From assembly GCF_003074135.1 (NCBI RefSeq), contig NZ_PPDK01000003.1, positions 124,001-188,000 of the forward strand: DNA of 64,000 nucleotides, in the 5' to 3' direction. The translations under genes and the position numbers were made by a program. The notes beneath the pieces were generated by a model that made no database searches, was not told where the DNA came from, and saw nothing but the letters and a program-made list of their open reading frames with translations. Shown here piece after piece: positions 1-64,000 of the stretch. The DNA is from Euzebya tangerina (GTDB lineage: Bacteria; Actinomycetota; Nitriliruptoria; Euzebyales; Euzebyaceae). Position 1 is the first letter of the stretch; every line of letters starts with the position of its first letter.

Positions 1-25
1 CGTCCTTCTCGATGCTGACGGTCAT
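1..25 (-). CDS. 5' end of an unidentified gene (runs off window)
   Basis: Only the first eight codons are visible (Met-Thr-Val-Ser-Ile-Glu-Lys-Asp), read leftward from an ATG at 25. An AAGGAG ribosome-binding site lies about 10 bases upstream. The ATG overlaps the stop codon of the TetR gene (ATGA), so the two are probably translationally coupled. Too little is visible to assign a function. Confidence 0.6.
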
Positions 26-582
26 GGTGTTGCTCCTTGAGGGGTATCAGTTCCGCTTGTCCTGGTGGGTGTCATGTCGTCGGGGTGGCGGCTTCGAGCC
101 GCCGCCGCCCGCAGGCCGCGCTCGAGCGGTGCCGCGATCACCGCGTAGGTCACCAGTCCCAGCTGCGAGACGACGACCTCGGCCGCTTCGTCGGCGGTGC
201 CCTCGAGGACGCGCATCAGCGCCTCGACAGCGCTATCCAGCACCCACGGGCCAGGGCGCTCTTGCAGCCGCAGCAACCCGTAGGTCATCAGCCGGACGTC
301 GTCGGGGTGATCGTCCGCCCAGCGCTGCATCCCCGCGCGAACGGCGGTCGCGGGGTCGGCACCACCTGCGACCTCCTGCGCCGCCTCCTCCGCCGTGCCA
401 CGCAGTCGGTCACCCACCTGCTCCAGGCACGCCCGGTACAGCGCGTCCTTGGAGCGGAAGTGGTGCATCACGTTGGCCTTCGACGTATCCGCGGCCGCGG
501 CGATCTGGGCGATGGAGGCCCCGTCGACGCCGCGGCGCGCGAAGAGCTCGAGCGCGGTGCTGAGCAGAACATCACGAGACAC
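22..582 (-). CDS. TetR/AcrR family transcriptional regulator
   Basis: 186-residue repressor with an N-terminal TetR helix-turn-helix (about residues 8-50; recognition-helix pattern around SKANVMHHFRSKDALY) and a divergent ligand-binding C-terminal domain. I chose the GTG at 582 over the TTG at 588, because a promoter with -10 at 590-595 would start transcription near 583 and make the mRNA leaderless. The perfect palindrome inside that promoter implies autoregulation. The stop overlaps the next gene (ATGA). The ligand is unknown. The neighbouring FAD oxidase or the truncated downstream gene may be targets. Confidence 0.88.
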   Translation of the reverse strand: MSRDVLLSTALELFARRGVDGASIAQIAAAADTSKANVMHHFRSKDALYRACLEQVGDRLRGTAEEAAQEVAGGADPATAVRAGMQRWADDHPDDVRLMTYGLLRLQERPGPWVLDSAVEALMRVLEGTADEAAEVVVSQLGLVTYAVIAAPLERGLRAAAARSRHPDDMTPTRTSGTDTPQGATP

Positions 583-589
583 GACCAAG

Positions 590-619
590 AGCGTACTGAC
601 CGAACGTTCGGTCTGTCAA
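590..619 (-). promoter_or_regulatory. TetR promoter with embedded operator
   Basis: On the minus strand, a -35 TTGACA (614-619) and a -10 TACGCT (590-595) are separated by 18 bases. That spacer contains the perfect 16-bp palindrome GACCGAACGTTCGGTC (598-613). A bound repressor would sit between the two promoter elements. The expected transcription start is next to the GTG at 582. Confidence 0.72.
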
Positions 620-624
620 GCGGC

Positions 625-2226
625 TCAGCGAATCAGCACGCCCGGGTTGAGGATTCCCGAGGGGTCGAGTCTGCGCTTGACGGCGTCGAGCGAGTGGGCG
701 AACAGGTCGGGGCGCTGCTGGTCGTACCAGGGCCGGTGATCTCGGCCGACCGCGTGGTGGTGGGTGATGGTCCCACCGGCCGCCATGATGACCTCCGACG
801 CGGCCGCCTTGATCTCCTGCCACTGCCGAACCCTCGCACCTCGGCGGCCGGGCGCGATGACCGTGAAGTACGGCGCCGCACCGTCCGGGTAGGCGTGGGT
901 GACCCGACAGGTCACCATGCCCTCGCCGCAGATCTCGGTGACGGCCCTGGCAGTGGCGGCCATGACCTGCTCGACCAGATCGATCAAGCCGTCGGTTGCG
1001 ACGGCGGTCTCAAACGTCTCCACCACCATTCCCGCATCGACCATCACATCGCGCGTGTACGGCGCCCGCAGGAACGACTGCTTCCAGGCGTCGGCGGCGC
1101 TGTCGCCCTCGCCGCCCGGTGCAGACGGTGGCTCGAGGGCGCGGCCGCCGTGGTCGGCCAGCAGTCGGAGCGACGCTTGCATGTCGGCGGTGACGTCGAT
1201 CACCGGGGACTCAAACCCGACGAGCATCACCGCGTGGCTGCCGTCGCCGGCGCCGTTGATCAGCGCCTCGAGCGGGTCCAGGACCCGGCAGTTGCTGGGA
1301 TCCAGACCCGACTGCACCAGCGGCCCGAGCGCCAGCAGCGCTGCGGTCAGATCGGCGAAGGCCACGACGCGGGTCGCCTTGTGGGTCGGGAGATCCTGGA
1401 GCCGCACCCACGCCTGGGTGATGACACCGAGGATGCCCTCGCTGCCCAGCATCACCCGGTCCGGACTGGGACCGGCACCGGATGCCGGCAGACGTCGTGA
1501 CGCCCACACTCCGGCCGGGGTGACCGCCTCGATCTGCTGCACCAGATCGTCGATGTGCGTGAGCCGCGTCGCGTAGTGCCCGCCGGCTCTCGTGGCGATC
1601 CAGCCACCCAGCGTGGCCATCTCGAAGGACTGCGGGAAGAAGCGCATCGTCACCCCGTGTGGGCGGAGTTGCCCCTCGAGCACCGGACCGGTCGCGCCGG
1701 CCTGGATCAGGGCCGACCGGCTGCTCCGCTCGATCTCGACCACCCGGTCCATGCGGCGCATCTGCATCGTCACGACCGGCCGCTCACGGCCTGCTGCCTC
1801 GGCGCTGACCCCACCGACGACCGAAGTCCCACCCCCGAACGGGATGCAGGCCGCACCGACGTCGGCGCACCACTCGAGGATGCGAGGGACGTCGGTGGCA
1901 TCAGCGGGACGTGCGACCGCATCGGGCGCGGCGGGGAATGGCCCCTCCCGTAGCCGAACCAGGTCCATGAACGATCGCCCGGTGGCGTGCGCCGCCCGGT
2001 CAGCCGGGTCGACCGAGACCAGGTCGACGAGGGCAGCCGGCACGGTGAGACGAGCGGCCGTGACATCAGGATCCGGGAGGGGCGGTGGGTCTGCCCAGAC
2101 GGCGTCGCCGAACCGCCCGATCAACATGCTGCGCATGGCCTGGGATTCCTGCTCGGTTGCGGCGGCCGACCGAACTCCCCAGCCGTGCATCGCGCGGGCT
2201 CCGTGCTGGCTGTCAGATCCGGTCAT
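625..2226 (-). CDS. FAD-binding oxidase, alkylglycerone-phosphate synthase-like
   Basis: 533-residue flavoprotein of the vanillyl-alcohol-oxidase/PCMH family. The N-terminal FAD-binding domain carries the glycine-rich PFGGGTSVVGGV segment at about 129-140. The FAD-linked oxidase C-terminal domain has a triple histidine near residues 488-491 (ITHHHAVGRDH), like the HHH motif of alkyl-DHAP synthases, and the usual LDPSGILNPG terminus. The ATG at 2226 follows CAGGAG. An upstream in-frame extension is possible but lacks family similarity. The likely role is oxidation, or ether-lipid-type exchange, of an acyl or hydroxy substrate. The exact substrate cannot be read from sequence. Confidence 0.85.
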   Translation of the reverse strand: MTGSDSQHGARAMHGWGVRSAAATEQESQAMRSMLIGRFGDAVWADPPPLPDPDVTAARLTVPAALVDLVSVDPADRAAHATGRSFMDLVRLREGPFPAAPDAVARPADATDVPRILEWCADVGAACIPFGGGTSVVGGVSAEAAGRERPVVTMQMRRMDRVVEIERSSRSALIQAGATGPVLEGQLRPHGVTMRFFPQSFEMATLGGWIATRAGGHYATRLTHIDDLVQQIEAVTPAGVWASRRLPASGAGPSPDRVMLGSEGILGVITQAWVRLQDLPTHKATRVVAFADLTAALLALGPLVQSGLDPSNCRVLDPLEALINGAGDGSHAVMLVGFESPVIDVTADMQASLRLLADHGGRALEPPSAPGGEGDSAADAWKQSFLRAPYTRDVMVDAGMVVETFETAVATDGLIDLVEQVMAATARAVTEICGEGMVTCRVTHAYPDGAAPYFTVIAPGRRGARVRQWQEIKAAASEVIMAAGGTITHHHAVGRDHRPWYDQQRPDLFAHSLDAVKRRLDPSGILNPGVLIR

Positions 2227-2388
2227 GTGCTGCTCCTGATGTGGCCGTGCGTCGGGCGTTGGTTCACCCCTCGAGAGGTCGTCGAACCGGCCACCGCGGC
2301 CGTTGCCGGATGCGAAGCGGTTGGCGCCGGTTCTCAACGTTCGCGCCGTTCATGAATCGGTGTGAGGCAGGGTGACATACTCCCGGCC

Positions 2389-2970
2389 ATGGAGGACTAC
2401 CCGGACGTCGACTCCTACCTGGCCGACTCGGAGCGCTGGCACGACGAGATCGTCGCGCTGCGTCCGATCCTGCAGGCCACCGGACTGGACGAGGAGATCA
2501 AGTGGGGCAAGCCCTGCTACGTCCACCACGGCGCGAACATCGTCATCGTGCAGGAGTTCGCCGACAACCTGGCGCTGATGTTCTTCAAGGGGATCCTCTT
2601 GGACGATCCCGCCGATCTCCTCCAGGAGGTCGGTCCGAACAGCCACGCGGCGCGGCGGCTGATGTTCTCCTCTCTGGACGACGTCGACCGACTGGCGAAC
2701 ACGGTCACCGCCTATGTGAAGGAGGCCGTCGCCGTCGAGGACGCCGGCACGGAAGTGCCACCGCGCCCGGAGGAGTCACTGGCCGTGGAACTGCAGGAAC
2801 GGCTGGCCGGGTCCCCGGAGTTGGCCGACGCCTTCGACTCACTCACCCCCGGCCGGCAGCGGGAGTACAACCTCCACGTCTCCGCCGCCAAGCAGGTCGC
2901 GACCCGAGAGCGTCGCATCGACACCATCACACCGCGGATCCTGGCCGGCAAGGGCCTGCGCGACCGCTGA
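2389..2970 (+). CDS. YdeI/OmpD-associated family protein (DUF1801-like)
   Basis: 193-residue cytoplasmic protein. The N-terminal half (residues 1-115) has the DUF1801/YdeI fold signature: an acidic start, EEIKWGKPCYVHHGANIV, and LMFFKGILL. The C-terminal segment has the YdeI-type ending with LTPGRQREYNLHVSAAKQ and a basic tail. The ATG at 2389 fits the family start; a GTG at 2362 is in frame. Members are linked to stress and peptide-antibiotic tolerance, but the biochemical function is unknown. The gene is 12 bases upstream of the GNAT gene and probably co-transcribed with it. Confidence 0.82.
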   Translation: MEDYPDVDSYLADSERWHDEIVALRPILQATGLDEEIKWGKPCYVHHGANIVIVQEFADNLALMFFKGILLDDPADLLQEVGPNSHAARRLMFSSLDDVDRLANTVTAYVKEAVAVEDAGTEVPPRPEESLAVELQERLAGSPELADAFDSLTPGRQREYNLHVSAAKQVATRERRIDTITPRILAGKGLRDR

Positions 2971-2982
2971 TCGGAGAGCGAC

Positions 2983-3327
2983 ATGCCCGACAGAGACGAC
3001 AACAGCGACCACCACGGAGACGTGGTCGTCGAGGACGTCGAGGAACGCAGCCGGTACCAGATCAGCGTCGATGGCCGGACCGCTGGGCACGCCGCCTACC
3101 TCGACCGCGGCGGACGCAGGATCTTCGTGCACACCGAGATCGCGGAGGAGTTCGGGGGACGAGGGCTCGGCAGCCGGTTGGTCGCCTACGCGATGGACGA
3201 CGTCGCGGCTCGAGAGCTCGCCATCGTCCCGCTGTGCCCCTTCGTCGCCGCGTGGCTCGAGGACCATCCGGAGCGGACCGACGTGGATGTGGACACCGAC
3301 CGGCTCGAGGCCTTGACGCGTCGCTGA
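2983..3327 (+). CDS. Short GNAT N-acetyltransferase (YjdJ type)
   Basis: 114-residue member of the minimal GCN5-related acetyltransferase group. It carries the acetyl-CoA loop FGGRGLGSRLV (about residues 56-67) followed by the conserved VPLCPFVAAWLEDHPE block. The acceptor substrate is unknown. It lies just downstream of the YdeI-like gene in the same direction. Confidence 0.86.
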   Translation: MPDRDDNSDHHGDVVVEDVEERSRYQISVDGRTAGHAAYLDRGGRRIFVHTEIAEEFGGRGLGSRLVAYAMDDVAARELAIVPLCPFVAAWLEDHPERTDVDVDTDRLEALTRR

Positions 3328-3386
3328 CGGCAGGCGAGCCGAACGGCCGTCACCCGGAGGGCGTGCCAGACCGTCGATCCAACGGC

Positions 3387-4424
3387 TCAGTCGCCCCGGC
3401 GCTCCCGCTTCGCCGCGTACATCTCGTCGTCGGCCTGCTTCAACATCCTGTCGAGATCGATGTCCTCACCGCTCGCGGTCACCATGCCGACGGAGACGGT
3501 GACGTCGATCCGGTGCCCTGCCCGGTCGCTGACGCTCACGTCGTGGGCTACGCGACGAAGCCGGTCGCTGGCCTGGGTGGCTCCCCAGGACGTCGTGTTC
3601 GTCAAGAGGACCGCGAACTCGTCGCCACCGATGCGGGCGAGCACATCAGACTCCCGGAGCGCCGCCTCCCAGCCACGCGCCAGCTTGACCAGCAACTCGT
3701 TGCCGATGTCGTGGCCGTTGGAGTCATTGATCGCCTTGAAGTGGTCGATGTCCAGCATCCCCAACGACACCGGCTGGCCCTCCGAACGCGCGATGGCGAT
3801 GATCTCGTCGGCCTGGGTGAGGAATCGGCGTCGGTTGCCGACACCGGTCAGCTCATCGGTCAGCGCCAACTCCTGCAGGGAGGACTCGCGCTCCTTGCGG
3901 TCACTGATGTCCTCGAAGAACCAGACGTACCCCAGGTACTGGCCACCCGGCGTGAAGAGGGCAGAGCCGTGGCGGTCGACCGTGCGACCATCGATCATCT
4001 TCAGCTCGACGTGGCTGGGCACCAGCGGGTCGTCGTAGGCGTGCTGGACCCCGGCGATGAAGGCGTCAGGGTCGGCGACGCGGGACAGCGCCGTACCGAG
4101 CAGGAGGTCGTCGGTGATCTCGCCGTGCTCCGCCAGCAGTGCCGTGCGGTCGAAGTTCCAGATCCTGTCGAACTCCGGGTTGGCCGCCACGATGCTGGCG
4201 TCGTGGTCGACGACGAGTATCCCCTGCGGGGAGCGATGGAGCAGCGCTGCCAGTAGTGCATCGTGCAGTTGGGCGGACGCCTCGACGTGGGCCGCGAGGG
4301 ACTCCGGCTCAGGCGTCGGCTTGACTCGCCTCGCCCGGACCTCCGTGCCTCGCAGAGACCCGTGGGACCGCTCCTCGTCGTCGGGTCCATCCCCGGAGAG
4401 GGAGGCGAGGGTGTCAGACTCCAT
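3387..4424 (-). CDS. PAS-GGDEF diguanylate cyclase
   Basis: 345-residue soluble signalling enzyme expected to make cyclic di-GMP from two GTP. Residues about 60-175 form a PAS/PAC sensor (ILVVDHDASIVAANPEF, then the PAC end YLGYVWFFEDISDRKE). Residues 185-345 form the GGDEF domain with an intact GGDEF at 266-270. An RESD sequence at 257-260, exactly five residues before GGDEF, matches the product-inhibition I-site (RxxD). No transmembrane segment is visible, so the cue is probably cytoplasmic. The ATG at 4424 is chosen over an unconserved in-frame extension to 4607. Confidence 0.93.
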   Translation of the reverse strand: MESDTLASLSGDGPDDEERSHGSLRGTEVRARRVKPTPEPESLAAHVEASAQLHDALLAALLHRSPQGILVVDHDASIVAANPEFDRIWNFDRTALLAEHGEITDDLLLGTALSRVADPDAFIAGVQHAYDDPLVPSHVELKMIDGRTVDRHGSALFTPGGQYLGYVWFFEDISDRKERESSLQELALTDELTGVGNRRRFLTQADEIIAIARSEGQPVSLGMLDIDHFKAINDSNGHDIGNELLVKLARGWEAALRESDVLARIGGDEFAVLLTNTTSWGATQASDRLRRVAHDVSVSDRAGHRIDVTVSVGMVTASGEDIDLDRMLKQADDEMYAAKRERRGD

Positions 4425-4530
4425 ACGGTCCCATCGACAGCACACCGACCTGACTTGAGTCGGAGGCAGGACCCGGCGGGACCGCCCGAGTGCTCGACTC
4501 AGTGGCCGGCGCGCCCCGGCTCGAGCCTGC

Positions 4531-5109
4531 TCAATCCGTTGCCCCGCCGATGCGGGCGGCGAGCGCCGGCACGAGCGCCGTGGCGAGCGCGATCTTGGCG
4601 AGGTCACCGACCAGGAACGGCCAGACGCCGCTGCTCAGCGCGGTCGACACGTCGGTGAGCTGCGCCAGCCATCCGGCGCCGAGCAGATAGATCACGACGT
4701 TGCCCAGCAGCATGGCCAGGGCCGTCGTCGCCGGTCGGTTCTGCCAGCCACGGGTGGCGAGCACACCGGTGAGCCCGGCGGCCAGGACGAAGCCCCAGAG
4801 GTAGCCGGCGGTCGGGCCGGTCAGCACAGCAACACCAGCGCCGAACCCGGCGAAGACGGGCAGTCCGACCGCGCCCTCGACCAGGTAGGTCAGCGTGGCC
4901 GCAACGGCCAGCCGCGGCCCCAGCAGGAACCCGAGCAGCAGCACGACGAAGGTCTGGCCGGTGACCGGGACCGGCCACATCGGGATCTGGACCTGCGCGG
5001 AGATGGCCAGTGCGCCGCTGGCCGCCAGGACCAGTGCCGCCTGACGCGTGCCGGAGTTGACCCAGGAGGGTCGCCAGGCAGGGACGAGCGGGGCGGAGAG
5101 GGTGCTCAC
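4531..5109 (-). CDS. bioY: BioY biotin transporter (ECF S component)
   Basis: 192-residue membrane protein with about six transmembrane helices and the BioY signatures ISAQVQIPMWPVPVTGQTF and LLLGFLLGPRLA. It binds and imports biotin, alone or with an ECF module. No EcfA or EcfT partner is encoded nearby. The GTG at 5109 follows GGAGC by about seven bases. The upstream region has an imperfect inverted repeat (ATTCGT...ACGAAT, 5149-5174) that could be regulatory, but I do not recognise it as a known biotin-repressor site. Confidence 0.92.
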   Translation of the reverse strand: MSTLSAPLVPAWRPSWVNSGTRQAALVLAASGALAISAQVQIPMWPVPVTGQTFVVLLLGFLLGPRLAVAATLTYLVEGAVGLPVFAGFGAGVAVLTGPTAGYLWGFVLAAGLTGVLATRGWQNRPATTALAMLLGNVVIYLLGAGWLAQLTDVSTALSSGVWPFLVGDLAKIALATALVPALAARIGGATD

Positions 5110-5263
5110 AGTGTTTGCTCCAGACGTATCGAGTGTTCTCGGTACCGTATTCGTGTCTCGCGTCCCGGACGAATCGACCGGCGAAGAGCCCGTCTTCGTG
5201 CCAGCTTCGCTGCGGTCCTGACCCGTGAGCGCGAGCCCAGCCCGTGACGAGAAGGAGCCCCCG

Positions 5264-5707
5264 ATGATCGAGGTGACAGTCACCGTCGACGTCGACCGGC
5301 CTGCCGATGAGGTCTTCGCGTTCTGGTCGGACTGGTCCAACAACCCGACCTGGCAGAGCGGCATGACCAGTTGCACCTGGACCAGTGAGCCGCCCTTGCA
5401 GCTGGGGTCCACCTACGATCAGCAGGCCACGATGCTCGGCCGGCCCATCGTCTCCTCCTTCGAGGTGGTCGAGTACGAGCCCGACCGCATGGTCCGCATC
5501 AGGACCACGCAGAGCACCCTCCCGCTGGACATCACTCGTCGGGTCGAGCCGCTTCCGGACGGTGGCACACGGCTCCACGCCACGATCCGCGGCGAACCGC
5601 AGGGTCTCCAGCGCCTCCTCAATCCGGTCATGCAACGTCTGGTCGACCGGAACGTCCGTCGCGACTACGCGCGCCTCCGGGACCTGCTCAACGCCGGCTC
5701 GGCCTGA
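5264..5707 (+). CDS. SRPBCC family (polyketide cyclase/START-like) protein
   Basis: 147-residue ligand-binding-fold protein. It starts with the typical beta-strand and helix pattern (VTVTVDVDRPADEVFAFWSDW) and ends in an amphipathic helix that closes the hydrophobic cavity. The ATG at 5264 follows AGAAGGAG. The ligand is unknown. It is convergent with the haloalkane dehalogenase gene. Confidence 0.82.
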   Translation: MIEVTVTVDVDRPADEVFAFWSDWSNNPTWQSGMTSCTWTSEPPLQLGSTYDQQATMLGRPIVSSFEVVEYEPDRMVRIRTTQSTLPLDITRRVEPLPDGGTRLHATIRGEPQGLQRLLNPVMQRLVDRNVRRDYARLRDLLNAGSA

Positions 5708-5722
5708 TCGACCACCACCCGC

Positions 5723-6604
5723 CTACTGGCGGTCGAGCATCCAGTCGCGCAGCGCTGCGCCGATCTCTTCGGGTGCGTCCTCCTGGATGAAGTGGATGCC
5801 CGGGACGGTGACCTCGATCTGGTTCGGCCACGCCCTGCACCGCTCGGCGTAGACGGTGGAGAGGAAGCCCGGCTCGGCATGCACGTACAGCTTCGGCACA
5901 GCCGACTGCGCCAGCCAGGCCTCGTAGTCGGCGATGATCTCGTGCACGTCGGCCGGTTGTCCGTCGAACGGGATCTGTCGTGGCCAGGTGAGCGTCGGCC
6001 GGCGGTCCTCCCCCACCTGGGCGAACGGTGCCCGGTAGACAGCCATCTCCTCCTCCGTCAGATCGCGGATGATGCTGCCCGGCAGGACCCGCTCGACGAA
6101 GACGTTCTTCTGCAGGACCATCTCCTCGCCGGCCTCGGACCGGAAGCCCTCGAAGAGCCGCTGACCACCCTCGGGCCAGTCCGCGAAGGAGACCGTCCCG
6201 CAGAGCGCCTCCATGTAGCAGATGCCGGCCACGGCCTCCCGGTGGCGGTTGGCCCAGTCGAAGCCGAGACCACTCCCCCAGTCGTGGACGACCAGGGTCA
6301 CGTTCTCGGTGACCCCGAGGGCATCGAGCAGGCCGTCCAGGTAGTGACGGTGCTGGACGAAGGTGTAGCGGTCGGGACCCGGGTCGGGCAGCTTCGCGGA
6401 GTCGCCGTGCCCGACCAGGTCCGGTGCGATCACCCGACCGAGGTCGGCCACGTGTGGCATGACGTTGCGCCACAGGTAGGACGACGTCGGGTTGCCGTGC
6501 AGGAACAGGATCGGATCACCCTCGCCCTCGTCGACGACGGTCATGGCGACCCCGTCCACCTCGACGGTTCGCTTCGAGTACGGCATGTCTGGGCTGATCG
6601 GCAT
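5723..6604 (-). CDS. Haloalkane dehalogenase (subfamily HLD-II)
   Basis: 293-residue alpha/beta hydrolase predicted to hydrolyse carbon-halogen bonds of haloalkanes to alcohol plus halide. The complete HLD-II catalytic pentad is visible: nucleophile Asp108 and halide-binding Trp109 in VVHDWGSG, halide-binding Asn38 in HGNPTSS, acid Glu132 in YMEA, and base His271 in GIHFIQED. The first four positions coincide with those I recall for LinB. There is no signal peptide. It is divergent from fdhD with 76 bases between the starts. The ATG at 6604 is favoured; an ATG at 6586 is an alternative. Confidence 0.93.
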   Translation of the reverse strand: MPISPDMPYSKRTVEVDGVAMTVVDEGEGDPILFLHGNPTSSYLWRNVMPHVADLGRVIAPDLVGHGDSAKLPDPGPDRYTFVQHRHYLDGLLDALGVTENVTLVVHDWGSGLGFDWANRHREAVAGICYMEALCGTVSFADWPEGGQRLFEGFRSEAGEEMVLQKNVFVERVLPGSIIRDLTEEEMAVYRAPFAQVGEDRRPTLTWPRQIPFDGQPADVHEIIADYEAWLAQSAVPKLYVHAEPGFLSTVYAERCRAWPNQIEVTVPGIHFIQEDAPEEIGAALRDWMLDRQ

Positions 6605-6680
6605 ATCGGCACCCTAGCCCGATCGGCGCGACGATCCGGCTACACATGTGCAGGACGAGGGACGCCCTAGCCTGGACCCC

Positions 6681-7565
6681 ATGCCACACCACGCGTCGAC
6701 CGGTCGCCGAGTGCCGACCGTTCGCGCCGTCGTCCGGCGCCACCGGACCGGTGAGGAGGCCGCCGACGTGGGGGGTCGGGCCACGCTGGCCGTGGAGGAG
6801 CCGCTTGAGATCCGCGTCGACGGGCAGGTCCTCGCAACGACCATGCGCACGCCCGGCGCCGACTTCGACCTCGCGCTCGGCCTGGCGCTGACCGACGGCC
6901 GTCTGGACCCGGCGGCGGTGACGGGCATCACCTACTGCGGGCCGGACTCCGGTGAGGTGGTCGCGCCGACCGCGGCGGATCTCAGCGGTCCGTACGCCGG
7001 AGAGTTCAGTGCGGTGAACGTCGCGACCGTCGATCGTCGGGGACCAGCGGTCGAGCGGCACCGCCACGGACCCGTGTCCAGCGCGTGCGGGGTGTGCGGG
7101 GCCGACGTCATCGCCGATCTGTTGGCGGTGACCGGGGCCGTGGAGTCGGTCGACCTGGCCGTGCCCGCCGCAGTGATCAGCGCGATCCCCCAGACGGTCC
7201 GTCGAGGCCAGACCGGCTTCGATGCAACCGGCGGGCTGCACGCCGCAGCCGTACTCGACGAGCACGGCGCAGTGGTGTCGATCCGCGAGGACGTCGGTCG
7301 GCACAACGCCGTGGACAAGGTGGTCGGGGACCTGGCGACACGACGACTGCTGCCGGCAGGTGATCTGGTCCTGTTCACCTCCGGCCGCGTGGCGGCGGAG
7401 ATCGTGGCGAAGGCGCTCATCGCCGGTGTGTCCATCGTGGTGGCCGTCTCGGCGCCGACATCCCTGGCGGTCGAGATGGCGACGGCCGCCGGCATGACCC
7501 TGGTCGGCTTCGCACGCGGCCCGGAGTTCACCGTCTACAGCCGCCCCGATCGGATCATCAGCTAG
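6681..7565 (+). CDS. fdhD: Formate dehydrogenase accessory sulfurtransferase FdhD
   Basis: 294-residue FdhD, which transfers sulfur from a cysteine desulfurase to the molybdenum/tungsten bis-MGD cofactor of formate dehydrogenase. The two conserved cysteines are at residues 136 and 139 (SSACGVCG), and the family block REDVGRHNAVDKVVG follows. No formate dehydrogenase subunit is in this window. The ATG at 6681 gives a length close to E. coli FdhD. An in-frame extension to 6648 has no support. Confidence 0.95.
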   Translation: MPHHASTGRRVPTVRAVVRRHRTGEEAADVGGRATLAVEEPLEIRVDGQVLATTMRTPGADFDLALGLALTDGRLDPAAVTGITYCGPDSGEVVAPTAADLSGPYAGEFSAVNVATVDRRGPAVERHRHGPVSSACGVCGADVIADLLAVTGAVESVDLAVPAAVISAIPQTVRRGQTGFDATGGLHAAAVLDEHGAVVSIREDVGRHNAVDKVVGDLATRRLLPAGDLVLFTSGRVAAEIVAKALIAGVSIVVAVSAPTSLAVEMATAAGMTLVGFARGPEFTVYSRPDRIIS

Positions 7566-7579
7566 CCGCTCGACGCACT

Positions 7580-7613
7580 CTGTTAGTGGGCTGTTAGTGG
7601 CGTGCCCTAGGCT
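7580..7613 (+). promoter_or_regulatory. Possible activator-dependent promoter with 11-bp direct repeat
   Basis: Two adjacent copies of CTGTTAGTGG(G/C) (7580-7590 and 7591-7601) have the 11-bp period typical of OmpR/PhoB-family response-regulator boxes. A TAGGCT at 7608-7613 could serve as the -10. Downstream lie a possible small secreted gene and the CWB2 gene. The regulator is unknown and the reading is tentative. Confidence 0.35.
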
Positions 7614-7687
7614 TCGCTTCACTCGGACGCGTCACCGGCACGGCGTCCCTGTCACTCGACCGCAGTCGACCTGGTGAGGTGCTCGGA

Positions 7688-7854
7688 ATGCCATCGTCCC
7701 CGTCTGCAGTGCGTGCGCTTCCCGCCCTGCTGGTCCTCCTCCGCGTCACCACGCTGGTGGCGCTCGTGCCAGCATCGACCCGCTGCTGGTCGGCACGGAG
7801 GAGATCCTCGACCAGCAGGCCGCACACGAGCTCGACGTGGCGCCTGCCTGCTGA
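7688..7854 (+). pseudogene. Possible frameshifted small secreted protein
   Basis: An ATG at 7688, preceded by GGTGAGG, opens a signal-peptide-like sequence (MPSSPSAVRALPALLVLLRV and onward to about LVPAS). In that frame it then turns into low-complexity Arg/Ser sequence. One base back, the frame reads SIDPLLVGTEEILDQQAA and ends at TGA 7852-7854. Joined by a -1 shift near 7770 the two parts make a plausible exported peptide of about 55 residues. It could be a frameshifted remnant, a sequence error, or chance. The rest of the 7566-7896 interval holds only the direct repeat and the next gene's ribosome-binding site. Confidence 0.35.
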
Positions 7855-7896
7855 GGCGGCACCGCGCACTCCCCCAAACCAAGGAAGGTGACCACG

Positions 7897-9840
7897 ATGC
7901 GACAACTCGCGACCCTGGCAGTCCTCGTCCTTACCGCTCTTCTCGTTCCATCGACCGGAGCGGATGCGACCCACGGCGGCGAGAACGGACCGATCGTGCT
8001 GGACAGCACCGACGTGGGCGGCATCTCGGTCGCCCGGCTGGATGGGACGCTCACCGAGATCGTGGACCAGGAAGCCATCCACCTGGAGGTCTCGCCGGAT
8101 GGTCGGACGGCGCTGTTCGTCGGGACGGAGCCGCCGGACATCCAGCTGATCTCGTTGGCCGGGGGTCCGTCCACCACCGTGCTCCCCCGTGAGCGAGGTG
8201 GGCGCCCCGACGTGTCCTGGTCTCCCGATGGGTCCCGGTTCCTGGTGGCCGACGGTCAGACGGTCACGACCTACGACGCCGACGGGCTCGACCCGGATGT
8301 CGTGTACACCAACTCGATGGCCGGATCAGGCGGGCTGTACGACGCCGCTGTCTGGACCGCCGCGAACGAGATCATCGCGATCAACTCCTTCAGCGGCATC
8401 CGAATCGATCAGCCGACCCGCTCGGTGACGCCACTGAGCTACGACGGTCGGGAGTACCAGGTCGATGACCAGTTCGGCCTGGATTCCTCACCAGACGGTC
8501 AGTTGCTCACGGTCAGCTGTGCGGAGCTGACCGACCCGCCCTCCAGCGGCATCTGCATCTTCGACCGGGACCTGGGGCTGGTCCGATTCATCCCCCCGAC
8601 GATCGTGCCCGGCGCCACACGAGTGATGCAACCGGCCTGGAGCCCGGACGGGACACGACTCGCCTTCATCGCGCTGCTCCCCGATGAGGTTGCCCGGCTC
8701 TACACCGCAGCGGTGGGCGGAACGGATCTCCAACTGGTCGCGGATCTGCCGGCCGACGATCGCTTCCGTGGCAACTTCCCAGGCCTCTCCTCATGGGCGC
8801 CCGTCCCGGATAGCGCTCCGACACCGCTTCCGGAGCCACCGCCCCCACCGACCAACAACACCCTGGAGCCAGGCGGCTTCGACGGTGACCCCACCACGAC
8901 CGAACGGGCCGACTACACCGACCCCATCGGCTACGCAGCAGCCGTGTCACAAGCCCGCTTCGACGCGGGAGCCGCCGACTACGCGGTGGTCTCCCGCGAC
9001 GACGAGTTCGCCGACTCACTGGTCGGCACGGCTCTGACCGGCCAGGGCCCTCTGCTGTACACCGAGACCACCAGCCTGCCCACCATCACGCGTGCCGAGC
9101 TCGATCGCGCGGTGGGCTCCGGCGGCACCGTCTACCTCCTCGGCGGCATCAACGCCATCTCCCAAGCCGTCGAGGACGACCTGGCCCGGACCTTCACCGT
9201 CCAACGGCTCGCCGGCCCCTCACGCATCGAGACCTCCGTCGCCGTCGCCGAGGAGGTCATCGCCCTGACCGGCGACGACGTGAGCGACGTCGCCATCGCC
9301 CGAGCCTTCGGGGTCGAGGGCAACCCCACGGCGGCCTGGGCCGACTCGGTCTCGGTCGGCGCCTGGACCGCGGCCGAGCAGATCCCGACGGTGGTCACCC
9401 AGACCGACGGCGTGCACCCCGCCGTCCAGGCCTTCCTCACCGACACCACACCCGACCGCACCACCCTGCTCGGCGGCACCGCCGCCCTGTCAGCGGAGGT
9501 CGAGGCCGGCGTCCCCAACCCGAGGCGAGTGGCCGGCGACTCCCGCGACTCGACCGCAGCCGCCATCGCCACCGACCTGGTCGGCCAGACCCCCGACGAT
9601 GACGACCGCCAACTGGTCATCATCAACGGCTACCGGCCTGACGGCTGGCTCTTTGGATTACCAGCCGCCGGGCTGGCCGCCGACACCGGCGCCGCCATCG
9701 CCCTCGCCCAAGACCCGCTACCACCGGCGACAGCCACCCTGGCCTGCGACCCCGACACCGTCGACCTCCTCCTCGCCGGCCACCTCTCCATCATCGACCA
9801 AGCCGCCTCCGACTCCCTCGAAGCAACCCCCTCCTGCTGA
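7897..9840 (+). CDS. Secreted beta-propeller and CWB2 cell-wall-binding protein
   Basis: 647-residue exported protein. A signal peptide (about 1-26) precedes a TolB/WD40-like propeller (about 30-300) with repeated SPDG blades (LEVSPDGRTALF, DVSWSPDGSRF, LDSSPDGQLL, AWSPDGTRLAF). A Pro-rich linker leads to about three C-terminal cell-wall-binding-repeat-2 units (about 340-645), with the ADSVSVGAW and TLLGGTAALS patterns, which anchor surface proteins non-covalently. The ATG at 7897 follows AAGGAAGG; a GTG at 7888 overlaps that site. A paralogue of the same design is at 35738-37807. Confidence 0.88.
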   Translation: MRQLATLAVLVLTALLVPSTGADATHGGENGPIVLDSTDVGGISVARLDGTLTEIVDQEAIHLEVSPDGRTALFVGTEPPDIQLISLAGGPSTTVLPRERGGRPDVSWSPDGSRFLVADGQTVTTYDADGLDPDVVYTNSMAGSGGLYDAAVWTAANEIIAINSFSGIRIDQPTRSVTPLSYDGREYQVDDQFGLDSSPDGQLLTVSCAELTDPPSSGICIFDRDLGLVRFIPPTIVPGATRVMQPAWSPDGTRLAFIALLPDEVARLYTAAVGGTDLQLVADLPADDRFRGNFPGLSSWAPVPDSAPTPLPEPPPPPTNNTLEPGGFDGDPTTTERADYTDPIGYAAAVSQARFDAGAADYAVVSRDDEFADSLVGTALTGQGPLLYTETTSLPTITRAELDRAVGSGGTVYLLGGINAISQAVEDDLARTFTVQRLAGPSRIETSVAVAEEVIALTGDDVSDVAIARAFGVEGNPTAAWADSVSVGAWTAAEQIPTVVTQTDGVHPAVQAFLTDTTPDRTTLLGGTAALSAEVEAGVPNPRRVAGDSRDSTAAAIATDLVGQTPDDDDRQLVIINGYRPDGWLFGLPAAGLAADTGAAIALAQDPLPPATATLACDPDTVDLLLAGHLSIIDQAASDSLEATPSC

Positions 9841-9926
9841 CCGCCTTCACCCCACCACCGCCGGCCAGCGAACGCGTCTCCGCGGTCGCACACGGCGGAC
9901 TCTGGTGGCGCGCAGCGTCGGTGTGA

Positions 9927-10895
9927 TCAGTCGTCGACCCTGCGGAGCACGAAGGGGAACTCGTCGTCGGACCCACGCCAGTCCATCAGCCCGAGCAGCG
10001 TGTGGTCGTCGACCCGGCGGAAGACGTCGTGGATCGGCAGCGCGTCGTAGCACATCGTCGCGGTGGACAGCCCCCGGTGGGTGGTCATGCGCAGGCGCGC
10101 GGTCGGTCGGCGGGTGCCGAGGAGCGGCTTGAGCCGCCCAGCCAGGGCGATCAGCGCCGGGTGCTGCGCGACGTCACCGAGCCGTGTGACGAGCGCCAGT
10201 GGGACGAGGCGCGGGTTGATCGACACCAGGCTCTCCTCGCCCTTCTCGAACAGCAGCGGATGGACGACGTCGGCGGACTCGAAGCGCTTGCCGTACCAGC
10301 CGTACGCCTCCAGCAGACCGTCCAGCGGGTGCCCGGTCGGCAGGCCACTCCCCCGCCAGGTGCCGAGCATCTGCTCGATGCGCACCGCGGGCAGGGTGTC
10401 GGCGAAGGTGTGCACGTCGGCCAGCGTGGCACCAGCCTCCAGGTCGCGGAGCCGAGCGGGGGCCGTCAACTCGACGTGCAGCGCAGCGACCCGCTCGGCG
10501 ATGTCGTCACGGATCAGCCGCATCCGCTCGAGGCCCTCGATTCCGTCGTGGGAGGGCTCGATGGTCTCCCAGACGGTGACGGCTGACTCTTCGAGGCCGG
10601 CCCCGGCCAGGGCTGCCCACTGGTCCTCGGACGGCGAGCCGATCAGGACGACCCGCTCGGCGGCGCCAAGCTCGTCCGGGTCGAGACCGCGGGGGCGCTG
10701 GGCGATGACCGGGGCGTTCACCTCCGCCAGCGCCTCGACCGACTGGGCGTTGGGAGGGTCGTCGGGCGGTGCCGGGTGTGTTCCGGCCGAGCTCACCGTC
10801 CAGCCGTCGGCGTGTTGGGCGGCGGCAAGGGCCTGGGCCATGCGGGACTTCCCGCGGTTGGAGCGGCAGAGGAAGACCACATCGGGCTGGCTCAC
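9927..10895 (-). CDS. LMW phosphatase/ArsC-like domain fused to GXWXG-DUF4334
   Basis: 322-residue two-domain protein. Residues 1-145 resemble the low-molecular-weight phosphatase/arsenate reductase family (VVFLCRSNRGKSRMAQ): Cys10 is followed by a P-loop-like stretch, but the usual Arg is Lys16 and the general-acid Asp-Pro appears as Glu113-Pro. Residues about 170-230 form a GXWXG domain (MLGTWRGSG) and about 260-322 a DUF4334 (LLGLMDWRGSDDEFPF). GTG start at 10895, five bases after the ettA stop, so probably one operon. Function unknown. Lys at this position also occurs in some actinobacterial ArsC-like proteins. Confidence 0.78.
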   Translation of the reverse strand: MSQPDVVFLCRSNRGKSRMAQALAAAQHADGWTVSSAGTHPAPPDDPPNAQSVEALAEVNAPVIAQRPRGLDPDELGAAERVVLIGSPSEDQWAALAGAGLEESAVTVWETIEPSHDGIEGLERMRLIRDDIAERVAALHVELTAPARLRDLEAGATLADVHTFADTLPAVRIEQMLGTWRGSGLPTGHPLDGLLEAYGWYGKRFESADVVHPLLFEKGEESLVSINPRLVPLALVTRLGDVAQHPALIALAGRLKPLLGTRRPTARLRMTTHRGLSTATMCYDALPIHDVFRRVDDHTLLGLMDWRGSDDEFPFVLRRVDD

Positions 10896-10900
10896 GGCCG

Positions 10901-12580
10901 CTAGCTCCGGGTCAACGGCTTGTACTTGATCCGATGTGGCCGGTCGGCGTCGGCGCCGGTCCGTCGCTTGTAGTCGGCGAAGTAATCGGAGTAGGTGCCC
11001 GGATACCAGACCACCTGGGAGTTGCCTTCGAACGCCAGCATGTGGGTGGCGACGCGGTCCAGGAACCAGCGATCGTGGGAGATCACGACCGCGCAGCCGG
11101 CGAAGCCGAGCAGGCCTTCCTCCAGCGCGCGGAGCGTGTCCACGTCCAGGTCGTTGGTTGGTTCGTCCAGCAGGAGCATGTTGCAGCCCGTGCGGAGCAG
11201 CTTGGCGAGGTGGATGCGGTTGCGCTCGCCACCGGAGCACTGGCCGACCTTCTTCTGCTGGTCGGCGCCCTTGAAGTTGAACTGACCGCAGTAGGCGCGA
11301 CCGTTGACCTCGCGGCCGCCGATCATCAGCAGGTCGTTGTCATCGGTGATCTCCTGGAACACGGTCTTGTCCGGGTCCAGGGCGTCACGGGACTGGTCGA
11401 CGTACCCGAGGTCGACGGTCTCGCCGACCCGCAACTCCCCCTCGTCAGGCTTGTCCTGGCCCATGATCATCCGGAACAAGGTGGTCTTGCCGGCACCGTT
11501 GGCCCCGACGATCCCGACGATCCCGCCGGGCGGAAGGGAGAAGGTCAGGTCCTCGATGAGCAACTTGTCGCCGAAGCCCTTGTAGACGTTGTCGGCCTCC
11601 ACCACGACGCCACCGAGGCGGCCGGTGTGGGGGATGGTCAGCTCGATGCCGCGATCCTGCGCCGATCCGGCCTTGGCCAGCAGGTCCTCGTAGGCGTTGA
11701 TGCGGGCCTTGGACTTGGCCTGGCGGGCCTTGGGGCTGGCCGAGACCCACTCGAGTTCGGCGGCGAGGGTCTTCTGGCGTCTTGACTCCGTCTTCTCCTC
11801 CTGCCGGAGTCGCTCTTGCTTCTGCTCGAGCCAGCCGGAGTAGTTGCCCTGGAACGGCAGCCCCTTGCCGCGCTCGAGTTCGAGGATCCAGCCGGCGACG
11901 TTGTCCAGGAAGTACCGGTCGTGGGTGATCGAGACGACGGTGCCGGGGTACTCCTGCAGGAAGCGCTCCAGCCAGGCGACGGTCTCGGCATCGAGGTGGT
12001 TCGTGGGCTCGTCGAGCAGCAGCATGTCGGGTTTGGAGAGCAGGAGGCGGCACAGGGCCACCCGGCGCCGCTCGCCACCGGAGAGGGTCGTGACGTCGGC
12101 ATCGCCCGGTGGGACCCGCAGGGCGTCCATGGCGATCTCGACGGTGCGGTCGAGGTCCCAGCCGTCTGCGGCCTCGATGGCGTCCTGGACGACGGCGAAC
12201 CGGTCGTACACCTTGGCCATCTCGTCGTCGGAGAGGTCAGGATCGCCCATCTTGGTCGAGAGCTCGTTGAACTCCTCCAGCAGCGCCACCGTCTCGGTCA
12301 GTCCGTCGCGGCAGTTGCCGAGGACGTCCTTGTCGGGGTCGAGGTGCGGTTCCTGGGGCAGGTAGCCGATGTTGACGCCGTCGGCGGCCCACGCCTCACC
12401 TTCGAACTCGGTGTCGACCCCGGCCATGATGCGCAGCAGGGTCGACTTGCCGGCACCGTTGGGCCCGATGACCCCGATCTTGGCGCCGGGGTAGAACGAC
12501 AACCAGATGTCGGACAGGATCTCCTTGGAGGGGGGCACCAGCTTGGTGAGCCCCTTCATGACGTACACGAACTCAGCCAT
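10901..12580 (-). CDS. ettA: ABC-F ATPase, energy-dependent translational throttle EttA
   Basis: 559-residue soluble ABC-F protein acting at the ribosomal E site. It has two nucleotide-binding domains with Walker [10 protein letters not shown] and GANGAGKTT, signatures LSGGERRR and CSGGERNR, and Walker [12 protein letters not shown] and [12 protein letters not shown] charged interdomain linker (about 245-300) separates them. Start [13 protein letters not shown] and end RIKYKPLTR are characteristic of EttA. The 20-bp repeat array lies immediately upstream; the fusion-protein gene follows with five bases between. Confidence 0.95.
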
Positions 12581-12632
12581 AGGCCCAGAGGGTACGGAGG
12601 CGGCCGGGGGCTGCAGAGGCGGGCGCGGCGGA

Positions 12633-12812
12633 GGTCAGGTTCCCCACCACACGGTCAGGTTCCCCGCCACACGGTCAGGTTCCCCACCACGAGGTCAGGT
12701 TCCCCACCACGTGGTCAGGTTCCCCACCACGTGGTCAGGTTCCCCGCACTGTGGGGAACCTTGCCTCACCGTGGGGAACCTTGCCTCACTGTGGGGAGCC
12801 TTGCCTCAGACG
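12633..12812. repeat. Array of nine 20-bp repeats with orientation switch
   Basis: Six head-to-tail units of GGTCAGGTTCCCCACCAC plus two variable bases (12633-12752) are followed by three units GGGGAACCTTGCCTCAC plus three bases (12753-12812). The second set carries the reverse complement of the first set's GGTTCCCC core, so the array flips at 12738-12760. The last unit runs into the 3' end of the membrane-protein gene. It lies between that gene and ettA, both on the minus strand. Confidence 0.9.
12738..12760 (-). terminator. Hairpin at repeat inversion point, possible terminator
   Basis: GGTTCCCC (12738-12745) and GGGGAACC (12753-12760) can form an 8-bp stem around a 7-base loop. It lies downstream of the membrane-protein stop and upstream of ettA. 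No T-run follows, so it may end or attenuate transcription, or simply reflect the repeat inversion. Confidence 0.4.
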
Positions 12813-13678
12813 GCGAACACCGCGAAGCCGGTCTGATTGACCAAGCCCAGCAGGCTCGACACCCCCAGCGCGATTGCCGCCCCGAGCACCACCTTGCCCC
12901 CACGTCGTGCGTGCAACGCCATCACCGCGACCAGCCCGAAGGTGGCCACGATCGCCGCCTGTTGCGCCGAGGCGACGAAGTTGGCCCCGCCGAAGAAGAG
13001 CGCGAAGATCTCAAGCGGTCCCAACGCCAAAGTGATCAACGGCGCGTAGACCCACCACCGCTCCCCCGGGCCCTCCTGCGGCATCCGCTGCTCAGCCAGG
13101 AAGAACATGCCGATGAGGCCGGCTGCCGGCAGCACGCTCACCAGCGGACGGTCGGCCAGCAACAGCAGCACCGTCGTCACCCCCGCGGTCCCGACACAGG
13201 CATAGCCCGCCTTGCGGACCAGTTCCGACTGGGGCTCATCGATCACGCGGAAGGCGTACTCACCCCGCCGGACCAGGAAGATCGCGAGGATCGCGAGCGA
13301 CCCCCACTGCACCAGCAGACCGACCCACACCACGATCCTCGTCCCGGTCAGGACCTCACCAACCGGCACACCCACCAGAACCGCAGCAATCGCGTTGCCC
13401 ACGGCGACGAGTCCTCCCAACGTCAACCCGGTAGCCAGGGCGCTCGAGGACCCTCCGAAGAGCCCGCTCCACGACTCCTCGCGATACCGCATCAGATACA
13501 GGGGCATCGCGGCCGTGAGCAGGAACGGCGCCGTGATGATGATCAACCAGTCGATCAGGGTGACGTCGAAGATCACCGGCAGCGCCTGCCGAGCCAGAGC
13601 CAGCAGCGCCGGACCGATCACGTACACCGCTGCGGCCAGGAAGAAATCGCTGCGCGCGTCATCGGCGTTGAGGTACAT
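12806..13678 (-). CDS. Polytopic membrane protein of unknown function
   Basis: 290-residue protein with about eight or nine hydrophobic helices and few charged residues outside short loops. I do not recognise the family. The ATG at 13678 is divergent from the CinA-like gene with 20 bases between starts; a longer in-frame extension would overlap that gene. Its last codons overlap the final unit of the 20-bp repeat array, so the C-terminus (FAVFAV) may have been affected by it. Confidence 0.7.
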   Translation of the reverse strand: MYLNADDARSDFFLAAAVYVIGPALLALARQALPVIFDVTLIDWLIIITAPFLLTAAMPLYLMRYREESWSGLFGGSSSALATGLTLGGLVAVGNAIAAVLVGVPVGEVLTGTRIVVWVGLLVQWGSLAILAIFLVRRGEYAFRVIDEPQSELVRKAGYACVGTAGVTTVLLLLADRPLVSVLPAAGLIGMFFLAEQRMPQEGPGERWWVYAPLITLALGPLEIFALFFGGANFVASAQQAAIVATFGLVAVMALHARRGGKVVLGAAIALGVSSLLGLVNQTGFAVFAV

Positions 13679-13698
13679 GGCACAGGAGGATACGTGCG

Positions 13699-14544
13699 AT
13701 GCTGGTCGATATGACTGCCGCCATCGCCGCCTCAATCATCGTGATCGGCGACGAGATCCTCGGGGGGTTCGTGCAGGACACGAACTCCCACTGGCTGGCC
13801 ACCCGTCTGCAGACGCTGGGTGTCCCGCTGGACCGAGTGCAGACCATCCCCGACACGATGGAGGCCATCGACGAGGGCGTCTCGATGGAGTTGGAGCGCG
13901 GAGGACCCCGTCTGATCATGACCACGGGCGGGATCGGCTCCACGCCCGACGACCTGACGCTGGAGGGTGTTGCCGCCACCATCGGACGGTCGGTCGTGGT
14001 CGACGCCGAGATCGACGGTCGCATCACCGCCGCGCTGGAGTGGACCGCCGAGCAGGGAGCGACCGTCACCCCGGACCACGAGCGGTCGATGCGGCGGATG
14101 GCCCGAGTGCCGGAGGGGGCCTACCTCCTGGCCGGGGCACGCGGCGTGGCGCCCGGTGTCGCCGTCGACCTCGACGGCGGGGTCCGCAAAGGAGGGACGA
14201 CGATCGTGATCCTCCCCGGCATCCCCTCGGAGATGAAGCGGATCTTCGACAGCGGCATCGTGCCGGAACTGCTCGACGGTCTGGGCGTGCCACAACACGT
14301 CGTCGAACTGACCCACGAGTACCCGGAGTCCACGCTCAACCCCCTCTTCGACCGGCTGGTCGAGGAGTACCCGGAGGTGCATCTGGGCTCCTACCCGGGG
14401 CTGCCGTGCATCGTCCGGCTGAAGGGCACCCGCGACCAGGTCGAGGCCGCCGAAGCCGTCACCCGCACCTACCTGGACGAGTTGGATGCCGACCCCGCCA
14501 GCGCCCGACTCCGCAAGGCCTGGGCCGCGCGCTGGACCAGCTGA
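13699..14544 (+). CDS. CinA-like molybdopterin-binding-domain protein
   Basis: 281-residue protein with the MoaB/Mog-like domain of CinA: IVIGDEILGGFVQDTNSHWLA at the start, TTGGIGSTPDD in the middle, and VILPGIPSEMKRIF. It lacks the C-terminal nicotinamide-nucleotide amidase domain of full CinA, so it belongs with the short nucleotide- or molybdopterin-binding members. AGGAGG lies eight bases before the ATG at 13699. PPK2 follows 21 bases downstream, so the two may be co-transcribed. Confidence 0.87.
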   Translation: MLVDMTAAIAASIIVIGDEILGGFVQDTNSHWLATRLQTLGVPLDRVQTIPDTMEAIDEGVSMELERGGPRLIMTTGGIGSTPDDLTLEGVAATIGRSVVVDAEIDGRITAALEWTAEQGATVTPDHERSMRRMARVPEGAYLLAGARGVAPGVAVDLDGGVRKGGTTIVILPGIPSEMKRIFDSGIVPELLDGLGVPQHVVELTHEYPESTLNPLFDRLVEEYPEVHLGSYPGLPCIVRLKGTRDQVEAAEAVTRTYLDELDADPASARLRKAWAARWTS

Positions 14545-14565
14545 CACCGCAACAAGGAGAGCGCC

Positions 14566-15414
14566 ATGACCGCCAGCCACGCAGGACAAGCCTCCGACAA
14601 GGTCTTCGGACCCGAGGCCTACAGCAAGAAGCGAGGCCGGCTGAAGAAGGCGATCTACGAAGATGAGTTGGCGCGCTTGCAGGTCGAGCTGGTCAAGCTG
14701 CAGGAGTGGATCAAGCAGACCGGCGAGCGGGTCGTGGTGATCTTCGAAGGCCGTGACGCAGCCGGCAAGGGCGGGGTCATCAAGCGCATCACCGAGAGCA
14801 CCAACCCTCGCATCGTCCGGGTCGTGGCACTGGGCACGCCCAGCGACCGCGAGAAGACCCAGTGGTTCTTCCAGCGGTACGTGGAGCACCTGCCGGCCGC
14901 CGGGGAGATGGTCCTGTTCGACCGCTCCTGGTACAACCGCGCTGGCGTCGAGCGGGTCATGGGGTTCGCCACGGAGGAGCAGGTCCAGGAGTTCATGCGG
15001 TCGTGCCCGCAGTTCGAACGGATGCTGGTCCGCTCCGGCATCCGGCTGATCAAGTACTGGTTCAGCGTGTCCGACGAGGTCCAGGAGGAGCGGTTCCAGG
15101 ACCGGATCGCCACGCCCACCAAGCGGTGGAAGCTCTCGCCGATGGACATCCAGTCGCGGGCGAAGTGGCAGGAGTACTCCCGCGCCAAGGACGAGATGTT
15201 CGCCCACACCGACATCAAGCAGGCCCCCTGGATGGTCGTGAACGCCGACATCAAACGGCATGCGCGGCTGAACTGCATCAGCCACCTGCTCGACACCATC
15301 CCGTACGAGGACCTGACACCCGATCCCATCGAGCTCCCACCCCGTCCGGAGAACCAGGGCGGGTACGTGCGCCCGCCCATGGACGAGCAGACCTTCGTCC
15401 CCGCCCGCTACTGA
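14566..15414 (+). CDS. Polyphosphate kinase 2 family protein
   Basis: 282-residue PPK2 using polyphosphate to phosphorylate nucleotides (or the reverse). Walker A GRDAAGKGG is at about 62-70, the Walker B/lid region FDRSWYNRAG at about 118-127, and the lid pattern SDREKTQWFFQRY is present. A single PPK2 domain of this length suggests a class I enzyme; direction and NMP/NDP preference cannot be read. AAGGAG precedes the ATG. Confidence 0.93.
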   Translation: MTASHAGQASDKVFGPEAYSKKRGRLKKAIYEDELARLQVELVKLQEWIKQTGERVVVIFEGRDAAGKGGVIKRITESTNPRIVRVVALGTPSDREKTQWFFQRYVEHLPAAGEMVLFDRSWYNRAGVERVMGFATEEQVQEFMRSCPQFERMLVRSGIRLIKYWFSVSDEVQEERFQDRIATPTKRWKLSPMDIQSRAKWQEYSRAKDEMFAHTDIKQAPWMVVNADIKRHARLNCISHLLDTIPYEDLTPDPIELPPRPENQGGYVRPPMDEQTFVPARY

Positions 15415-15474
15415 CCGCCCACCCGACCCCACTCGCGCGAGACCAGGTCGAGGGCGTGGCTACCCTGGGCGGCC

Positions 15475-16383
15475 ATGCCAGCCCAACCCTCCCGTGACCT
15501 GCACGCGATGTTCCTGCACGCTCACCCTGACGACGAGTCGTCCAAGGGTGCGGGGACGATGGCCAAGTACGCCAAGGAGGGGTACCGGGTCTCGGTCGTC
15601 ACCTTCACCGACGGCAGCGCCGGCGAGATCCTCAATCCGGCCCTCCAGGACCAGCCAGAGATCCTCGACAACATGATCGAGGTGCGCCAGGCGGAGTTGG
15701 CCGAGGCGCTGCGGATCATCGGTGTCACCGACCACGTCGACCTGGGCTTCCCCGACTCCGGGTACGTCGAGGAGTTCGCCGGGACGGGGGCTGAGCCCGA
15801 CGCGGAGCTGGAGCAGACCTGCTTCTACAACGTTCCCATGGACGAGGTACTGGCCAAGCTGGTCCCGGTGATCCGCGAGATGCGCCCACAGGTGCTGGTG
15901 ACCTACGACGAGAAGGGTGGGTACCCCCACCCCGATCACATCCGGACCCACACCGCCACGATGGCGGCTTGGCGCGCGGCGGCCGACCCGACCGTCATGC
16001 CGGAGGCCGGCCCGGCCTGGCAGGCGGCGAAGGTCTACTACCAGATGTCGTTCACCTACAAGCGGCTGTCTCTACTCCACGCGGAGTGCGAGCGTCGCGG
16101 GATCGAGACGCCCTTCGGCGAGTGGCTGGAGCGCTGGGACACCGACAAGCCCGAGCCGATCACCACCTCGATCGACGTGCGCGACCACTTGGCGACGCGA
16201 GCACAGGCCTTGCTAGCCCACCGGACCCAGGTCGACCCCGAGGGCCTGTGGTTCTCCATCCCCGACGACCTGGTCCGCGAGATCTACCCCTTCGAGGACT
16301 TCCAGCTGGCCCACACCACCCTCGAGGGCTACGAGCCCGGCGAGGGCGACCTCGAGTCCGACCTCTTCGCCGGCCTGGTGTAG
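15475..16383 (+). CDS. mca: Mycothiol S-conjugate amidase (Mca)
   Basis: 302-residue zinc amidase of the MshB/Mca family, cleaving mycothiol S-conjugates to a mercapturic acid and GlcN-inositol during detoxification. The metal/catalytic motif AHPDDES is at 16-22 and a second zinc-binding region, GGYPHPDH, lies near residue 145. Length and internal block VTFTDGSAGE favour Mca over MshB. Its presence indicates an actinobacterial mycothiol-producing cell. The gene is convergent with the M14-like gene with two bases between them. Confidence 0.92.
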   Translation: MPAQPSRDLHAMFLHAHPDDESSKGAGTMAKYAKEGYRVSVVTFTDGSAGEILNPALQDQPEILDNMIEVRQAELAEALRIIGVTDHVDLGFPDSGYVEEFAGTGAEPDAELEQTCFYNVPMDEVLAKLVPVIREMRPQVLVTYDEKGGYPHPDHIRTHTATMAAWRAAADPTVMPEAGPAWQAAKVYYQMSFTYKRLSLLHAECERRGIETPFGEWLERWDTDKPEPITTSIDVRDHLATRAQALLAHRTQVDPEGLWFSIPDDLVREIYPFEDFQLAHTTLEGYEPGEGDLESDLFAGLV

Positions 16384-16385
16384 CG

Positions 16386-17498
16386 CTACAGCGGCAGCCG
16401 CGGCTCCGGCTCCCCGGCCGTCCCGCCCAGGTCGGCGACGATGTAGAAGAGGCAGTCCCGGCGCGTCTGCTCCGCGCTGCGCGTCATCATCGCCGGAATA
16501 ACGTCGCGCGTCAGCGTGATCGACCCCTCCCCGTCCACTTGCAGGAAGGCCGGGGCGCAGTCAACACCGGTGTCGTCCAGGACGACGAACGGGATGTCCC
16601 CACCAGGCACGGTGATGCCGACTCGGGTCCCGGCGTGCAGGCGGCCGAAGTTGGCCGCGTCCAGCCCCGGTGTGATCGACAGGTCGTGCGCCTCGGACAG
16701 CTCCTGCGCGAACTCGAACGCCACCTCTCGGCGGACCTCCACCCGGAAGCGCACCTCCAGCAGCCGTTGCCCCTCACCCATGGGGCCTGACCAGCCGTCA
16801 CCGGAGGTGTCCGGTGGTCGGAGCTCCTCGGCTTGCATGAACACCTCGATGGCCCTCCGAGCCCACGACACGTGGGCCGCCACCCCCGCGCGACCGCACT
16901 CCACGGCGACCGCTGGACAGACGCCCTCCAGGGCCTGCATGAGCGTGTTGTCCTGGGTCCCCCAGATCAGCCCGATCCTGCTGATCAGCGCCGCCAGCGA
17001 CCGGGTCGCCGCTGTCGGATCCGGGATGATGGCGTACATCGGGTTGTCGCCCGTGTTGTTGTGGATGTCGATGGCCCCCTCAAGCGGCTGGGCGGTGATG
17101 ATGTCCAGGACCTGCGCCGCGCAGATGCGCATCCGGGTCGTCGCGGGCTCGATTCCCCAGACGCGGTTGAAGTCCTCCTGGTCATCCAGGAAGCGGTCCC
17201 CGAACCAGCCGTTCTGCGTGGCCGCCCGCACGTTGCCGATGAACAGCCACAGCGGCCGCAGCGACCGCCCGCCGGAACGCAGCCAGTCGAGCAGCGCGCG
17301 GTAGCCCGAGTCCTCGTTGCCGTGGAGCAGCACCGAGATCAACCGGTGCGGTCCAGGCTCGTCCCCCTCCAGGTGCAGCAGAGCCGGACGACCGTCGAGC
17401 ACCTCCAGCACGTCGGTGTCGGTCCGCCCGGCGAGCAGATCTGCGATCGCCTGACGGCCCTCCAGACGATGGAACAGGGCAGGCTTGGACGTGGTCAC
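16386..17498 (-). CDS. M14 metallopeptidase/succinylglutamate desuccinylase-like
   Basis: 370-residue cytoplasmic zinc hydrolase. The metal-binding HGNEDSG (His59, Glu62), second histidine in AIDIHNN (His146) and catalytic Glu200 (AVAVECG) match the aspartoacylase/desuccinylase branch of M14. It should hydrolyse an amide or peptide bond of a small substrate, possibly a glutamate-containing product linked to the preceding ligase gene. The GTG at 17498 is 16 bases after the GCS2 stop, so the two form an operon. The substrate is inferred only from context. Confidence 0.8.
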   Translation of the reverse strand: MTTSKPALFHRLEGRQAIADLLAGRTDTDVLEVLDGRPALLHLEGDEPGPHRLISVLLHGNEDSGYRALLDWLRSGGRSLRPLWLFIGNVRAATQNGWFGDRFLDDQEDFNRVWGIEPATTRMRICAAQVLDIITAQPLEGAIDIHNNTGDNPMYAIIPDPTAATRSLAALISRIGLIWGTQDNTLMQALEGVCPAVAVECGRAGVAAHVSWARRAIEVFMQAEELRPPDTSGDGWSGPMGEGQRLLEVRFRVEVRREVAFEFAQELSEAHDLSITPGLDAANFGRLHAGTRVGITVPGGDIPFVVLDDTGVDCAPAFLQVDGEGSITLTRDVIPAMMTRSAEQTRRDCLFYIVADLGGTAGEPEPRLPL

Positions 17499-17514
17499 GG
17501 GCCAGCGAGCGCCG

Positions 17515-18999
17515 CTAGTCGTGGACGGGCCAGGTGTGGACGGGCTCGCCCGCCTCACTGAGCCTGGCGTACCGGGACGTCACCCCGACCGCGGCCTGGG
17601 ACTTCGTCATCCCGTGGTCCTCGGTGAGGTGGCGGTGCACGGCGATCTGCCAGGTCGCACCGTTCTGCTTGGCCAGCACCCGGTCCTCGATCACCCCGAG
17701 ATAGCGGGAGATGTCGGCCTCGTCGATCTGCCACGTCTCGAGGCCACGACGGGCGAGCGGCAGCAAGTGCCGCAACACCAGCTCGGTGGCGCTGACGTAT
17801 CCGAGGTCGGGCCAGTACAGCTGCGCCGTCAGGCCGAACTGGGCCGCGGTGTAGAAGTTCTCCTCCGCCGCCGCGAAGCTCATCTCCGGCCAGATCGGCG
17901 CCTGAGTGTCTGCGAGGCCCGCCAGCAACCCGTAGTAGAACACGATGTTCGCCGCGCAGTCGATCACGGTCGGGCCGGCGGGCAGCACACGATTCTCGAT
18001 GCGCAGGTGCGGTCGGCCACCGGCGATGTCGTAGACCGGCCGGTTCCAGCGGTAGATGGTGCCGTTGTGAAGCGTCAGCTCCTCCAGCTTCGGGATGTCC
18101 CCGCTGGCCAGGATGGCGTCCAGGTCGGTCGGCTCGGTGATCGGCAGGAGGGAGGGGAAGAAGCGGACGTTCTCCTCGAACAGCTCGACCACACCACCGG
18201 TCAGCCAGCGCTCGCCGAACCACACCCGCGGCCGCACACCCTGCTCCATCAGCTCCTCGGTCCGGGTGTCCGTGGCCTGGGTGAACAGCGCGATGCGGGT
18301 CTCGTGGTGCAGTTGCTTGCCCAGGAAGAACGGCGAGTTGGCGCCAACGCTGACCAGCGGCCCCGACAGGACCTGCGCGGCGTTGAAGTAGCGGGAGAAG
18401 TCGTCGGGGTCCACCTGGAGGTGCATCTGCATCGACGTGCACGCGGCTTCGAAGACGATGGAGTTGGTGACCGTCGAGAGGGTCTCATCACCCTCGATGT
18501 GGATCACGAAGTCCTCACCGCGGGCCGCCAGGATCGTCTTGTTCAGCGCTTCGTAGCGGGGATTGATCGAAAGGTTCTGCTCGGTGATGTCGAAGTCGGT
18601 CAAGGTCGGCAGGATGCCGATGATCATGACCCGGGCGTCGAAGTCCCGTGCCTTGGTCGACGCGCGGGTGAGGGACTGCCGCAGCTCGTCCTCCACGTGG
18701 GTGAAGCAGTCGGCGATGATCGTCCGGGGCGGCGTGGCGAACTCCATGTTGAACTGAGCCAGTTCGGTCTGGAACTCGGGAGATGGCAGGGTGCCCAGGA
18801 CCTCGGCGTTGATCGGGAGGACCTGGCACTCCTCGTCGGTGATGTAGATCTCCAGCTCGACCCCGAGGGTGCGCCGCCCCGTCGAGAACCGGCCCTCGTC
18901 CATCAGCTGCTGCAACGCCTGGACAGACGCCTTCACCTTCTCGCGGTACAGCCGACGGTCTTCGCGGGTGAACTGAATGGTCTCGATGTCGCGGCCCAT
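17515..18999 (-). CDS. Glutamate-cysteine ligase family 2 (GCS2) protein
   Basis: 494-residue ATP-dependent ligase with the GCS2 fold. The N-terminal LGVELEIYI metal-binding segment (about residues 45-53), FNMEFATPPR, and the middle block SMQMHLQV are characteristic. GCS2 enzymes join the gamma- or alpha-carboxyl of glutamate to an amine; since mycothiol rather than glutathione is expected here, the amine may not be cysteine. It forms a probable operon with the M14-like hydrolase downstream. Confidence 0.88.
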   Translation of the reverse strand: MGRDIETIQFTREDRRLYREKVKASVQALQQLMDEGRFSTGRRTLGVELEIYITDEECQVLPINAEVLGTLPSPEFQTELAQFNMEFATPPRTIIADCFTHVEDELRQSLTRASTKARDFDARVMIIGILPTLTDFDITEQNLSINPRYEALNKTILAARGEDFVIHIEGDETLSTVTNSIVFEAACTSMQMHLQVDPDDFSRYFNAAQVLSGPLVSVGANSPFFLGKQLHHETRIALFTQATDTRTEELMEQGVRPRVWFGERWLTGGVVELFEENVRFFPSLLPITEPTDLDAILASGDIPKLEELTLHNGTIYRWNRPVYDIAGGRPHLRIENRVLPAGPTVIDCAANIVFYYGLLAGLADTQAPIWPEMSFAAAEENFYTAAQFGLTAQLYWPDLGYVSATELVLRHLLPLARRGLETWQIDEADISRYLGVIEDRVLAKQNGATWQIAVHRHLTEDHGMTKSQAAVGVTSRYARLSEAGEPVHTWPVHD

Positions 19000-19094
19000 C
19001 CGGGCTCCTCACTGACGGACTGTTCAGGGTCCTGTCGCGCCGGCACCCTGGGGACGCGAGCAGTCTAGTTGCCCGGCATCGGGACCATGGGAAA

Positions 19095-19122
19095 CCCCCG
19101 GACGCTGGGCTGGCGCCGGGGG
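19095..19122 (-). terminator. Probable intrinsic terminator after csbD-like gene
   Basis: CCCCCGG (19095-19101) and CCGGGGG (19116-19122) form a 7-bp GC stem. On the minus strand it is followed by TTTCCC. It lies 28 bases past the csbD-like stop. Confidence 0.55.
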
Positions 19123-19149
19123 CAGGTGAGGACGGTGAGCGAGTCGGGG

Positions 19150-19323
19150 CTAGTCCTTCAGCTTGTCGACCTTGTCCTTGTTCTTCTCGTCGAGATCTTC
19201 CTTGATGTCGGCGGCGGCCTGGTCCTCCTGGCCCTCCTTCTTGAGGTCCTCGTCCCCGGTGAGACTCCCCACTGCCTCCTTCACTCGGCCCTTGACTTCA
19301 TCCTTGTCGGCTTCGTTGGCCAC
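19150..19323 (-). CDS. CsbD family stress protein
   Basis: 57-residue, very charged small protein of the CsbD family, typically induced by general stress. The pattern VKGRVKEAVGSLTGDEDLKKEG is diagnostic. The GTG at 19323 is chosen because GAGGAG sits eight bases before it, whereas it abuts the alternative GTG at 19332. A terminator-like hairpin follows. The molecular function of CsbD is unknown. Confidence 0.88.
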   Translation of the reverse strand: MANEADKDEVKGRVKEAVGSLTGDEDLKKEGQEDQAAADIKEDLDEKNKDKVDKLKD

Positions 19324-19438
19324 GTCGGTCACTCCTCGGCTGTCTGGTGTTGGCTGGTCAACAAGACCTTTGACCGCAGACGCTGTGCTGAAACGCGGTC
19401 AGACGCCGTTCGGGGTGCGGGACTAGGATTCAAGTGCA

Positions 19439-19939
19439 ATGACGTCGATGACGGTGAGCGCGGCCGGCGAGGTGTCCGCCGACCGGCTCTGGACCCTGCT
19501 GGCGACACCGGCCTGCTGGCCGGCCTGGGCGCCGCACATGCGTCACGTGTCACGTCCAGCTGCCGCCGGAGCCCCGGCGGCCGTCACCGTCGGCCAGCGG
19601 CTGGAGATCCACACGATCGCGCCGCTGGTCCGGGTTCCGGTCGAGGTCACGGCCGTCGAGGAAGGCGTCTCGTGGGTCATGGCGGCCCATCTGCCGCTCG
19701 GGACCATCCACTCCGGCCATCGGATCGCCGCCCCTGATGACGCCGCCCCTGATGACGCCGCCCGTGATGGTGCCGCCGAGGTGACGGTGACCATCACCTG
19801 GGACGGGCCGGCGCTGCCCGGTCGGGTGCTGCTCGCGGCCTACCGGCCCGTGGCGCTGCTCTCGGTCCGACGACTGCTCGAGCTGGCCGGCTCGGAGCAG
19901 GATGGCGCGAAGACCGCCGTGCAGCGCCTGTGTCTGTGA
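19439..19939 (+). CDS. SRPBCC family protein
   Basis: 166-residue START-like protein (VSADRLWTLLATPACWPAWAPH at the start; WVMAAHLPLGTIHSGH mid-chain). A 15-bp sequence is repeated three times at 19727-19771, giving an Asp/Ala-rich insertion (APDDA, APDDA, ARDGA) in a surface loop. The MaoC gene starts 13 bases downstream, suggesting co-transcription. The ligand is unknown. Confidence 0.75.
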   Translation: MTSMTVSAAGEVSADRLWTLLATPACWPAWAPHMRHVSRPAAAGAPAAVTVGQRLEIHTIAPLVRVPVEVTAVEEGVSWVMAAHLPLGTIHSGHRIAAPDDAAPDDAARDGAAEVTVTITWDGPALPGRVLLAAYRPVALLSVRRLLELAGSEQDGAKTAVQRLCL

Positions 19940-19952
19940 GAGGATCCCCACC

Positions 19953-20423
19953 ATGAGCACCGCAGCAGCCCCCGTGACCACGATCGCCATGGACGACCTT
20001 CCGTCGTTGATCGGCACGGAACTCGGCCCCACGGCGTGGCGGGACGTCACCCAAGAGGACGTGGACACCTTCGCCGATGTGACCGGTGACCACCAGTGGA
20101 TCCACATCGACCCGGAACGAGCGGCCGAGGGACCGTTCGGCCAGACCATCGCGCACGGGTTCCTGACCCTCTCCCTGGTCTCGGTGCTGATCGGCGGGCT
20201 GCTCGAGGTCACCGGCTCCTCCCTGACCGTCAACTACGGGCTCAACAAGGTCAGGTTCCCCGCCCCGGTGCCCGTCGGGACGGCCGTGCGGGCCACCGGT
20301 GTGCTGACCAGTGTGGAGGAGATCACCGGCGGCCTGCAGGGGATCGTGAACCTCACGATCGAGCGCGACGGTGGGACCAAACCGGTCTGTGTCGCCGAGG
20401 TCGTGTTCCGCTACTACGCCTGA
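19953..20423 (+). CDS. MaoC-like (R)-specific enoyl-CoA hydratase
   Basis: 156-residue hot-dog-fold dehydratase hydrating trans-2-enoyl-CoA to (R)-3-hydroxyacyl-CoA. The catalytic Asp and His lie in ADVTGDHQWIHIDPERA, and IAHGFLTLSLVSVL forms the central helix; VNYGLNKVRFPAPVPVG is typical of the R-hydratase branch. The role may be in beta-oxidation or hydroxyacyl supply. The ATG is at 19953. Confidence 0.92.
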   Translation: MSTAAAPVTTIAMDDLPSLIGTELGPTAWRDVTQEDVDTFADVTGDHQWIHIDPERAAEGPFGQTIAHGFLTLSLVSVLIGGLLEVTGSSLTVNYGLNKVRFPAPVPVGTAVRATGVLTSVEEITGGLQGIVNLTIERDGGTKPVCVAEVVFRYYA

Positions 20424-20463
20424 CCATCCTGCCTGGCCCCGTCGATCCGCAGACTCACGCCGC

Positions 20464-21957
20464 TCAGAGGAACGCGGTCTCCTCGAAGCTCCGCAGCTTC
20501 CTCGAGTGCAGCCGCTCGAGCGGCATGTCCCGCAGCGACTCGAGCGCTCTGATGCCGATCAGCAGGTGCCGACTGACCTGGGTCCGGTAGAACGAGGTGG
20601 CCATGCCCGGCAGCTTCAACTCGCCGTGGAGCGGCTTGTCGCTGACGCACAGCAGGGTGCCGTAGGGCACGCGGAACCGGAAGCCGTTCGCCGCGATCGT
20701 GGCCGACTCCATGTCCAGGGCCACGGCGCGCGACTGGGACAGGCGCTTGACCGGCCCGGCCTGCTCCCGCAGCTCCCAGTTGCGGTTGTCGATGGTGACG
20801 ACGGTTCCGGTCCGCATGATCCGCTTGAGTTCGTAGCCCTCGAGTTCGGTGACGTCGGCCACCGCCTCCTCGAGCGCCACCTGCACCTCGGCCAGCGCCG
20901 GGATCGGAACCCAGATCGGCAGGTCGTCGTCCAGCACGTGATCCTCGCGGAGGTAGGCGTGGGCCAGCACGTAGTCGCCGAGGGATTGGGAGTTCCGCAG
21001 GCCGGCGCAGTGGCCGACCATCAACCACGCGTGCGGGCGCAGGACCGCGATGTGGTCCGTTGCGGTCTTGGCGTTCGAGGGGCCGACGCCGATGTTGACC
21101 AAGGTGATCCCCTGCCCTCCCGCACGGGTCAGGTGGTAGGTCGGCATCTGCGGCAGCTTCGGCGGATCGACCAGCGGCGCCTCAGGATCCTCCACGGTGA
21201 CGCGCTGTCCCGCCGGACCGACCAACTCCTGGTAGCCCGCTGCCGGATCCCGCAGTGCCTCGCGGCCGTAGGCCAGGAACTCCTCCAGATAGAACTGGTA
21301 GTTGGTGAAGATCACGTGGTTCTGGAAGTCGGTGGCGTCGGTTGCGGTGTAGTGCGTCAGGCGGGCCAGCGAGTAGTCGACGCGCTGCGCCGTGAACGGT
21401 GCCAGTGGGCGCGTGCCGTCCGGAGCCGCCGCGGCCTCGCCGTTGACGATGGCGTCGTTGGTGACGTCGAGGTTGGGGACGTCGAACACGTCCCGGATCA
21501 GGAACGGCAGCACCCCGTCCTGGGGCACCGTCAGATCGGTGTGGTCGAGGAGGGCGAAGTGGATGGGGATGGGCGTCTGCGACGGCCCGACCTGCACCGG
21601 CACGTCGTGGGACCGGACCAGCAACTCGATCTGCTGGGTCAGGTAGTTGGCGAACAGATCGGGCCGGGTGATCGTGGCGGCGTACACGCCGGGCTCGGCC
21701 ACGTGCCCGAAGGACAGTCGATTGTCCGTCCGCGCGAAGCTCGTCGTCGCGATGCGGATCTCGGGGTAGAAGGCGCGGAAGCGGCACTGTGGCGTCGCGC
21801 CGGTGAGTGCGTCGGAGAACCGCTCCTGCAGGAACGTCGTTGCCTCGCGGTACAGGCGCTGCAACTCGGCCACAGCCTCCGCCGCATCGGTGAAGCGCGT
21901 CGGCTCGGATTCCTCGGGCGAGCAGGTTGGCGGGTCGGGCAGCATGGCCCACAGCAT
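20464..21957 (-). CDS. amn: AMP nucleosidase
   Basis: 497-residue enzyme cleaving AMP to adenine and ribose 5-phosphate. The N-terminal AMP-nucleosidase-specific domain precedes a nucleoside-phosphorylase-like catalytic domain containing ITLVNIGVGPSNAKTATDHI, MVGHCAGLR, and the purine-site region ALDMESATIAANGFRFRVP. Length is close to E. coli Amn (about 484). The ATG at 21957 is favoured; a further in-frame extension to 22002 and an ATG at 21945 are possible. Confidence 0.93.
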   Translation of the reverse strand: MLWAMLPDPPTCSPEESEPTRFTDAAEAVAELQRLYREATTFLQERFSDALTGATPQCRFRAFYPEIRIATTSFARTDNRLSFGHVAEPGVYAATITRPDLFANYLTQQIELLVRSHDVPVQVGPSQTPIPIHFALLDHTDLTVPQDGVLPFLIRDVFDVPNLDVTNDAIVNGEAAAAPDGTRPLAPFTAQRVDYSLARLTHYTATDATDFQNHVIFTNYQFYLEEFLAYGREALRDPAAGYQELVGPAGQRVTVEDPEAPLVDPPKLPQMPTYHLTRAGGQGITLVNIGVGPSNAKTATDHIAVLRPHAWLMVGHCAGLRNSQSLGDYVLAHAYLREDHVLDDDLPIWVPIPALAEVQVALEEAVADVTELEGYELKRIMRTGTVVTIDNRNWELREQAGPVKRLSQSRAVALDMESATIAANGFRFRVPYGTLLCVSDKPLHGELKLPGMATSFYRTQVSRHLLIGIRALESLRDMPLERLHSRKLRSFEETAFL

Positions 21958-22100
21958 GCCCGACCGTGCACGGCCGGTGCGGCGGGATTCCGTCGCACAC
22001 ACCGCGCTGGCTCTAGGCTTGGACAGCTATCGACGTCGACCTGATCACGCTGCCCCGAACCCGCCGGGATCCGCGAAAGGCGGTTGCCCAACGCATCGGG

Positions 22101-23048
22101 TTGGCTGTGAGCCTGCTCGTGTTCATCGCCGTCGTCGTCTACCTCGGCCGCGACGGGTACGTCGATGCCGAGGGTGGGCCCCTGAGCTTCCTGGACACGC
22201 TCTACTACGCCTCGGTCACGGTCACGACCACCGGGTACGGCGACATCTCCGCCGTGACACCCGTCACGCGACTTGCCGCTCTCGTCCTGATCACCCCGGC
22301 CCGCATCCTCTTCCTGATCCTGGTGGTCGGCACCACCGTGGAGATCCTGACCGAGCAGTACCGACAGCTACTGGCAACCCGCCGCTGGAGACGACGCGTG
22401 AACGATCACACCCTGGTCTGTGGATACGGCTCGACCGGTCGCAGCGCCACCGCCGCCCTGCTGGCCGACGGGGTCGCACCGGATGGCATCGTCGTGGTCG
22501 ACACCAACTCCCTGGCGGTGGAGGAGGCGGCGTTGGCCGGGTTCACCGCCATCAAGGGGGATGCGTCCCGGGTGGCGGTCCTCGAGCAGGCGGCCGTGGA
22601 GCGCGCCGACTCCGTCATCGTCACGCCGAACCGGGACGACACCGCCGTCCTGGTCACCCTGACCGCACGCGAACTGAACCCCGACGCCCACATCGTGGTG
22701 ACGGTGAAGGAACGGGAGAACGTCCATCTGCTGGAGCAGAGCGGCGCCAACTCGGTGATCGACCGCTCCGCCGCCGTGGGCCGCCTGCTGGGCCTGGCGA
22801 CACGGACCCCGCGGGCCCTGACGGTCATCGACGACCTGCTGGACGGCCGCAGCTCGCTCGAGCTCGCCGAGTTGGCTCCGGTCTCCGGGCCCGACGGGAG
22901 CCTGGAGGTTCCCTCCGGCGTGTCTGCCATCGAGATCATCCGAGGCTCCGAGCGGCTCCTGTACGGCTCGGTGGCCGGTTCCCTCCAGGCCGGCGACCGA
23001 CTGATCGTGGCGCGGCCCTGCGAACCTGCCGGAGCCAGCGACCCGTAG
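22101..23048 (+). CDS. Two-TM potassium channel with RCK (TrkA-N) domain
   Basis: About 315 residues. TM1 (about 3-16), pore with selectivity filter TTTGYGD (42-48) and TM2 (about 58-78) are followed by a Rossmann RCK domain (VCGYGSTGRSATAALLADG) and a TrkA-C-like tail. This is a ligand-gated K+ channel of the MthK/Kch type. The start is uncertain: TTG 22101 keeps all of TM1, GTG 22107 trims it, and the frame is open upstream to a TAG near 22014 with no standard start codon. No strong ribosome-binding site is seen. Confidence 0.88.
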   Translation: MAVSLLVFIAVVVYLGRDGYVDAEGGPLSFLDTLYYASVTVTTTGYGDISAVTPVTRLAALVLITPARILFLILVVGTTVEILTEQYRQLLATRRWRRRVNDHTLVCGYGSTGRSATAALLADGVAPDGIVVVDTNSLAVEEAALAGFTAIKGDASRVAVLEQAAVERADSVIVTPNRDDTAVLVTLTARELNPDAHIVVTVKERENVHLLEQSGANSVIDRSAAVGRLLGLATRTPRALTVIDDLLDGRSSLELAELAPVSGPDGSLEVPSGVSAIEIIRGSERLLYGSVAGSLQAGDRLIVARPCEPAGASDP

Positions 23049-23057
23049 GGCCCGCCA

Positions 23058-23651
23058 TCAGCCGGCGCCGGGTCGGAGGGTGTGAGGTGCTGGCATCTCG
23101 CCCTCGTCCCCGACGACGATCCACATGGAGAACGTGACCACGCTGTCACCGACGCAGCGGTAGGTGTGTCGATCGTGGGCTTGGAACACGAGGACGTCGT
23201 CCGCGGTGATCTCAGTCGAGCGGGGGCCGACCGTCACCTCCAACACGCCCGCCGACACCCGGATCGTCTCCGTCGTCCCCCGGGGGTGGGCTGCGCCGTC
23301 GAAGCGGTCGCCGGGCCGCAGCTGCCACTCCCACAACTCGACGCCGGCCGGGGGGTCCGTGCCGATCAGCAACTTGGCGCATGAGCCCGACTCGGTCGAC
23401 CACAGTGTGACCGCGTCACCCACCCGGCGCTGCTTCACCAGAGGGCCGGCCGGCGCCTCGATGAGGGTGGACAGGCCGACACCGAGGGTCTCCGACAGCG
23501 CACAGAGGGTCGCCACCGATGGATTGGAGCGCTGCTGCTCGATGGCCACCACAGTGCCCTTGGACAGACCGGATGCCGTGGCCAGGGCATCCTGGGACCA
23601 CCCCAGCGCCAGCCGATACCGCCGGGTGTTGGCGCCGATCACGTCGGCCAA
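23058..23651 (-). CDS. XRE family regulator with cupin sensor domain
   Basis: About 197 residues. An N-terminal XRE/HipB-type helix-turn-helix (about 5-60; LGWSQDALATASGLSKGTVVAIEQ) is joined to a C-terminal cupin (about 105-185). It is divergent from an EamA-type transporter and probably controls it. The start is uncertain: TTG 23651 is annotated, but a CTG at 23663 has a better-spaced GGGGGG Shine-Dalgarno and would give LDVDALADVIG, like homologues. Two identical-pattern operators lie in the intergenic region. Confidence 0.88.
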   Translation of the reverse strand: MADVIGANTRRYRLALGWSQDALATASGLSKGTVVAIEQQRSNPSVATLCALSETLGVGLSTLIEAPAGPLVKQRRVGDAVTLWSTESGSCAKLLIGTDPPAGVELWEWQLRPGDRFDGAAHPRGTTETIRVSAGVLEVTVGPRSTEITADDVLVFQAHDRHTYRCVGDSVVTFSMWIVVGDEGEMPAPHTLRPGAG

Positions 23652-23680
23652 CGCATCTACGTCCAGCGATCAACCCCCCT

Positions 23681-23696
23681 GGTCATTATTCTGACC
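23681..23696. promoter_or_regulatory. Operator 1 (GGTCA-N6-TGACC)
   Basis: The inverted repeat GGTCATTATTCTGACC lies just upstream of the XRE/cupin gene. It matches operator 2 in both arms and in the central A-T pair. It is inferred to be the binding site of the adjacent regulator. Confidence 0.65.
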
Positions 23697-23743
23697 GTCA
23701 GCACAGTAGAGTTGCCAGAAGGGCGTGGTTGGCGTACCGTCTC

Positions 23744-23759
23744 GGTCATCATGCTGACC
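23744..23759. promoter_or_regulatory. Operator 2 (GGTCA-N6-TGACC)
   Basis: GGTCATCATGCTGACC lies 14 bases before the EamA transporter start. It shares the arms GGTCA/TGACC and spacing with operator 1, 63 bp away centre to centre (about six helical turns). A dimer on each site could cooperate or loop. Confidence 0.65.
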
Positions 23760-23773
23760 GAAAGGCTACAACG

Positions 23774-24610
23774 GTGACCGCGATCCTGCTGGCTCTGGCA
23801 TCAGCCGGCACCTTCTCCGCTGCTGACTTCCTCGGAGGTCTGGCCAGTCGGAGAGCGGACGCCACCCCGGTGGCCCTGGTCTCGCAGGTCGTCGGCTTCG
23901 CCCTCCTCGCCGTCGGGCTGATCGTGCTGCCCGGCACGCCCTCGATCAGCGCATTCGCCTGGGGTGGCATCGCAGGGCTCGGTGGTGCCGGCGGGCTGAT
24001 CGCCTACTTCCGGGCCCTGTCGATCGGTGCCATGGGCCTCTCGGCACCGATGGCCTCGCTGGTCGGGGCCGTCCTGCCGGTCTCGGTCGGACTGCTGCTG
24101 GGCGAACGGCCGGGTCTGCTGGCCGTGGTCGGTGTGGGACTGGGGCTGGCCGCAACCGTGTTGGTCTCCCTCCCAAGCAGCCAGACACCCCGGGCGGAGG
24201 GCCAGCACACCGCCCTGCTGACCGCTGCGCTGGCCGGTGTGCTGTTCGGCCTGTTCTTCGTCGGACTGGACCAGGCGCCGGACGACTCTGGCCTGTGGCC
24301 ACTGGTCGGCGCCCGCATGACCGGCGTGGCGCTGATCGGTGGGTTGCTGGGCTTTCGGCGCGCCACCTTCCCCCGCGGCGCCGCCCTGCGGACGGCCATC
24401 CTCTCCGGAGCGCTGGACATGATCGCCAACATCCTCTTCCTGTTGGCGACGCGGGAAGGACTGCTGGTCCTGACGACTGCGATCACCAGCCTCTACCCAG
24501 TGGGGGTGGTCATCCTGGCGTGGGTCGTCCTGTCGGAGCGACTGGCCCGTTCCCAGGTCAGCGGGGTCGTGATGGCGCTGATGGCGACGGTGCTCATCGC
24601 GCTGCCCTGA
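23774..24610 (+). CDS. EamA/DMT family transporter
   Basis: 278-residue inner-membrane protein with about ten transmembrane helices in two EamA repeats (start SAGTFSAADFLGGLASR; second half from about 140). It resembles drug/metabolite exporters. The GTG at 23774 is close behind operator 2, so repression by the divergent XRE/cupin protein is likely. The substrate is unknown. Confidence 0.87.
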   Translation: MTAILLALASAGTFSAADFLGGLASRRADATPVALVSQVVGFALLAVGLIVLPGTPSISAFAWGGIAGLGGAGGLIAYFRALSIGAMGLSAPMASLVGAVLPVSVGLLLGERPGLLAVVGVGLGLAATVLVSLPSSQTPRAEGQHTALLTAALAGVLFGLFFVGLDQAPDDSGLWPLVGARMTGVALIGGLLGFRRATFPRGAALRTAILSGALDMIANILFLLATREGLLVLTTAITSLYPVGVVILAWVVLSERLARSQVSGVVMALMATVLIALP

Positions 24611-24639
24611 CCCCGCCGACTGCCGGGTACGGTCAGACC

Positions 24640-26739
<2,100 letters not shown>

Positions 26740-29390
26740 GGCGATCCGGCGGCGGTCACCGCCGTGGTCACGACGCCGGGACGGCCCTCCTGGGGGGAGC
26801 GGTCCACGGACACGGGGCGGCCCTCAACGGCTCTGGCGGTCCGTCGGCGCTGGTAGATCACCAACATGGCGGGCAGCACCCACAGCGTCGCAACCAGGCT
26901 GAGGAGCATGGCGTAGACGGTCACCAGGCCCAGACGTTGGAACGGCACGATCGACGCCACGGTCAGGACACCGAAGCCGAAGGTGGAGGTCGCGGCCGAA
27001 CCCGCCAACGCCGCCCCGGTGTGTCGAAGGGCTGAGCGGACGCCGTCCGCCACCGAGTCAGCTTCCTTCACGTCCTCCACGAAGCGCTCACCGAGGTGGA
27101 TGCAGAAGTCCACGCTCACGCCCACGATCAGCGCCGAGATGATGGCGGTCACGATGTCGAACGGGATGTCCGACAGGTACATCAGCCCGAAGACGCTGAG
27201 GGTGACGAACACGACCGGACTGAGCACGATGACGCCGAGGAGCCACTCGCCCGACCGGAGCCCGTAGACCAGGGCCAGCAACAGCATCACGATCCCGAGC
27301 GTTGCGATCAGACCGACGACGACGGAGTCCGCGAGCAGCGCCGTGACATCGTCGGAGATGATCTGCTGGGAGGTGACGACCGCGGAGGCGCCCGCCGAGC
27401 GGGCCGGCTCGACCGCGGCATCCACGGCGTCGCGGATCTGCTCGCTGCCGACAACAGCGCTCTGCGTGCGCGCGGAGACCCTGATCGCGGCGTCGCCCGT
27501 GGTGTCGATGTCGACCGTGGCCGCGACCCCGGCGTCGACTCCGCTCAGCAGGGTGTAGATCGCAGCGACGTCAGCGTCCGCCGTCACCGTGCCCTCGGGT
27601 CGGAGACCGAGTTCCTGCGCCTCGGCGACAGCCTCGGTGACAGCGGGATCTGTCGATCGTTGCACCTGAGCGAGGGCTGTGACCGGTGTCCGGACATCCG
27701 CCGACGCGCCCGACTGGACGATCCCGTCGGCGCCGGCCAGCGCGTTCGGTACGTCGGCCAGCGAGTTGTGTAATTCGGGCGTCAGGACGTCAGGCCCGCT
27801 GATCAGCACCTCGGTGGTCTCACCCAGGCCGCCGTCGAAGTCCTCGTCGAGGATCTCGAACGCCCGAGCCGTGGATGATCCCTCGGGGAGGAACGCCGAG
27901 GTGTCGAACTCGACCGGGAGCTGGGTCAACCCCCACCCGCCCAGACCGGTCAGGACGACGGCCACCCCGACGATCACACCCGGGAACCGGGTGATCGGAC
28001 CGACGCCAGCCGTTGCGAGGCGCGACAGCAGTGACGTCTCGCGTGGGGCCACCTCAGCGGTGACGTGGGGACGGCCTCGGCGACCTGCGAGTCGATCGAG
28101 CAGCAACCGTCCCGCAGGTACAACCGTTGCGGTCGTCAGGAAGACGGCAACGATGCCCGTCGTGGCGAGGATGCCGAGGTCACGGATGGACGGGACCGGG
28201 GAGACCAGGTTGGAGAGGAACCCGATCCCGGTGGTCAGCATCGACAGCAGCAGTGCCACCCCGACCGTCCGACCGATCCGCGCCGCCGCCTCGGTGGGGT
28301 CGAACCGCTGGAGGTCCTCCCGATACCGACTGTGCAGGTGGATCGAGTAGTCCACGCCGAGGGCCAGCAGGATGATCGGGACCACCTGGGTGGGCGGTGT
28401 CGCAACACCCACGACCCCGAGGTGGTCGGGGCCGAGCAGGACGCCGATGCCCTGGTTCCACACGATCGCGACCAGGACAGCTCCCATCGCAAGTCCGGTG
28501 TCGGCCGCCGTCCGACGAAGGGCGCCGAACCAGCTGAGCGCAGCACCGGTTCGTGCTCGGAGCACCAGCGCCAAGGTCACGATGATGACCAGCGCCGCGA
28601 TCCCGAACAGGCGAGCGATCTCACTGCCGAAGTCGTCATCAGGACTGGCCAGCAACGAGGTGGAGAAGGCGACGGCCTCGAGTGGGGTGTCCGCGTCCTC
28701 CAGACCCGCAACGAAGTCCTGTTGGGCCTGATTGAGTGCCGCGTCGTCAGCGAACGCAGCTTGGTCGATCTGCAGCAGCACGATCCCAGAGCTGGACGAC
28801 GTCGGATCCTCGCCCGACAGCAACTGCTGGACCAACGCCTCGGCGCCGCCCGGCGTCGCTGAGCCCCCGGGCTGCGCCGACAGACCGAGTTCCTGGTACC
28901 GATCGACCTCCTCGTCGCTCAGTGCCGACAGCTCCTCGCCCGACTGACGGGCCGCCTGCTCGGCGGGCAGCAGGAACGACTGCACGGCCTGCGGACCGGC
29001 CACACCCTCGCCCAACGTGTCCTGGGCCAGCTCGGTGACCGCTGCGACCGTCTCGGCCCCGTCGGCCGAGACGACATCGCCGCCCTCCTCAGCCGCGACG
29101 ACGACCTGGAGCACCGCCGTGGTCTCATCGGCGAAGCGGTCGGTCAGGACCTCCTGAGCCAGCACCTCCTCGGTGTCTGGCGAGAACGCAGAGGCGTCGT
29201 TGGAGATCTCGGACTGGCCGGCGTAGCCGGCGAGAACGAGGGTGAGCAGCGCGACCACGACAACGGTGAGCAGCGGGCGGCGCGAGACGAGTCGGGCGAG
29301 CGAGCGGGCGACAGCATCCATCAGGGGTCCTTGTGGTCAGGTGGCGAATCGATCCGGTTCGTCCGGACCTCCCTGATGGTCGACCCCGTA

Positions 29391-29434
29391 CCTGAAGGAG
29401 CCGAGCGAGCAATCTACGGACTTCCTAAGGACTT
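29391..29434 (-). promoter_or_regulatory. Response-regulator box before the MMPL gene
   Basis: Read on the plus strand, TCTACGGACTT (29413-29423) and CCTAAGGACTT (29424-29434) form an 11-bp direct repeat overlapping the histidine-kinase stop codon. A weaker copy CCTGAAGGAGC sits at 29391-29401, in the same 22-bp phase. The consensus matches the pair at 35656-35677. The site is 92-113 bases before the MMPL start. Confidence 0.6.
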
Positions 29435-30786
29435 TCCGTGGCAGACCGCCAGCCCCCGTCGCCGGCATCGTCGAAGGTGAGGCACAAGGACAGGCCACCG
29501 TCGTTCGACGCCTCGACCGTCCACCGATGCCCCGCCGCCACCTGTGCCACGAGCGCCAGACCAAGGCCCGAACCCGGTCGGCGACGCGCCTCCGGGGCCC
29601 GCCAGAACTCCTCGAAGAGATGGGTGAGGTCCGCCGGATCGACGCCGGCACCGCTGTCGGTGACACGGAGCTGACGGTCGTCCACCATCACCTCCACCGG
29701 TGGCTCGCCATGCCGCAGGGCGTTGTCGAGCAGGTTGACGACCGCGGCCCGCACGCGATCCGGCGCCCCGGTGACCGTCACCGGTCGCAGGTCGGCCGTG
29801 ATCACGGCGTCTGGGTCGAAGGTGTGCACCTGCGCGATGGCATCGGCGATCACGTCGTCCAGCCGGAAGGGCGCGAACGGCGGCTCCTGCCCCTGGTGCC
29901 TGGCGAGGTCCACGAGCTGGGAGACGAGCGCCGCCAGTGCATCCAGCTGCCCGATCGTGGTGTCCATCAGCGCGTGGCGGTCCGGATCGTCCTCCGGTAG
30001 TCGCCTGAGGAGCTCGACGTTGGCACGCACTGCCGCTACCGGGGTCCGAAGCTCGTGGGAGGCATCGGCCACGAGCAGGTGTTGGGCTCGCCGCGACTCC
30101 GCCAGCCGATCCAGCATGCGATTGAAGGAGGCGGCGAGCACCACCAACTCGTCGTCCTCGCCAGCCGATTCGACGGGCAGGTGAGCCGTCAGCTGACCGG
30201 TGTCGGCGACGTGTTCCGCGGCCGAGGCGACCCGCGCCAGCGGCGTGACCGCTCGATCAGCGATCAGCCGACCAAGACCGATGCCCAGTCCGGCACCCAG
30301 CACGGTGAGGCCGGAGACGATCCAGGCCAGTCGGGTCAGGCCCGCTTGGACGTCGTCGATCGGACGACCGACCTGCAGGACCACATCGTCGGTGACGGCG
30401 GCCGTGACCACGCGCATGGTCGTGCGCTCGCCCGCGACGGTTTCGAGCAGCGGCGCGTCGGCCACCGATGGGGACGACGGCACCGCGGGCAGGGCAACAT
30501 CCTGATTGCCGGCGACGAAGAGCACCCGTCCCCCTCGGCGGACCGACACCACACCGATCGGGACCAGCTCGGTCGGCAGGACCGGCGGCACCTCCGACGG
30601 CTGTCGGAAGGGCACCACTCGCCCGAACTCCGATTGTCGCAGCGTCTCGACCGTCGTGATCAGGCCTTCGTCGACGGCGCCCAGCATCGTCTGACGGGCC
30701 ACGACCCAACCGACGGCGCCGCTGAGGGCGACGGTCGCGGCCAGACTGGTTGCCACGAATGCGACCAGTCGGCGTCGGTAGGTCAT
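29425..30786 (-). CDS. Sensor histidine kinase
   Basis: 453-residue membrane kinase. TM1 (about 8-30), an extracytoplasmic sensor (about 31-165) and TM2 (about 166-188) lead to HAMP, the HisKA H-box DASHELRTPVAAV (near 244), and HATPase motifs NLLDNALRHG, DSGAGVDP and GSGLGLALV. All catalytic motifs look intact. The start overlaps the response-regulator stop by four bases (ATGA). It probably senses a cell-envelope or antimicrobial cue, given the linked export genes. Confidence 0.94.
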   Translation of the reverse strand: MTYRRRLVAFVATSLAATVALSGAVGWVVARQTMLGAVDEGLITTVETLRQSEFGRVVPFRQPSEVPPVLPTELVPIGVVSVRRGGRVLFVAGNQDVALPAVPSSPSVADAPLLETVAGERTTMRVVTAAVTDDVVLQVGRPIDDVQAGLTRLAWIVSGLTVLGAGLGIGLGRLIADRAVTPLARVASAAEHVADTGQLTAHLPVESAGEDDELVVLAASFNRMLDRLAESRRAQHLLVADASHELRTPVAAVRANVELLRRLPEDDPDRHALMDTTIGQLDALAALVSQLVDLARHQGQEPPFAPFRLDDVIADAIAQVHTFDPDAVITADLRPVTVTGAPDRVRAAVVNLLDNALRHGEPPVEVMVDDRQLRVTDSGAGVDPADLTHLFEEFWRAPEARRRPGSGLGLALVAQVAAGHRWTVEASNDGGLSLCLTFDDAGDGGWRSATESP

Positions 30787-31481
30787 GCCGTCTGGTCGGT
30801 GCGCAGGACGTACCCGAAGCCCCGGACGGTCTGGATCATGCGTGACTGGCCACCCGCCTCGAGCTTGCGCCGCAACTGCCCCACGTGGACATCGGCGGTG
30901 TTCGACTCCTGCCCCGGCGGCAGTCCCCAGACCCGCTCGAGAAGCTGTTCGCGCGACAGGACGGTGTTCGAGTGCTCCATGAGCATGGCCAGCAGGTCGA
31001 ACTCCGTACGCGTCAACACGACCTCCTGTCCCGCTCTGGTCACCTGCACAGCCGCCCGGTCCAAGACCACTGAGCCGACCCGCAAGCGGCTGTCGCGTGT
31101 CTCGACCCAGCCCGCACGACGGCCCAGCGCTCGGACGCGGGCGACCAACTCGTCCAGGGCGAAGGGCTTGACGAGATAGTCGTCCGCTCCGGCTTCCAGG
31201 CCGGCGACCTTGTCGCTGACGTGGTCACGTGCCGTCAGCATCAGGATCGGCAGTGCCCGACCGTCCCGCCGAAGCCGTCGCGTGACGGCCATGCCGTCCG
31301 TTCCCGGCAGCCCGACGTCCATCACGATCAGGTCGGGCTGGTCCGTCTCCACCATCGCGATGGCGGTCAGGCCATCCGGCGCTTCGAGACAGGTGTATCC
31401 CTCCAGTGACAACGTCTTCGCGACCGCGGTCCGCAGACTGTCGGCGTCCTCGACGATCAGGATTCGACGCTGCTGGGTCAT
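30783..31481 (-). CDS. OmpR-family response regulator
   Basis: 232 residues: a receiver domain with acidic pair Glu11-Asp12, phospho-acceptor Asp55 (LIVMDVGLPG) and Lys in LVKPFA, followed by a winged-helix DNA-binding domain (VQVTRAGQEVVLTRTEFDLLAMLMEH). It should bind direct repeats with 11-bp period, which fits the boxes at 29413 and 35656. The start is 22 bases after the permease stop. The ATG at 31481 is chosen by family alignment. Confidence 0.94.
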   Translation of the reverse strand: MTQQRRILIVEDADSLRTAVAKTLSLEGYTCLEAPDGLTAIAMVETDQPDLIVMDVGLPGTDGMAVTRRLRRDGRALPILMLTARDHVSDKVAGLEAGADDYLVKPFALDELVARVRALGRRAGWVETRDSRLRVGSVVLDRAAVQVTRAGQEVVLTRTEFDLLAMLMEHSNTVLSREQLLERVWGLPPGQESNTADVHVGQLRRKLEAGGQSRMIQTVRGFGYVLRTDQTA

Positions 31482-31503
31482 CGTCCACCGGTCCGTCGGG
31501 CGG

Positions 31504-32718
31504 TCATGCCCGCAGGGCCTCGGTCGGTGACAGGCGAGACGCCCGGATGGCGGGGTACAGCCCAGCAACGCCACCGATCAGCACGGCCGCGGCCAAGCCG
31601 CCGACGACGCCGATGCTCGGAATGATGATGCGCCACCCCTCCAGTGTTGCGTATCCCGCGGTCACGCCGGCGCCGATGGCAACCCCGACCAGGCCGCCGA
31701 CCACGGAGAGCACCAGCGCTTCGGTCAGGAACTGCCGTCGGATGTGCGCCCGAGTCGCGCCGATGGCCCGGCGCAGACCGATCTCCGAGCGGCGCTCGAT
31801 CACCGCGATGACCATCACGTTGGCGATGCCGATGCCACCCACCAGCAGTGCGACGCCGCCGAGCGCGAGGAACAGCGACGCGAACTGGCTATCCGCCGCC
31901 GCCTGGGCCTCGAGCACGTCGGAGGGTCGGGAGACCTGGATCTCCTCCGGCGTCTCGGGGTCCGCCGTTGCCGCCAGCACCTCGCGGGTGGCCTCGACCT
32001 GCCCGTCAGCCACGCGGGTGTAGATCCGGGTCGGGGTCAGCGCGTCGTCGGGATCCAGGAAGGTGCTCGCGGCCTGCTGGCCGACGTACACCCCCCGGTC
32101 GAGGTCTGCCGCCAACGGGAACGGGTCGAGGATGCCCACGACCGGCACCTCGACCTCGCCGATCGTGACGCTGACGCCCGTCGAGAGGTGGACATCGGTG
32201 ACGCCGAGCCGTTCCGCCGAGACCGCGCCCAGCACCGCCCCGGGGTACTGCTCGGTGGCGTCGGTCAACCAGGTCCCAGCGGCGACGGATCCGGAGACGG
32301 TGCCCAACAGGTCGCCCGAGACGGCGTAGGTGGTCATGCCGCCCGTGATGCCCTCGTCCACGAAGGATGACCGACGCGGCGCATCGGGGAGCTCCGACAG
32401 CTGTGCGCTGGTCTGGACGGTGCCGACGCGGTTCACCCGGGCAAGCGCCTCGTCGGGCAGCTCGCTGTCGCCCGTGCCGAAGCCACTACCGGCCTCGAGG
32501 GTCAGCAGGTTGGTGCCGAGGGCGTCGAGTTGATCGATCAGGTCCGAGCGGGAGGACTCCGAGAGCCCCAGCACGCCGACCAGCGAGGCAATGCCGATGG
32601 CGATGCCGAGCGCCGAGAGCGCGGCCCGGACCTTGCGGGTCCGCAGGCCGTGGGTCCCGACACCGAGCAGGTCCCGCAGGGCCAGACGACTGGTGGCGGG
32701 CTCGGTCGCAGCCGTCAT
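31504..32718 (-). CDS. MacB-like ABC transporter permease
   Basis: 404-residue FtsX/MacB-type permease. An N-terminal TM (about 30-52), an extracytoplasmic MacB periplasmic-core domain (about 55-265) and three C-terminal TMs (about 275-385) containing ERRSEIGLRRAIGATRAHIR are visible. It works with the ATPase whose stop overlaps its start (ATGA). It exports peptides, lipoproteins or antimicrobial compounds mechanically. Confidence 0.92.
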   Translation of the reverse strand: MTAATEPATSRLALRDLLGVGTHGLRTRKVRAALSALGIAIGIASLVGVLGLSESSRSDLIDQLDALGTNLLTLEAGSGFGTGDSELPDEALARVNRVGTVQTSAQLSELPDAPRRSSFVDEGITGGMTTYAVSGDLLGTVSGSVAAGTWLTDATEQYPGAVLGAVSAERLGVTDVHLSTGVSVTIGEVEVPVVGILDPFPLAADLDRGVYVGQQAASTFLDPDDALTPTRIYTRVADGQVEATREVLAATADPETPEEIQVSRPSDVLEAQAAADSQFASLFLALGGVALLVGGIGIANVMVIAVIERRSEIGLRRAIGATRAHIRRQFLTEALVLSVVGGLVGVAIGAGVTAGYATLEGWRIIIPSIGVVGGLAAAVLIGGVAGLYPAIRASRLSPTEALRA

Positions 32719-33440
32719 CCCGTCACCGCCAGGGCCGTGTCCCGCTCGACCCGTCCGTCCAGGAGCTCAACCCGCCGAGGAAGCGATGTCGCGATCGAGG
32801 TGTCGTGTGTGATGACGACGATGGTCGTGCCGTCGTCGTGCAACTCGTGGATGAGATCCATCACGGCGCCGGAGGAGTGGGAATCGAGGTTTCCCGTGGG
32901 CTCGTCGGCCAAGACGAAGGCAGGTCGGGCCACCAGGGCCCGGGCGACGGCGACCCGCTGGCGCTCCCCGCCCGACATGCTGTTGGGCACATGGTCGAGG
33001 CGATGACCCAAGCCGACGCGCTCCAGCGCCTCTCCGGCAGACTCTCGCCTGGCGGCCGCACTGACCCCCAGGTAGAGCAGTCCAGCGGCGACGTTCTCCA
33101 GGGCGGTGGTGCCCGCCAGGAGGTGGAACTGCTGGAACACGAATCCGATGCGTGCGGCCCGAAGACCCGCCAGGGCCTTGTCGTCCAGCGTGGTCGTCTG
33201 CGTCTCCTCGATCATGACGGTTCCGCTGGTCGGTCGATCCAGCGTTCCCATGATGTGCAGCAGCGTCGACTTGCCGCTGCCGGACGGGCCCACGACGGCC
33301 AGGAGCTCGCCAGGCATCACGCGCAACGAGACACCGTCCAGGGCGTGAACCGGATTGGATCTCGTCCCGTAGATCTTGGTGACGGCCGACACCTGAAGAG
33401 CTGGCGGTCCGGACTCCGTGGTCGTCCATCGCGTACTCAT
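32715..33440 (-). CDS. MacB/LolD-like ABC transporter ATPase
   Basis: 241-residue ATPase with Walker A GPSGSGKST, Q-loop FVFQQFHLL, signature MSGGERQRVAVARAL and Walker B FVLADEPTGNLD. All are intact. The ATG at 33440 overlaps the adaptor's stop (ATGA). It powers the adjacent permease. Confidence 0.93.
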   Translation of the reverse strand: MSTRWTTTESGPPALQVSAVTKIYGTRSNPVHALDGVSLRVMPGELLAVVGPSGSGKSTLLHIMGTLDRPTSGTVMIEETQTTTLDDKALAGLRAARIGFVFQQFHLLAGTTALENVAAGLLYLGVSAAARRESAGEALERVGLGHRLDHVPNSMSGGERQRVAVARALVARPAFVLADEPTGNLDSHSSGAVMDLIHELHDDGTTIVVITHDTSIATSLPRRVELLDGRVERDTALAVTG

Positions 33441-34987
33441 CGTGCCACCACCACGGCGTCCCCCTCGGCCAGGTCGCCGGCGACCTCGACGAGTCCGTCC
33501 ACGAAGTCGCCGGTGCTGACACCAACCAACCCGCGACCGACGACCTCGACGGCGAAGCCACCCTCTTGCAGCGCGACCAGCGCGCCACTGGGAACGACCA
33601 TGACACCCTCGGACACGACCTCCACGGCGTCCACGTCGACCGGAGCATCCACCCATCCGGCGGCGCTCGACAGGTCCGTCCTGACCGTCATCTCGACGTA
33701 GTCGTCCTCGTCGGGCACGGTGGAACGAGTCGCGATCGCGGCGATCTCCTCGACGGTCCCCGGCACCTCGGTGCCGTCGGGCAGGGTCACCCGCACCTCG
33801 TCGCCGACGGCCACCAGGGCCTGCTCGTCCAGCGGCACCTCGGCGACCACCGTCTGGGTCGTCCGCACCTCCTCGAACAGGACGGTCCGGGATGTCAGCT
33901 CATCACCGACCTCGACGTGGACCCGCGACACCGTGGTCTCGGGCGGGACGCCCACGACCTGACCGACCTGCACGATCCCGTCCTCGGGCAGGTCCAGGGA
34001 GCCCTCCCAATCCGCCACCGCCTCGGCAGTTGTGTCGTCGTAGGTGTCATCGACCTCGAGATCGCCAGCGGCATCGAACCCGAGCGAGGTGAGCGCCTCC
34101 TCCAGGGCACGCACGTCATCACCCACTGCGTCGAGGCTCAGCTCCCGATCGAAGCGCGTGTGGGAGATGACGGCGACGACCGGGTCCCCTTCGACCTCGA
34201 GGACCACCGAACCATGTTCGACGGCGGTCTCCACCTCGATCCGGCCGGTGATCACGCCACTGTCAGGACCGCCGCTGACCACGGTGACCACATCCGTCAC
34301 GACCACGGTCAGCACCAGCGACCCCGTCTGCACTCGCTGGCCCTTCGAGACCGCGTTCTCCGATACGAGCGCCGGGCCGTCCATCACGTGCACGGTGCCG
34401 GGGTCGAGCTCGCCCGACTGTGGCAGTCCGTACTCGGCCTGGAAGGCGACGAGCCCGGCTTGCGTGTTCTCGTCGAAGGCGCCGTCCACATCCAACGCCC
34501 CATCTGCGTCGAACTCGAGCGCCAGCAGGTTGGCTTCCAGCTGATGGACGTCGTCTCCCGTGTCACCCAGGGCCAGTGGACGGTAGTGGGGGAGGTCGCC
34601 GTACAGCGCGACGACATCGACGGCATCGACGGCGTAGATCACGTCACCCCGCTCCAGCCGATCGGCGTCGCCGGCCACCGCGGTCACCGTGCCGTCCCGG
34701 CCAGCTGAGATGGTCACCGGATCACCCGAGGAGATGGAGCCCGTGAGGGTCGTCTCCTCGACCAGGTCGGTGACGCGCACGGGAGCGGTGCCGGGCGAGT
34801 CGCCCGAGGTGTCGCTGCCGGGTTCCGCCGCATCGCCGTTCGCGCTCGCGTCGTCGGCGGTCACGGGATCCTCCGTGCCGGCGTCAGCCCGGTCGCTGCC
34901 GAACCACCCGGCTGCAGCCAGGCTGAGCAGCAGCAGGCCGGCGACGGCCAGCGTCACGCTCGACCGGCGTGTCAGGTTGCGCCCCAT
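33437..34987 (-). CDS. MacA/HlyD-like adaptor with peptidoglycan-binding domains
   Basis: 516 residues: N-terminal membrane anchor (about 10-30), Asp/Ser-rich spacer, biotinyl-lipoyl/HlyD-like barrel segments, and two PG_binding_1-like modules (about 145-200, LGDTGDDVHQLEANLLALEF; about 290-340, VGDDVRALEEALTSLGFDA). These could tether the export complex to peptidoglycan in a cell without an outer membrane. The ATG overlaps the lipoprotein stop by one base (TGATG); GTG 34990 is an alternative. Confidence 0.87.
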   Translation of the reverse strand: MGRNLTRRSSVTLAVAGLLLLSLAAAGWFGSDRADAGTEDPVTADDASANGDAAEPGSDTSGDSPGTAPVRVTDLVEETTLTGSISSGDPVTISAGRDGTVTAVAGDADRLERGDVIYAVDAVDVVALYGDLPHYRPLALGDTGDDVHQLEANLLALEFDADGALDVDGAFDENTQAGLVAFQAEYGLPQSGELDPGTVHVMDGPALVSENAVSKGQRVQTGSLVLTVVVTDVVTVVSGGPDSGVITGRIEVETAVEHGSVVLEVEGDPVVAVISHTRFDRELSLDAVGDDVRALEEALTSLGFDAAGDLEVDDTYDDTTAEAVADWEGSLDLPEDGIVQVGQVVGVPPETTVSRVHVEVGDELTSRTVLFEEVRTTQTVVAEVPLDEQALVAVGDEVRVTLPDGTEVPGTVEEIAAIATRSTVPDEDDYVEMTVRTDLSSAAGWVDAPVDVDAVEVVSEGVMVVPSGALVALQEGGFAVEVVGRGLVGVSTGDFVDGLVEVAGDLAEGDAVVVAR

Positions 34988-35586
34988 CACTGGTCACCGC
35001 CGATGGTCAGACCGGCCTCGTCGGCGCACGCCTGCACGTCGGTCTGGACGTCGGGGTCCTGCAGGTCGACGTCCGGGCCGAAGATCTGGCTGAACCCGCC
35101 GCCTCCACCACCGGCACCGGGTGGACCGATGCTCGGATCCTCCGCGTCGTACCCCCGGTCGCGCAGGCACTGTGCGACGGCGACGGCCTGGTCCGTGAGC
35201 TCGGTCTGGTCCACATCACCCAGCGCGAACGTCGCGCCCTCGACCTCGGACTGGCAGGTCTGGAACGCCTCCTGGATCCCCGGCTGCTCCCCGATCCCCT
35301 GCAGGTCCTGGGGGTCGATGTCCAACTGACCCTCGCCGTCGATGCGGGGGTCGGGGAAGTCGATCCCCTGGTCGCGCATGCACGCGGCGAAGGCGAGCGC
35401 AGCCTCCTCCTCAGTGGGGGGTTCGGTTGCGTCCGCCTGGTCGGCGTCGCTGCTGGCGGTACTGCCATCTAGTGTGGCCAGGTCGGCGCTGCTGGATTCC
35501 TCAGCGCTGTCGTCGGATCCACACGCGGCCAGCGCGAGGACGGCGACCACCAGCAGCGCCAGTCGGCGGACGGTGGGACGTGACAT
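34987..35586 (-). CDS. Lipoprotein with conserved cysteines, MacAB operon
   Basis: 199-residue exported protein with a lipobox ending LALAAC (Cys22), an acidic linker and a domain with paired Cys motifs (ACMRDQGIDFPDP, CQSE, CLRDRGYDAEDP, ACADEAG). It heads the export operon, so it may be a substrate-capturing or regulatory subunit on the outer face of the membrane. Small actinobacterial lipoproteins of this kind are common beside MacA/MacB-like genes. Function unknown. Confidence 0.85.
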   Translation of the reverse strand: MSRPTVRRLALLVVAVLALAACGSDDSAEESSSADLATLDGSTASSDADQADATEPPTEEEAALAFAACMRDQGIDFPDPRIDGEGQLDIDPQDLQGIGEQPGIQEAFQTCQSEVEGATFALGDVDQTELTDQAVAVAQCLRDRGYDAEDPSIGPPGAGGGGGGFSQIFGPDVDLQDPDVQTDVQACADEAGLTIGGDQ

Positions 35587-35655
35587 CTCGGGACTCCTTG
35601 ATCGGTGGGAACAAGGACACCGTCCCTCCGCACATCAAGTGATCCCGACGAATCA

Positions 35656-35677
35656 CCTAAAGATCATCTAAGGAGCA
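35656..35677 (-). promoter_or_regulatory. Response-regulator box before the MacAB operon
   Basis: The plus strand reads CCTAAAGATCA followed directly by TCTAAGGAGCA, an 11-bp direct repeat 70-91 bases upstream of the lipoprotein start. The complement gives a TC(C/T)TTAG(A/G) core shared with the site at 29413-29434. It is inferred to bind the OmpR-type regulator encoded in the operon (autoregulation). Confidence 0.62.
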
Positions 35678-35737
35678 GCCCACCCGGTCCAGATCACCGA
35701 CGAGGAGGACCTCCGGGTCCCCGCCCATCGGCTGTGA

Positions 35738-37807
35738 TCACGGCGCGGTTGCCTCGACCGCGACGCGCACCTGTGGGGCCACCACGTCCGCACCTCCCGC
35801 GATGAACACCTCCTCGGCGGGGTAGGCGGAGATGAAGGCGCGGGCCGGCTCTCCTGGCCCGCCTGCGGCTCCGTCCACCAACAGGAGCACCCCCGCAGAG
35901 ATGGCTGCGGCCGGACCCGCGGCCAGGGTGTCGGGCCAGTCCCTACCGGTCGCCAGCCACAGCGGTCCCCCTGGGGGGACCAACTGGACGGTCCTCTCGG
36001 CGACGAGGCGCGACGTCTCGTACCGGGTCGCACCTCCCAGCCGCGCCCGGACGGTCACCCCACGTGCCTGGAGGGCCCGCTCGACGTCGGGCGTGATCGC
36101 GGCCTCGCCACCGATGATCGTGACCTCCTCGATCCCGTCCGCTCCCAGGAGGGCAGCCGTCGGCTCGGGGATGCGCGTCGACTCGACGAGCAACAGCGGT
36201 TCGCCGGTCAGGGCGGCCAGTCCCGCGGCCGCAACCGCGTCCGGCCAGCCTGACTGGGGATCCGACGCCCCGCCGAGGACCACGTAGCCGTGGGTGGCGT
36301 CGAGCCGCGCGGCCACGGCGGCAGCGGTGTCGAAGCGGGAGGGCCCGGCGAGGCGATCGATGGTCATGACTCCGACCATCTCGCGGAGCTGATCGGCCAC
36401 GACGGCGGAGACGGCTGTCTCGTCCCCGAGGATCACCACATCCGTGGCGCCCAGTCGCCGGATCTCCGCTGCGACCGAGGTCGCCAACTCCGCGGTTGGG
36501 GTCAGGAGCAGCGGAGCACCGAGGGAGCCGGCCAGCGCGGAGCCGGCCAGCGCGTCGGGGTAGGCATCCGCGCGAGCCAGGACCACACTGGTGGCAGCCG
36601 GGAACGTGGTCCGCGAGACCGCAACGGCCGTCTCCACTCTCGATGGGCCCGACACCTGCTGCGAGATGCCCGGCTTGACGCTGGGGCTGCCGAGGTAGAT
36701 CCACTCGCGATCCAGCAGTCTCAGTGCGTCGCCCTGGCCGGACGTCGGGGCTGCGACGAGGTTGAACTCCAACGTGCCGCCGCCGGAGCTGGCGAAGACC
36801 GCGGTCTGGCCATCGGGTGTGATGGTGAGCCCGAACTCACGGCCCGCGATCTGCGCGACCTGGCGCACCGCGCGTGTCGCCAGATCCAGTGCCCACACGC
36901 CTCCTTCCGGCGAGTCCGCCGAGTTGGTGGCTGTACACGTCTCGATGGTGCGGTCCTCGTAGCAGTTGCGGAGGTACAGGACCTCCTGCCCGTCCGGGCT
37001 GACGAGCGGCGTGTCGGGCTGCCAGATCGTTCCCCCCAGCAGCTTCTGGATGCCACCCGTTCGTGAGACCTCGTAGAGCGCCCGTGGTGTTCCGATCTGA
37101 CCGAGGCGTGGGACCGCGCTGATGACGAGACTCGTCGCATCCGGGGTCCACGCCGGCCGCGAGACCAGCAGGTAGTCCTCGCGCGCCATGAGCCGTCGCT
37201 CTTCGACGACGCGTAGGGGACGGTCGACGCTCAGCTCGGCGACGACGAGGTCGAGGTACGGAGTGGCGGGATCGCCGCGAGTGAAGGCGAAGGCCGAGCC
37301 ATCCGGCGCCCACACGGGCATGCCGAGGGATTGCACGGCATCCGTGGGATCCAGACGCTGCAGCGGCCCATCCGGGCGGCCGAGGTCGTCGAGGGGCAGG
37401 AGCCCGAGTTCGGTCGCCCCGTCGACGACCTCGGTGCCCGCCAGTGCGACGTGGCGGCCGTCAGGGGACACCGAGAAGAACTGCGTTCCCGACGCCAGGA
37501 GCACCGGCTCACGAGAGCCGTCCAGGGCGGCGCTCTTCACTCCTTCGTCGTCGGCGTACACGACCACATCGCCGCCGGGGAGCCAATCGACCGTGCCATG
37601 CCCTCGTTCGAGGATCAGGGACTCGCCGTCGTGGAAGGGCAGTCGTGTCCGGTACTCCCCGGACAGGCTCTGGCCGTAGAGCTCGAAGCCCTGGCTGTAG
37701 ATGACGTCGATCCGCGCGGTGTCGATCGGTGGCGGCGCCTGGCCGGTCGCTGGGACCGTCGCGGCCACGACGAGGAGGAGGGTGAGCGGCGCAAGCAGGG
37801 TTCGCAT
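35738..37807 (-). CDS. Secreted beta-propeller and CWB2 cell-wall-binding protein
   Basis: 689-residue paralogue of the protein at 7897-9840. A signal peptide (1-23) leads to a TolB/WD40-like propeller (about 30-370; FSVSPDGRHVALAG, VWAPDGSAFAFTRG, LVSPDGQEVLYLRN) and then three CWB2 repeats (about 385-688; VLARADAYPDALAGSALAG, VVLGGASDPQSGWPDAVAAAGL, GVLLLVDGAAGG). Surface-exposed; function unknown. A short GGACC/GGTCC hairpin lies beyond the stop at 35706-35719. Confidence 0.88.
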   Translation of the reverse strand: MRTLLAPLTLLLVVAATVPATGQAPPPIDTARIDVIYSQGFELYGQSLSGEYRTRLPFHDGESLILERGHGTVDWLPGGDVVVYADDEGVKSAALDGSREPVLLASGTQFFSVSPDGRHVALAGTEVVDGATELGLLPLDDLGRPDGPLQRLDPTDAVQSLGMPVWAPDGSAFAFTRGDPATPYLDLVVAELSVDRPLRVVEERRLMAREDYLLVSRPAWTPDATSLVISAVPRLGQIGTPRALYEVSRTGGIQKLLGGTIWQPDTPLVSPDGQEVLYLRNCYEDRTIETCTATNSADSPEGGVWALDLATRAVRQVAQIAGREFGLTITPDGQTAVFASSGGGTLEFNLVAAPTSGQGDALRLLDREWIYLGSPSVKPGISQQVSGPSRVETAVAVSRTTFPAATSVVLARADAYPDALAGSALAGSLGAPLLLTPTAELATSVAAEIRRLGATDVVILGDETAVSAVVADQLREMVGVMTIDRLAGPSRFDTAAAVAARLDATHGYVVLGGASDPQSGWPDAVAAAGLAALTGEPLLLVESTRIPEPTAALLGADGIEEVTIIGGEAAITPDVERALQARGVTVRARLGGATRYETSRLVAERTVQLVPPGGPLWLATGRDWPDTLAAGPAAAISAGVLLLVDGAAGGPGEPARAFISAYPAEEVFIAGGADVVAPQVRVAVEATAP

Positions 37808-37857
37808 GAAGCCAGAACGCCTGACGGCGGATGACGGTTCACCGTCGTGTCGAACGA

Positions 37858-38271
37858 TTACTCGTCGAAGTCGTAGGCCTCCCCCAGCAGTTCCGCCAGC
37901 GTCTCCGTCAGATCTTCCGGGCGGTGCAGGTTGTAGGTGTGGAAGAAGCGGCTGCCCATCCGCTGGATCTTCCGGTCCGGGGCCGGCCGGGGAACCTCAC
38001 GACCCAGCTTGATGGTGAAGGACGACCACTTGGTCATGGTGCGGAGCTGCGCGAAGTTGCTGCTCCGCTTGATGAACAGGCCGACCTGAACCGGCTCGAT
38101 CCGCGCGTCCGGCAGGTAGCCGACGAGGTCGATGAGCTTCTCCGCGACAGGCCGTTCGTGGTCCGGGGAGGTCTCGAGCCACTCCTCCAGCGACATCATC
38201 GGGGCGCACGTGTGGCCTGCGTTGCGACGACCGAAGGTTCGCTGGCAATCGGGGCAGGTCCACTCGGGCAT
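37858..38271 (-). CDS. DUF5655-type protein with N-terminal zinc ribbon
   Basis: 137 residues. The first 25 form a small zinc-binding element with CPDC and HTC (Cys6, Cys9, His20, Cys22). The remainder has the DUF5655 pattern (FIKRSSNFAQLR, KWSSFTIKLGREV, MGSRFFHTYNLHRPEDLT). Function unknown; nucleic-acid binding is possible. The ATG at 38271 is chosen since the zinc motif starts immediately after it. Confidence 0.82.
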   Translation of the reverse strand: MPEWTCPDCQRTFGRRNAGHTCAPMMSLEEWLETSPDHERPVAEKLIDLVGYLPDARIEPVQVGLFIKRSSNFAQLRTMTKWSSFTIKLGREVPRPAPDRKIQRMGSRFFHTYNLHRPEDLTETLAELLGEAYDFDE

Positions 38272-38350
38272 CCGCCCAGTATTGCGACACCCAGTACGGA
38301 CGTGTGGCCGAGACCCGATGGTCCCGGCCACGATGCTCGGTGAGCGCGCG

Positions 38351-38806
38351 CTAGAAGATGCCGCACGTCCGATCCGAGAGCCCGGTGCCGTCGGCGGTGC
38401 GCCTGGCCCGGAGACACTCATCGGCAGTGATGACGTCCCACGGCCCAGCGCCCAGGATGAAGCGGTGACTGGCGTAGGCGCGGGCCTCGTTCGCAACGAC
38501 GCCGCCATCACTGGCCGTCACCCCCTCATAGCGCCACCCGGGGGTCTGGGTCTCCCCACCGGCATCCCGCAGGGAGGCCGACGTGACAGTGTTCCCGGAG
38601 GCGCACCATGCCACCACCGTGTAGAAGGTGTAGAGCGTGTTACCGACCGTGGAGGTCTCTTTGTCGTTGGTGCGACCAGTGAAGCAGCCGGCGGCTTGCA
38701 TGGTTAGCGGCTCACCGTTGGCGGCGTAGATCTGTGCGGTTCGGCGAGCTTCCTCATCGATGGGTACTGGTGCGAGGACGGTGGTCTCCGTCCGCGCAGA
38801 AAGCAT
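38351..38806 (-). CDS. Hypothetical protein, secreted-like domain without signal peptide
   Basis: 151 residues from ATG 38806. The body (GCFTGRTNDKETSTVGNTLY, VVAWCASGNTVTSASL, CLRARRTADGTG) has four cysteines and resembles small exported actinobacterial proteins, yet no signal peptide is present. The frame stays open upstream to 39103, antisense to padR, with no plausible start or signal sequence. It may be truncated, N-terminally remodelled, or non-functional. It is divergent from padR with 45 bases between. Confidence 0.55.
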   Translation of the reverse strand: MLSARTETTVLAPVPIDEEARRTAQIYAANGEPLTMQAAGCFTGRTNDKETSTVGNTLYTFYTVVAWCASGNTVTSASLRDAGGETQTPGWRYEGVTASDGGVVANEARAYASHRFILGAGPWDVITADECLRARRTADGTGLSDRTCGIF

Positions 38807-38851
38807 CGTGTCGACGAACCGCTGGCGTTCCGTCGGTTCAAGTGTCTCGAG

Positions 38852-39184
38852 GTGAGCCTCCAACTGACCCAGTTGCGCAAGGGAACACTTGAGTTCTGCG
38901 TGCTCGCGGTGCTTGAGCAGGGTCCGGCGTATGGCCTGGAGATCGCGGAGGAACTCATGGCGCGCGAGACACTGCTGCAAGCCCAGGGAACGCTCTATCC
39001 GCTTCTTGGACGCTTGCGCAAGCGCGGACTGGTGAGCACCCGATGGGAGGAGTCGCCCACTGGGCCACCGCGGCGCTACTACGCGCTGACCGACCTGGGC
39101 CACGAGACAATTGCGACCTTCCGCTCGGTATGGAAACCCTTCTCCGAGGACGTCGACACCATGCTGGGGTCAAGAGATGCCTGA
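38852..39184 (+). CDS. PadR family transcriptional regulator
   Basis: 110-residue winged-helix regulator (LRKGTLEFCVLAVLEQGPAYG; GTLYPLLGRLRKRGLVSTRW; GPPRRYYALTDLG). GTG start. It overlaps the HAAS gene by eight bases; PadR-HAAS pairs act as repressor and membrane partner. Confidence 0.9.
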   Translation: MSLQLTQLRKGTLEFCVLAVLEQGPAYGLEIAEELMARETLLQAQGTLYPLLGRLRKRGLVSTRWEESPTGPPRRYYALTDLGHETIATFRSVWKPFSEDVDTMLGSRDA

Positions 39185-39713
39185 CCGAGTACCAACCGAT
39201 CCGTCTGCTCACCCATTGGCCCACGCCTACCTCGAGGACCTGAGGCGGTCGTTGATGCACACCGATGCGTCCACTCGCGAGGAGGTCGTGAGATCGGTGG
39301 CCGAACACATCCAGCAGGCCATGTCCGCCGGAATGGAGGACGTCGGCGAGATCCTGGACGAGTTAGGACCGGTTGAGGCGATCGCCGCCGACGTGGAGCA
39401 CGACCCACCGCCGGGCGACGTGCGGGAGGCAGCCCCGACGTCCCGCTGGTGGCTGCTACTGGGCAGCGCGGCACTGTCACTCGTTCTGCTGCCACTCGTG
39501 CCATTCCTGGCACTGGCCCTCGGTCTGGCGACTGCGATAGCCAGCTTGATCGCCCGTGTTGCCACGGCTGAACGTCCCTGGCAAATCAGTGCAGCGTTGG
39601 CGATCAGCACGACGACGCTCGTGCTCGGCATCATCGGCGGTCTGTTCCTGGCGCCGAGCCCGACCGGCGGGTCAACGACCGACCTACCCGCCGCACCGGC
39701 CGCGACGGAGTGA
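39177..39713 (+). CDS. HAAS/DUF1700-like membrane protein
   Basis: 178 residues. The N-terminal soluble helical part (about 15-70: HAYLEDLRRSLMHTDASTREEVVRSV, DVGEILDELGPVEAIAADV) is the HAAS signature; about two or three TMs follow (90-160). It is co-translated with PadR. Likely membrane-linked control of the regulator or of envelope stress genes. Confidence 0.82.
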   Translation: MPDRVPTDPSAHPLAHAYLEDLRRSLMHTDASTREEVVRSVAEHIQQAMSAGMEDVGEILDELGPVEAIAADVEHDPPPGDVREAAPTSRWWLLLGSAALSLVLLPLVPFLALALGLATAIASLIARVATAERPWQISAALAISTTTLVLGIIGGLFLAPSPTGGSTTDLPAAPAATE

Positions 39714-39746
39714 GTCCCGGCGGCACCCCCAGTAGGGTGTGCCGGC

Positions 39747-40760
39747 ATGACGGATCGCACCAGCCTCGACGTCCACCTCGTCTCACGCCCCGACGGCGAG
39801 CCGACCCCTGCGAACTTCCGGGTGGTCGAGTCGGCGGTGCGTGAGCCCGGTGAGGGTGACGTGGTTGTGGCCAACCGGTTCATCTCCGTCGACCCGTACA
39901 TGCGCGGGCGGATGCGGGACCGCAAGTCCTACGTCCCGCCGTTCCAGCTGAACGAGACCATGCAGGGCGGCGCCGTCGGCGAGGTGGTGGAGTCGAACAG
40001 CCCGGACCTGCCGGTCGGCACCAACGTCGTGCACGGGCTGGGCTGGCGGCAGTACGCCGTCCTCCCCGCGGCTCAGACCCAACCGGTCGCCGAGGCCGAC
40101 GTTCCCCTGAGTGCCAACCTCGGCGTGCTCGGCATGACGGGCCAGACCGCCTACGTCGGGCTGTTCACGATTGCTGAGATGAAAGAGGGTGACACCGTCT
40201 TCGTCTCCGGTGCCGCTGGTGCCGTTGGGTCCGTCGTGGCCCAGATGGCACGCAATCGTGGCGCGCGGGCCGTGATCGGCTCGGCCGGATCGGCGGAGAA
40301 GGTCGCCTTCCTGACCGAGGAACTCGGCGTGGACGCCGCCTTCAACTACCGCGACGGCTCACCCACTGACCTGCTGGCCGACGCCGCCCCCAACGGCATC
40401 GACGTCTACTTCGACAACGTCGGGGGCGACCACCTCGAAGCCGCCATCCACGCGCTCCGTCCGTTCGGCCGCGTGGCGCTGTGCGGCATGATCGCCCAGT
40501 ACAACGCCACCGACCCCGTTCCCGGCCCGGCCAACCTCATGTTCGCCGTCGGCAAGCGCTTGCGGATGCAGGGCTTCATCGTCAGCGATCACAACGACAT
40601 CCGTCCGGCCTTCCTCCGAGAGGCCGGTCAGTGGCTGGCGGAGGGCAAGCTCCGCCACGACGAGACGGTGGTCGAGGGCATCGAGAACGCCCCCCAGGCC
40701 TTCATCGACATGCTGGCCGGGGCGAACACCGGGAAGATGGTGGTCTCGGTCTCACCCTGA
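39747..40760 (+). CDS. NADP-dependent zinc-independent MDR oxidoreductase (CurA-like)
   Basis: 337-residue medium-chain reductase of the prostaglandin/leukotriene-B4 reductase type. NADPH-binding VSGAAGAVGSVVAQ is at about 153-166; MRGRMRDRKSYVPPF and TAYVGLF occupy the substrate pocket. No zinc ligands. It reduces alpha,beta-unsaturated carbonyls. The ATG at 39747 is 33 bases downstream of the HAAS stop. Confidence 0.92.
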   Translation: MTDRTSLDVHLVSRPDGEPTPANFRVVESAVREPGEGDVVVANRFISVDPYMRGRMRDRKSYVPPFQLNETMQGGAVGEVVESNSPDLPVGTNVVHGLGWRQYAVLPAAQTQPVAEADVPLSANLGVLGMTGQTAYVGLFTIAEMKEGDTVFVSGAAGAVGSVVAQMARNRGARAVIGSAGSAEKVAFLTEELGVDAAFNYRDGSPTDLLADAAPNGIDVYFDNVGGDHLEAAIHALRPFGRVALCGMIAQYNATDPVPGPANLMFAVGKRLRMQGFIVSDHNDIRPAFLREAGQWLAEGKLRHDETVVEGIENAPQAFIDMLAGANTGKMVVSVSP

Positions 40761-40807
40761 GCCTGGTGCCCCTGCGGTGGACCCGACCGAGTGCGACCCT
40801 GGCCGGG

Positions 40808-41383
40808 ATGATCGACACCACAGCCATCTTCATCCACGTCCTGGCCGCGATCGGCATGGTCGGCGGGGGCGTGGCCCAGGTCTACGCCGGGTCTCGGGCT
40901 CGCCAGGCCACCACCTCGCCGATGCTGCGGGAGTGGCTGCGGGCCGTGCGGGTGGCGGGCTTCGTCGTTCTCGGCTCGGCCGTGGCGTCGCTCGCCACAG
41001 GTGGCCACCTCGCCGGCGCGGTGTGGACCACCGACGCGCGGAGCGGCTTCTCCCACCCCTTCATCACCCTTGGCGCCGTGGCGTTGCTCCTCCTCGCACC
41101 GGTCGGGCCCATGATCGGAGGGCGGCGGATCCGCGGGCTGCTGACCGATCTGCCGGACGAGGGCCCGGTCCCCGCTCCGATCCGGAACGCGGTGGGCGCC
41201 CCATCGCTGTGGGGCCCGGTCCACTCGCTGCCCGGGGTGTCCGTTGCGCTGGTCGCTGTGATGATCTACAAGCCCGAGAGTTGGGTGGTCACCGGTGTGA
41301 TCCTGCTGGTCGGGTTTGCGCTCGGATGGGCCCGCGGCGCCACCGTCCAGCGGGGAGCGACGCCGACGCCCGCCACGGGGTAG
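40808..41383 (+). CDS. Small four-TM membrane protein (DUF2269-like)
   Basis: 191-residue integral membrane protein. Its four hydrophobic spans (about 6-25, 48-70, 78-100, 150-175) and the IHVLAAIGMVGGGVAQVY start resemble DUF2269-type proteins. Function unknown. It follows the MDR reductase by 47 bases in the same direction. Confidence 0.7.
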   Translation: MIDTTAIFIHVLAAIGMVGGGVAQVYAGSRARQATTSPMLREWLRAVRVAGFVVLGSAVASLATGGHLAGAVWTTDARSGFSHPFITLGAVALLLLAPVGPMIGGRRIRGLLTDLPDEGPVPAPIRNAVGAPSLWGPVHSLPGVSVALVAVMIYKPESWVVTGVILLVGFALGWARGATVQRGATPTPATG

Positions 41384-41388
41384 GACGG

Positions 41389-42672
41389 CTACTGACCCAA
41401 CGTCCAGAGGAAGTCGAGCAGCCGCTCCGCCGTGCGATGTCGGTGCTCGAACTGTGGCAGGTGGCCGGTGTCCTCCCAGACCTCGACCTCGGCATCGGGT
41501 AGCGCGGCACGGACCACCTCGGCCTGCGTCGGGTTGACCAGGACGTCGCTGTCCCCGAACACCCAGCACGACGGCACCGTCAGGCCGGGGACCCGGTCCC
41601 AGAAGGCATCGTCGTCCTCCTTGCTGACCTGTCTGGCCGTCGAGAAGAGCGCGTTGCGGTGCCGGGCGGCGGCCACGGACTGGAGGACGTCGTCACGGGC
41701 AGCAGCCAGGTTGGCTGCCGGCACCCGTGAGGGGTCAGCCAGCAGCGAGGCCAGCAGACGATCGACCACGGCCCGGCCGATCGACCCGCGGGTCCGCCAC
41801 GGCACCGGCGCTGGCACGCTGTCGTGTGCGCCGGCCTCGGAGCTGTGCGCGATGCCGAGCAGCCGGCGGATGGGACGGTGCGCCTCGAAGCCCATGGCAG
41901 GACAGAGCAGGAAGACACCCTCGAGCAGTTCGGGGTGACGGAGCCCGACCTCGACGGCCAGCCGGCCACCGAGGGAGTTGCCGACCAGCACGGCATCGCG
42001 AACGCGAAGTCCGCTGAGGAGCAGCACGACGGCCTGTGCCAGCCACTCGGGTGTGTAGGGCGCGTCCCAGGGGGCGTCGGAGTGGCCGAATCCCGGCAGG
42101 TCGATCGCGATGACCCGGTGCGTTCGCGCCACAGGGGCGAGCACGGGGAGCAAGGAGACCTTGGAGGCGCCCAGGCCGTGGATGAACACCACCGGATCCC
42201 CATCGGTCGGACCGGCGGTGTACACCGCCAGGCGGACGGGCACGTGGCGACCGCTGCGCATCGGCAGCTCGATCTGGACGGTCCGCATGCGCGGATGCCA
42301 GCCGGACCAGGGAGACCGGGGTGGGCGGCTGAAGAGGCTGTCCAACTCGAGCGCATCGTTCAGGTCTCCCTCGATCCGCAGGGCGCCGCGGAAGAACAGC
42401 TCCAGGCCGCTGACCGCACCTCGACCCAGGTCGTGCCAGGACCGCTGATCCATCCGGATGGTCGCGTCCACCGGATCCTCACCGGGCGTGACCACTCTCG
42501 CGGAGATGTGGTCGCACCCGATGATGACGTCGTGCTCGTCCTCGACGACCAGGCGGAAGATCTTCGTGGTGCCATCGGTCACGCGGCCGGGCAGGTACCG
42601 GCTAACCAGCGCCTGCACGCTGGGGTGAGCGGCGTCGGCGTCGAATACTCGCCGTGACGGTTGGTCGGCCAT
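41389..42672 (-). CDS. SCP2-like sterol-binding domain fused to alpha/beta hydrolase
   Basis: 427 residues. About 25-115 resemble an SCP2 lipid-binding domain (DGTTKIFRLVVEDEHD, ATIRMDQRSWHDLGRG, GALRIEGDLNDALEL). About 130-427 is a complete alpha/beta hydrolase with oxyanion HGLGAS, nucleophile Ser233 in LVGNSLGGR, acid Asp in FGDSDVLV and His in DTGHLPQFEH. The SCP2 part may deliver a hydrophobic ester to the hydrolase. Divergent from the TetR/ABC operon. Confidence 0.83.
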   Translation of the reverse strand: MADQPSRRVFDADAAHPSVQALVSRYLPGRVTDGTTKIFRLVVEDEHDVIIGCDHISARVVTPGEDPVDATIRMDQRSWHDLGRGAVSGLELFFRGALRIEGDLNDALELDSLFSRPPRSPWSGWHPRMRTVQIELPMRSGRHVPVRLAVYTAGPTDGDPVVFIHGLGASKVSLLPVLAPVARTHRVIAIDLPGFGHSDAPWDAPYTPEWLAQAVVLLLSGLRVRDAVLVGNSLGGRLAVEVGLRHPELLEGVFLLCPAMGFEAHRPIRRLLGIAHSSEAGAHDSVPAPVPWRTRGSIGRAVVDRLLASLLADPSRVPAANLAAARDDVLQSVAAARHRNALFSTARQVSKEDDDAFWDRVPGLTVPSCWVFGDSDVLVNPTQAEVVRAALPDAEVEVWEDTGHLPQFEHRHRTAERLLDFLWTLGQ

Positions 42673-42780
42673 CGCCGCGGGACGCTACGTGATGCGGTCG
42701 GACGATTCCACGAGGCCGAGGTGTCCGGACGGGCTTGTGACCGGCGGGCACGTCGATGTCGCCGTCCCAATCGACCGATC

Positions 42781-42816
42781 TTGACGAGTATTGAACAGAT
42801 GTTTAGTATGCTGAAC
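42781..42816 (+). promoter_or_regulatory. Promoter and operator of the TetR/ABC exporter operon
   Basis: -35 TTGACG (42781-42786), 17-base spacer, -10 TAGTAT (42804-42809). The imperfect palindrome GTTTAGTATGCTGAAC (42801-42816; arms match 5 of 6) covers the -10. The expected start near 42816 abuts the GTG at 42817. Consistent with TetR autoregulation and a leaderless mRNA. Confidence 0.7.
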
Positions 42817-43542
42817 GTGAGTTCAAGATCGGCGGAGGCGGCACTCGAGGAGCAATCGACCCCTGCTCGGATCCGGGATGCGGCGATCCGACACATCGCG
42901 GCCCACGGCGTCGCCGACACCACCGCCCGCGGCGTCGCGCGTGACGCCGACGTGTCACCGGGCCTGGTGATCCATCACTTCGGATCGATGGATCGGTTGC
43001 GCGTGGTCTGCGACCAGCATGTGGTTGCGGTCATCCGTCGGAGCAAGACCCGTGCGATGAGCGCAGGCAGCCTGGATCCGCTGGCAGCTGCCCGGGACAC
43101 CTCGATCGACCTCCCCGTGCTCGCCTACCTCGCGCGCACCCTGACCGATGGCAGCCCGCACGTCGCCGAACTCGTGGCCGAGATGGCGGAGGACGCCGTC
43201 GGGTACCTGAAGGCAGGTCAGGAGACCGGTGTGATCGGGCAGGTCGAGGACCTCCGTGGCGCGGCGACCGTGCTGACCATCTGGTCCCTCGGGGCCATCG
43301 TCCTGCACGAACACGTCAACGCCCTGCTCGGCGTGGATCTGCTGTCGACGGACCTGATGACCAGCCCCAAGGCACTGCGGAACTACCAGCTGCCCGCACT
43401 CGACCTGATGTCCGGCGACCTCATCCCCGCCCACGTCCGCGCCCAGATCAGGACGGTGCTGGGAGCGGAGTCCCCGAACGAGCAGCCCCGGGACAGCGAT
43501 CCATCGAGCGAAGAGACGCTCAGCAAGGAGGCCGAGCAATGA
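42817..43542 (+). CDS. TetR family regulator of ABC exporter
   Basis: 241 residues. The TetR helix-turn-helix is at about 20-60 (ARIRDAAIRHIAAHGVADTT; DVSPGLVIHHFGSMDRL). GTG 42817 is chosen from the promoter position; ATGs at 42799 and 42808 lie inside the promoter. The stop overlaps the ATPase start (ATGA). It likely represses the exporter until its ligand appears. Confidence 0.88.
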   Translation: MSSRSAEAALEEQSTPARIRDAAIRHIAAHGVADTTARGVARDADVSPGLVIHHFGSMDRLRVVCDQHVVAVIRRSKTRAMSAGSLDPLAAARDTSIDLPVLAYLARTLTDGSPHVAELVAEMAEDAVGYLKAGQETGVIGQVEDLRGAATVLTIWSLGAIVLHEHVNALLGVDLLSTDLMTSPKALRNYQLPALDLMSGDLIPAHVRAQIRTVLGAESPNEQPRDSDPSSEETLSKEAEQ

Positions 43543-44432
43543 CCGCGTACGCCATCGAGACGACCGGACTGACCAAGGACTACGGGGACGTCCGGGCCCT
43601 GGTCGACCTGACCCTCACCGTCGACCGGGGCGAGGTCTTCGGCTTCCTGGGACCCAACGGGGCGGGGAAGACCACCATGATCCGAACGATCCTGGATCTC
43701 ATCAGGCCGACGGCCGGGCGCGCCCAGATCCTCGGCCTCGACTCGCACGCCGACGCCGTGGAGATCCGGCGCCACATCGGCTACCTGCCCGGTGATCTGG
43801 CGCTGTACCCCAACCTGACCGGCCGGGACACCCTGACCTTCTTCGCCAACCTCCGCGGCGGGGTGGACTGGGCGGTCGTGGACCAGCTGGCCGACCGCCT
43901 CGGGGCCGACCTCTCGAAGAAGGTCGGCGAGTACTCGACCGGGAACCGCCAGAAGATCGGGCTGATCCAAGCCTTCATGAACGAACCGCAGGTGATCATC
44001 ATGGACGAGCCCAGCACCGGCCTGGACCCGTTGGTGCAGCAGGAGTTCCAGGCCCTGATGCGTGAGGTCGCAGACGTCGGGCGCACCGTCTTCCTGTCCA
44101 GCCACACGCTGAGCGAGGTCCAACGGGCAGCCGATCGGGTCGGCATCATCCGTCAGGGACACCTGGTTGATGTCGAGTCGGTCCACGCCTTGCGGTCGAA
44201 AGCCATCCGACGGGTGGAGATGACCTTCGAGGACCCCGTCGACACGGCTCCGTTCTCGGCGCTTGCCGGCGCGGAGGACGTGGAAGTCGACCACCACACG
44301 ATCAGGCTGTCCTGGGGCGGGCACATGTCGGAGCTGTTGGCCGTGGCCGGGGCCCATCAACTCGTCGACATCAACTCCCAGGAAGCCGATCTGGAGGAGA
44401 TCTTCCTGGCCTACTACCGCGAGGAGGCGTGA
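43539..44432 (+). CDS. ABC exporter ATPase (DrrA/CcmA-like)
   Basis: 297-residue ATPase: Walker A GPNGAGKTT, signature-region YSTGNRQKIGLIQAF (degenerate STGNRQK in place of SGGQRQR, usual in this subgroup), Walker B VIIMDEPSTGLD, switch His in SSHTLSEV. C-terminal ~80-residue regulatory extension. Pairs with the permease whose start overlaps its stop. Confidence 0.92.
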   Translation: MTAYAIETTGLTKDYGDVRALVDLTLTVDRGEVFGFLGPNGAGKTTMIRTILDLIRPTAGRAQILGLDSHADAVEIRRHIGYLPGDLALYPNLTGRDTLTFFANLRGGVDWAVVDQLADRLGADLSKKVGEYSTGNRQKIGLIQAFMNEPQVIIMDEPSTGLDPLVQQEFQALMREVADVGRTVFLSSHTLSEVQRAADRVGIIRQGHLVDVESVHALRSKAIRRVEMTFEDPVDTAPFSALAGAEDVEVDHHTIRLSWGGHMSELLAVAGAHQLVDINSQEADLEEIFLAYYREEA

Positions 44433-46081
44433 TGCTCGCCACCATGGCCACGAAGAGCCTGCGCGACCGGTGGACTTCGATCCTGTACGCGGGTGTGGGG
44501 ATCGCGGTGTTGCTGCTGATGACCATGGCGGTCTACACCCAGATCGACACGGCGTTCTACTACGAACTACCGGCACCGATGCTCGAGGCGTTCGGCATCT
44601 CCGCGGACCTCGGGGGCATCGGCGGCATTGCGTACGGCGCGATGTACGACCTGATGGGCGCGATGACGGTGGCTGGTGTCGCCATCTCGATCGGTGCCGG
44701 CGCCGTGGCCGGTGAGGAACAGGCTGGGACGATGGGGTTGCTGCTGGCCAATCCCCGCAGCCGCCGCCAGGTCGTGCTGTCCAAGATCGCAGCACTGGTG
44801 GCCCTGGTGGCGGTTGCCGGCGTGCTGCTGTGGGCGGCGGGCCGGCTCGTGCCCCTCGTACTCGATGTGGACGTGACCGGGATCCAGGTCGCCGCCCTGT
44901 CGACCCATCTGGCGGCCGGAGCCCTCGTGTGGGGGATGCTGGCACTTGCTGTCGGAGCCGTCACCGGCCGTCAGCTGACCGCGGTCGGAGCAGCCGCTGG
45001 TGCGATGGTGATCAGCTGGCTCGCCACCTCCCTCCTCCCGCTGAACGCGTCCACAGCGGAGCTGGCCCGCGCGTTCCCCTGGTACTACTTCAACAGCAGC
45101 CAGCCGGAGCTGAACGGCATCAACTGGGGGCACCTCTCGGTGCTGATCGCGCTGAGCCTGGCGCTCGGCGTGGTCGCCGTCGTGGGGTTCGCCCGCCGAG
45201 ATCTGCGTGGCGGCGGGGGACGGACAGTGCTCGACTGGCTGCGCACGAACCCCCGGACCCGGGCGCTGGCCGAGCGGCTCGCCGGCTCGACGCGCGTCTC
45301 CGGCTTGACGGCCAAGACCATCTCCGACCGGCAGGCGCTCCTCACCGCGTGTTCGCTGATCATGGTCTACCTGGGGCTCGCGTCCGGCCCCCTGTACACC
45401 ATCCTTCCCGAGTCGTTCACCGCCACGTTCGCTGACGCACCAGACGCGCTGCTCGCTGCAGTTGGGGGGGCCGACGTGTCGACGCCCAGCGGTTGGTTGC
45501 AGCAGCAGGTCTTCTCGATCATGTTGCCGCTGGTTGCGATCACGCTGTTGGGTTCGGTTGCTGCACGTGCGCTGTCCGGGGCCGAGGATGATCACACGAT
45601 GGGGTTGGTGCTGGCCAGCCCCGTCTCCCGCACCCAGGTCGTGCTGGGCATCGTCCGAGCCCTGCTGGCCTACGCCCTCGCCCTGGCCGTGGTCACCGCC
45701 GCAATGACGATGGTCGGGGTGGTGCTGGCCGGTCTGGACGTCAGCCTCGTCGGCATCATGACGATCTCGATCCTCGGTTCCCTGCTGGGTCTGGTGCACG
45801 GTGGCATCGCGCTGCTGGTCGCGGCCGCCACCGGTCGCACCAAGGTGGCGATCTACACGGCTGCGGGGATCGGGCTCCTGGGCTACATGATGGAGTCGTT
45901 CTTCCCGCTGGCCGAGTCGTTCGAGCCCCTCGCGGCACTCTCACCCTTCCACTACTTCAACGGGGGAGATCCGCTGTCCGGTGATGTCCCGTGGACCGAT
46001 GCCGGGGTGTTGCTCGTGCTCTTCGGCCTGCTGGCGGGTGCCGCGGTGACGGCGTTCAATCGTCGGGACCTGCGGGGCTGA
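44429..46081 (+). CDS. ABC-2 type exporter permease
   Basis: 550 residues with about twelve transmembrane helices in two duplicated halves, the architecture of actinobacterial exporters of polyketide antibiotics or other drugs. Repeated elements include EEQAGTMGLLLANPRSRRQVVLSK and DDHTMGLVLASPVSRTQVVLG. GTG 44429 or ATG 44432 could start. The substrate is unknown. Confidence 0.9.
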   Translation: MMLATMATKSLRDRWTSILYAGVGIAVLLLMTMAVYTQIDTAFYYELPAPMLEAFGISADLGGIGGIAYGAMYDLMGAMTVAGVAISIGAGAVAGEEQAGTMGLLLANPRSRRQVVLSKIAALVALVAVAGVLLWAAGRLVPLVLDVDVTGIQVAALSTHLAAGALVWGMLALAVGAVTGRQLTAVGAAAGAMVISWLATSLLPLNASTAELARAFPWYYFNSSQPELNGINWGHLSVLIALSLALGVVAVVGFARRDLRGGGGRTVLDWLRTNPRTRALAERLAGSTRVSGLTAKTISDRQALLTACSLIMVYLGLASGPLYTILPESFTATFADAPDALLAAVGGADVSTPSGWLQQQVFSIMLPLVAITLLGSVAARALSGAEDDHTMGLVLASPVSRTQVVLGIVRALLAYALALAVVTAAMTMVGVVLAGLDVSLVGIMTISILGSLLGLVHGGIALLVAAATGRTKVAIYTAAGIGLLGYMMESFFPLAESFEPLAALSPFHYFNGGDPLSGDVPWTDAGVLLVLFGLLAGAAVTAFNRRDLRG

Positions 46082-46159
46082 GCACGGATCGACCTGACGC
46101 AGGTCGGCGCACCACACCACGTACTAGCGTGTTGCCCACACCTGAGGACTGGAGCCACG

Positions 46160-47602
46160 ATGACCAACGCCCCGACACTGCCCGACGGGCTCGTCATAGT
46201 GGTCAAGGAGGAGTGCGAGACCTGCCAGACCGTGGTGGGTGTGCTCACTCGCCTGCAGGCTGAACTCGGGGCGAGCATCTACTCCCAGGACAACCCCGCC
46301 TTCCCGCCAGCAGCCGACGTCGTCCACGACGAGGACCTCTCGGTCAGCTGGCACCACGACATCGAGACGGTGCCCACCTTGATCCGGGTGTCTGACGGCC
46401 ATGAGGTCGAGCGCACCGTCGGCTGGGATCGCCAGGAGTGGCAGCGCATCAGCGGCGTCGAGGATCTTGGTGCCGAACTTCCGGCCATGCGGCCCGGGTG
46501 CGGCTCGATGTCCGTCGACCCCAGCCGCGTGGATGCGCTCCGGGCGCGGTTCTCCGGGTCACGCCTCGCAGCCCGCCGGATCGAGCTCGGATCGGCTGAG
46601 GATCCGATCGAGATGATGTTCTCACGCGGGTGGAGCGACGGTCTGCCGGTGGTGCCGCCCACCGAGGCCCGGGTGACGGCGATGCTGGAGGGCACAGCCC
46701 GCGATCCCGCCGAGATCGTCGCCACCGTCCCACCCGATCTGGTCGATGTAACCGTCGAGAAGGTGGCCATCGCCGCGGTGATGGCCGGCTGTCGGCCGGA
46801 GTACCTCCCCTGGGTGCTGACCGCGGTCGAGGCCACCTGCAACGACACCTTCAACATGCACGGACTCCTGGCCACGACGATGCCCGTCGGGCCGGTGATC
46901 ATCTGCAGCGGCCCCGGGACGCGTGCCATCGGCATGAACGCCGGAGGCAACGCGCTCGGGCAGGGCAACCGCGCCAACTCGACCATCGGTCGGGCCCTGC
47001 AACTGGTGGTGCGCAACGTCGGTGGAGGTCGTCCCGGGGAGGTGGACCGGTCGACCCACGGTGGACCGGGCAAGCTCTCGTTCTGCTTCGCCGAGAACGA
47101 CGGTGACAGTCCGTACGGCCGTCTTGCGGGGGAGCACGGAATCGACGACGGCGTCGATGCGGTGACCGTCTTCGCCGGTGAGGGGCCCCGCTGCGTGGTC
47201 GACCAGATCTCCCGGGAGCCGGACTCCCTGGCGCGGTCCCTCGCGGCTAGCCTGCAGGCCCTCCACCACCCCAAGCTCGTCATCGCCTTCGATGCCGTCC
47301 TGGTGATGGGGCCCGAGCACGCCAGGGTCTTCGCCGACGCCGGGATGGATCGAGAAGAGATCACCGACCTCATCACCTCCCACTGCACCCGACCGGGGTC
47401 GGAGCTCATCCGCGGGGCCGGCGGCATCGCCGAGGGGATCCCGGCGGAGATGGGTGAGATGGAGGCCATCCCGAAGTTCCGGCCCGGTGGATTGATGCTC
47501 GCGTACGCGGGTGGGGGCGCCGGTCTGTTCAGCGAGATCATCGGCGGCTGGGTGAACGGCGAGATGGGCTCGGAGCCGGTCACGCGGGCTGTGCAATACT
47601 GA
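46160..47602 (+). CDS. Thioredoxin-like/large partner of UGSC protein
   Basis: 480 residues. About 1-115 form a thioredoxin-like fold with a CETC redox pair (Cys19, Cys22) and a cis-Pro-like TVPTLIRV. A linker (about 116-145) leads to a large conserved domain (about 150-480) with WSDGLPVVPPT, VEATCNDTFNMHGLLATT, PGTRAIGMNAGGNALGQGN and CFAENDGDSPYG. I recognise these blocks from proteins encoded beside UGSC selenoproteins; no biochemical function is established to my knowledge. GGAGCC precedes the ATG. The UGSC gene starts 25 bases downstream. Confidence 0.82.
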   Translation: MTNAPTLPDGLVIVVKEECETCQTVVGVLTRLQAELGASIYSQDNPAFPPAADVVHDEDLSVSWHHDIETVPTLIRVSDGHEVERTVGWDRQEWQRISGVEDLGAELPAMRPGCGSMSVDPSRVDALRARFSGSRLAARRIELGSAEDPIEMMFSRGWSDGLPVVPPTEARVTAMLEGTARDPAEIVATVPPDLVDVTVEKVAIAAVMAGCRPEYLPWVLTAVEATCNDTFNMHGLLATTMPVGPVIICSGPGTRAIGMNAGGNALGQGNRANSTIGRALQLVVRNVGGGRPGEVDRSTHGGPGKLSFCFAENDGDSPYGRLAGEHGIDDGVDAVTVFAGEGPRCVVDQISREPDSLARSLAASLQALHHPKLVIAFDAVLVMGPEHARVFADAGMDREEITDLITSHCTRPGSELIRGAGGIAEGIPAEMGEMEAIPKFRPGGLMLAYAGGGAGLFSEIIGGWVNGEMGSEPVTRAVQY

Positions 47603-47627
47603 CCCTGTCCCCGACCCGGAGCTGGCC

Positions 47628-48152
47628 ATGCCGATCACGATCCTCGACCCGACCGGTGAGCAGCAGGTCGCTGAGCGGCAACCGCTGCCGCGACCCGCGT
47701 CGCTCGAGGGCAAGACCGTCGCCCTGCTCGACATCTCCAAGCCTCGTGGCGACGTGTTCCTGGACCGCATCGAGCAGCGGCTGGGCGAGCAGGGGGTCGC
47801 CGTCCGTCGCTACCGCAAGCCCACCTTCTCCAAGCCGGCACCACCGGACCTTCGGGCTGAGATCGCCGAGGAGTGCCATCTCGTCATCGAGGCGCTGGCT
47901 GATTGAGGCTCGTGCACGTCGTGCAGTGTGCATGACATCGCAGAGCTCGAGCTTCGAGGTCTCCCCGGCGTCTTCGTCGCGTCGGAGCAGTTCATCGAGG
48001 CCGCCGCGGCTCAGTCGACGTCGCTCGGCTTCCCGTCCGCCGCGCGGGTGTTCACCCCGCACCCGATCCAGGACCGGACGGATGAGGAGATGGTGGCCTA
48101 CGCGGACGACATCTTCGAGTCCGTCGTGGAGGCACTGACGGCCGACAGCTAG
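47628..48152 (+). CDS. UGSC family selenoprotein (in-frame TGA = selenocysteine)
   Basis: 174 residues when TGA 47904-47906 is read as selenocysteine (residue 93). The reading is AIEALAD before the TGA (with Leu-Val at its start) and then Gly-Ser-Cys-Thr-Ser-Cys-Ser-Val-His-Asp, i.e. the U-G-S-C motif that names the family, with a second Cys at 99. Both sides are strongly coding: DISKPRGDVFLDRIEQRLGE before, VFVASEQFIEAAA and VFTPHPIQDRTDEEM after, as in family members. GGAG lies before the ATG; there is none before the downstream half. Homologues with Cys at this site exist, supporting a redox or nucleophile role. Probable operon with the thioredoxin-like gene. Confidence 0.92.
47910..47942 (+). 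promoter_or_regulatory. Candidate bacterial SECIS element
   Basis: Two overlapping hairpins follow the UGA. Hairpin 1 (47910-47935) has an 8-bp stem TCGTGCAC/GTGCATGA with one G-U pair and a 10-base loop starting GTC, 11 bases from the UGA. Hairpin 2 (47922-47942) has arms TGCAGTGT/ACATCGCA with one mismatch and a G-first 5-base loop, 23 bases from the UGA. Spacing favours hairpin 2, stability hairpin 1. Only one can form at a time. Confidence 0.5.
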
Positions 48153-48163
48153 CCCTGCGGACT

Positions 48164-50299
48164 GTGGACAACCGGGCTGTGGTGACGCACCCGGCCGATA
48201 CGCTCCGCGTCACCGTGTCCGCGCACCCCTCCACTGCCGTGAGCCCAACCGTCCCCGACCACCTGCTCGCGCAGCTGAACCCCGAGCAGGCCCAGGCCGC
48301 CGCGCTTCCGACCGGGCCCGTTCGCATCCTGGCCGGTGCCGGGACCGGCAAGACGAGGACGATCACCCACCGGATCGCCGGGCAGATCGCCTCGGGGGCG
48401 TTCGAGGCGTCCCAGATCCTGGCCGTCACCTTCACCGAGCGCGCCGCCGCGGAGATGCGGACCCGGATCCTCCACCTGCTCGCCACCGACACCCCCGAGC
48501 GACCGCCCAGCGTCCGCGCACTCACCTTCCACGCCGCTGCCTGGGCGCAGGTCCGCCACTTCTGGCCGGACCTCGTGGCCGCAGAGGTGGTGACACCACC
48601 CGACCACGGCGGCCTGCCAGAGGTGCTGACCAGCAAGCTGCCCCTCCTCGGTCCCATCGCCCGGCGAATCGGTGTCGACGCCGCCGACCTGGCTGCCGAG
48701 GTGGAGTGGGCCGCGAGCGCCGACCTCGACCCCGCCGCCGTCGCCGCAGGTGACCGTGACGAGGTGCTGCCACCCGACACCCTGGCAAGCGTCATCGAGT
48801 CCTACACCGCAGAGAAGGCCCGTCGCGGCGCGATCGACTACGAGGACATGCTGCGACTGGCGCGGCGACTGACCGAGCTGCCCGACCCTGCCGCCACGAT
48901 CCGGGAGCGCTACCGCGCGTTCACCGTCGATGAGTTCCAAGACACCAACACCCTCCAGTGGCGACTGCTCCGCGCCTGGGTCGGCGACCGCGACGACGTC
49001 TGCGTCGTCGGCGACCCGGCCCAGACGATCTTCAGCTTCACCGGGGCGAACGCCGAGTTCCTCCGGCGCTTCCACCGCCACTTCCCCGGCACCCAGACCG
49101 TGGGCCTGGATCGCTCCTACCGCTCGACCCCGCAGATCCTCGAACTGTCCAACCGCGTGCTCGGCCGCCGGGCTCCGGATCTGCGGCCGACCATCTCAGA
49201 CGACGGTGCACCACGCCCGCTGATCGCCGAGCACGCCGACGAGGATGCCGAGATCGCCGCCGTGGTGTCTGCCATCACGACGCTGGCGGAATCGGGCGTC
49301 CCCTACCACGAGATGGCGATCTGCTACCGGATCAACGCCCAGGCCGCCGGCTGGGAGGACGCGCTTCGCAAGGCCGGTGTCCCGGTGACGGTCCGCGGCG
49401 AGGGGTCCTTCTACGACCGGCAGGAGGTGCGACGGGCGATCCGGGCGCTGACCCAGGCCGTGACCCAACCCCAGCCGGAGTCGGCCCCGCCGATCGCCGA
49501 CGGTCCGGTTGTCAACCCCAACGTCACCGCAGAGGTCGAGCGCGTCTTCGCGCAGGCGCTGTCCTGGCGGCCCGGGGTGCCGCCCAGCGGCCGTCGTCAG
49601 CGGGATCGCTGGGAGGCGATCGAGGCGGTCCGGGACGAGGCCGGCGACCTGGCGGACCGGGGGGCGGACCTGCCGACCATCGCCGCGGAGCTGTCCGGCC
49701 GTGTGGCCGCGGGGGTGGACCACACCGCCAACGCCGTGACGCTCATGTCCCTGCATCGGGCGAAGGGGACCGAGTTCGACGCCGTGTTCATCGTCGCCGC
49801 CGAGGAGGGCCTGCTGCCGATCAGCTACGCCGAGACCGATGAGGAGGTCGACGAGGAGCGGCGACTGCTGTACGTCGGGGTGACGCGTGCCAGGAGATGG
49901 CTGTCAATCACTTGGGCCGGCTCGCGTCCGTCGCGATCCGGGCGGCAGACCACACGGCGGCCCAGCCGATTCCTCTACGGGCTGGGTGAGGGTGCCCCCT
50001 CCCCCGGCCAGCGCCGAGGGAAGCCGGACTCCGGTCGGCGGAGCACCCGTGGGTCGCTGGACGACCTGCCCGACGGAGCAGATCCCGTGCTGGCCGAGAA
50101 GCTCCGCGGGTGGCGCCTCGAGCGGTCGCGGACCGACGATGTCCCCGCCTTCGTCGTGTTCAACGACGCCACCCTCATCGAGCTGGCAACGCATCGGCCG
50201 ATCGACCGTCGGGCGCTTCTGCGGATCCGCGGCATCGGGCCGGCCAAGGCCGACCGGTACGGCGCCGAGTTGTTGGCCGTGATCGCAGGCCGCTCCTAA
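48164..50299 (+). CDS. UvrD2-like DNA helicase with HRDC domain
   Basis: 711-residue SF1A helicase: Walker A AGAGTGKT, motif II VDEFQDTN, motif III VGDPAQTIFSFTGA, motif IV/V (DRSYRSTPQI; LMSLHRAKGTEFD) and motif VI VTRARRW. A C-terminal HRDC domain (about 635-705, LIELATHRPIDRRALLRIRGIG) follows. The layout matches mycobacterial UvrD2, but the RQC-like tetracysteine segment usual there is not evident. GTG 48164 or GTG 48182 start; DNA repair or replication restart. Confidence 0.92.
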   Translation: MDNRAVVTHPADTLRVTVSAHPSTAVSPTVPDHLLAQLNPEQAQAAALPTGPVRILAGAGTGKTRTITHRIAGQIASGAFEASQILAVTFTERAAAEMRTRILHLLATDTPERPPSVRALTFHAAAWAQVRHFWPDLVAAEVVTPPDHGGLPEVLTSKLPLLGPIARRIGVDAADLAAEVEWAASADLDPAAVAAGDRDEVLPPDTLASVIESYTAEKARRGAIDYEDMLRLARRLTELPDPAATIRERYRAFTVDEFQDTNTLQWRLLRAWVGDRDDVCVVGDPAQTIFSFTGANAEFLRRFHRHFPGTQTVGLDRSYRSTPQILELSNRVLGRRAPDLRPTISDDGAPRPLIAEHADEDAEIAAVVSAITTLAESGVPYHEMAICYRINAQAAGWEDALRKAGVPVTVRGEGSFYDRQEVRRAIRALTQAVTQPQPESAPPIADGPVVNPNVTAEVERVFAQALSWRPGVPPSGRRQRDRWEAIEAVRDEAGDLADRGADLPTIAAELSGRVAAGVDHTANAVTLMSLHRAKGTEFDAVFIVAAEEGLLPISYAETDEEVDEERRLLYVGVTRARRWLSITWAGSRPSRSGRQTTRRPSRFLYGLGEGAPSPGQRRGKPDSGRRSTRGSLDDLPDGADPVLAEKLRGWRLERSRTDDVPAFVVFNDATLIELATHRPIDRRALLRIRGIGPAKADRYGAELLAVIAGRS

Positions 50300-50328
50300 C
50301 CAACGTGAGCTCCGGACGCACCCGGCCG

Positions 50329-50364
50329 TTGACAGCAGGCTCAAAGGGTGAGATAATTCTCACC
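50329..50364 (+). promoter_or_regulatory. Near-consensus promoter with ArsR operator
   Basis: -35 TTGACA (50329-50334), exactly 17 bases, -10 GATAAT (50352-50357). The 18-bp inverted repeat GGTGAGATAATTCTCACC (50347-50364; 7-bp arms) encloses the -10. The start site near 50364 is two bases before the ATG at 50366, so the message is leaderless or almost so. Autorepression by the ArsR protein is inferred. Confidence 0.82.
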
Positions 50365-50365
50365 T

Positions 50366-50719
50366 ATGACGGAGCGAACGGCGGACGACCTCGACCACGT
50401 GTGGTCGGCACTCGCCAACCCCATCCGGCGTCGCATGCTCGATGTCCTGCGCGAGGGCGCTTGCTCGACCGGTCGTCTGGTCGAGCAGGTCGATGCTGAT
50501 CGTGATGTGGTGATCCAGCACCTCAGGGTCCTCCGTCAGGCGGACCTGGTGACGGTGACCAAGGCCGGTCGACGCCGGATCAACCACCTCAACGTCATCC
50601 CCATCCAGCTGATCTACGAGCGCTGGGTGTCCGCCTACGAGGGCCACTGGGCATCCGCGCTCACCGGCTTGAAGTCAACCCTCGAGACCCGCGAGACCAA
50701 GGAGAGCGATAGTGCGTGA
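50366..50719 (+). CDS. ArsR family transcriptional regulator
   Basis: 117-residue winged-helix protein (WSALANPIRRRMLDVL; recognition region DRDVVIQHLRVLRQADLV). No metal-binding ELCVC motif is present, so it is of the non-metal type that pairs with SRPBCC/AHSA1 proteins. The stop overlaps the SRPBCC start by eight bases. It has its own palindromic operator. Confidence 0.92.
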   Translation: MTERTADDLDHVWSALANPIRRRMLDVLREGACSTGRLVEQVDADRDVVIQHLRVLRQADLVTVTKAGRRRINHLNVIPIQLIYERWVSAYEGHWASALTGLKSTLETRETKESDSA

Positions 50720-51215
50720 CCTACGACAGGCAATCGACATCAAGGCCCCGATCACCGACGTGTGGGACGAGATCACCAAGCTCGGCACCGTGCAGCGAGC
50801 GATGATGGACACGGTGCTCCGAACCGTGCTCGAGGTCGGCGCGAAGCTGCGCTACACCTCCCGGGACGGGTCGCGATCGTTCATCGTGGGCGAGTTCACC
50901 GAGATCGACGCACCGACGAGACTCCAGCACACATACTCGATGACGATGCGAGACGACCCCGACACCCTCGTGACGTGGTCGCTCGAGGACCTCGATGGAA
51001 CGACAACCCGCGTCACGGTCACCCACACCGGTTGGCCGTCAGACACCAAGGGGCTGGAGCAGATCGACTCCACCTGGGGTGGCATCCTCTCCGACCTCAA
51101 GTTGCTGCTGGAGACTGGATCGATCTCGACTGGCTCTCGGCTGAAGTTCGCGATTATGCGGCGGTTCCACTGGGCCCTTCCGAAGGCGACCAAGACTCCC
51201 CAGGGCGCGGTCTAG
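50712..51215 (+). CDS. SRPBCC/AHSA1 family protein
   Basis: 167-residue AHSA1-like ligand-binding protein (IDIKAPITDVWDEITKLGTVQ; VTHTGWPSD). GTG start overlapping arsR. ArsR-SRPBCC pairs are common two-gene operons of unknown ligand. The 3' end overlaps the convergent WYL gene by four bases. Confidence 0.86.
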   Translation: MRDLRQAIDIKAPITDVWDEITKLGTVQRAMMDTVLRTVLEVGAKLRYTSRDGSRSFIVGEFTEIDAPTRLQHTYSMTMRDDPDTLVTWSLEDLDGTTTRVTVTHTGWPSDTKGLEQIDSTWGGILSDLKLLLETGSISTGSRLKFAIMRRFHWALPKATKTPQGAV

Positions 51216-52177
51216 GACCGGGACAGGAGCGCGGAGGCGTGGGCGCGGACGGCGGCCTGGAGCGCCTCCGGGCGGATCTTGATCAGGCGCCACGGCAGCC
51301 ACGCGACGAAGCGGGCCATCGCCACCAGGTCTTCGGCCCCCACGGTGATTCTTGTGGCGTCGTTCTCGGTGCTCAACTCCACATGCTCCCCCAGCTGTGC
51401 TCTGACCACCGACTCCGGGGCCGCCACCACGATCTCGCACCGGTGTCTCCACGACTCGACCACCAAGCCGTGTCGTAACTCCACCGCGGGGTTGGAGGGT
51501 GGCTGGGTGGCTGGCTTGTCGGTTCGCAGGACACCGAGGATCCGGTCGAGCCGAAAGGACCGGCCATCCTCGCGGAGGTGATCGTGGGCTCGCAGGTACC
51601 ACCGGTCGCCGTGCCGCACCAGCGCGTGGGGGCTGACCTCCCGGCTGGTGCGCTGGCCCTCCCGATCGCGGTAGGACACCACAACCCGCTGACCCTCCTC
51701 GATGGCCTGCGCCACCCGGAGGACGACCTCTGAGGAGAGCGACCCGGTATCACTCTGCGGGGCAGGGTCCTCGTCGCTGTGCCGGTTCAACTGCCGGCGG
51801 AGCGTCCCGACCCGCCGTCGTACGTCCTGCGGCAGCAGCTCCTCGATTCGCTCTGCCACGGTCTCCGCGTCGGGCGCCACCACGCCGCGATCCACTGCGG
51901 TGCGGATCCCGAGCACCACGGCGACGGCCTCGTGGTCCGCCAGCAGCAATGGGGGCAGTCGACCACCGGTCACCAGCCGGTACCCCCCATGCCGCCCTCG
52001 GGTTGACTCGACGGCGATGCCGAGGTCCCGAATCCTGTCGATGTCTCGCCGGATGGTTCGCTGGGTGACGCCGAATCGCCCGGCCAGCTCGCCGGCGCCG
52101 ACCGTCCCGTGACGCTCGAGCACGTCGAGGACGTCGAGGACTCGCGCCAGGGGTGTCGCACTGGGTGTCAGAGTCAT
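51212..52177 (-). CDS. WYL-domain transcriptional regulator
   Basis: 321 residues: DeoR/HTH_11 helix-turn-helix (about 10-60, GRFGVTQRTIRRDIDRI), and a WYL domain (about 155-240, with RWYLRAHDHLREDG replacing WYL) plus WCX tail. WYL regulators often sense ligands or nucleic acids. Divergent from an alpha/beta hydrolase gene; palindrome at 52188-52200 is a likely operator. Confidence 0.9.
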   Translation of the reverse strand: MTLTPSATPLARVLDVLDVLERHGTVGAGELAGRFGVTQRTIRRDIDRIRDLGIAVESTRGRHGGYRLVTGGRLPPLLLADHEAVAVVLGIRTAVDRGVVAPDAETVAERIEELLPQDVRRRVGTLRRQLNRHSDEDPAPQSDTGSLSSEVVLRVAQAIEEGQRVVVSYRDREGQRTSREVSPHALVRHGDRWYLRAHDHLREDGRSFRLDRILGVLRTDKPATQPPSNPAVELRHGLVVESWRHRCEIVVAAPESVVRAQLGEHVELSTENDATRITVGAEDLVAMARFVAWLPWRLIKIRPEALQAAVRAHASALLSRS

Positions 52178-52187
52178 GGGTAATCAA

Positions 52188-52200
52188 GACAGTATCTGTC
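52188..52200. promoter_or_regulatory. Palindrome between WYL regulator and hydrolase
   Basis: GACAGTATCTGTC has perfect 5-bp arms (GACAG/CTGTC). It is 11 bases from the regulator start and 55 from the hydrolase start. Probable binding site of the WYL regulator. Confidence 0.5.
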
Positions 52201-52254
52201 CGCAATGTGGTGCACGGTGGCCGGGTCCCGCACCACATCTGGAGGAGTCACGCC

Positions 52255-52995
52255 GTGCCATCACCCACCACCACACCCGCCACCATCGTCCTGGTCGCCG
52301 GCGCCGGCCTCGGCGCCGCAGCCTGGGACCTCGTCGTCCCCCATCTGGAACACGCCGGGCACACCGTGCACGCGCTCACCCTGCCCGGCGTCGCCGACCG
52401 ACACGATGAGGCGACACCGCAGACCGGACTTCATGCCCATGCCGACGACCTCGCCACGGCGATCGAGACCGCTGACCTGCGTGACGTCACCCTGGTCGCG
52501 CACTCCTACGCCGGCATGGTGACCAGCCACGCGCTCGGACGGCTCGCCGATCGACTCGCCAGCCTGGTGTTCGTCGCAGCCGCCCTGCCGACCGCAGGAC
52601 CCTCGTTGGCCGCTCAGACCGGCGAGGAGGGCATGGGCATGATCCGTGCGCTGGCCGACGAGCACGGTGATGGCTGGCTGGTGCCGTTCATGCCTCCATC
52701 ACTCATCGAGCAGTACTTCGGCGACCACGACCTGGACGCCGACGACATGGCATGGCTGCAGGCGTCAGCGACGCCCATGCCGCTGGCGACCTGGACCGAG
52801 GAGGCCAGCGTCGACCCCGACGCGTGGCGGCGGGTGGACCGGACGTTCGTGGTGTGCACGGGTGATCCCGGGGCACCACCGGTCAGCGACGGGGAAGACG
52901 GGTGGACCGTGCTGCAGGTCGAGACCGGTCACTGGCCCATGCGAACCGCCCCTGCCGAGCTGGCCGCGCGAGTGCTGGCCGCGATCAGCTCGTGA
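52255..52995 (+). CDS. Alpha/beta fold hydrolase (esterase-like)
   Basis: 246 residues resembling plant-esterase/salicylate-esterase-type hydrolases. AGAGLGAAAWDLV forms the oxyanion region, VAHSYAGMV carries the nucleophile Ser, and VETGHWPMRTAP the His. The GTG at 52255 follows GGAGGAG by eight bases. Divergent from the WYL regulator, which probably controls it. Confidence 0.88.
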   Translation: MPSPTTTPATIVLVAGAGLGAAAWDLVVPHLEHAGHTVHALTLPGVADRHDEATPQTGLHAHADDLATAIETADLRDVTLVAHSYAGMVTSHALGRLADRLASLVFVAAALPTAGPSLAAQTGEEGMGMIRALADEHGDGWLVPFMPPSLIEQYFGDHDLDADDMAWLQASATPMPLATWTEEASVDPDAWRRVDRTFVVCTGDPGAPPVSDGEDGWTVLQVETGHWPMRTAPAELAARVLAAISS

Positions 52996-53001
52996 CCTGA
53001 G

Positions 53002-54078
53002 TCAGCGGTCCGGCGCGGACTGATCCTTGCGGAAGATCAGCCCATGCCCGCCGGCAACCTCAGCGAGCACCCCGGCCCGGGCGAAGGCCTCGAGGTCGTG
53101 GCGCGCCGTCCGCAGGTCCACCCCGACGTCGGTGGCGTAGCTGCGCACGTTCACCATCCCTGACACCGGAAGCGACGCGACGACGTCCCGACCGCGTTCG
53201 GGCAGCCCCGGGAGCGGGCGAGGATCCAACTGATCTGCAGCACGTTCGAGAGCCCGGGCCAGTGCGCCGGTGTGTCGTTCGAGCCACGGCAGCAGATCGT
53301 CCGACCGTCGGATCGTGGCCGCCACCTCACCGTAGTAGGCCGCCGCGTCGGCGATGAGCTCCTCCTCCAGCACGGCCGCCCCCGCCGGATCGATGCCACG
53401 GTTGATCAGGACCAGCCGAGTTGCCGCTCGTGCCACACGGCCATTGCCGGCCTCGAACGGCTGCGCCTGCAGGATCCGCTCGTGCACGACCCCGGCGACA
53501 ATGGCGGGGTGGACGGTGAGGACCTTCCGGTCGAGCCAGTCGAGCAACTCCGTCATCATCTCGGCGGCTCGGTCCGGCGGCGGAGCGGCGTAGATGACCA
53601 TCCCGTGGGCGCCATCGTGGACGGCCTGCTCGGTCCGTCGTGGCTGTCCGATCACGTCCGGATCGACCAACTGGCCCACGATCTGCTGGTGCAGGGCGTG
53701 CAGTGCGGCGCGCGTGTCGGTGTGGATCAGCTCGGCCAGTTGATCCTCGATCGCCGCGACGCCGATCAGGTTGTGGTACTCGATGGCGGCGAGGCGCTGA
53801 ACCTCTCCCGACTCCAACCGCACGGCTCTGACCCAGCCAGAACCGGCTCCCTCGGGCACCGCGCCATCCAGGCTCGGAACTCGACCGTCGTCGACCTCCG
53901 TGACCGTGTCCTCGCGGAGCGGCGACCCGTCCAGGCGGGCCGACAGCGCGGCAGCCCGACGTCGTGACCGCTCGGCCAACGCCGCCCGTCGGTCCGGGTC
54001 TGCTGCTGCCAGGCGCGTGTTGGCGGCTTCGACCCGCGCCACCAGCCCCACCAGGTGATGGCTGTAGGAGACCCTCAT
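53002..54078 (-). CDS. Fic-domain protein with substituted catalytic His
   Basis: 358 residues. An N-terminal inhibition-helix-like SARLDG (46-51, cf. S/TxxxE[G/N]), a Fic core (about 120-260), and a C-terminal winged helix (about 310-350). The signature reads QPFEAGNGRVAR (206-217): the catalytic His of HPFx[D/E]GNGR is Gln206 (codon CAG), while the nucleotide-binding GNGR is intact. AMP transfer should be lost or altered; nucleotide binding may remain. Probably co-transcribed with the HAD gene 13 bases upstream. Confidence 0.87.
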   Translation of the reverse strand: MRVSYSHHLVGLVARVEAANTRLAAADPDRRAALAERSRRRAAALSARLDGSPLREDTVTEVDDGRVPSLDGAVPEGAGSGWVRAVRLESGEVQRLAAIEYHNLIGVAAIEDQLAELIHTDTRAALHALHQQIVGQLVDPDVIGQPRRTEQAVHDGAHGMVIYAAPPPDRAAEMMTELLDWLDRKVLTVHPAIVAGVVHERILQAQPFEAGNGRVARAATRLVLINRGIDPAGAAVLEEELIADAAAYYGEVAATIRRSDDLLPWLERHTGALARALERAADQLDPRPLPGLPERGRDVVASLPVSGMVNVRSYATDVGVDLRTARHDLEAFARAGVLAEVAGGHGLIFRKDQSAPDR

Positions 54079-54091
54079 CGCGGCGGCGTCC

Positions 54092-55027
54092 TCACGGGCG
54101 GGGGAGGCGCAGGCTGAACGCCTTCGACAGCGTGCGCTGCACGTTTCGCTCCCCGATGCGGATCCCGGCGACCATGCCGATCCCCGCGGTCGCGACTGCA
54201 AGGGTGGCCACCGCCGTGCCGCGGACGACCAGCTTGCGCGTCCGGTTGAACTCCACCACGGGCCAGCCCCGCCGATGCGCGATGGACATCAGGGAGCGAT
54301 CCGGGTTGACCGCGACGGGGTGGCCCACGATCTGCATCATCGGCAGGTCACTGGCCGAGTCGGAGTAGGAGTAGCAGCGCGTCAGGTCGTAGCCCCGGTC
54401 CTGTGCCAGCAGCCGGATCACGTCGGCCTTGCCCTCGCCGTAGCAGAAGGGCGCGGCCAGCTGCCCGGTGTACTTGCCGTCGACAATCTCGCTCTTCGTC
54501 CCGAGACCTCCCGTGATCTGGAGGGCATCCGCGAGTTCGCCGACGATCTCGATCGGCGTGGCCGAGATGATGTACACGTCGCGACCCGCCTCGCGGTGCA
54601 TGTCGAGGAGCGCGTCCGCCTCGGGCTTGATCCGTGGCAGCAGCTCCTCGATGACCTGGGGGGCGAGACTGGTGAGCCGTTGCGCCTCCACGCCGGCGAC
54701 CGTCGCGAGGATCCGGTCGCGCACCGCCTCGGACTGCTCATCCGAGGCGCCGAAGAGCCTGAAGGCGAGGGCCGACGTCCCGTCGGCGACCAGCCGCTTC
54801 ATCGGCAGGAGCCCTTCTCGGTAGGCCGCCTTCCCGAAGTAGTAGGCGCTCGAGCCCGACATCAACGTCCGGTCCAGGTCGAAGAACGCGGCGGAGTTCG
54901 GCACCTCCTCCTCGATGGATGCGTCCTCAATGGCTACGTCCTCGATGGCTGCGTCCTCGATGGCTGCGTCCTCGATCGCTGCCGAGTCCTCCGGCGCGGC
55001 GTCAGGGGCGTGCGTGGGTGTATCCAT
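54092..55027 (-). CDS. HAD-IB family phosphatase with C-terminal TM
   Basis: 311 residues. The N-terminus has five 5-residue repeats (AIEDA-like), encoded by 15-bp tandem units at 54909-54983. The HAD core has motif I DLDRTL, motif II IISATP, and motif IV SYSDSASDLPMM, like SerB/CicA-type HAD-IB enzymes. A single TM (about 275-297) is near the C-terminus. A membrane-attached phosphatase, perhaps for phospholipid precursors. The ATG is at 55027. Confidence 0.87.
   Translation of the reverse strand: MDTPTHAPDAAPEDSAAIEDAAIEDAAIEDVAIEDASIEEEVPNSAAFFDLDRTLMSGSSAYYFGKAAYREGLLPMKRLVADGTSALAFRLFGASDEQSEAVRDRILATVAGVEAQRLTSLAPQVIEELLPRIKPEADALLDMHREAGRDVYIISATPIEIVGELADALQITGGLGTKSEIVDGKYTGQLAAPFCYGEGKADVIRLLAQDRGYDLTRCYSYSDSASDLPMMQIVGHPVAVNPDRSLMSIAHRRGWPVVEFNRTRKLVVRGTAVATLAVATAGIGMVAGIRIGERNVQRTLSKAFSLRLPRP
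54909..54983 (-). repeat. 15-bp tandem repeat (five units) in HAD gene
   Basis: Five units of TCCTCGATGGCTGCG (plus strand, 1-3 mismatches) encode an acidic Ala-Ile-Glu-Asp-Ala repeat. The repeat is in frame, so copy-number change would alter only the length of a flexible N-terminus. Confidence 0.88.
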
Positions 55028-55068
55028 GGGGCCCGGTTGAGTCTGCCAGCGAGGCGTAGGTTTGGCCC

Positions 55069-55725
55069 ATGACCTCCCCGCACACTCCGGCAGCCCACGG
55101 CGAGGACGAGCCACGTGGACTGGTCGGGTTGGTCGACGAGCTGCTCGAGCTCATCGGCGATGTCATCCACGACGGACCCGTCCAGCAGTTGGTCGCCGCC
55201 AAGCTCCTCGTCGAGTCCGCGATGCCGGCTGCGACCCGCACGGAGTTGGAGGCACGGGCGATCACCTCGATGGCCTCGGCCAGCCAGCAGTCGCGGGTGA
55301 TCATGTGGGCGTTGGCCAGGCCAGGTGTCCGTCCGAGGATGGCCCACGTCGACGTGCCGCAGGCCCTCTCCAAGCTGGAGGGTGCGTCGATCACCGTCGA
55401 TGTTCCTGACTCCGTGCCAGCACCGGTGCTGGGCGGCGTCGTCCAGGCCGTCCACCACCTCTGCGGCGGGTCAGTGATGGCCGGTCACGAGGTGACCGCA
55501 GTCGAGCTGACCCACTCGGGCACCACGCTGTCGTGCCGTATCGTGGTCGACGGTCCGGGCCCGGCGGCCGTCTGGGTGGACCTCGCCAGGCACCGACTGG
55601 CCGCGCTCGGCGGTGCCGTGGAGGTCGATCGTCGTGAGGGAGCGACGATCGTGACCGTGCACGCCCCGTCCACGGATCACCCGACCGGTCATTCGGGCGG
55701 TCAGTCCATCGGTCAGCCGGGCTGA
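55069..55725 (+). CDS. Degenerate histidine-kinase-like protein
   Basis: 218 residues. A HisKA_3-like segment (about 24-52, GDVIHDGPVQQLVAAKLLV) retains the H-box His at about 34. The rest has the outline of a HATPase domain (HHLCGGS in place of the N-box, VDGPGPA near G1, LGGAVEVDRREGATIVTVHAP at the end), but the N-box Asn and ATP-lid glycines are missing. It may be a phosphotransfer or non-catalytic partner. No receiver partner in view; overlaps the nuclease gene by 13 bases. Confidence 0.7.
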   Translation: MTSPHTPAAHGEDEPRGLVGLVDELLELIGDVIHDGPVQQLVAAKLLVESAMPAATRTELEARAITSMASASQQSRVIMWALARPGVRPRMAHVDVPQALSKLEGASITVDVPDSVPAPVLGGVVQAVHHLCGGSVMAGHEVTAVELTHSGTTLSCRIVVDGPGPAAVWVDLARHRLAALGGAVEVDRREGATIVTVHAPSTDHPTGHSGGQSIGQPG

Positions 55726-56699
55726 GCGGTCGTGGCCGCGTACTCGGCGTCCGCTCGTTGCTTCTCCTCGCAGGACTCCGCCAGGCCACACCAGCGACAC
55801 ATCGGCCCGGCGTGCAACTGCCGCGCAACCGGATCGTCAGTCAGTCGGATGGCCGTGATCAGGCGCCCGACCATCCCTCTGGCTGCTGCCTCCAACACGT
55901 CGTCGGTGACGACCTCGTCGTCCCAACGGCCCTCGTCGATGTAGAAGGTCCCGACCTTGAACGGCGCAGTCCGGTACTTCAGCGTGGCCAGCAGGGCATA
56001 CCAGCGCATGTCCTGCCGGTCGGTTCGGGAGCGGTTGCCGGTCTTGAGGTCGATCAACAGCATGCGCCGCTGATCCGGGCTCACGCGCCCGAGGACCAGG
56101 TCGGGTTTGCCGCGAACGGTCACGGCACCCGCACCGAACCGGGCGACGATGGTCGGCTCCCACACCACACGCCAGGTCTGGGGAAGCCGGGGGAACGTGG
56201 CGCGATACTCCTCCACTGCCGTGCTGGCGTCGGCCTGCAGGGATGTGACCTCGAGATCGGTCAGCGTCTCGGCGTAGGCGAGATGCCCGTCGCCGCTGTG
56301 GCGGAACTCCTCCCACGCGTGCGCGAGCAGCTCGGCGGTGCTCTCGCCACGGCCGACGTGGTGATCCAGGGCGATGGCACTGTGGACCAACTGCCCTCGG
56401 ACGATCGGGCGTGACCAGGAGAACGGTGTTCGCTGCTGATCCAGGTAGCGCCCATCGCACGCCAGGGCATCGAGCTGGGTCTTGCCCAGCCGGATCCGCG
56501 GGGCGTCGACCGCCCGTTGCTCGAGGACCGGAGCCAGCTGCCCCTCGATCAGATCGCGGAGTCGCCGCGGACGGTCTGGATCGGGGGCCGGACGAGGGTC
56601 CGTCACCTCCAGCAGGTCGGTGACCACTCGTCGCTGGGACGCCGACAGGGTGGCAAGGTCGAGGCCCCCGACCACGGTCGGTGGGGTGTCCCGGCTCAT
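55713..56699 (-). CDS. PD-(D/E)XK nuclease, Cas4/RecB-like with Fe-S cysteines
   Basis: 328 residues. The core has GKPDLVLGR (Asp) and LLIDLKTG (D-x-K) with following Gln/Tyr (QDMRWYALLA), as in RecB-type nucleases. Cysteines at 81, 301, 304 and 310 have the one-plus-three spacing of AddB/Cas4 iron-sulfur clusters. There is no cas gene nearby. The start overlaps rsgA's stop (ATGA). Probable 5'- or end-processing role in repair. Confidence 0.86.
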   Translation of the reverse strand: MSRDTPPTVVGGLDLATLSASQRRVVTDLLEVTDPRPAPDPDRPRRLRDLIEGQLAPVLEQRAVDAPRIRLGKTQLDALACDGRYLDQQRTPFSWSRPIVRGQLVHSAIALDHHVGRGESTAELLAHAWEEFRHSGDGHLAYAETLTDLEVTSLQADASTAVEEYRATFPRLPQTWRVVWEPTIVARFGAGAVTVRGKPDLVLGRVSPDQRRMLLIDLKTGNRSRTDRQDMRWYALLATLKYRTAPFKVGTFYIDEGRWDDEVVTDDVLEAAARGMVGRLITAIRLTDDPVARQLHAGPMCRWCGLAESCEEKQRADAEYAATTAQPG

Positions 56700-57724
56700 C
56701 GCCAGTCCTTGCGTTCCAACTGCCGCTCGGTCTCGGCGACCTCGTCCTGCAGTGAGCGCCAGGCCTCCACCCGATCGGGGTCGAGCGTACCGTCCGCCAG
56801 GCCGGCGATGACGGCACACCCGGGTTCGTGGCGGTGGGAGCAGTCGGAGAACCGACACTCGTGCGTCGCCTCGCTGATCCTCGGGAAGGTCTCGGCGAAT
56901 CCAGTCGCGCCGGGCCACAGGGCGATGGCGCGCACGCCCGGCGTGTCGAGTACGGCGCCTCCTCCGGCCAGGACGTGCAGTTCGCGCCGGGTGGTCGTGT
57001 GCCGACCGCGGCGGTCGCCTTCGCGGACCCCTCCGATGTCAACTCGTGCCTCACCGACGACGGCGTTCAGCAGAGAGGACTTGCCGGCACCGGACTCACC
57101 GAGGAGCGCCACCGTTGCGTGGCCGTCCGTCAGCGCCGACAGGTCTGTGATCCCCTCGCCGGTTGCCGCGGCCGTGACCAGCACCTGCTGCCCGGGCGCC
57201 GCGTCCCGCACCGCGGCGATGGCGTCGGCCGCGTCGGGGAGGTCGGCCTTGGTCACCGCCACGACCACGTCGGCACCGCTGCCGTGGGCCAGGACCAGTT
57301 GCCGCTCCAGTCGTCGGGCGCTGATCGGCCGGTCCACCCCCTGGACCACCACGACCACGTCGGCGTTGGCCGCGAGGACCTGCGGCACCGCGCGGTCGGC
57401 CGGATCGCGGCGGATCAGGGCGGTGCGCCGCGTGCCCACGGTCGTGATGACCGGATCCTCGACGTCGGGCAGGTCCGCCACGACCACCCAGTCTCCCGTG
57501 GCAGGAGCAGTCAGCGGGTTCCGTCGGTCAGCCTGGTGGATGGTGAACTCGCGTCCACTCGGCGTGGCCACATCGAAGCCGACGCGGTGGGTTCGCAGTA
57601 CCCGCCCAGGACGTGGGCGGGCACCACCGGCGCGGGCGCTGGTGGTGAGGTCCTCGGCCCACGTGGCGTCGAACCCGAGCGCCTCACCGACCCGCCAGCC
57701 GATCGCGGCCTGCAGGGTGGTCAC
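56696..57724 (-). CDS. rsgA: Ribosome small-subunit GTPase RsgA
   Basis: 342-residue circularly permuted GTPase: N-terminal OB fold (about 40-110), G4 VTKADLPD, G1 GESGAGKSSLLN (209-220), G2 region RGRHTTT, and G3 DTPG, then the zinc knuckle (CRFSDCSHRHEPGC). Acts in 30S maturation. The GTG at 57724 was chosen by OB-fold position. Same-direction gap of 22 bases from fxsA. Confidence 0.93.
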   Translation of the reverse strand: MTTLQAAIGWRVGEALGFDATWAEDLTTSARAGGARPRPGRVLRTHRVGFDVATPSGREFTIHQADRRNPLTAPATGDWVVVADLPDVEDPVITTVGTRRTALIRRDPADRAVPQVLAANADVVVVVQGVDRPISARRLERQLVLAHGSGADVVVAVTKADLPDAADAIAAVRDAAPGQQVLVTAAATGEGITDLSALTDGHATVALLGESGAGKSSLLNAVVGEARVDIGGVREGDRRGRHTTTRRELHVLAGGGAVLDTPGVRAIALWPGATGFAETFPRISEATHECRFSDCSHRHEPGCAVIAGLADGTLDPDRVEAWRSLQDEVAETERQLERKDWR

Positions 57725-57746
57725 CGCTGACGCGTGGTCGTGTGGG

Positions 57747-58325
57747 TCACGACTCGTCGTCGCGGACGACCTCGACCACCTCGACGTCGATGACGCCGCC
57801 CTCCCCCGGTGGCGACTCCCCTTGCTGTTCGCCCGAGCGCCGTCCGGCGGACCGGCCTTCATCGGCCGTGCCGCCGGTCACGAAGCCGGGCGGCCGACGC
57901 CGACCGCTGCCCTCGGGCGGGCGACCCATGGTGAAGATGCCGCCGAAGGGTGTGCCCATCGGTCCCGTCTGGACCGTGATCCGACGACGCAGGGCGGCGT
58001 TGATGAGACGTCGGGTGAGCGGAACCACCACCGCGAGGCCCACACCGTCGGTGACGAACCCTGGGGTGAGCATGAGGGCGCCGCCGATCAGGATCAGCGC
58101 ACCGTCGACGATCTCCTCGGTCGGCATCTTCGCGCTGGCGAGCGCCTCCTGGAACCGCCGCCACGCACGGGCTCCCTGGGTCCTGACGAGGTAGGCGCCG
58201 ATGACCGAGTCGAGGATGAGAATCGCGATGGTCAGTGGCCAGCCCAGCGCCTCCTGGACCTGCCCGATCACGGTGATCTCGATGATCGGGACGACGATGA
58301 AGGCCAGTAGCAGGAGGAATCCCAT
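57747..58325 (-). CDS. fxsA: FxsA family membrane protein
   Basis: 192 residues. The FxsA domain (about 1-120: FIVVPIIEITVIGQVQEALGW, GGALMLTPGFVTDGVG) has three or four TMs; a Gly/Pro/acidic tail follows. E. coli FxsA suppresses F exclusion of phage T7; the molecular role is unknown. The ATG overlaps the ku stop by one base (TGATG). Confidence 0.9.
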   Translation of the reverse strand: MGFLLLLAFIVVPIIEITVIGQVQEALGWPLTIAILILDSVIGAYLVRTQGARAWRRFQEALASAKMPTEEIVDGALILIGGALMLTPGFVTDGVGLAVVVPLTRRLINAALRRRITVQTGPMGTPFGGIFTMGRPPEGSGRRRPPGFVTGGTADEGRSAGRRSGEQQGESPPGEGGVIDVEVVEVVRDDES

Positions 58326-59179
58326 CAGCTGGCTTCACGCTCCTGACCGGCATCGGCCGCCGCACTCTTGGACCGCTCGACGGAGGCCTTCAGCGCAGCC
58401 ATCAGGTCGACGACGGACGCCGGCTCCTCCTCGGTCTCGGCGACGGTGATCTCCTCGCCGTCGACCTTCGCCTGGACGGCCTCGGTGACCTTGCTGCGGT
58501 ACGTGTCGACGTAGTTCTCGGGATCGAAGCTGCCGGAGTAGTTCTCGATCAGCGAGAGGGCCATCTGGACTTCGGCCTCGCGCGGCTCGGGGATCTCGTC
58601 GATGCCGACGTCAGCCAGGGAGAACTCGCGGATCTCGTCCGGCCAGTGCATGGTGTTCAGGACCAACACGGCCTCGGACTCGCCGTCGGCGCCGTCACCA
58701 CCGACCGGCCGCTCGACCAGGCGCAGGACGGCGACGTGCTCCTTGTCGCGCATGGTGACGCGGCACATGGCGACGCTCTGCGCCTCCTTCATGGCCTGGG
58801 TGAGCAGTGCGTAGGCCTTGGCACCGGTCTCCTCCGGGCCCAGGTAGTACGGCTTGTCGTAGTAGATCGGGTCGATCTCGGAGAGGGGGACGAACGTCTC
58901 GATGTCGATGACGCGGCTGGACTTGGGCTTGAGGGCGTCCAGCTCCTCCTTCTCGAAGACGACGTAGCGGTCCTTCTCGTACTCGAAGCCCTTGACGATG
59001 TCATCGTTGCTCACCGGCTCGTCGTCGACCTTGGCAACCCGCTTGTAGCCGATGCGGCTCGAGTCGCTGCGGCGCAACTGGTTGAACGACGGCGACTTGT
59101 TCTCCGTCGCGGTGTACAGACCCACCGGGATGGTGACCAACCCGAAGGAGAGGGTGCCTTTCCAGAGCGTGCGAGGCAT
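58325..59179 (-). CDS. ku: DNA end-binding protein Ku
   Basis: 284-residue bacterial Ku (MPRTLWKGTLSFGLVTIPVGLY start; Ku core about 10-250; basic/Ala-rich tail). It binds double-strand ends for non-homologous joining with LigD, which is not in this window. The ATG at 59179 is the family start; an in-frame ATG at 59191 precedes it. It heads the ku-fxsA-rsgA-nuclease run. Confidence 0.95.
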   Translation of the reverse strand: MPRTLWKGTLSFGLVTIPVGLYTATENKSPSFNQLRRSDSSRIGYKRVAKVDDEPVSNDDIVKGFEYEKDRYVVFEKEELDALKPKSSRVIDIETFVPLSEIDPIYYDKPYYLGPEETGAKAYALLTQAMKEAQSVAMCRVTMRDKEHVAVLRLVERPVGGDGADGESEAVLVLNTMHWPDEIREFSLADVGIDEIPEPREAEVQMALSLIENYSGSFDPENYVDTYRSKVTEAVQAKVDGEEITVAETEEEPASVVDLMAALKASVERSKSAAADAGQEREAS

Positions 59180-59366
59180 GTGCCCCATCATCGCGGGTCG
59201 CTGTGGCCCGCGCTAGCCCCGCCTGTGGATGGTTCCCCCTAGGGGGCCGCGTGGGCGAGGATGTGTGCGGCGGCGGCCAGCACGGTGTCCGGCGCGGTAC
59301 CCTCGGAGTCTTTCCCGGCGTGCCAGACCAGCCTCAGACCAGCCCCCTCGACCAGCATGGACACAC

Positions 59367-60620
59367 ATGACGCAGCAGTCATCCCCTAGGCGAGTTCGGC
59401 TCACCTCCCACGCCTCGACGACCGCACGATTTCCGGTCCGCTGGGGTGCATCCGACCCGGTTGCCCGGGGTCCGGTCATCGCCGGTCCGCCCGACACCCC
59501 TGGCCGGAACGCCATCGGTGCGCACCACGGTGGTCTGAGCGTCTACCGGGCCGTCGCCGTGGCGGCGGGGGGACTTGACGCAGCGCACGTCCCTGACCTG
59601 ACCGACACCGCACCGACCGACGTGCTCGGGCCCTTCCCAGGCTGGACCGATCCAGGAGCGCTGGTGGCACTGGATCCCTGGGGCGCCACGGTCGCCGCCG
59701 ACTTCGAAGACCTGCTGGCCGAGGGGGTCCGAATCCAGCCGACGATTGCCGTGACCCGCTCTCGGCTGCGGCTGCCCGAGGCGGAGGTCGCGATCGCGCT
59801 CGGAACGCTGGAGCCTGATGGGGACATCCTGATGGAGGACGGGTCGATCGCGGTCACCAAGGCTGCGATCGAGCCGGTGTGGCACCTTCCGGGCATCGCC
59901 GACCGCTTCGGCGTGGACGTGCACGCATTGCGACGTGTCCTGTTCGAACAGACCGGAGGCATGTTCCCGGAGCTCGTCACCCGGCCCGATCTCGATGTGT
60001 TCCTGCCCCCGGTCGGTGGGACGACCGTCTACATCATCGGCGATCCCGCGCGTCTGCGGCCGGACGTCGAGACGGGCGCGAAGGCAGCCGTCACGGCGCG
60101 GGTTCACGACGAGTGCAACGGCTCAGACGTCTTCGGCTCGGACATCTGCACCTGCCGTCCCTATCTCATCCAGGCCGTGCACGGCTGTGTGCGCGACGCC
60201 CAGGCTGGTGGCATCGGCGTGGTTGCGTACTTCCGCAAGGAGGGCCGGGCGCTCGGTGAGGTGACGAAGTTCCTGGTCTACAACGCCCGGAAGCGCCAGG
60301 TCGGCGGGGACATCGCAGCCGAGTACTTCAACCGGACGGAGTGCGTGGCTGGGGTGCAGGACGCCCGCTTCCAGCAGCTGATGCCAGACGTGCTGGTGTG
60401 GCTCGGGATCGACCGGATAGCACGGCTGATCTCGATGAGCAGCGAGAAGTACGATGCGATCACGGGGGCAGGTATCACCGTGGACGAGCGCGTCGAGATT
60501 CCACCGGAGTCGATTCCGGCCGACGCCTGGGTCGAGATCGAGGCCAAGCGGGCGGCCGGCTACTACTCATCGCGGGAGCAGGCCGACCTCAGCCGGACCG
60601 GTCGTCGCATGGACCCGTGA
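59367..60620 (+). CDS. GTP cyclohydrolase II homologue (URC1 type)
   Basis: 417 residues. The GTP cyclohydrolase II core (about 215-400) has zinc cysteines 250, 261 and 263 (CNGSDVFGSDICTC) and YFRKEGRALGEV. A long N-terminal region replaces the RibB part of bifunctional enzymes. This architecture and the linked DUF1688 and UPRT genes identify the URC1 branch, which acts on a uracil-ribonucleotide in uracil catabolism rather than riboflavin synthesis. The stop overlaps the DUF1688 start (GTGA). Confidence 0.9.
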   Translation: MTQQSSPRRVRLTSHASTTARFPVRWGASDPVARGPVIAGPPDTPGRNAIGAHHGGLSVYRAVAVAAGGLDAAHVPDLTDTAPTDVLGPFPGWTDPGALVALDPWGATVAADFEDLLAEGVRIQPTIAVTRSRLRLPEAEVAIALGTLEPDGDILMEDGSIAVTKAAIEPVWHLPGIADRFGVDVHALRRVLFEQTGGMFPELVTRPDLDVFLPPVGGTTVYIIGDPARLRPDVETGAKAAVTARVHDECNGSDVFGSDICTCRPYLIQAVHGCVRDAQAGGIGVVAYFRKEGRALGEVTKFLVYNARKRQVGGDIAAEYFNRTECVAGVQDARFQQLMPDVLVWLGIDRIARLISMSSEKYDAITGAGITVDERVEIPPESIPADAWVEIEAKRAAGYYSSREQADLSRTGRRMDP

Positions 60621-61846
60621 ACTGGCGCGCACCCGGCGATCACGGAGCCGCCGGCGGGGCTGTCGAGAGCCTGTTCTCTGCCACAGCCGTTCGAGATCGC
60701 TGTGCAACGCTGTACCAGGCTGGTCTCGCGGACCAACTCACCCATCTGCGGATCAACGGGTCCCGCTGGGACCAGGTGCTCCGACGAAACGCCGATCAGG
60801 TTCGGGCATCCTTCCCGACCGGGCCGATCCCGATCCACGGTCGTCTGAACCACCTTCGAGCCCCCACCTGGGACCTGGCGTCCCCACTGCTCCAACGCAG
60901 CGGGCCGGCGCTCATCGACGCGGTGGCCATCAGCGTCCTGATCGATGCGGGGGCAGGCTCTGACTGGACGTTCGAGGACCCGCTCGCCGGTCGGATCGGG
61001 CGGTCCGAAGGTCTCGCTATCGCCGCCTACAGAGCCCTCGAATCGGGTCTCTTCTCTGCCACAGCAACACCCTTCGAGACCGACGCGGACGCGCTGCGCG
61101 AACTGGACCAGGGTGATCTGTCCGCAGCGATGCAGGTCCGCCCTGACAACCCGATCGTGGGGCTGCCCGGCCGTGCGGCACTGCTCCGCGGACTGGGTGA
61201 GGTGATCCACGGCGGCGGGCAGACCCGTCTGTGCGATCTGCTCTGCCACGACCTGTTCGGGACCGACTGGGACACACTGGGCCGGACGGGGACGGCGCGC
61301 ACCGTCACGGCTGACCACCTGCTCCAGTGGATCCTCGATCGGCTCGGCCCGCTGTGGCCAGGACGCATCGAGCGCGCAGGGCGGAACCTGGGGGACACCT
61401 GGGAACATCCTCTGGCCGGCGGGGAGGGCGAGACGAGCGGCCTGGTCCCCTTCCACAAGCTCTCCCAGTGGCTGACCTACTCACTGATCGAGCCGCTTCG
61501 CCACTTGGGCATCGAGGTCTCCGACACCGATCAGCTGACCGGACTTGCCGAGTACCGCAACGGCGGGATGCTGGTGCAACTCGGTCTTATCGAGCTGCGG
61601 GAGGGGCTGCCGACGGCGCCAGTTGCCCCCGAGGACCGGCTGGTCGTGGAGTGGCGGGCCGTGACGGTGGCGGCCCTCGACATCCTGGCGACTCGGATCA
61701 CCCCGTACCTGCCCGAGCGGCCGGACATCAGGATGGGTGAGTTGCTCGAGGCCGCGACCTGGCCCCTGGGGCGGCAGCTGGCACGCCACGCACGAGCAGA
61801 CGGCGCCCCGCCCATCAGGATCCAGAGCGACGGAACGGTGTTCTGA
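60617..61846 (+). CDS. DUF1688 family protein (URC4 homologue)
   Basis: 409 residues spanning the DUF1688 family (IHGRLNHLRAP near the start; WTFEDPLAGRIGRSEGLAIA; VPFHKLSQWLTYSLIEPL; EYRNGGMLVQLGLI). It is required for uracil use in the yeast URC pathway; the catalytic step is not well defined. GTG start overlapping URC1. Confidence 0.93.
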   Translation: MNWRAPGDHGAAGGAVESLFSATAVRDRCATLYQAGLADQLTHLRINGSRWDQVLRRNADQVRASFPTGPIPIHGRLNHLRAPTWDLASPLLQRSGPALIDAVAISVLIDAGAGSDWTFEDPLAGRIGRSEGLAIAAYRALESGLFSATATPFETDADALRELDQGDLSAAMQVRPDNPIVGLPGRAALLRGLGEVIHGGGQTRLCDLLCHDLFGTDWDTLGRTGTARTVTADHLLQWILDRLGPLWPGRIERAGRNLGDTWEHPLAGGEGETSGLVPFHKLSQWLTYSLIEPLRHLGIEVSDTDQLTGLAEYRNGGMLVQLGLIELREGLPTAPVAPEDRLVVEWRAVTVAALDILATRITPYLPERPDIRMGELLEAATWPLGRQLARHARADGAPPIRIQSDGTVF

Positions 61847-61900
61847 CCATCCGCCCGCACCAGCCCACATCCGACGACCACAACCAGGAGGACTGACGTC

Positions 61901-62473
61901 GTGGCGAGCACCTCGGTCTACTCGACCGCTTCCACCGCCCACTACCTCGACCAGCTGAAGGACACCAGCAGGGGCCGGGCGACCTTCCGTGACGCGCTCT
62001 TCGGCATCACCACCCTGTTGGTGTCCCACGCCCTGCACACGCTCGAGGACCCGGCGGAGATCGTGTTGGTCCCGATCATCCGTGGAGGTCTGGGCATGGT
62101 CGACGGCGCACTGGCCGCATCCCCCGGCGCGACGGTGGGCCACGTCGGCATCTACCGGGACAGGACCACCGGCGACATCATCGAGTACTACTCACGGGTG
62201 CCGGACTTCTCCGGGCAGACCGCGATCATCCTCGACCCGATGGTCGCCAGTGGTGGGACCGCACTCGGGGCAGCCGACGTCCTGGCGTCAGCCGGTTACG
62301 AATCGATCTGCGTGGCAACGGTGGTCGCCTCCGAGGCCGGCTGTGGAGTGCTCGACGAGCTTCCGGCGATCTCGCACGTCTTCGTATGTGAGATAGACGC
62401 CGAACCGCCAGAGATCGGCACGCTGCGCAACGGACTGGGTGATGCCGGGGCCCGTCTCTACGGCACGGCCTGA
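61901..62473 (+). CDS. Uracil phosphoribosyltransferase (URC operon)
   Basis: 190-residue PRTase. LVPIIRGGLGMVDGAL and the PRPP loop AIILDPMVASGGTA (about 108-121) are intact. It converts uracil and PRPP to UMP. Shorter than housekeeping Upp (about 208) and linked to URC1 and DUF1688, so it probably feeds catabolism rather than salvage. GTG start with AGGAGG ten bases upstream. Confidence 0.92.
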   Translation: MASTSVYSTASTAHYLDQLKDTSRGRATFRDALFGITTLLVSHALHTLEDPAEIVLVPIIRGGLGMVDGALAASPGATVGHVGIYRDRTTGDIIEYYSRVPDFSGQTAIILDPMVASGGTALGAADVLASAGYESICVATVVASEAGCGVLDELPAISHVFVCEIDAEPPEIGTLRNGLGDAGARLYGTA

Positions 62474-62504
62474 CGGCCGACCTGCTCCGGCCGCGCAGCC
62501 GCCA

Positions 62505-62535
62505 GGGACCGGCCCCTCTTGGCGGGACCGGTCCC
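62505..62535 (+). terminator. Hairpin after the URC operon
   Basis: GGGACCGG (62505-62512) pairs with CCGGTCCC (62528-62535), an 8-bp GC-rich stem. There is no U-run. It lies 32 bases past the UPRT stop and before the convergent malectin gene, so it may end transcription from one or both sides. Confidence 0.5.
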
Positions 62536-62569
62536 CTCGGCTCGCGACCCCCGGGGTCAGGTGGTGGGG

Positions 62570-64000
62570 TCAGGTGGTACCGACGTCGGGGATCACCTCG
62601 ATGGCGTTCACCAACGGGTTCTGGGGGCCGGTCCCGTGCTCGAACACGATCGTGACCAGTCCGTCCGCGTCGGTGTCGGTGACGGCGAAGGTCTCCATCC
62701 CGCCGACCTGGTGCCCGTACGTGGCCGACAGGTCGAACTCGTCCAGCACCACGACCCCTTCGATGAGGACGTCGAACTGCCGCTCACCTGGATCGTTCGT
62801 CCCGGACCAGCCGTTGGCCATGAACAGGTTGACCGTCGCATCACCACCGACCGCCACTGGGATCGCGTAGGTCAGGTCGTCCGGGGCGGCATCATTCGTG
62901 CCGTCCCAGCGCTCGGTCTGGAACACGTCCTGGGGGACGTAGGCCGGCAGGCCGGCATCCCGGCCTGCCACCGGGAAGCTGCCCAGGGACGACCCGCTGG
63001 CCACGCTGAGCGTCGGGTGGGCGGGACCGTCATCCGCCTCCCAGTCAGGTCCGAGGTCCGTCGAGGCCACCGTCGGCCCGGCCGCGTTGATGCGGACGGT
63101 CTGCGGCGGCGCCGGGTCGACCAGCGTGACGTCCACGCTGTTCGAGGTCGAGAGCTCGCCCACCGCTCCACCCGTCACGTCGTAGGTGGCGGTGACCTCG
63201 ACGGAGGGCACGTCGCCGGGCGAGCCGGACACTGGCTCGGTGAACCGGCACTCCACCGCGTCGCCGGGCACCAGTGGTGTCCCGCCAGCCGGGCCGCACG
63301 CGGCCAGCACATCCGTGGCCGCACCACCGTCGGCACTGACGTCGAGGGCCGTCAGCGTGGCGTCGGCACTGTTGCTGGACGGGTTCGTGACGGTGGTCAG
63401 GAACGCGACGTCAGCGCCGGGCTCCGCATCGCGGGCCGTGACCAGCTCCACGATCTCGATGCCCTTGACGGCCGGGTTCTCCGACTGCCGCAGGAAGTCC
63501 ACGTCCACCGTGCCGTCGGAGGTCACCAGGATCGGGACCACGAAGCCCACGTCGTGACCGAAGTCGGCCAGCGGTTCGATGCCCGCAGCCCGGGTCGCGC
63601 CATCGACCTGGATGTCGAACACCCTGGGGGTCGTCGGTGTCCCCTCCTGGAAGACCTCGGCGAGGTAGACCCGGACCTCCACCAGCTCACCGGCGGGAAC
63701 GTCGAAGTCGTAGCCCAGCTCGAGGCTCGCGGGGGGGTCCCACCGCTCGAGTTGGAACAGCGCCTCCGGCACACCGGCCGGCACGGCACCGTCGATCGTG
63801 ATCGGGTCGGCCGTCCCGAACGCCTTCTTGTCGGCGTCCGGGAGCGCCGCATAGGCGGGATCCAACTGCGGCGACTGGGTGCCGGTCCCAGCGGTACCAC
63901 CGGCACCGGCCGCCACCTGGTCCTCACCCCACGGCACGCCGCCGTCCGCCGCGGGCAGCTGCGGACCGCCCGCGTTCACGCGGTACAGCGCGTCGCCGTA
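62570..64000 (-). CDS. Secreted malectin-domain protein (5' end beyond window)
   Basis: At least 476 residues, no start in view. Two malectin-like carbohydrate-binding domains are visible (visible residues about 5-165, RVNAGGPQLPAADGGVPW; about 300-470, VRINAAGPTVASTD), joined by a CARDB/Ig-like segment. The sequence is acidic and Cys-poor as in exported actinobacterial proteins. It probably binds glycans at the cell surface. A 13-bp tandem duplication (62553-62578) spans the stop codon. Confidence 0.85.
   Translation of the reverse strand, partial: YGDALYRVNAGGPQLPAADGGVPWGEDQVAAGAGGTAGTGTQSPQLDPAYAALPDADKKAFGTADPITIDGAVPAGVPEALFQLERWDPPASLELGYDFDVPAGELVEVRVYLAEVFQEGTPTTPRVFDIQVDGATRAAGIEPLADFGHDVGFVVPILVTSDGTVDVDFLRQSENPAVKGIEIVELVTARDAEPGADVAFLTTVTNPSSNSADATLTALDVSADGGAATDVLAACGPAGGTPLVPGDAVECRFTEPVSGSPGDVPSVEVTATYDVTGGAVGELSTSNSVDVTLVDPAPPQTVRINAAGPTVASTDLGPDWEADDGPAHPTLSVASGSSLGSFPVAGRDAGLPAYVPQDVFQTERWDGTNDAAPDDLTYAIPVAVGGDATVNLFMANGWSGTNDPGERQFDVLIEGVVVLDEFDLSATYGHQVGGMETFAVTDTDADGLVTIVFEHGTGPQNPLVNAIEVIPDVGTT

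Follow-up and report, generated by a model that had tools for sequence, protein, structure and literature searches.

A predicted UGSC-family selenoprotein of Euzebya tangerina and its thioredoxin-bearing partner

The UGSC family and an interrupted reading frame

UGSC-containing proteins were placed in 2008 among the main selenoprotein families of ocean samples, with 255 selenocysteine (Sec) and 21 cysteine forms, and few selenoprotein families were commoner in surveys of ocean and fresh water (PMC2398784). The authors of 2008 assigned UGSC to the redox families and suggested a thioredoxin-like fold (PMC2398784). A listing of 2026 still gives the family as uncharacterised in function (PMC13188914). 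UAG-encoded selenoproteins, including some with the UGSC motif, are also known, together with a tRNA-Sec bearing the anticodon CUA (PMC5330540).

The stretch of E. tangerina DNA analysed here (the window) comprises 64,000 nucleotides and carries on its forward strand a frame (47628-48152) that runs from ATG to a terminal TAG (48150-48152) and would encode a protein of 174 amino acids with Sec at residue 93. A Shine-Dalgarno-like GGAG (47618-47621, forward strand) can be read 6 nt 5' of the start codon. The TGA of codon 93 (47904-47906) is the sole in-frame stop before the terminal TAG and is followed by 81 codons beginning G-S-C-T-S-C, yielding the motif U-G-S-C-T-S-C. A preliminary description had reported the start codon, the single TGA, the 81 further codons and the Gly-Ser-Cys that opens them, and re-reading of the sequence agreed on every point. 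Its expectation that gene callers would return a truncated product of 92 residues was borne out by the ORF listing, where the gene ends at the TGA (47628-47906); split in two by ordinary gene callers, the gene presents a clear annotation case. Directly 3' on the same strand lies a gene for a UvrD-type helicase with a C-terminal HRDC domain (48164-50299).

The joined translation was searched against family profiles, as the preliminary description had proposed. Both PF24696 (UGSC; 166.4 bits against a cut-off of 25, residues 4-171) and NF041046 ("UGSC family (seleno)protein"; 163.1 bits against 125) were matched over the full model and above their curated cut-offs. Positions 1-92 of PF24696 were matched by the first half of the protein and positions 94-171 by the second, the missing position being that of the TGA, and the U/C-G-S-C motif of the family is present at the Sec position. 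The claim that both halves belong to one conserved protein is therefore upheld: each matches its own half of the UGSC models and homologues align across both, rather than to one half only, an outcome that had been named in advance as evidence against recoding. Judged by its sequence, the window gene adds a member to the known UGSC family, and no difference at the protein level was found between it and the family described by PF24696 and NF041046, with which it shares a full-length match, the U-G-S-C motif and a UGA-encoded Sec. The thioredoxin-plus-core partner encoded beside it is absent from these family models. A sequence search of the PDB returned no credible relative of UGSC, no Rfam family was matched in the window at the gathering thresholds, and PADLOC matched neither UGSC nor the partner.

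Comparison with four homologues gave dN values of 0.20-0.40 5' of the TGA and 0.25-0.49 3' of it, with dS of 0.61-1.03. Both halves of the gene are under purifying selection of similar degree. A frame interrupted by TGA in this manner is far beyond chance, since the joined frame matches one family over its full length and the position of the stop is conserved.

Reading of the UGA codon

The selenocysteine machinery, whose absence from the genome the preliminary description had counted as contrary evidence, was found in full. The genome encodes a tRNA-Sec (65.9 bits, gathering threshold 47) with the anticodon UCA as assigned by ARAGORN, and selA (426 bits), selB (323 bits for the whole frame) and selD (380 bits) were each matched above the family cut-off. 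Across the order, selA was matched in all eight genomes with UGSC, and all seven genomes lacking selA also lacked UGSC, an association that is weak alone (one-sided p about 0.08). The genes selA and selB lie beside or near UGSC in nine and ten loci respectively, accompanied in three (L071, L085 and L086) by tRNA-Sec.

A single in-frame TGA was present in 13 of 13 UGSC matches in the order, and occupied the same column in all 12 that were aligned. A further 80 loci were collected from public genomes using the neighbouring partner gene as query instead of UGSC, and this sample is hence unbiased towards TGA. Readable UGSC copies in these loci (n = 76) comprised 74 with TGA, two with TAG and none with cysteine, so that a stop codon stands at the same position in 76 of 76 copies from several phyla. 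The TAG copies belong to Geodermatophilus obscurus and Blastococcus massiliensis, each of which has in its genome a tRNA-Sec with the anticodon CUA. TAG replaces TGA in the UGSC genes of loci L060, L088, L115 and L116, and the CUA tRNA-Sec is labelled tRNA-Pyl by ARAGORN. The UAG-encoded selenoproteins described from Blastococcus and its relatives include UGSC-motif proteins (PMC5330540), with the codon at the same position in L060 and L088; those proteins use TAG with tRNA-Sec(CUA), whereas the window uses TGA with tRNA-Sec(UCA). Among 396 sampled genomes of the phylum, 40 UGSC matches were found, 34 with one TGA and six without a stop. Five of the latter were read and all had a cysteine codon at the Sec position. 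The partner gene lies nearby in four of these five natural Cys forms (L139-L143), L143 stopping at a contig edge.

Bacterial SECIS (bSECIS) hairpins are expected to have a loop of 3-9 nt with G in one of its first two positions, a stem of 4-16 bp, a distance of 16-37 nt from the UGA and a minimum free energy of at most -7.5 kcal/mol (PMC13188914). The window contains such a hairpin on the forward strand at 47918-47936, in which an 8-bp stem (47918-47925 with 47929-47936) encloses the loop GUG (47926-47928), 19 nt from the UGA, with a folding energy of -11.6 kcal/mol for a 30-nt piece. Not every RNA segment taken in isolation has this hairpin as its one best fold: a segment of 36 nt folds otherwise. 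For comparison between loci the stem was defined as bases 14-21 and 25-32 from the TGA (counted from 0), around a GUN loop. The GU of the loop was retained in 89 of 89 stop-bearing copies, with a mean of 7.53 of the 8 stem pairs. When codons were exchanged 1000 times among synonyms according to the codon usage of each locus, the GU loop survived in a mean of 9.4 copies (maximum 19) and the mean number of stem pairs was 4.81 (maximum 5.26). Serine at position 100 was encoded by AGT in all 74 copies having serine there, a codon that accounts for 5% of serine codons in the partner genes of the same loci; where position 100 was cysteine or glycine, the codons were TGT (12/12) and GGT (3/3). In the five natural Cys forms only 1-5 of the 8 stem pairs were left and the GT loop was found in one of five. 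The loss of the hairpin from these forms indicates that it follows the stop codon and not the protein.

If the TGA were a true stop, the gene would be a pseudogene, a frozen truncation or the product of a sequencing error. Standard ORF calling does end at 47906 and the upstream partner gene itself terminates with TGA, but a stop shared by every readable copy, purifying selection 3' of it, a conserved hairpin and a complete Sec machinery render this exceedingly improbable. A reading of TGA as tryptophan or cysteine, through an altered genetic code or simple read-through, would accommodate the natural Cys forms at the same position and is scarcely more credible. The TGA stop of the partner gene (47600-47602) is situated 25 nt 5' of the UGSC start, so that TGA also terminates translation normally in the immediate vicinity of UGSC; moreover, the hairpin is confined to copies with a stop codon, TAG occurs together with a CUA tRNA-Sec, and the genome possesses tRNA-Sec(UCA), selA, selB and selD. 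In the preliminary description recoding had been inferred from the frame and the motif. It no longer depends on these alone, because of the conserved hairpin, the joint exchange of TGA and UCA for TAG and CUA, the Cys forms devoid of a hairpin and the occurrence of selA and selB beside UGSC in some loci. Taken together, these comparisons of sequence indicate that UGA at codon 93 is very probably read as selenocysteine and that the window gene encodes a genuine UGSC selenoprotein. SelB and Sec-tRNA(UCA) would decode the codon under the direction of the hairpin, which starts 11 nt downstream.

The genome contains a second UGSC module (L146; G000:C1:1651015-1651485), 35% identical, with TGA and the motif UGACTAC. 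It has its own partner gene, the match to which covers the core only. Elsewhere, locus L050 holds a second UGSC copy (9068-9400) that matches model positions 61-173 only.

Modelled fold and probable relationship to GrdB

A structural model of UGSC (pLDDT 91) consists of a single domain of five alternating beta-alpha units forming a sandwich, with Sec93 starting the third helix within a U-x-x-C-x-x-C motif. The modelled five-(beta-alpha) arrangement appears to be distinct from the thioredoxin-like fold proposed in 2008. Searches with this model using Foldseek and VIA ranked receiver and flavodoxin-like chains highly in a diffuse manner and returned no single specific relative.

In remote sequence comparison, the model for glycine reductase selenoprotein B (GrdB; TIGR01917) was matched by 48 of 57 diverse UGSC members with a best E value of 8.2e-6, a broader GrdB/PrdB model by 30 of the 57 and GrdH by 19. 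In a profile alignment of UGSC with twelve Sec proteins of GrdB type from the phylum, Sec fell over Sec (P 9.6e-5; HHalign probability 58%, 61 columns). Sec is likewise aligned with Sec between UGSC and the component B proteins GrdB, GrdF, GrdH and PrdB of glycine, sarcosine, betaine and D-proline reductase. Proteins of the GrdB type share with UGSC the pattern UxxCxxC, including its second cysteine (U+6), the next helix and an LE-x-x-G-(I/L)-P stretch. There are also differences: GrdB is a protein of 430 amino acids whereas UGSC is one domain of 174, the GrdB-like proteins of the phylum mostly carry UGTGTRC and, unlike UGSC, lack the middle cysteine, and against the full TIGR01917 model the window protein scored 11 bits (cut-off 602), with only the Sec segment matching. 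These data suggest that the Sec segment of UGSC is probably a distant homologue of that of GrdB, which is not to say that UGSC belongs to the GrdB family. No match to grdB was found in the genome.

Full-length GrdB-like proteins with one TGA, in the motif UGTGTRC or a close variant, were found in 15 of 396 genomes of the phylum (L123-L134 and others). Two short GrdB-like matches carry a TAG (G084:C4:2074215) and two TGA codons (G144:C19:14630) respectively. Weak matches to DUF116 were found in 16 of the 57 UGSC members.

The partner gene and a proposed function

The gene directly 5' of UGSC, on the same strand (46160-47602), encodes a partner protein of 480 amino acids. In a model of the partner (pLDDT 94), residues 3-100 (approximately 46160-46460) adopt a thioredoxin fold (Z 8.9, 85 residues, 2.6 A) in which CETC (residues 19-22) and VPT (residues 71-73) correspond to the conserved CxxC and VP. 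This domain shares with thioredoxin and DsbE-like proteins the fold and CxTC, and has the VPT loop as in thioredoxin; unlike those proteins it is fused to a large core (46604-47599) that contains the sequence GWSDGLP and an invariant Cys211 and matched no family in Pfam or NCBIfam. Sequence searches of the PDB with the partner gave weak thioredoxin matches only. For the core, Foldseek gave only weak matches (probability 0.25-0.47) to Toblerone-fold proteins (barbiturase, cyanuric acid hydrolase) and to fumarase-like ones, and these carry no weight here.

Each of the 13 UGSC copies in the order has a partner homologue next to it, in one case fused. In L033 (1-1488) one continuous frame encodes UGSC at the N-terminal side of the partner core, and this one natural fusion supports a joint function of the two. 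The Unknown_1 domain of the UGSC/Unknown_1 fusion reported in 2008 (PMC2398784) may be the same partner core. Among the 80 partner loci, UGSC is present in 76, mostly directly downstream of the partner; it lies 3.9 kb away in L045 and is divergent in L058, L063 and L068. No UGSC was visible in L041, L054, L057 and L102, in L054 and L057 at least because the contig ends. CxxC is present in the N-terminal part of the partner in 75 of the 80 loci, and some partners, the most distant members, have no thioredoxin domain. Beyond selA and selB, the neighbouring genes met repeatedly (among them those for SufB, a DNA glycosylase and MaoC) are each shared by small groups of loci only and offer no functional clue.

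UGSC probably works together with its thioredoxin-bearing partner. The most likely function of the pair, proposed tentatively, is that of a selenium-dependent reductase recharged by the thioredoxin domain of the partner. Sec93 would attack a substrate that UGSC binds together with the partner core, the latter contributing the substrate site; Cys96 or Cys99 would resolve the intermediate as a selenenyl sulfide with Sec93, and the thioredoxin domain would reduce the selenenyl sulfide again. In this respect the pair would resemble the Sec domain of GrdB, which binds the substrate in glycine reductase. Since some pairs are not adjacent and some partners have no thioredoxin domain, such a relay may not be universal.

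UGSC might instead be a peroxidase or a thiol-disulfide detoxification enzyme and not a bond-breaking reductase of the GrdB kind. UxxC and a partner with a thioredoxin domain are typical of redox selenoproteins, in keeping with the grouping of 2008 (PMC2398784), but the modelled five-(beta-alpha) sandwich appears to be neither a thioredoxin nor a peroxiredoxin fold, GrdB gives the best remote match by sequence, and the large conserved core of the partner suggests a specific substrate; this alternative is considered unlikely, though a serious one. Binding or detoxification of a metal or metalloid such as Hg or As through U-x-x-C-x-x-C is more doubtful by some distance. Three chalcogen ligands are available together with the conserved His102 and His145, and metal binding is thought likely for some selenoproteins (PMC13188914); against this, Cys99 is lost in several UGSC forms, and the six recurring neighbour families that were annotated included none recognised as a metal-resistance gene.

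A selenium-dependent reductase remains the preferred reading. More tentatively still, UGSC and the thioredoxin-plus-core protein may constitute a widespread two-component reductase of this kind, distinct from glycine and proline reductase, built on the same ancestral Sec domain and acting on a small molecule by breaking one of its bonds. The weight of the finding lies with the partner and the link to GrdB rather than with the TGA: a near-constant partner, a fusion seen once and a likely relationship to the Sec domain of GrdB together provide a testable hypothesis for an orphan enzyme.
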